From positions 1 through 24,316 of the forward strand of contig MU624782.1 of the NCBI GenBank assembly GCA_025349905.2: a stretch of 24,316 bases of DNA, in the 5' to 3' direction. Under the pieces are notes generated by a model. That model searched no databases. It saw only the letters and a program-made list of their open reading frames with translations, and was not told the DNA's origin. Origin of the DNA: Blastocladiella britannica (Eukaryota > Blastocladiomycota > Blastocladiomycetes > Blastocladiales > Blastocladiaceae). Positions within the stretch are counted from its first letter, which is position 1. The number at the start of each line of letters is the position of its first letter. Both the position numbers and the translations under genes were made by a program. Of this stretch, positions 1 to 24,316 are shown in pieces.

Positions 1-328
1 TAGGCGCCTGGAACATGTCGTGCGCTGGTCGGACGCTCAGTAGCCAATCGAGGACGCGCGCGTGGCCGGCCTCGGCTGCACCAGAGGCAATACGAGTAAT
101 GTCTCGGTCCGACAGCGGGCCTTTCAATAGCTTTAACTCGCCAATGTGCCCCGCAGAGCCGAGATCGTGCACGTCGACGAGTCGGTGGAGGACGTGGCGG
201 TGCGTGTCCGGTAAATCGAAGCGCGGCAGGACCCGCATCAGCTCAAGTCCGGCCGCGAGCGTGTGCTCGGTATCCCCTGCCTGCAGCAGTATATCGTCGA
301 CGATGGTGGCAATGTCCAGGACTGTCAT
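1..328 (-). CDS. Ankyrin-like repeat protein, N-terminal fragment
   Basis: The frame is open from the ATG at 328-326 to the window edge with no stop, giving about 109 residues of a protein that continues off the left side. It starts MTVLDIATIVDDIL and later carries the helix-turn-helix stretch EAGHARVLDWLLS. That resembles the degenerate ankyrin-like repeats (G-H-x-x-V-L-D-W) of the large protein families I associate with Blastocladiomycota. No catalytic motif is visible. The likely role is a protein-protein interaction scaffold, but this is family inference only. The gene is divergent from RRS1 with 144 bp between start codons, so they share a promoter region. The start is supported because it is the first ATG and lies directly after an A-rich TCAAAA-repeat leader. 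Confidence 0.6.
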   Translation of the reverse strand, partial: MTVLDIATIVDDILLQAGDTEHTLAAGLELMRVLPRFDLPDTHRHVLHRLVDVHDLGSAGHIGELKLLKGPLSDRDITRIASGAAEAGHARVLDWLLSVRPAHDMFQAP

Positions 329-350
329 TTTTTGATTTTGATTTTGATTG
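328..350. repeat. TTTTGA short tandem repeat
   Basis: About three and a half copies of TTTTGA on the + strand lie directly before the minus-strand start codon, so the ankyrin-like gene would have a TCAAAA-rich 5' leader. A shorter copy of the same motif occurs at about 1622-1637, after RRS1. It is probably a simple-sequence leader element; no function is claimed. Confidence 0.4.
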
Positions 351-472
351 AAGAAGAGCTGACTTGTGTGATGGGTCACTCAGACCTCGGCGACGGTGCG
401 CGTGATCAAAGGCTACAGTTTCGGATTTTTTTTTCCATTTGAATACTTTCCACACATACGAAATTCATAAGA

Positions 473-1595
473 ATGGAGGTGACATCGACCCTGAAGGCCG
501 CCAAATCGCAGCAGTACGGTTTATGAATTGCTGTTAGTTGTCGCCACCAAATTTGCTCACATACCTTTATTTTCAGCAAGCCCGTGACGGTGGAGCGCCT
601 TGCGCCCCCGACGCTCGACCTTGGACACATGGCCATTTTCGACGGCAATGCCGTGACCGAGGGCAAGACTGGCGCGTGCGTTAACTCTTTTTTTTCTTCA
701 TGCAGACTCGGACGGCATTCATAAAATCGCAAACAGAGATCTCGAATCGTACTTGACGTCCATCACACGCGACTCGACGCAGCTGCTGTACAATGCGCTG
801 TTTTCGCTGCCAACCACGTCCAACTCTGACGGCGTGTTTGTTCCGCTGCCGATGCCGGACCTGATTTGCCCGCGCGAGAAGCCGTTGCCCAAAGCGGCGG
901 CGACGACCAAGTGGCAGCAGTTTGCCAAGGAGAAGGGCATTCAGAAGCGCAAGACGTCACGTATGGAGTACGACGAGGCCACGGGCGAGTACCGGCCGCG
1001 GTGGGGCTACGGGTCGGCCAAGAACGATGCGGCCGCCGACTGGCTGCTTCCGGTGCCCGACAACTCGGACCCGTACGAGGACCAGTACGCCAAGCGCCGC
1101 GACGAGAAGAACGAGCGCGTGGAGAAGAACGCCAAGCAGCAGCGCCGGAACGCCGCCGTCGCCGACGCCGAGTCCCGCGGAATCGATCCTCGTGCAGCAC
1201 GTAAGGCCGAGCTGGACGCTAAACTGCGCGCGTCCAAGCAGGCCACCGCGTCGCGCGGCGTGTTTGACCGCAAGATCTCGGGTGACGTCAAGCCCAAGGG
1301 CGTGCGTCGCCAGTTTGCGCCTGCTACCGGCGGCGAGGCCAACGAGCGCGAGGTGGCCGCGGAGCTCGCGGATAAGGTCATTCGTAAGCATGTGGATGTC
1401 GGCGCCAACAAGGATATCAAGGTCCAGAAGGCGACCGGTATGCTGCAGCGCGCCGAGGAGCGCGTCCACCGGGCCGAGAAGCGGAGGTTTGGCGACTCGG
1501 GCAGCGGCGGTCGTGGCGGCCGCGGTGGAGGCCGTGGCGGCAGTCGTGGCGGTCGCGGTGGTGGTCGCGGTGGCAAGCGTCCCCGCACACAGTAA
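473..1595 (+). CDS. RRS1: Ribosome biogenesis regulator RRS1
   Basis: Proposed exons are 473-513, 577-675 and 737-1595, giving 332 residues. The family signature is strong. KPVTVE and DLGHMAIFD lie in the N-terminal part, followed by TRDSTQLL, then PREKPLPK, KWQQFAKEKGI, RWGYG and the DPYEDQYAKR region. RRS1 is an essential nucleolar factor that, with Rpf2, brings the 5S RNP into the pre-60S ribosome. The C-terminus is a Gly-Arg (RGG) tail instead of the Lys/Arg tails I know from the family. Intron 1 (GTACGG...CAG) is fixed by joining to the conserved KPVTVE segment. For intron 2, the acceptor at 704-705 fits no donor in frame, so the acceptor at 735-736 was chosen; that junction is less certain. 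An AATAAA lies at 1610-1615. Confidence 0.9.
1498..1590 (+). repeat. RGG/GAR low-complexity segment in RRS1
   Basis: GGC/GGT/CGT-rich imperfect triplet repeats encode about 30 residues of Gly and Arg with an RGGxRGG pattern, followed by a basic KRPRTQ end. Such tails bind RNA and are targets of arginine methylation in nucleolar proteins such as fibrillarin. The repetition also makes all overlapping frames look open. Confidence 0.75.
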
Positions 1596-1766
1596 CCTTA
1601 CTTTATATAAATAAATCTTATCTTTTGATTTTGATTCAACGAGAAGAAGCAGATGGGTTGAGGTGGAGAAGGGGAGAACCAGAGTAAAAAGGAAGACTAG
1701 GGAGGGAAAAAGTGAGTGCAAAGGCCCCGCGGCGGAGCCGACAGTTGGGGCTGAAAAAGGCGTAAA

Positions 1767-3462
1767 CTATTTTTTGGACCTGAGATCCAAGAAGTGAGAG
1801 TCAGGCTCATGGTGGAAGAAATGAGAGACAAACGAACCGGTACTTGCGTGCTGGCCGATCCGTGGGGGACTCGGATCCAGTTGTCGCGACGCCATCGCTC
1901 GACTTCTTGCGCTGGTGGTCGTCATCATCATCATTGTCGCCATCATTCATGACGTCGTCGTCATCGTCATCCTCCTCGTCGTCCGACCGATTGTCCTCGG
2001 CGCCGCTGCCACGAGCAACCTTCACAATGACGCGGATAATGAGGTACAGCCAGAGGACCAACAACACTTGCAGAGCCGAGAGCAGCGTCAAAAAGAACCA
2101 GTATGCGGTAGTGCACATGTAATGCCCGCGCTCGGGCGCATACACCATCGACAGTCGCTCCGGCAGCTCGTGGTACACCGACCACAGGATGTGCAGGTAC
2201 ACGTAGTGGCGCGAGTACAGCCAGACGCCAACAAAGAACGCGAAGGTTGCGTCGCAGAGCTTGCGCCATCGCACATAGTTGAAGCACTTGGCCGAGGACA
2301 AGAAAATATCGCCCACGTCCATGGTCGCCAACACCGCGCATCCGATCCGCGTGAAATTGGTGCAGTACGACGACACTACCAGAGCAATGGTGACCACGTG
2401 GTGCGTGAGCATTTGGTGGTGGTCCTTGCGCGGTTTTTCAATGTGGATCACAAACAGCTGCTGGATCCAAAATGACAGTTGCATCAGGTAGTATGCCTTG
2501 AATGGCCCCGTCAAGTACTCGTGTGGGTATTCTATAAGTTTTTTTACATATTAAGAATTGGATCCTTCATTAAAATTGAGATTTGACGTACGCTCCCAGA
2601 AAGCAGCCGTGTTCATCCAAAATGGACTATTGTAGGCAAAGTACTGCACAGCAACGGAAAAGTACGCGTTAGTACTGCTGCAAAAACAGTACAAAAAGAA
2701 AAGGTATACCATGCCAGTAGCCCATGAGAGGGAATAGTAGACAACTAGCCAACCTTGCTCGCCAAACCGATCCAGCAATTTCGAGGGGCACTTGCATGCG
2801 CGCGCAAATGGCTTGAGAATGCCGCCAATGACTGCGGCACGAGCAAACGTCCATGCCACGACCCCAAGCGCAACAAACGCCGCATCCAATGAGCCCTTTC
2901 CGTAAAGAGAGGTGTGGGGTGGGGGATCCGAGCGGATCCCGGGCGAAATGGCCGACATGGGGACGGCGGCTGCATCAGCTGGGGACAGCTGGTAAGAAGG
3001 GAGTAAAAACGGGCGAAGATATGGGGCCGAGATTGGAAACAGCGATCCAATGGCGCAGGTTGTGAGCACGAGGAGCGGCAGATCTGTAATTTTCATGGGG
3101 GGTGAGTTCACATCAAACTCAGTTTTATTTCTGGATTGAAGAAGCCGCGAGCGGTGGCGCCTCCCCTCTTTTTTTTTATAACTCTGGGACGTACAGAGTT
3201 GGTTGTCGCGGTACACGCGCATGATGGGGTACGGCTGCCAATGGGGATGCGCGGGCGATCGCAGGCGCTGCGCCGACTCGTGCGTGGACGACGTTGGGGA
3301 TCCGGATGGCGATGCGGGGTCAAGTCCTCGCCATGTCGAGCCGGGGTTGCTGTTGGTGTTTGGCGGGGTCGGGCTCTGGGTGGGGCTGGGTGTGGGGGAG
3401 GCCGAACGCGACGGAGATGGAAAGCGGCGGCGTGCCGCAGGAGCTACAGAGATGCGTTGCAT
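1767..3462 (-). CDS. LAG1: Ceramide synthase, Lag1/Lac1 family (TLC domain)
   Basis: Proposed exons are 3462-3195, 3083-2710, 2643-2592, 2531-1844 and 1779-1767, about 464 residues. It makes ceramide by acylating sphingoid bases with acyl-CoA in the ER membrane. The Lag motif is clear: EKPRKDHHQ, then a His pair at about residues 275-276 in HHVVTIALV, NFTRIG, and TMDVGDIF with two conserved Asp. Upstream are RFGEQGWLVVYYSLSW and NSPFWMNTAAFW, whose order fixes introns 2 and 3. The N-terminus is Pro/Ser-rich, and an Asp-rich cytosolic tail follows the last membrane segment. Intron 1 (3084-3194, 111 nt) is in frame and stop-free, so it may be retained. Without the last intron, translation would stop at 1807 instead. 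It is divergent from RBX1 and convergent with RRS1. Confidence 0.9.
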
Positions 3463-3845
3463 ATCTTGGATGATGGGAGGTCTAATATATGGTGGGAAGA
3501 GCTCGAATTAAAGTCCGTTTGAAGCAGGAGAGAGCTCGCGAGTGTGTGCCTGAGTGTTCCGATTTTTTTTAGAGCAAAGTCGATCCGACGGATCGCAAGC
3601 GGGTGGAGGCAAATCACTAGCGGAAAAATAGACAAAAGTTTATAATGGTGGCGACGAGCACATCTTTGAATCCTCCCCAGTTAATATTTTACTCATGGAG
3701 GTGTCCTTGGGCGTGATTGTGGTGGAGCCTTAGGATGTGTGCGTCCGTACTCAAGGCGAGTCAGTTCATGACGATTCTCTCTCAATTTTTTTCAAGTCTA
3801 ACGCTGACACACCAAACCTCAAATTAAAAAAAGAAATAATTAACA
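3463..3845. promoter_or_regulatory. Divergent intergenic region LAG1/RBX1
   Basis: This 383-bp stretch holds no convincing gene. It separates the divergent starts of the ceramide synthase and RBX1. A T-run lies at about 3562-3569, and an A-rich leader comes directly before the RBX1 start codon. Core promoter elements could not be assigned with confidence. Confidence 0.45.
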
Positions 3846-4368
<523 letters not shown>

Positions 4369-4566
4369 AATACTGTCCTTGCAATATACATATTCTTTTT
4401 CAGCTGTTGAATGGTATGCCAGGCATCGTTATGATGGCCGAATGAAAAAAGTTGTTGTGTCACTTCCCCGCCACACTCGACAAAAGCAAAAAGGAGAGTC
4501 GAAGGAAAGCGCCAGCGCCATTCGCCCCCCTCCTTGAAGCGAATAGAAATAAATTCAGTAAAGGAA

Positions 4567-6472
4567 ATGACCGTGCACGTCGATCAGTCAGACACGGAGG
4601 ACGCGTGGCCAACCCACTCGCGCCGCCGGTCGGCGATACTCTCTCTCGCCAAACACGCCGAGCGCGACCCCAACCCCAAAACCATGCCCGACGACCCCGA
4701 CCGCCCCGTCCCCACGTCCCTGGACGCCTACCTGGCCCCTTACACGCACTTGGTCTCGCTGGCCGAGCACCCGAGCCCTGGCCGTACCGACCGCGTGCTG
4801 ATTGCCGCCAAGGACTTCGCTGTTCGTTATTCTTCATAAAAAATATTTGGCTCCATCAGTCTCAATCTCACAAAAAAATGAACAGGTCGGCGAGGTGGTC
4901 TTTTCGGAACCCGCACTGCTCGACTCGGCCCACCAGATTGCCCAGGAATTCCTGCCCGTCCCGTTCGCCAAATGCCACATTGCCCCCGACTTCCAGCGCC
5001 TGCTGTTCGAGTACATTGCCCGGGCCGTGTACTCGCCCGGTCTACCGGTGTCCGTGATGCTGGAACTGGTGCGCGAGAATCTATCGACCGACGGCATGAC
5101 GTCGTCCCTGGCGGCACGGGTCTCCACGGCCCGGATTGCGCAGTACACGGCCGGGGTCAAGGTCTTCCGCGACACAGTCAAGAAACGGCTGGCGCGGCGC
5201 GCATCCGTGGCCATGACGGGCGCGTTCCCGACCCAGGACACGCTGCTGAAACTGCTGTACGCGATCGAAACCAACGTGCACAGCACCGACTTGCCCACCG
5301 CGCACCCGCAGGCCGCCGACGAAGACCACTTGACCGTGGGATTGCTGGCGTCGTTGCCCGACCACGCGTGCCGCCCAAACACCGTGCTGTCGTTCTTCCC
5401 GCCCGTGCCGCCGACCGTCGACGATTCCGACGGCGAGATCGACCCGAGCGCTCAAACGCACTTGCTATTTACGGCGGTGCGGCCGATCGCGCAGGGACAG
5501 GTCATTGCAATCGCGTACCAGGAAAACTCGTGGATGCCGACCCAGCAGCGCCGCGCCGAGCTCGCGCGACGCGGGTTCGCGTGTAACTGCCCCATGTGCG
5601 CAGGACCCGACCGCGACTTTGCCCGCGCCGTCGTGTGTCCGCACTGCCCCGGGGGTATTGCTTTGCCGTCTCCGATGGGTCCTGCTAGTGGTGACGATGC
5701 CGAGGTGGCCGAAGAGCTGGAAGACGAGTATGAGGACAAGGATGAAGAGGGTGGTCTGCCGCCGGTGCAAGTGACGTTCCCGACCCCCGTCGGAGACGAG
5801 TTTGCCGATGCGCCCGTGGTGTGCACGCAGTGCGGCCAGACCGCAACCACCGAGTCGGCGTTAGCCGCAGCCGAAACGCGGCTGCACGAAGACCCCGACG
5901 CGCGGCTCGACGTACTTGGGCGACTGCTGGACCTAGTCTCGCACCACGTCCCCGCGTCCACCGAAGAGCAGCTGACGGCCGCGCACCTGGTCCCCATTAT
6001 CGTGCAAGATGCGGCGCACGACGCCAAGCTAGCGGCGCTGCTGACGATTGATGGCCGCGCGTGCCTGTCGGTGGCCCATTTCTTGGTGTACGACATGGTG
6101 CGCACGGTGCTGTTCCACGACTCGGACGCAATTGACCGCACCATGCACTTGCCCGCGGTGCTGTACCTGGTTGCGTGCAACTACGCGGCGATTCCGCTCG
6201 CGGACCGCGACGTCAAAGTGAACGCCGCTTGGATGGCCGACGAGACTGCATGGACAAAAGCCATTGCTTGGTGCGGCGACGTCGCGCATAACCTCGAGTG
6301 GCTGATGAAGGTCGGCCGCGCCCGGAACAATATGGCCATCACCCAGTGGGCATCGGATCGCGGCATGGAGACTGCCGCGGCCATGGGCATTGCGGGCAAG
6401 ACCAGTGGGATTGAGGACGGGTTCATCAATGTCTTTTCCCGTCCGCGCGAGAGCGTCGTCTTTTTCAATTAA
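4567..6472 (+). CDS. SET-domain protein, SMYD-like (no MYND finger)
   Basis: Exons 4567-4821 and 4886-6472 give 613 residues. It is a probable lysine methyltransferase. The SET domain starts at about residue 78 with the pattern AAKDFAVGEVVFSEP, typical of SMYD proteins. The substrate/cofactor core is DHACRPN (about residues 244-250), a variant of the usual NHSCxPN, followed by GQVIAIAYQ with the active-site Tyr candidate near residue 296. The post-SET Cys cluster CNCPMC (about 318-323) is followed by two CxxC pairs, CPHC and CTQC, separated by an Asp/Glu-rich linker. No MYND zinc finger is seen in the usual insertion site. The C-terminal half looks helical, as in SMYD proteins. The start is the first in-frame ATG after RBX1. 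Confidence 0.8.
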
Positions 6473-6582
6473 AATGCTTTTTTTTTTTATTTACTTCGGA
6501 TGTGGATTGGAGTGTGTCTTTTTTGCAAATAGTGCCATGGGATGAGATGGATTTAAGTTGGTGGGGGGAGTAAAGTGAGGCA

Positions 6583-7860
6583 TCAAGCGCCGAGCATCGA
6601 GCACGTCCAGTTGGGCGGGAGCGCGCGCGTGATCCACGCATTGTTGATGCACTGGTCGTATGAGGTGGGCGCTGTGCCAACGCACCGGACCGTGAACTGG
6701 ACGCACCCACTGGCGGAAGGAGCAGCCGTCACCACAGCAGGCACTGCCGAACTGGTGATGGTCGGATCCGCGACCTTCTTGTGCTTGCGCTTGTTGCCGT
6801 TGTTGGTGTTACTGGGATCCGCGGCAGCGATCGGCGTGTCTTGCTGCTCGGGTGCGACCGGTGCAGCCGTGGTAGCCGGTGCAGCGGGGACATTGGGCAC
6901 AGCGGGAGCCTCAGGAACAGGTGCAGCGGGAGCTTCAGGAGCAGGTGCAGCTGGAACAGCAGGAGCATCTGGAGCTGGAACAGAGGCCATGGACGTGCCG
7001 CCAGCGCCCGACACGGTGACGACCGGGCGTTTGGCAAACGCCTCGCTCATGTCCGGACTGCTCGCCGACGCAAATTCGGGGAACGTCAACGCCGATCCGG
7101 GCAGATCGGCCACCAGCAGTTGCGGACCCGTCAGCGACCCAGACGGGCCCGATCCGCCCGTGACTTGAATGTCGGCGCAGTTCATGTAATACTCGCGGTT
7201 TCCTATATAATTCGTGAGGTGATGAGGTGACTTGAAAGAATGTAGAAAAAAAAAGAAAAAAAGCGTACCAATGGCATTGATCCAGCTCCAGGCAAATGTA
7301 GCGGGACCGGACGGAGCGGTGGCGGGAATCGTGACTTGGGTCGTGTACCCGCCGCCCGAGCGCAGGCACTCGCGAATCACTGTGTCCACAACCACAAACG
7401 TCTTGTCGTTGTCGTACGAAAGAGCAAACTGATTTGTGTTGTAGATGATGGGAAAATCAGGATAGTTTGTTGAGAATGGGAAAAAACCTCCTATGGTCAA
7501 TCAATCCATACCTGGCAATGACCGCCGCCATGGACGGCCGATCCATCAAACGAGACGGAAATGCTTGATCCGGCAGCCACAGTCAGAGTGGGTTTTTGGG
7601 CCGGGTATCCCTGTGAAATTGATGTTGTTTGTTGACATTTTCACTCTTCACACGATAAAATTTTTGAAATGTACCTTGCAAGGATAGGCACCAAGCGGTG
7701 CAGTGTAACTGTAGTCGATCTGGCCGCCCGCGCCTGGGTTAGTCTTGTATTGGCGCGGGGCGGGGTGGGACATGGCCATGTGGGCGTCTGCGACCGGCGC
7801 AGAAGCGAGTAATGCGAGTGCAATGATGGTAGTAGTTAGGAGGAGAGTGTGTGCGATCAT
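6583..7860 (-). CDS. Secreted AA11-like lytic polysaccharide monooxygenase
   Basis: Exons 7860-7675, 7610-7512, 7428-7269 and 7202-6583 give 354 residues. A signal peptide of about 26 residues ends in PVADA, so the mature protein starts with His27 (HMAMSHPAPRQY), the first half of a copper histidine brace. The second His is His89 in GSAVHGGGHCQ, and NREYYMNCAD supplies the axial Tyr (about Tyr154). This order matches family AA11, whose members oxidise chitin. A Pro/Ala/Glu-rich linker (roughly residues 200-280) leads to a C-terminal module with four Cys (about 315, 322, 333, 349). Its pattern resembles small chitin-binding modules such as CBM19 or X278. Substrate is inferred, not shown. Its start faces the 3' end of the OPT gene on the same strand, so it has its own promoter. 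Confidence 0.85.
6865..6985 (-). repeat. Pro/Ala-rich linker repeats in the LPMO
   Basis: Imperfect GGAGC(A/T)/GGTGCAG repeats encode PAAP, PEAP and PVPE units. This is a typical flexible, probably O-glycosylated linker between a catalytic and a binding module. Confidence 0.6.
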
Positions 7861-8081
7861 TGCTTTATTTATTGGCGAGTAAGTAGTGGAAGTAAGGGAG
7901 GATGAGGTTGTTGATGTCGAAAGAGCGACAACCATTTCTGTGAATGGGAAGTCAACAAAAAAAAAACGGAAATGGGAAACAACCAAATAGACTCCCATGC
8001 CTGATCGAGTCCAAAAAGTAAAGAAACCATCTAAAACAAATCCATTGAAAGACAAAACAAGAAGAAAAAAAAAACGAGACT

Positions 8082-10378
8082 TTAAAAGGAAGCATCGCCC
8101 CAGTTGCAGAAATCACCGACCGATCCGTAAATGGTCGTGTCGGGCTCCTCGGCGGACGTGTTGAGCAGCCAGTCCGGGAACGAAATGCCATTGTCGACGA
8201 GTGCCAGAGTCGCAATCAGAGTAGTGACGGCCGCGCCGACATCCAGCGCGCACGCCAGCACGTAGTTGTAGCGCTTCCACCAGCCGGTGGCGAAACGGTA
8301 GATGAAGAACTGGAAAATGGTCGCGACCACAAAGCCCGAGAACATGTACGACTGGTTCGAGGCCGGGTTACCCGCCTGGTACAGCAGCGCCGGGTTGATG
8401 AGGCGCCACGGGATGTACGACTCGCCAAAGACGATCTGGCAGCCCTTGAGCACGGCCGGGGTCAGGAAGCCAACAATCAGGCCCGAGATGATGATGGGCG
8501 AGTACACCGAGTCGAAAAAGAACCGCTTGGGACCGACCGCACCCCAGATCAGCGATGCGTTGAAGAAAATGTTGTAGTTGTAGCCGTTCCAGGCGGCACC
8601 GGGACCCGACTGCACCATCTCCTGCACCCAGGTGCGGTGCTGCTCCGACGAGAACCACATGCGCGCCGTCAGCAGCGACATGGCCGCCGCCACCAGCTGC
8701 GCAAAGATTTGTGTGATGTACATGTGGCGCGGGTTGATCTTGAGGTAGTGGCCGAGCTTGAGGTCCTGCAGCAGGATCAGGCACTGCAGCGACACGGTGA
8801 CACCAAGCGTCTTGAACGCCATCATCTGGACGGGGTCGCCGGGCGAAATCAGACCAATGATAAACTCGGAAATCACGTTCATATAGAGCGAGACACCGGA
8901 CGTGGCGAGAATGACGGCGATGGGGATGGTCGACAGGATCGACACGAGCGTGGCCAGGAGCGTGAAATAGAACGGCATCTTCATCTCGGTGACCAGGAAC
9001 ACCGCCGTGGTGAGCACCAGCGTGATCAAAAAGAAGCCGTAGTACCAGGTGTCGGGCACCTCGGGGTAGTTCTTGTCCATGATCTGGCAGTGAATGTCGG
9101 TCTCGTCGGCGTGCGACAGCCCGCGGAAGCGCTGCACAATGTCCTTGCCGTACCAGAAGACGCACTGGCCGACGGCGGCCGAGAACGTGGCCATCGAGCC
9201 CCAGTACGAGAAGGCAAACATGGGCGACATGTACAGCGGCTTGACGGCACTGTAGAGGCTCTCATCCAGCTTGTGGGTGGTGGGGTCCACGAGCGCACCA
9301 GCCGCGACCTTCTTGCCGGTCTGCGCCGAGTACAGCTTGGTGGAGTTGAGCGCGTACTTGATGTTGTCGGGGATGCCGAACCAGTTGTTCTTCCACGCCA
9401 GCGGCGTCAGAATCCACATGAAGATCACGTACGACATGAACACGTTGCACGCGGCCCAGTAGGGCGACGACATGTTGAGGCCGCCGCTGACGGTCCAGTC
9501 GAGAGACAGCGAGAGCATGCCGACACCCGACTTGGGGGACCCGAGCTGCTGCAGGACGGTGGCCGAGTTGGGGGAGAGCAGGCACAGAAGCGGCACGTAA
9601 GCGAGCTGTCCAGCAACGAATCCGGGGAGCCACTGCCAGCAGAACATGCCGACGAAACCGATAAAGAACATGGCCATGCCGGAAATGTGCTTCTTGCCGT
9701 CGTCCTGGGTGGCCTCGGTCTTGACCGAGTGGAACGACGTGTACATGGCCACCTGCGGAAGGACACCGGGCCAGACCATGTGCGACGGGCGAATGAGGAA
9801 CTTGCGGCAGACACCGGCGATACCGAAACCGAGCACCGACGAGCCAATCAGGAAGATGAGGCCCCAGAACCATCCAATGTCGAAGCCGTAGAACAGTTCC
9901 TGGACAATCAGGTTATCGATACCGTAGACGCCCGCAGCGCCGGTCGAGGCCCAGATGCCGATGAGCGCGTGCTCCTTGATCGAGAACGGTCCCGGGTTGA
10001 GGTTGATCCCGGCAATGCTAGTGCTGGGCAGAACCTTGGCGAGGAACTGGCCCATCGGGTACGCAAACATGATCGCAATGTACGCGGTGATGCTTTTTTC
10101 ATTTTTTCATTTTTATCAGTTTTTTGTTGACTCGTCAAAAAAAAGGATGGAGCGTACGCAAAGGGGTTACCACGGATCGAAAAGAGGGTATTGATGAACG
10201 AGAGGACGCAGTTAAAGATGAGGCCGAGGACGATCACACGGAACGTGAGCGACGGGGTCGAGGGATCGTCGGAGCGGGGCACGAGCTCCTGCACGATCTG
10301 CTCGAAATCGTTGTCGATCACAAAGGACGACTCTTCCTTGTTTTCGCCAAGGGCAGTGGGGTTTTCTTTTTCAGTCAT
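8082..10378 (-). CDS. OPT-family oligopeptide transporter
   Basis: Exons 10378-10158 and 10092-8082 give 743 residues, the usual size for the family. It is a proton-coupled plasma-membrane importer of small peptides (or glutathione/metal chelates). After an acidic cytosolic N-terminus, RGNPFA begins the membrane part. Family hallmarks follow: NLNPGPFSIKEH, LSLSLDW, and the pair EFIIGLISPGDP with FKTLGVT. After these come DLKLGHYLKINPRHMY and a final hydrophobic half ending CNWGD. About 14-16 membrane segments can be counted. The single intron (10093-10157) has donor GTACGC and an acceptor AAAAAG; splicing joins NPFA to ITAYIAIMFAYP, which fits the family. It is divergent from CSN4 across a 630-bp region. 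Peptide use would suit a saprotrophic or parasitic lifestyle. Confidence 0.93.
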
Positions 10379-10585
10379 TGTTGGCTGTTATGCTGCTGTC
10401 TAAAGTGTGCAGATGAGTTATGACATTGAGGGGAATGGTTTCGCTCGACCCTCTTTAAAGCAGAGATCTTGTTGCACTGGTCCGCTGCTGCCAGGTACAT
10501 TGAGCATCGTACATAGAGCATCATTTTCCATACCACGAAATTAATTGCCGCGACGCACAGGTAGTTTCAGCCTGCATGGCGGAAA

Positions 10586-10612
10586 TGCGCAGCCTGCGCA
10601 GCCTGCGCACTC
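10586..10612. repeat. 9-bp tandem repeat TGCGCAGCC
   Basis: Two perfect copies of TGCGCAGCC (10586-10594, 10595-10603) are followed by a third that diverges at its end (TGCGCACTC). Each copy contains the palindrome TGCGCA. It lies in the OPT/CSN4 promoter region and could be a clustered transcription-factor site. Confidence 0.7.
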
Positions 10613-10764
10613 CAAATTTTGTTTCAAGTCCGATTCTTGTTGTTCTTTTTGATTTTCTTTCTTCTTCTGCAGGGTCTGCTACGTTTTTGTCTGCGTATTG
10701 ACGCATACCTGCTCCATATTCCCCGCTCAATTAATTTAATTGTAACATTTCCACGGGATCGTCT

Positions 10765-10796
10765 GACGCGTATGACGCGTATGACGCGTATGACGG
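10765..10796. repeat. 9-bp tandem repeat GACGCGTAT with three ACGCGT boxes
   Basis: Three perfect copies of GACGCGTAT (10765-10773, 10774-10782, 10783-10791) are followed by a partial copy GACGG. Each copy contains ACGCGT, which is identical to the MluI cell-cycle box bound by MBF in yeasts. Whether MBF acts here is unknown; the match is to sequence only. Confidence 0.7.
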
Positions 10797-11008
10797 ATTG
10801 ACTACCTGGCTGGCGGATTATGGCTGCTAGGCTGGCGGAATCTAGGTCATGCTCATGCGGCGATGTTTTAAAAATGGGAAGTGGTGAATGGGAAAGAGGA
10901 CACAAATCCCAAAAAAATTGTGTTTGCGCAAGGCCTTTGTTGCATCGTTTTGACAGCCTCCTCTCCCTTTTTTTGTCGCATCGACTCTTCAACAAAATTT
11001 CAAAAAAT

Positions 11009-12377
11009 ATGGCCACCATCACCGCCGATCTGGCCCAACTGCAGTCGCCCGCGGTGCGCGACAAACTGCCCGGTTTTCGAGCCTTGATTGCCGCCCTGTA
11101 CCCTGCCACCGCTTCAGCCAGCCCCCACCCAACATCTGCCGTGGTGGCCAATACCGAGGCATTGGTCGCGGCGCTTCTGAGCGAGTCAACGGGCCTGGTA
11201 GCCGCGCGCCCACTGGTCTCTGACTTGCTGGCGGCCGTAGACGCGTGGCCGGGGGTCACGGGCGAGCCCGACGACTCGACCAAGGGCGGCGTGTATGCGG
11301 TCATCATTCAGGGCCTGGAGCCGCGGCTGGTGTCGTTCGAGGAGCCCGTGGCGCACGCGCGCGAAAAACTGGCGGCCGTGCAAGAGAGCGGCGAGCAGTG
11401 GACGGCGGCCGCGCGCACGCTGATTGGCATCAAGCTCGACAGTGGGCACCGGGCCGTCCCGGACACCGAGGCGCTGCGAATCCTGATTCACATTGTGCGA
11501 CTGTTCCTCGAGGACGAGGATCCGGTCAGCGCCGACATTTACCTCAAGCGGGCAGGCACACTGCTGATGCCGCACCACGACCCGGTGCTGCAGATCACGT
11601 ACAAGCTGTGCGGCGCCCGCATCCTCGACGCTCAGCGCGCCTTCATGCCCGCCGCACACAAGTTTCTCGAGCTGTCGTACTCGGCCGTCATTGACCCGGA
11701 AGAAAAGCGCGAGTACCTCATCAAATCCGTCACGTCCGCGGTGCTGGCGGGTGCGGGACCCAACCGGTCGCGGCTACTTGCGTCGCTCGCCAAGGACGAG
11801 CGGATCGCAGAGCTGCCTCGGTGCTATGGGTCGGTCCTGGAGAAGATGCACTTGGGCCGCATTCTCCGCAAGCACGAGGTGGAGGAGTTCGTGGCCACCC
11901 TTGAGGGCCACCATTTGGCCAAGCTTGCTGACGGTACTCTCTATTTTTTTTTCTAAATTTTTTTTTTTTGGAGCGACTGACTCGATTGAATCAAATACAA
12001 CAGGAACCTCGGTGTTTGACCGGGCGGTGATCCAGCACAACCTGCTCGCGGCGTCGCTCATCTACGCCAACATTTCGTTTGCCGAACTGGGCCGTCTGCT
12101 GGGCATTTCGGGCGAGGACGCCGAAAAGCTGGCAGCGTCCATGATTGGCGAGCACCGGATCAAGGGCCGCATCGACCAGCTGCAAGGGTTCGTGTACTTT
12201 GAGCCGGCCGAGGGACACGCTGCCGGCGGGGGCGGTGCCGCGGGGATCTTGTCGAGCTGGGACGCGCGAGTGGCCACACTGTGTGCGCGCGTGGACGATC
12301 TGGCGGGAGTCATTACTGAGACTGCGGCGGCATCTGCGGCTGCTGCTGCTGGTCCGGATGCCATGCAGGTGGCGTGA
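11009..12377 (+). CDS. CSN4: COP9 signalosome complex subunit 4
   Basis: Exons 11009-11933 and 12004-12377 give 432 residues (human CSN4 has 406). It is a PCI-domain subunit of the signalosome, which removes NEDD8/Rub1 from cullins. The N-terminal two thirds is helical repeat sequence with DIYLKRAG and the long helix around KREYLIKSV. The PCI winged helix follows: VFDRAVIQHNLLAAS, then ISFAELGRLLGIS, then MIGEHRIKGRIDQLQGFVYFE. That run is very close to animal and plant CSN4. The intron (GTACTC...ACAG, 70 nt) falls inside the TSVFDRAV region and contains a GACTGAC branch-like motif. The C-terminal end is Ala-rich and ends MQVA. It is functionally linked to RBX1 through cullins. Its stop lies 32 bp from the stop of the convergent next gene. 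Confidence 0.93.
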
Positions 12378-12409
12378 GTATCGGCTGGTTTACAAAATAC
12401 ATGGTTCCT

Positions 12410-13574
12410 CTATTCTATTTGGTTTTGATTGCCTGGGTCGACCATGTTGCGTCGGAGTCGGTTCCAGCCAGCTGCCACTCCCTTGCGCCGACGCAACAGG
12501 ATTTGAAGGGTAGAGAGGAACTTGACAAACAGGTATATGTGCATAGCGTCTGCTGCATTGTAAAGCGCCAGGAACGGATCGACCCCGTGTGCCAACTTTA
12601 TAAGTTGCCAAATTAGTTGGATCAAAGACATGTCAAACAGTAAAAGCGGTACCATTTCAATTAGGTTACACAGGAACATGGTAAATACTCTGTCGTATAC
12701 ACGAACCAAGTCAACAACCATACCACAAAACTCAGGAAACATACGTACTCGGTGGCCAAGATAAACTTGGTCTTGGCCAGCACGGCTTTCACATCGGCCC
12801 GGCCATACGTCGTCGCTTGCAGTTCCAGCACAAACAGGATGCACATGAGCGCACTGACAATCACGTCGTACATGGTCCACAGAGCAAAGACCACGTAGGC
12901 GGGCGTCGGATCGGATCCAGTGATCTTATCGGACACGAGCACAAGTTGCGCGGCAGTGACAATGAGTGCTGACGTGAAGGCAAGCGCCAGGAGGGCCTTG
13001 ACTGCGCGCGGCCAGTTCTTGGCGCACACGGTGTGGAGCCTTTGAAGTGGATGTTTTTTTGAGTCAGTCGTTAACGCGCAAATGAGTCACAGGGACAGGC
13101 AAAGCGGTACCGGATCGCATTGAGCGCAAGCAGTGCATTGCCAACGAGGATTTGGATTACACTCTGTTATAAAGAAATGTAAGCATGTCCACCTAGTAGA
13201 CTGATGAAAGTATGGGAGTCGCACTTGAAGCAATGTCAACGGTAATCCCAGCCTCGGAAGATCGACTGTAGTTGACAAGGATCAGTGAACGAATCAAGCA
13301 ACGGGAAAACCATTGACACCCACCAAACTGAATGTATCCGAGCGCATTGTCAATGATCCGGAACAAGGTGACGCACAGCAACACTTTGTAAAACGTAGAC
13401 TTGTTGGACTGGTAGAGTTTGAACGAAAGGTGCAGTGCCTGGAACCGGAGCCCAGTAATTGGCGCAAATAGGATCGATTCTCCACTGTACCGAAATGGAG
13501 CCACCTGGGATCATTAAATTTTGGCAAAAATGAATGGACATTGGATCCGTCGTGTGATCAGTTGGTACCTTCAT
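12410..13574 (-). CDS. Multi-pass (about 7 TM) membrane protein, family unknown
   Basis: Six exons (13574-13569, 13504-13324, 13265-13225, 13163-13111, 13039-12749, 12689-12410) give 283 residues. I do not recognise the family. Hydrophobic segments can be read in order: SILFAPITGLRF (weak), VLLCVTLFRIIDNALGYIQF, LLQSVIQILVGNALLALNAI, then VKALLALAFTSALIVTAAQLVLV. Next come YVVFALWTMYDVIVSALMC, a long segment from VFTMFLCNLIEMV, and HIYLFVKFLSTLQILL. The protein ends in a basic tail (LRRRKG, RRNM). This topology suits a receptor or other seven-helix protein, but no rhodopsin Lys or GPCR motif was seen. The first coding exon is only ATG AAG; it was chosen because exon 2 is open but has no Met and an in-frame stop precedes this ATG. 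All phases agree across the six exons. Confidence 0.65.
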
Positions 13575-13818
13575 ATTATATATTTAACTGTTGGTGGATT
13601 CTTCAACGAATGGAGGTTGGAACGGGATCCTTGTCCGTTTTGGGTCCCTTCCAGAAAAAAAAAACATAGATAAATTGGCTCTGTATTTCTTATATACAAG
13701 GGAGCGCGCAAACAACAAACAACACACATACAAAAAAGGGTGTGGGGGGGTGGTAGAGAGAGGAGTCGAGTGGGGAGTCGGCAGCAACTGCAAGGCCGCA
13801 ATAAGAAAAAGGTCATCA

Positions 13819-14396
13819 TCAGCTGGTCCAGCTCAACTCGACCACTTCGCGTACCCGCTTGTGGTACTCGGTGATATTCTCCCGAAACAAGGTGGCCGCT
13901 TCCACGTTGGCGGGCGAGCTCGGATTCGGGTCGTGCAGTAGCGACTGGATCGAGGTCAAGATGGCTGTACATAAACAGGTCATGAAATGAATCGATCGCA
14001 CACCGTAAACAAAAACGAACCAGCAACATCAAAGGTCGGCGACCACCGGTTCTGCAGGATATCAAGACACAAGTCGCCGTTGGCGTACACGTTCGGGTGG
14101 AACATGCGCGACGCGAACCGGACCTTGGGCGGTTTGTTGGGGTACGACTCGTCAAAGTCCAGCACCAGCTTGAACACGCCGTCCTCAAAGGGCGTGTCGG
14201 GCGGGCCAAAGATGACCGCATTCCATTGCATGATGTTCTCGGGGCATGGCGCGCCCGAGACGCCGGCGGGCGGGTCGGACTGCAGGCGCTTAAAGTCGCT
14301 ATTTGAATTTATTGATTATGAATCTTTTCCAGGAGCTAGACCAAGATATATGGGAAAAAATTACCGCATGAGACGGCGGCGGGTCGGGGTAGACAT
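13819..14396 (-). CDS. RAD6: Ubiquitin-conjugating enzyme E2 RAD6/UBC2
   Basis: Exons 14396-14365, 14298-14021 and 13964-13819 give 151 residues, the standard size. It is the E2 that with Rad18 ubiquitinates PCNA and with Bre1 ubiquitinates histone H2B; it is also required in meiosis. The start [17 protein letters not shown] and [10 protein letters not shown] match the family almost exactly, as does the NAVIFGP...TPFEDG run. [10 protein letters not shown] and [10 protein letters not shown] follow, and the catalytic Cys88 lies in [12 protein letters not shown]. The C-terminus ELSWTS is short, without the long acidic tail of budding yeast Rad6. Introns are 56 and 66 nt with donors GTAATT and GTTCGT. 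It is head-to-head with HEI10, with 78 bp between start codons. Confidence 0.97.
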
Positions 14397-14474
14397 GCTG
14401 TTCAAATAGTAGGGGTGACTCGTTGTTTGGTTATGAAATTTCTTCAAAGTCCGGAATCGCGGAAGAGAGGTACA
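14397..14474. promoter_or_regulatory. 78-bp bidirectional promoter RAD6/HEI10
   Basis: Only 78 bp separate the start codons of RAD6 (minus) and the HEI10-like gene (plus). This space must hold both 5' leaders and any shared control elements. No TATA box or known meiotic element was identified by eye. Confidence 0.5.
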
Positions 14475-15493
14475 ATGGACTCTGAGCCAACACTGCGATG
14501 CAACATCCTCGCATGCCGGCGGCCCGTCACGGCGATCGCCGTCATCACCAGCTGCTCTCGTACCTCTACTTTAATATCCTTCTCTGGGGTGCTATGCCTT
14601 TACCAGGACCTACCAAAAAAAAAAAAAAAAACAGACGTATTCTGCGAGCCCTGTGCCGTCGCCGCCTTCTCGGCCGTCCTGCGCTGCCCCGCATGCGAGA
14701 CTTTATTACCCTCTCCGTACGTACGGATCCAATCTCCATTTTACAGATGATCCATTAACAACAAAACGAACAAAAGAGACGACATTACCCTGGCATCCCT
14801 GGACCCATCTGAGGCGTACAAGTCAGCGGTACTCGCGGGTCTCCCACCGACCGTGATTCACGACATTGCCGGCCGCGCGCTCGGGTTCTGGACCTACCAG
14901 TTGTCCCAGGAATGCGCGTACTTGGCGCTGATGGGGTCCCAGAGCGAGTCGCGGGCCGTGGACGCGGCGGCAGCGGCGTCGCGGCGCACGGAAGCCGCGA
15001 TCGAGGAGCAACAAGGTGCGTTCGTGTTGTTGTTGCTCTCTTCAATGTGAATGGTAAAACTGAGACCAACTGGGCAGTGCTGTATGCCAAGATCCGAGCG
15101 CTCGAGGTCGATCGGGACGCGGAACGGCGCAGGACGGCGCATCTGGGTGAGCAGCTGGCGCAAAAGTCGGCCCAGCTGGCCGCTATGCAATTGCAGCTGG
15201 ACGCGGTGCGGCGCCGGCCCTCGGTGCTTCTCCAGCAACAACAGCAACAGCAGCAGCAACAGCAACAACAACATCTGCAGCATCAGCAGCAACAGCCACC
15301 GCCATGGCCAATCATCGCAGCGACAGCCCCCATGGATCCACCGTCATCAAGGATGCGGCATCCCTTCCCTCCTGCTGCCGTCGCGCTTCCAACTCCATTG
15401 TCGATCCACCGCCTCCCGCACCCGGTCGCGCCGCCGCCGCAACGTCGTCACTCACATCACCGTCGTCGTTCGACTCGAGCCAAGAGTGGTTAA
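14475..15493 (+). CDS. HEI10: HEI10/CCNB1IP1-like meiotic RING E3 ligase
   Basis: Proposed exons are 14475-14559, 14635-14716, 14777-15015 and 15078-15493, giving 273 residues (human CCNB1IP1: 277). HEI10 is the RING protein that marks and stabilises meiotic crossover sites. The RING reads C9-x4-C14, C27-S-H29, C32-x2-C35, C46-P-A-C49; the CSHVFC junction is restored exactly by intron 1. The family signature follows: LDPSEAYKSAVLAGLPP, then DIAGRALGFWTYQLSQE. A coiled coil (KIRALEVDRDAERRR onward) comes next, then a poly-Gln tract and a low-complexity tail. After the Gln tract a second frame, open to a stop at 15499-15501, has more typical GC-ending codons, so the true C-terminus is uncertain. 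Intron 3 was placed at 15016-15077 because its acceptor alone keeps the coiled-coil frame at a normal intron length. Confidence 0.85.
15233..15295 (+). repeat. CAG/CAA repeat (poly-Gln) in HEI10-like gene
   Basis: Mixed CAG and CAA codons, interrupted by a CATCTG and a CAT, encode about 18 Gln with two His and one Leu. The tract is probably length-variable and is a likely place for an indel or assembly error. Confidence 0.8.
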
Positions 15494-15517
15494 ATAAATG
15501 AGAAAAGAAAATTGAAA

Positions 15518-18500
15518 TCAACACACATCCATCTCGTCCTCGACGTCCTCAATAAGATCCTCCTCATCCTCACCCTCATCATCAGCATGCATGCCCTGAC
15601 CCGCCGGCACCGCCATAACCTCCTTGATCAGGTCAGGCAGGTACGGGTGGTGCCGGACGCGGGCATTGACGTCGATGAATTCGGCGACCTTCAGCTCGAA
15701 CCGTGCCACCGCGTCCTTATCGGGCACAGCGGCGCCGCGAGCGATTCCGACCGACGACGGCCCACATGCATGGTCGAACGCGGCGCGCACGTCGGCCGCC
15801 AAGTCCGGCACGCCCGTCACGTCCGAGACATGCAGCGTCACGTCGGACGCGGCCACCACCAGCGCCGCGGGGGCTCCGCCCATAGCCCCAATGGTCGCAC
15901 GCACCACGGCCTCGGTTTCGTTGGGCGGGACCACTGCCGCAGCGCGTTCGGCGAGCTTGGCCCAGGCTGCTGGCGCCGCGTCGGCGGGGATCACGCCGTC
16001 GTCGATCCCGGCCCGGACGGCCGCCGCCAGAGATGGGAGCGAGCGGAAGGGTGCCGCCGACACCAGCCAGGAGAGCGGCAGACGCATGCCGCGGCGCACC
16101 GCGTCCACCACGTACCCAGGGACGAGCGGGTCGACACTAGTGCTAGACACTGACCCACCGCGCGAATTCGACCCAGTAGTGGTGCGAGGGGTCGCCGAAA
16201 TGAACTCGACCTGCAACGCCGCCAAAGACGAATGGTACCGTGCAGCCGCCATCGCCGCGCGTGCGTCGTGCGCATTCAGGGTCCCCGTGGCCGCCGCCAC
16301 CGTGGTCGTCAGCAATCCCGCGGCCATGCGGACCGTGGCAACGTGCCGGGCGCCCGTCTTGAGGTACGCCAGCAGCGGCGGCACCGCGGCCGCGTGGTTG
16401 CCCTCGGACATGTAGAACGCGGCCTTGACGGCAGGGGGCACGGACGGGCCGGACGCGCGGGTGCCGGCCTCGTGGATCCAGGCGGCAAACACGTGCGGGA
16501 CTTCGGCCGCCAGGGCCAGCAGAGCTGCGAGCGCGCCGTCGGCGGCCAGGGCGCCAATGTAAGCACTGGCAAATGGGCCAATGGGAGCAAACGAGGCTGC
16601 CCGGTTGGGGCTGGTCCCAGCCTCCAGCAAAATACGCGCGACCGCGGTGCCCATGGTATCGCCCAGCAGACCCCCGCGGGCCATCACGCGAGCCTCCAGC
16701 GCCACGTGCGCTCCCGACGGCGCGTCGGCGCGCGACGCCAGATCGAGCGCCAGCCCCGCATTGAGCGGCACAATGCCGTCCACCGCCGACTCCCACCGCG
16801 CAATCGAGACCGGGTTACCATCAATCAAGGGCCGGGCCAGATGTAGCACGTGCGCGAGCGCGGGGAGCACTGCCGCAACTGCGGTGCGCGCGGTACGGTC
16901 GCCTTGCAGCGCCTCTTGCGCCGCGGTGGCCGCCAGATCGCCCATCAGAGCCGGGTCTTCCAGGCTGTATCCGAGGGCAAACGCGCGGGCCGAGTGCGAG
17001 AGTGGCTGGGGGCGGACATTATCATTGCGCGTGTCCATTCGGTCCTCATCGTCATCATCACTGCCGTCGCGCGACTGCTGAGCGGCAGCATCGTCTGCGG
17101 CCTGTACGCGCCGGCGCTCCACCATCAGCGTCTCCAGGACGGTGGCCATCACCGCCACCCACACGGCGCTGCGGTGCGCGTCGCCGTCGTGGACGGCGTC
17201 GACCATGCGCTTGCACGCCTCGGCGACGGCCCCACGTGCCGATGCCAGTTTGGCCGGTAGTGCCCGGTCGGCAGGGTCGGTGGCGAGCGCGGAAGCAAAG
17301 GTCGCCGGCGTACTGGCAGCCGCCAGCGCCGCCATGGCCGCGTTCCACGCCAGCGCCAGCGCGCGTTCTTCCACACCATGGTCCTTGGCGAGCATGTCGC
17401 ACAAGTGCGCGAGCTGCTCGGCGCGCGCGGCCGGATCGGCTTCGGACCGGGCGAAGAGCTCATCAATCACACCCGCCACCACCGCCAGCGACGGTGTCGG
17501 CGCGCCGCGTGGGACCAAGTACATGGTCGACACTGCCGACTGCAGCAGCGACTGCGCCACGTCACCGAGCGGTATCGTCGGCCGCACCTGCGCCGCGGGC
17601 GTGGCCGGTGCTGCTGCCACTCCAACTCCGCGCTGTGCCTCAGCGGACGACGCAGGGGTGACTGCATCGTAATAGTATGTGCCGCGAGTGCGCTCCACCA
17701 GCGCCATGCCAGCCAGCGGCGACGACGAGCTGGTGACCAATGCCGCATCATCAACATCCCCCAAGTCGCTGGCAATCACTGGAACGCCGGCAATAAACTC
17801 GCGGCGTCCCTCGCCCCACAGGTACACGCGGCCTGAAGCCGCCGACTGGTCGCCACCCAGGACCTGCACGCCGGCGCGCGCGCACACAATGGCCCCATCC
17901 AACTCGGACCGGTGTGCCATGGCCGCACGCACCACACGACCGGCCCGCTGGTCCACGGCCCGCACATCGAGCGCCCCCGGCTGCTTGGACCACGGATCGC
18001 CCACCAAGACCAGCGCACAGGTCGATTCGGCAGCTAGTTTCTTGGTGCGAGACGACGACGACGACGACGGGGTATGCGCGACAATCACTGCCACGCGCAC
18101 CGGCACACCAGCGGTGACGGCATCGGTAATTCCGACGACATGGCCACCCCCGGCGGCGGGGAGACGTGCCAGGGCAGCGGCGGCCACGTTGGCGCCCGAG
18201 ACGTGCGTGAGGGCCAGGGGTGCTGCCGAGGAAGCGGACGAGGAGCCCATGGTCCACAGCTCCAGCGCCGACTCGGTCAGCACCAGCACGGCATTTCCGG
18301 CATCAGCCGAGGCCGCGGCCAAAATGCGTGGGCCGGTGGCAGCGGTGGAAAACAGGGCGCGCCGAAGCCATGCTGCCGCACCCAAGGCCGGAGCTGGGAG
18401 TTCAGTCCACAGCGACGGGGACGAATGTGACGAGGTGCGGCCGCTGCTCGAGGGCGATGACGACATGGACGACGACAAGGACAACAGATCGGCTGTGACG

Positions 18501-19249
18501 CGCAGCACAAAGCGGCGACGGCGGGTAATGAGCACCACTGTGACGCGCGCAATAGCCATCAACGCAACCACCGCGTCCTCCTTGCGGTGACCATCTTCGA
18601 CATCGTCGTCGGCATCCTCATCGTCGGTATCCATTGCCGAGTCGGCGTCAGCGGGAACGATCGGCACCAGTGTCGGCGATCCGGCCGGAGGGACCAACAG
18701 CGCCAGGCCGGCATCGGGAGTGACCAGGACCGTGACGGCCACATTTCCGTGCGTGAGCGATGCAATGGCCAGGTGCGGGGCACGTCCATGACCGCTACTT
18801 CCGCCCTGGCAGCGGGCGGCAAAGGCTGGCGGGAAGACTACGGTGGAGGAAGACGAGGCGGTGGTTCCCGATGCAGCTGTTGCGGTGGCCAGTACCAGGT
18901 GCGTGGGAGACGCGTAGGCGGTGGTGCCGGAGACGGGATCGGTCGCGGCGCGGACTGGGCCTGTTTTTAATATGTTGTCAGTCGGATTGCACTCGAGTTA
19001 TATGTGCATATACCTACCTTGAAGCAAGGCCACGGCGGGCGGTGCGGCGTGTCGGCGACGCACAAACGGGTTGAGGTCGTCGGCCGAGGGGCCAGGAGAA
19101 GTTGAGGGCTTGGCCGCGGTAGAAATTGGCTTGGTTGTCGAAGAAGAGGACATGTCCATGCGATCGGGCGAGGTGGCCGCCGCGGCGACAGCATGACCGC
19201 GAGCGCGCGGGGACGCGATCATGGGCGACGTGGAGCCGGCCTGGAGCAT
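15518..19249 (-). CDS. NUP133: Probable nucleoporin Nup133
   Basis: Exons 19249-19018 and 18960-15518 give 1224 residues. Architecture fits Nup133 of the Y-complex scaffold of the nuclear pore. A disordered N-terminus (about 60 residues, Ser/Thr/Pro-rich) precedes a beta-propeller-like half of repeated hydrophobic strands (VAVTVLVTPD, VLVLTESALELWTMG, VRVAVIVAH), then a long all-helical half. Specific resemblance includes VIDELFARSEAD, like the VVDELF segment at the propeller/helix transition. C-terminal FELKVAEFIDVN...YLPDLIKEV resembles the end of vertebrate Nup133. Three acidic or Ser-rich loops interrupt the fold. The family call rests on weak similarity and overall layout; Nup155-like or another propeller-solenoid protein cannot be excluded. 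Its stop lies 24 bp from the HEI10 stop, tail to tail. Confidence 0.6.
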
Positions 19250-19349
19250 TTTTTTTTCTTTTTTTTCGTGGTTGTTTACGATATGATATGTTCCAACAAA
19301 AGAGGGCCCTGTCTTTGCAGAAATCATTCGAGACACGTCAAAACGCATA

Positions 19350-20445
19350 ATGGCACCCTCGCCCAAAAACACCGCCACCCGTCGGTCGGGAGCAGGAAAG
19401 GCCGCGACAAAGGCAAAGGAGACTGCTGCTGTCTCAGACAAGGACGCGCGTGCCGCCTCCATGATGGCATCCATGCGCTCCAAGAACGCCGCCGTCGCTG
19501 CTGCTGCTGCCGCCCGTCCGGTCCCCCGCCCGACGCTCACCTTTAAAGTGGCCAATGCCGCCATGGCCGCCGTGTTCTTTTCCTTTGCCTACACCAGCTG
19601 GGCCTCGATTGGTCTGTATTTTGTGCGCCCGAAAGTACGAGGTCACCTTAACTCATACGCCCAAAAAATGGAACAGACGAAATCTCCTGGGCCCTCTTTT
19701 ACATTCTGTGCGGGTGCTCGGCACTGCTGCACGCGCTCTCGAGCCTCGACATTCCCGTCGACAATCCGGTGCTGCCGGCCAACCTGATTGGTACCATTGT
19801 TTTACTCCTTCTCGTCCTGTCGTCGTCTTTTTCTCACGAAATAACAATTATAAAGGCCTCTACCTGCTCGTCCTCTCCGTCCAAAAGGAAGGCCGCTTCA
19901 CCTTTGATGGCTCTGGCGACCCAGAGACCACTCAGCAGCTCAACCTGTTCAACATGATCGACATGACCACCGAGCCCGGACGCGACCGTGCCGGAATTAT
20001 CCTGTCGCTCGGCTGGGTCTTTGCGTCCTACGTGATGCCGCTGGCCGTGCACTACGCGCTGTGGGCCTCAGCCGCCATCATGGTGGCCCTGACCGCCTAT
20101 GCTGTGCCCAAGTACGGTGTCAACGCGACCATTGCCACGTTTGTCTCGGCCTTTTCGTTCCCGGACGCCTCTTCCTCATTGGCAGATGCGCCGTCGTCGT
20201 GCGGTATTGGCGGCGGCGGCTCCATGCCGTCCAGCCACCAGGCCCTGTTTGGCGGCAATGCTGCAGCCAATAGTGGCGGCTGCCCGATCACAGGCAAGAA
20301 GGTGCCCGCCACCGGTGACCAAGAGAGCGCCGCGGCGGCAGCGGCGGCCCGGGCCGCACACGCGCACCTATACACCAAGCTGCCCAACGCGGCCACCCGC
20401 AAGACGCGGCCAACCGTGACCCCGACGCCGCTGGCCGAGCTGTGA
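19350..20445 (+). CDS. Multi-pass membrane protein of unknown family
   Basis: Exons 19350-19611, 19677-19790 and 19856-20445 give 321 residues. I do not recognise it. A basic, Ala-rich N-terminus (about 65 residues) precedes hydrophobic segments NAAMAAVFFSFAYTSW, ISWALFYILCGCSALLHAL and NLIGLYLLVLSVQ. Then comes a soluble loop with QQLNLFNMIDM, and a long hydrophobic stretch from IILSLGWVFASYV to VALTAYAV, probably two helices. The C-terminus is a hydrophilic Ala/Gly-rich tail containing CPITGKKVP. Intron 1 uses donor GTCTGT at 19612, because the better-looking GTACGA at 19635 gives a 42-nt intron and the wrong frame. It is divergent from NUP133 (100 bp) and convergent with the KHK-like gene (28 bp between stops). 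Confidence 0.65.
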
Positions 20446-20473
20446 ATGAATGAGCAATACAATACATTTTCTT

Positions 20474-21684
20474 CTACATGAGGTCGTCCAGATTCACTGC
20501 TAGGCCGTCAAACCCGTCACGAGCGACCTTTCGACCAGCAACGCCGACCGCCATGCGTAGCACACGCGCCAAACGTAGCCGCTGGTTGTCTACCGCCGTC
20601 GCACTGGTGGTGGCGTCCGGCGTCATGACGTGCAGCAGAGCCGCGATCGCGCCGGCATTGAACGCATCCCCGGCCCCGATCGTGTCCACCACGTCCACGG
20701 CCAGGGCTGGCTCGTAGGCACTCATCAACCGTGTTTGTCCCGAGTCGGTGCGCGTCCTTTGCACCGCCACGGCGCCGAGTGAGCCCATGGGCATGAATGC
20801 AACGGCCCTTTTTAGTTTCATTTTTGGTCAGTTTTGGTTGGATCCGTCAGCATTAAGGAAAGCGTACCCAGGACAGAGCTTGGGCAGCAGCCATGACCGC
20901 GCCCAGTCAAGCGACAATCGTGCTTCCAGTGGCCAGGACGACGTGTCATCCACCACGGATGGATCCAAATGGGCATGATCGTGTGATTCCGGGAGAAGAG
21001 GACGGCGACCATGCGCTACAGCGTACTCGCGGCTCACGACCACCATATCCGCCAGCGGGATCAGCGAATCGAGTCCGGGCCGGTTGGGCCGCTCCAACTC
21101 CACCGAGATGCGAACTGTCGAGGGCGCCGCATCCCGTACTGAATCGATCATGGTGCGAATGTCGTCCACGTTCGGGCGGCCCTCAAAGTGCACCCATGCG
21201 GCATGGTCCAGGCGCAAATGCTCAGATGATGCGAGGACAGTTCGGAGACCGGCATCGTCCAGCGCCGGCAGCGTCGCGTGATTGACAATAGTGCGCGACT
21301 TTGTGGCGGCCGAGGCGATAATGTACGCGGTCGGGTGTAGGTGGTTTGGGTGGGTGAGTGGCAAGTACGTGAATCCGAGGCGATCGGCGGTAGGGCCGAG
21401 GAGGCTGCAAATGATTGGAGTGAGTGAAAAATGAGTGAATGACAATAAGGTAAGGCGTACTCGTCGCCGCCAGTGCCGGCGGGGGACACGATGGCAACAG
21501 CTGCAGCAGGTGGACTGATCTGCGCCAAGACGCAGGCGGTGTTGAAGGCGTTTCCCCCCGTGCGGCGGTCGACTTTGGTGGCGCGCAGCTTGTCGTCCTC
21601 GGCTGGGAACTCGGGCACGTGCAGCACCAGGTCAATGTAGGCGCCGCCCACGAGCAGTACCAGCGGTCGATGTGGCTGCTGCAT
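20474..21684 (-). CDS. KHK: Ketohexokinase-like PfkB sugar kinase
   Basis: Exons 21684-21461, 21404-20868 and 20807-20474 give 364 residues. It is a PfkB/ribokinase-fold sugar kinase. The N-terminal signature GGNAFNTACVLA (Gly43-Gly44-Asn45) and the ATP-site signature DTIGAGDAFNAG with catalytic Asp301 are intact. Closest resemblance is to ketohexokinase (fructokinase), which makes fructose 1-phosphate: WVHFEGRPN, VRISVELERPNR, DMVVVSREYA and the C-terminal VAGRKVARDGFDGL each line up with animal KHK. Sugar specificity is inference; other PfkB kinases share the ATP site. A family-unusual insert with HDHAHLD lies after the VVVSREYA segment. Introns are 56 and 60 nt, both with GTACGC donors. 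The start is the first ATG; an upstream GTG in frame was not used. It is divergent from the U-box/rhomboid gene (159 bp). Confidence 0.85.
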
Positions 21685-21833
21685 TGCTTCAAGATGTGTG
21701 TCCGTCGTGCGTGTGAATGCTCCTCGAGATGAGAGCTCCCCTCTTGGCACTTTCCCATCGCCCTCTCATTCGTCACCGCACGGCGCAATCATCTCGTCGT
21801 CTTTCCCCCTTTCGACGCATCCCAGGACAACTC

Positions 21834-21841
21834 TATATAAA
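21834..21841 (+). promoter_or_regulatory. TATA-like TATATAAA just before a start codon
   Basis: A perfect TATATAAA ends two bases before the ATG of the U-box/rhomboid gene. A true TATA box here would place initiation inside the coding region, downstream of this ATG, so it is more likely a leader sequence than a promoter. Confidence 0.25.
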
Positions 21842-21843
21842 GA

Positions 21844-23983
21844 ATGGAGGCACAACAACACCAGCAGCAGCAGCGCTACAGCCCGGCACCCGCCCCGGCC
21901 GTGTTCTACTGCTCGCTCACCGGCGCTCCCGCGGCTGACCCGGTCGTTTCCACCACCGGCTACGTTTACGACCGCGCCACCATTCTGCAGTACCTGACTG
22001 CCCACGGCAACACCTGCCCCATGACTGGCAGCTCGCTGACTCCGGCCGACCTGCACGCGCCGTTTGTGCCCGCGCCGTACGTGGCGGCCACTTCCCCCGC
22101 CGACGCATCGCAGTTCCTGCCCTCGGACCACCACACCACTTCGCCGCTGCAGGCCCAGTACACGGGACAGCTGCAGCCCCAGTACGCTGGCGGCAGCGCC
22201 CTGTCCCCAATGGACATGGCCGGCGTGCGTCCGCTCTCGACGTCCCCCGTGCTGGTGGCGGTGCCCCAAAACGGCTCGGCCTCGCCCTACGCCGACGCTT
22301 CCAGTCCAGGCGGTGGTGCCGGCGCCGACCTCGGCGGCGGGTACGGCGGGCCGCTGCACCGCGTGCCGTCCACTGCGTCTCTGCGGTCCACGCGGCAGTC
22401 GCACCGCAACTCGTTCCACTCGGGCAACCACCGCAACTCGTGGTACGAGTCGACCCCGACCGAGCCCGCGGTGGCGTCAGCCCCGGCGCCCGCCCAGTCG
22501 GTCGCGTACAATGCGGCGCTGGCCGACGACTCGGCCCTCATTGCATCGCTGGCCAACCAGGACGTGCGGTACTCGGCGGCGCTGGCCAACGCCGGTGGGA
22601 TGACATCGCACGACCGGCTGCTGGAGGCTGCCGCGTCCACGTCCATCGCGTACCGTCCGTGGTTCACGATGCTCATGACTGCGCTGCAGGTCGCGGGCCT
22701 GGTGCTGTCGCTCGTCGTCAACGCCCAAGTGACCGGCACCGTCATTCAGACCACGCCGCAGTTCAATTACCTGATTGGCCCGTCATCCGAGGTGCTCATT
22801 CAGCTCGGCGCCCGCTTTGCGCCGTGCATGCGCGCCATCGACACGCTGCCAGCGTCGCTAGCCACCAACGTCTCGTGCGTGGTCCCCGGTGGACCCGCCG
22901 ACCCCAACAACCCGGGCTACTACTCGTGCAACTGGGACACGTTCTGTGGTCGGCTGGCGCCCACGCCGCTGACCCCGACGACCCCTCGTGCGCCCAACCA
23001 GTGGTTCCGGTTCGTGCTGCCCCTGTTCCTCCACGGCGGTGTGATCCATTTCGCCATGAACATCATGGTGCAGCTGTCGAGCGTCATGTCGCTGGAGCGC
23101 GACTGGGGATGGTTCCGCGTCGGGCCCGTGTACTTGGTCTCGGGCGTCTTTGGGTTTGTGTTTGGGGCCGCGTTTGGGGCGCCGTTGAGTCCCAGCGTTG
23201 GCTGTTCGGGTGCCTTGTTTGGCATGATTGCGTGCATGTTCGTTTTTTTCCCTTGACTTGTTTCATCCAGCTGTCACTCACGCTTTAAACTGCAGGATCA
23301 TTGACCTCGTCCAGCACTGGCGTATCGTGCATCACCCGACGAATGCTCTTCTCCGCATCCTGTTTGTGGTGGCAGTGACCTTTGGTTTGTTTTTTCTTGT
23401 TATTCCTTATTTATTTGGTCACTAATTGTATCGATCCACAGTCATTGGCTTGTTCCCCGCCATCGACAACTTTGCTCACATTGGGGGGTGCGTTTTCGTC
23501 AACCCCTTCTTGGAAAGCAATCAACTCACTAATAATTCACACCAGATTCATATCGGGCGGCCTCATGGGCCTGGTGGTAATGCCGACCGTGAACCTGTCA
23601 TGCTGCTCAAGCGTGGCACGTAAAGCGGTGCGGTCCCTTGGCCGCAACATGGGCTCCTCGGGCACCCTGGCCGAGGCGGGTGGCGCCAGTGGCAGCAATC
23701 CCAAGAAAATTGGTGGCTCCAAGCGCGGCTTGTTTGGAAACTACTCGGTCATGTCGCTGCTGGTGCGTGTGGCGGCGGTGGTGGCAGTCGGCATTCTGTT
23801 TGCGGCGCTGATCCCGGCATTCTACTCGGGATCCGGCCTGGTCCTGTGCCCGTGGTGCCGCTCGTTGGACTGTGTCTCGGCCTTTGGCACGGTATGTTTT
23901 TCTTTTCTCTTGTCTTTTTTTCGAGCGAAGAATGATCCTGACCCCATCAATTCGATCATGTCCTTTTGCAGTGCTCCTTTTAA
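21844..23983 (+). CDS. Rhomboid protease with N-terminal Prp19-type U-box
   Basis: Exons 21844-23237, 23296-23384, 23442-23487, 23546-23891 and 23972-23983 give 628 residues. Residues 20-75 form a U-box like that of Prp19: FYCSLTGAPAADPVVS, GYVYDR, ILQYL, HGNTCPMTGSSL. U-boxes are RING-like folds without zinc that bind E2 enzymes. A Ser/Gln/Ala-rich linker of about 190 residues with two HRNS motifs follows. The rhomboid domain starts at about residue 269. It has HFAMN (His402, Asn406, oxyanion side), GCSGALFG with nucleophile Ser455, and DNFAHIGG with His507; spacing matches active rhomboids. A last membrane segment and the Cys-rich end CPWCRSLDC are typical of fungal rhomboids. U-box, linker and Ser455 are all in one uninterrupted exon. 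The final exon is short (CSF-stop) and less certain. Confidence 0.88.
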
Positions 23984-24316
23984 AGAAATTTCTATTTGTG
24001 TGTCTGCTTTACCTTTCGTCGTTTCTTCTTCTCCGAATCCCATACTCAATACACTACACGTTCATCCAAATACTTCTTTTCTTTTTTTCCTTTTTCACTC
24101 AGCGGGGGTGGATCCAAATTGTTTGGTTGATATGTTGCTGAGTGAGATGCGCAACTACACGGCTGCGCACTGAAAAGAGTTTCGGATGCAGAATTCTGAG
24201 ATGGAAGTGATGTGGAACAAAACAAAACGTCCGTTTTATCGCCAACGGAATTCTTCAGGCCTTGTTTTTCCAGCACCAAACCAAGCTGTTTTTCTCGTTG
24301 CTTTTTCTTGCTGGAA
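23984..24316. other. Right-edge region without a recognised gene
   Basis: This 333-bp stretch follows the rhomboid stop. It is pyrimidine-rich at first, with a strong tract and TCACTCAG at about 24081-24104 that looks like a splice acceptor. That could mark an alternative last exon of the rhomboid gene. No conserved coding sequence, tRNA or other RNA was recognised. Confidence 0.4.

What the first reader, a model, noticed from the sequence alone, without database searches (positions are those of the whole stretch)
21844..23983. U-box ubiquitin-ligase domain fused to an active-looking rhomboid protease
A Prp19-type U-box (residues 20-75) and a rhomboid domain with a complete Ser455/His507 dyad and HxxxN oxyanion motif are encoded in one gene. 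The U-box, linker and nucleophile share one exon of about 1.4 kb, so this is not a wrongly joined pair of gene models. Rhomboid-type proteins act in ER quality control with ubiquitin ligases, and some carry UBA domains. I know of no described U-box/rhomboid fusion. The protein could ubiquitinate and cleave the same membrane client, or ubiquitinate itself to limit its activity.
Basis: partly seen in the sequence, partly recalled or inferred. Interest (0 to 1): 0.88.

Follow-up and report, generated by a model that had tools for sequence, protein, structure and literature searches.

The report
Ubiquitin ligase fused to membrane protease
Blastocladiella and related zoosporic fungi carry one gene that joins a U-box, a domain predicted to attach ubiquitin tags, to a membrane-embedded protease whose active-site residues are all present, so a single molecule would likely both tag and cut the same membrane proteins.

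Summary
The fusion is real. One gene (21844-23983, five exons, 628 residues) on a Blastocladiella britannica contig encodes a U-box (PF04564, 32.8 bits, cut-off 21.4), a disordered linker and a rhomboid protease (PF01694, E 8.5e-27) with Ser455, His507 and HxxxN intact. U-box, linker and nucleophile share one 1394-bp exon. Blastocladiella emersonii, Allomyces and an unnamed JGI sequence have the same order; a family U-box profile finds none in the 135 other sequences retrieved. With Catenaria, whose model begins at TM1, the fusions form one clade (100/100). The predicted U-box fold matches Prp19 and CHIP. The public record of this gene is partial and omits the U-box. Proposed, not shown: a cytosolic E3 arm on an active-looking rhomboid that tags the clients it clips. 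No expression or activity data exist here. The architecture is visible in database domain annotation; my paper searches found no description.

The parts
21844..23983 (+). U-box/rhomboid fusion gene, CDS in five exons (21844-23237, 23296-23384, 23442-23487, 23546-23891, 23972-23983), 628 residues
   Evidence: Spliced; introns GT..AG; end-to-end alignment with P0001-P0005 and, except for its missing N-terminus, P0007
21895..22053 (+). U-box domain, residues 18-70
   Evidence: PF04564 over cut-off; AlphaFold plus Foldseek and VIA matches to Prp19, CHIP and E4B
22069..22509 (+). Linker, residues 76-222, Ala/Ser/Pro/Gly-rich, no lysine
   Evidence: Composition; the B. emersonii counterpart has pLDDT about 30-43; 23-32% identity of the window's residues 76-215 to the other fusions
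22528..22584 (+). Pre-TM1 motif, residues 229-247 (D..L...L..Q..RY..AL), predicted helix
   Evidence: 7 of 7 fusions, 0 of 135 other sequences; the motif was read from the seven; helices 282-305 and 307-314 in the B. emersonii model, pLDDT about 50-62
22657..22725 (+). TM1, residues 272-294; the public partial protein P0121 begins here
   Evidence: Hydropathy; P0121 start
23047..23061 (+). HxxxN motif, H402-N406
23200..23211 (+). GCSG with predicted nucleophile Ser455
23477..23479 (+). Predicted catalytic His507
23622..23723 (+). TM6-TM7 loop segment holding all four lysines of the protein (K536-K569)
23745..23816 (+). TM7, residues 577-600 (6+1 layout)
   Evidence: Hydropathy; helix 666-692 in the B. 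emersonii model
23847..23974 (+). Cysteine-rich C-tail C611/C614/C619/C626, split by intron 4 (23892-23971), predicted lumenal
   Evidence: all four cysteines invariant

Best explanation
This gene encodes one membrane protein in which a U-box predicted to be a cytosolic ubiquitin ligase is joined, through a long lysine-free linker, to a rhomboid protease with its active-site residues intact, and it would likely ubiquitinate the cytosolic side of the same membrane clients that it cuts. Shown: both domains, their order, one exon for the join, intact active-site residues, and conservation in one clade. Predicted: the U-box fold, a disordered linker, an N-terminus on the cytosolic side, and conserved cysteines of loop 1 and the tail on the lumenal side. 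Inferred: the rhomboid part selects and clips unstable or regulated membrane proteins in the secretory pathway. The tethered U-box, loaded by an E2, would tag the cytosolic stub in cis so that Cdc48 and the proteasome can remove it. This would put into one chain the kind of teamwork reported for RHBDL4 with gp78, and for S. pombe Rbd2 with the Dsc ligase in Sre1 cleavage. The lysine-free arm would shield the ligase from tagging itself, as reported for San1 and Slx5/8.
Against: No expression, localisation or activity data. The public record P0121 for this gene is a 304-residue partial model starting at TM1, without the U-box. A TATATAA lies at 21834-21840, three bases before the ATG; if it were the working TATA box, transcription might start inside the U-box, and the next in-frame Met is residue 60. 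Catenaria P0006 has no U-box in its model and lies inside the fusion clade in the best tree, though that placement is not firm. Pfam scores the U-box under its cut-off in P0001, P0003 and P0004. P0007's U-box is only 30% identical to the window's, near its linker value of 25%. Some RING and TRAF domains also match the U-box model. The lysine poverty may partly be GC-rich composition: one of five other window frames has a lysine-free run of 261, the fusions are also lysine-poor after TM1 (2.25% against 3.14%), and P0005 and P0007 hold 3 and 4 lysines before TM1. No Cdc48-binding motif was found by a crude pattern scan.
Confidence: 0.45

Rival explanations
1. The U-box is a Prp19-like protein-interaction or dimerisation module with little ligase activity; it would cluster or place the protease rather than tag clients.
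Against: C58-P59 are invariant and position 25 is Leu or Ile in the fusions that cover it; I recall these as E2-contact positions, and Prp19 itself as a working E3. The lysine-poor arm fits exposure to an active ligase.
Confidence: 0.25
2. Self-limiting enzyme: the U-box ubiquitinates its own protease to set its level.
For: All four lysines of the window protein lie in the predicted cytosolic TM6-TM7 loop; other fusions also carry lysines there.
Against: The cytosolic arm is free of lysine in both Blastocladiella and nearly so in P0002-P0004; lysine deserts in E3s are reported to prevent self-tagging (passages).
Confidence: 0.12
3. The U-box is a ligase that acts on partners unrelated to proteolysis, with the rhomboid part serving as anchor or client sensor in the way of Dsc2.
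For: Dsc2 is a rhomboid pseudoprotease needed for client detection by a ligase complex (passages of PMC11555709).
Against: Ser455, His507 and HxxxN are invariant in all seven fusions, which a pure anchor would not need.
Confidence: 0.14
4. Model artefact: the real transcript starts after the U-box and only the rhomboid part is made.
For: The public partial model P0121 and the Catenaria model both begin at TM1; TATATAA three bases before the ATG.
Against: The U-box is in frame, stop-free and in the same exon, conserved above the linker in the named species, and at the start of separately annotated proteins from two genera, with a partial one in an unnamed JGI protein.
Confidence: 0.04

Closest known systems
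RHBDL4 (RHBDD1) with E3 gp78 and p97
   Same: Active rhomboid tied to ubiquitin: a cytoplasmic ubiquitin-interacting motif, client ubiquitination partly by gp78, p97-dependent removal of fragments (PMC10920636 passages)
   Different: The ligase is a separate protein; here a U-box is in the same chain, N-terminal, on a core with TM7 and a long loop 1
S. pombe Dsc E3 complex with Rbd2; Dsc2/UBAC2 pseudoproteases
   Same: Fungal pairing of ligase, rhomboid fold and Cdc48 at the Golgi; S. pombe Dsc2 carries a UBA (PMC11555709 passages)
   Different: Multi-subunit, RING ligase Tul1/Dsc1, Dsc2 without the catalytic dyad; Rbd2 is a separate protease
Fungal ROM-1-type rhomboids (most of P0008-P0120: chytrids, Glomeromycotina, Mortierellomycotina, Ascomycota)
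   Same: 32-46% identity to the window over 67-100% of residues 250-625; loop-1 cysteines invariant and tail cysteines nearly so in 26 aligned sequences. That fungi have a ROM-1-like subfamily is from PMC5567314, rhomboid section; that these belong to it is my inference
   Different: No U-box found in those retrieved; the 102 tested all have lysine before TM1
Prp19 (own-genome L005) and CHIP/E4B U-boxes
   Same: U-box fold and sequence; the fusion-family U-box profile scores 48.6 bits on the genome's own Prp19
   Different: Not membrane proteins (recalled); L005 has the Prp19-specific domain PF08606 instead
San1 and Slx5/8 ligases with lysine deserts
   Same: Long disordered lysine-free region in a ligase (PMC10169902 passages)
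   Different: Ligases without a protease (recalled); in the fusions the desert is weaker in P0005 and P0007

Membership tests
U-box E3 ligases | U-box profile match over the curated cut-off | tested here: met
   Window 32.8 bits against 21.4. Over cut-off in 4 of 7 fusions (window, P0002 by 0.1 bit, P0005, P0007), under it in P0001, P0003 and P0004
U-box E3 ligases | U-box fold without a full set of zinc ligands | tested here: met
   Model pLDDT 82-92 over residues 21-70; Foldseek and VIA match U-boxes, some RING/TRAF too; only C23 and C58 in residues 18-75
U-box E3 ligases | E2 binding and ubiquitin transfer | not testable with these tools
   Needs biochemistry; contact positions compared only by recall
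Rhomboid intramembrane proteases (S54) | Rhomboid profile and six-TM core | tested here: met
   PF01694 E 8.5e-27; helices in the B. emersonii model; matches to iRhom and GlpG, 11-14 A rmsd over the long iRhom alignments and 3.6-4.5 A over the GlpG ones listed
Rhomboid intramembrane proteases (S54) | GxSG serine, TM6 histidine, HxxxN | tested here: met
   S455, H507, H402-N406; invariant in seven fusions
Rhomboid intramembrane proteases (S54) | Proteolytic activity | not testable with these tools
   No assay
RHBDL4-type rhomboids | Cytoplasmic UIM and a C-terminal VCP-binding motif | tested here: inconclusive
   No UIM among the Pfam matches, crude Cdc48-motif patterns found none, and the C-tail after TM7 is short and cysteine-rich; short motifs can be missed
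Dsc2/UBAC2/derlin pseudoproteases | Loss of the Ser-His dyad | tested here: not met
   Dyad present in 7 of 7 fusions
Lysine-desert UPS proteins | Long conserved lysine-free disordered region with arginine kept | tested here: inconclusive
   0 K and 10-12 R before TM1 in two Blastocladiella; 1-4 K in the other five; GC-rich composition not excluded

The most novel reading that the evidence does not exclude
A natural single-chain clip-and-tag degradase: an E3 ligase and a catalytically competent intramembrane protease fused once in the Blastocladiomycota stem. Its ligase arm is swung on a lysine-free tether so that it marks only the client held by the protease, coupling intramembrane cleavage to proteasomal removal without an adaptor complex.
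Probability: 0.35. Interest if true: 0.85.

Novelty: new variant of a known kind. Interest (0 to 1): 0.66.

Why it matters
Rhomboids and ubiquitin ligases are known to work together in membrane quality control, but as separate proteins or multi-subunit complexes. Whether cutting and tagging act on the same client molecule, and in which order, is hard to test there. A single chain with both heads would make it testable with point mutants of Ser455 and the U-box. It could also be a natural template for induced degradation of membrane proteins.

Tried and rejected
U-box-region protein search returned nothing at E <= 1, not even P0001-P0005: a short domain scores too low against 5.8 billion sequences. 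The family-alignment search added the window's own record P0121 and, among its 34 hits, no further protein with a U-box annotation. Both searches reach only relatives of this rhomboid clade, and one search showed 120 of its 270 hits, so other U-box/rhomboid fusions are not excluded. The two other rhomboid loci that Pfam found in this genome (L002, L003) show no U-box in the fetched flanks; the assembly held (15.3 Mb, 624 contigs) may be incomplete.

A ubiquitin-binding (MIU-like) helix before TM1 was considered. The pattern [DE]..hA..h occurs upstream of TM1 in 22 of 118 relatives (of 142; the rest had too little sequence there) against 2.7 expected by shuffling; 60 rows were printed. Of the 21 matches seen, 16 are DEALARRL-like segments, mainly in chytrids and Glomeromycotina. 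The sequences are not independent, four Allomyces matches are in another register, and the MIU consensus is recalled (one search found no paper). Six of the seven fusions lack the Ala at that place, so I do not claim it.

Origin of the U-box from Prp19: own-genome Prp19 scores best with the family profile (48.6 bits, then 25.6 for L007), but pairwise scores for L007 are close. Not resolved.

Is Catenaria inside or beside the fusions? The best tree puts it inside, but holding the seven fusions together is not rejected (p-AU 0.159). A single gain fits either way.

A dN/dS test on the U-box was not done: I had no DNA of the relatives.

Full report
What is there. The window is a whole contig (G000:C243, 24,316 bases). 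The gene of the finding runs from ATG 21844 to the stop at 23983 in five exons, 628 residues. The public record starts at residue 272, at TM1, and misses the U-box.

Is it chance or a wrong join? Exon 1 spans U-box, linker, TM1 and Ser455 with no stop; 0 of 500 shuffles of the exon are stop-free. The same order occurs in P0001 (B. emersonii), P0002 and P0004 (A. macrogynus), P0003 (A. javanicus), P0005 (A. macrogynus AMAG_02760) and P0007 (unnamed JGI sequence, N-terminus missing). Pfam calls the U-box over cut-off in four of the seven, window included, and under it in P0001, P0003 and P0004. A profile built from six of the family's U-boxes finds exactly the seven among 142 sequences; the next is E 0.39. 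P0002-P0004 are close copies, so the independent witnesses are two Blastocladiella species, two Allomyces paralogue types and P0007. Identity of the window to B. emersonii is 63% in the U-box, 32% in the linker and 63% in the rhomboid core; to Allomyces 41-45%, 23-26% and 55-57%; to P0007 30%, 25% and 56%. The U-box is thus kept above the linker, clearly in the named species and barely in P0007.

Where it arose. In a tree of 55 rhomboid cores (all 55 that I gave it), the seven fusions and Catenaria P0006 form one clade (100/100). Catenaria's model has almost no sequence before TM1. The best tree nests it inside the fusions, but that is not settled (p-AU 0.159). One gain in the sampled Blastocladiomycota is the simplest reading, with a loss or a truncated model in Catenaria. 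The genome's other two rhomboid loci show no U-box in the fetched flanks. Of the four U-box loci that Pfam finds, one is the fusion and one, L005, is Prp19.

The window protein has four lysines in 628 residues, all in the TM6-TM7 loop. Before TM1 there are 0 lysines in 266 residues, 0 in 330 in B. emersonii, and 1, 1 and 2 in 351-361 in P0002-P0004; P0005 has 3 and P0007 4. None of 102 non-fusion relatives with at least 100 residues there is lysine-free (median 3.0%). Filters (core score, start of the match, length, and P0121 left out) cut 142 sequences to 109. The rank test gives p 2.7e-5, but the fusions are one clade, and their remaining sequence is also lysine-poor (median 2.25% against 3.14%, p 0.003). 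One of five other window frames, a 1159-residue frame without a Pfam match, has a 261-residue lysine-free run, so base composition may contribute. Arginines are kept (10-13 before TM1). Lysine deserts in disordered parts of E3s are reported to prevent self-ubiquitination (San1, Slx5/8; passages of PMC10169902). If functional, the desert argues for a live ligase and against self-limitation by tagging of the arm.

How it likely works. Shown: architecture, intact active-site residues, conservation. Predicted: the N-terminus and the lysine-bearing TM6-TM7 loop (4 K, 4 R, 1 acidic) are cytosolic; the cysteines of loop 1 (328, 345, 362, 368) and the tail (611, 614, 619, 626) are lumenal (the sidedness is my reading of charges and cysteines). 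Inferred: the rhomboid half binds and clips clients and the U-box, on a long flexible arm, tags their cytosolic side in cis. Precedents with separate proteins: RHBDL4 and gp78 with p97 (passages of PMC10920636); S. pombe Rbd2 with the Dsc ligase and Cdc48 in Sre1 cleavage (passages of PMC11555709). A conserved pre-TM1 segment, D..L...L..Q..RY..AL, is found in 7 of 7 fusions and 0 of 135 others (the pattern was read from the seven) and may be a docking or gating element.

Known or new. Members of both families are well known, and the combination is visible in database annotation (P0005, P0007). Paper searches (20 of 42 listings seen; 15 of 58 seen) gave no description of a U-box/rhomboid fusion. 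The passages that I saw of PMC2691004, PMC5567314 (with its rhomboid section) and PMC8778642 describe none. Two older surveys looked up were not held. I rate it a new variant of a known kind.

Noticed in passing
window 21844-22656 (residues 1-271) and P0001 residues 1-330: Lysine-free cytosolic arm in both Blastocladiella fusions; near-free in three Allomyces proteins
   Followed up: partly
P0009, P0011, P0014, P0016, P0018, P0020-P0022, P0025, P0049 upstream of TM1: DEALARRL-like segments before TM1 in chytrid, Glomeromycotina and one unnamed rhomboid, resembling a MIU ubiquitin-binding motif as I recall it (pattern in 22 of 118 against 2.7 expected)
   Followed up: partly
window 20477-21765, minus strand: Divergent PfkB-type carbohydrate kinase gene (PF00294 in two frames, one over cut-off); its likely ATG at 21684 (read by eye) is about 160 bp from the fusion gene, so the two likely share a promoter region
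   Followed up: partly
window 21834-21840: TATATAA three bases before the predicted ATG
   Followed up: no
P0121, the public record of this gene: The 304-residue partial model lacks the U-box and also skips the lysine-bearing TM6-TM7 loop and the last cysteine
   Followed up: partly
window 8085-10106 minus, 657-1592 plus, 10802-11953 plus: OPT oligopeptide transporter, RRS1 ribosome-biogenesis protein and a PSMD12/CSN4 N-terminal domain
   Followed up: no
window 15521-18997, minus strand: 1159-residue open frame with no Pfam match and a lysine-free run of 261 residues
   Followed up: no
P0028 (Blyttiomyces) and P0078 (Penicilliopsis): Rhomboids of this clade annotated with further domains (several Pfam accessions that I recall as ankyrin repeats; PF01529, recalled as DHHC), possibly joined gene models
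   Followed up: no
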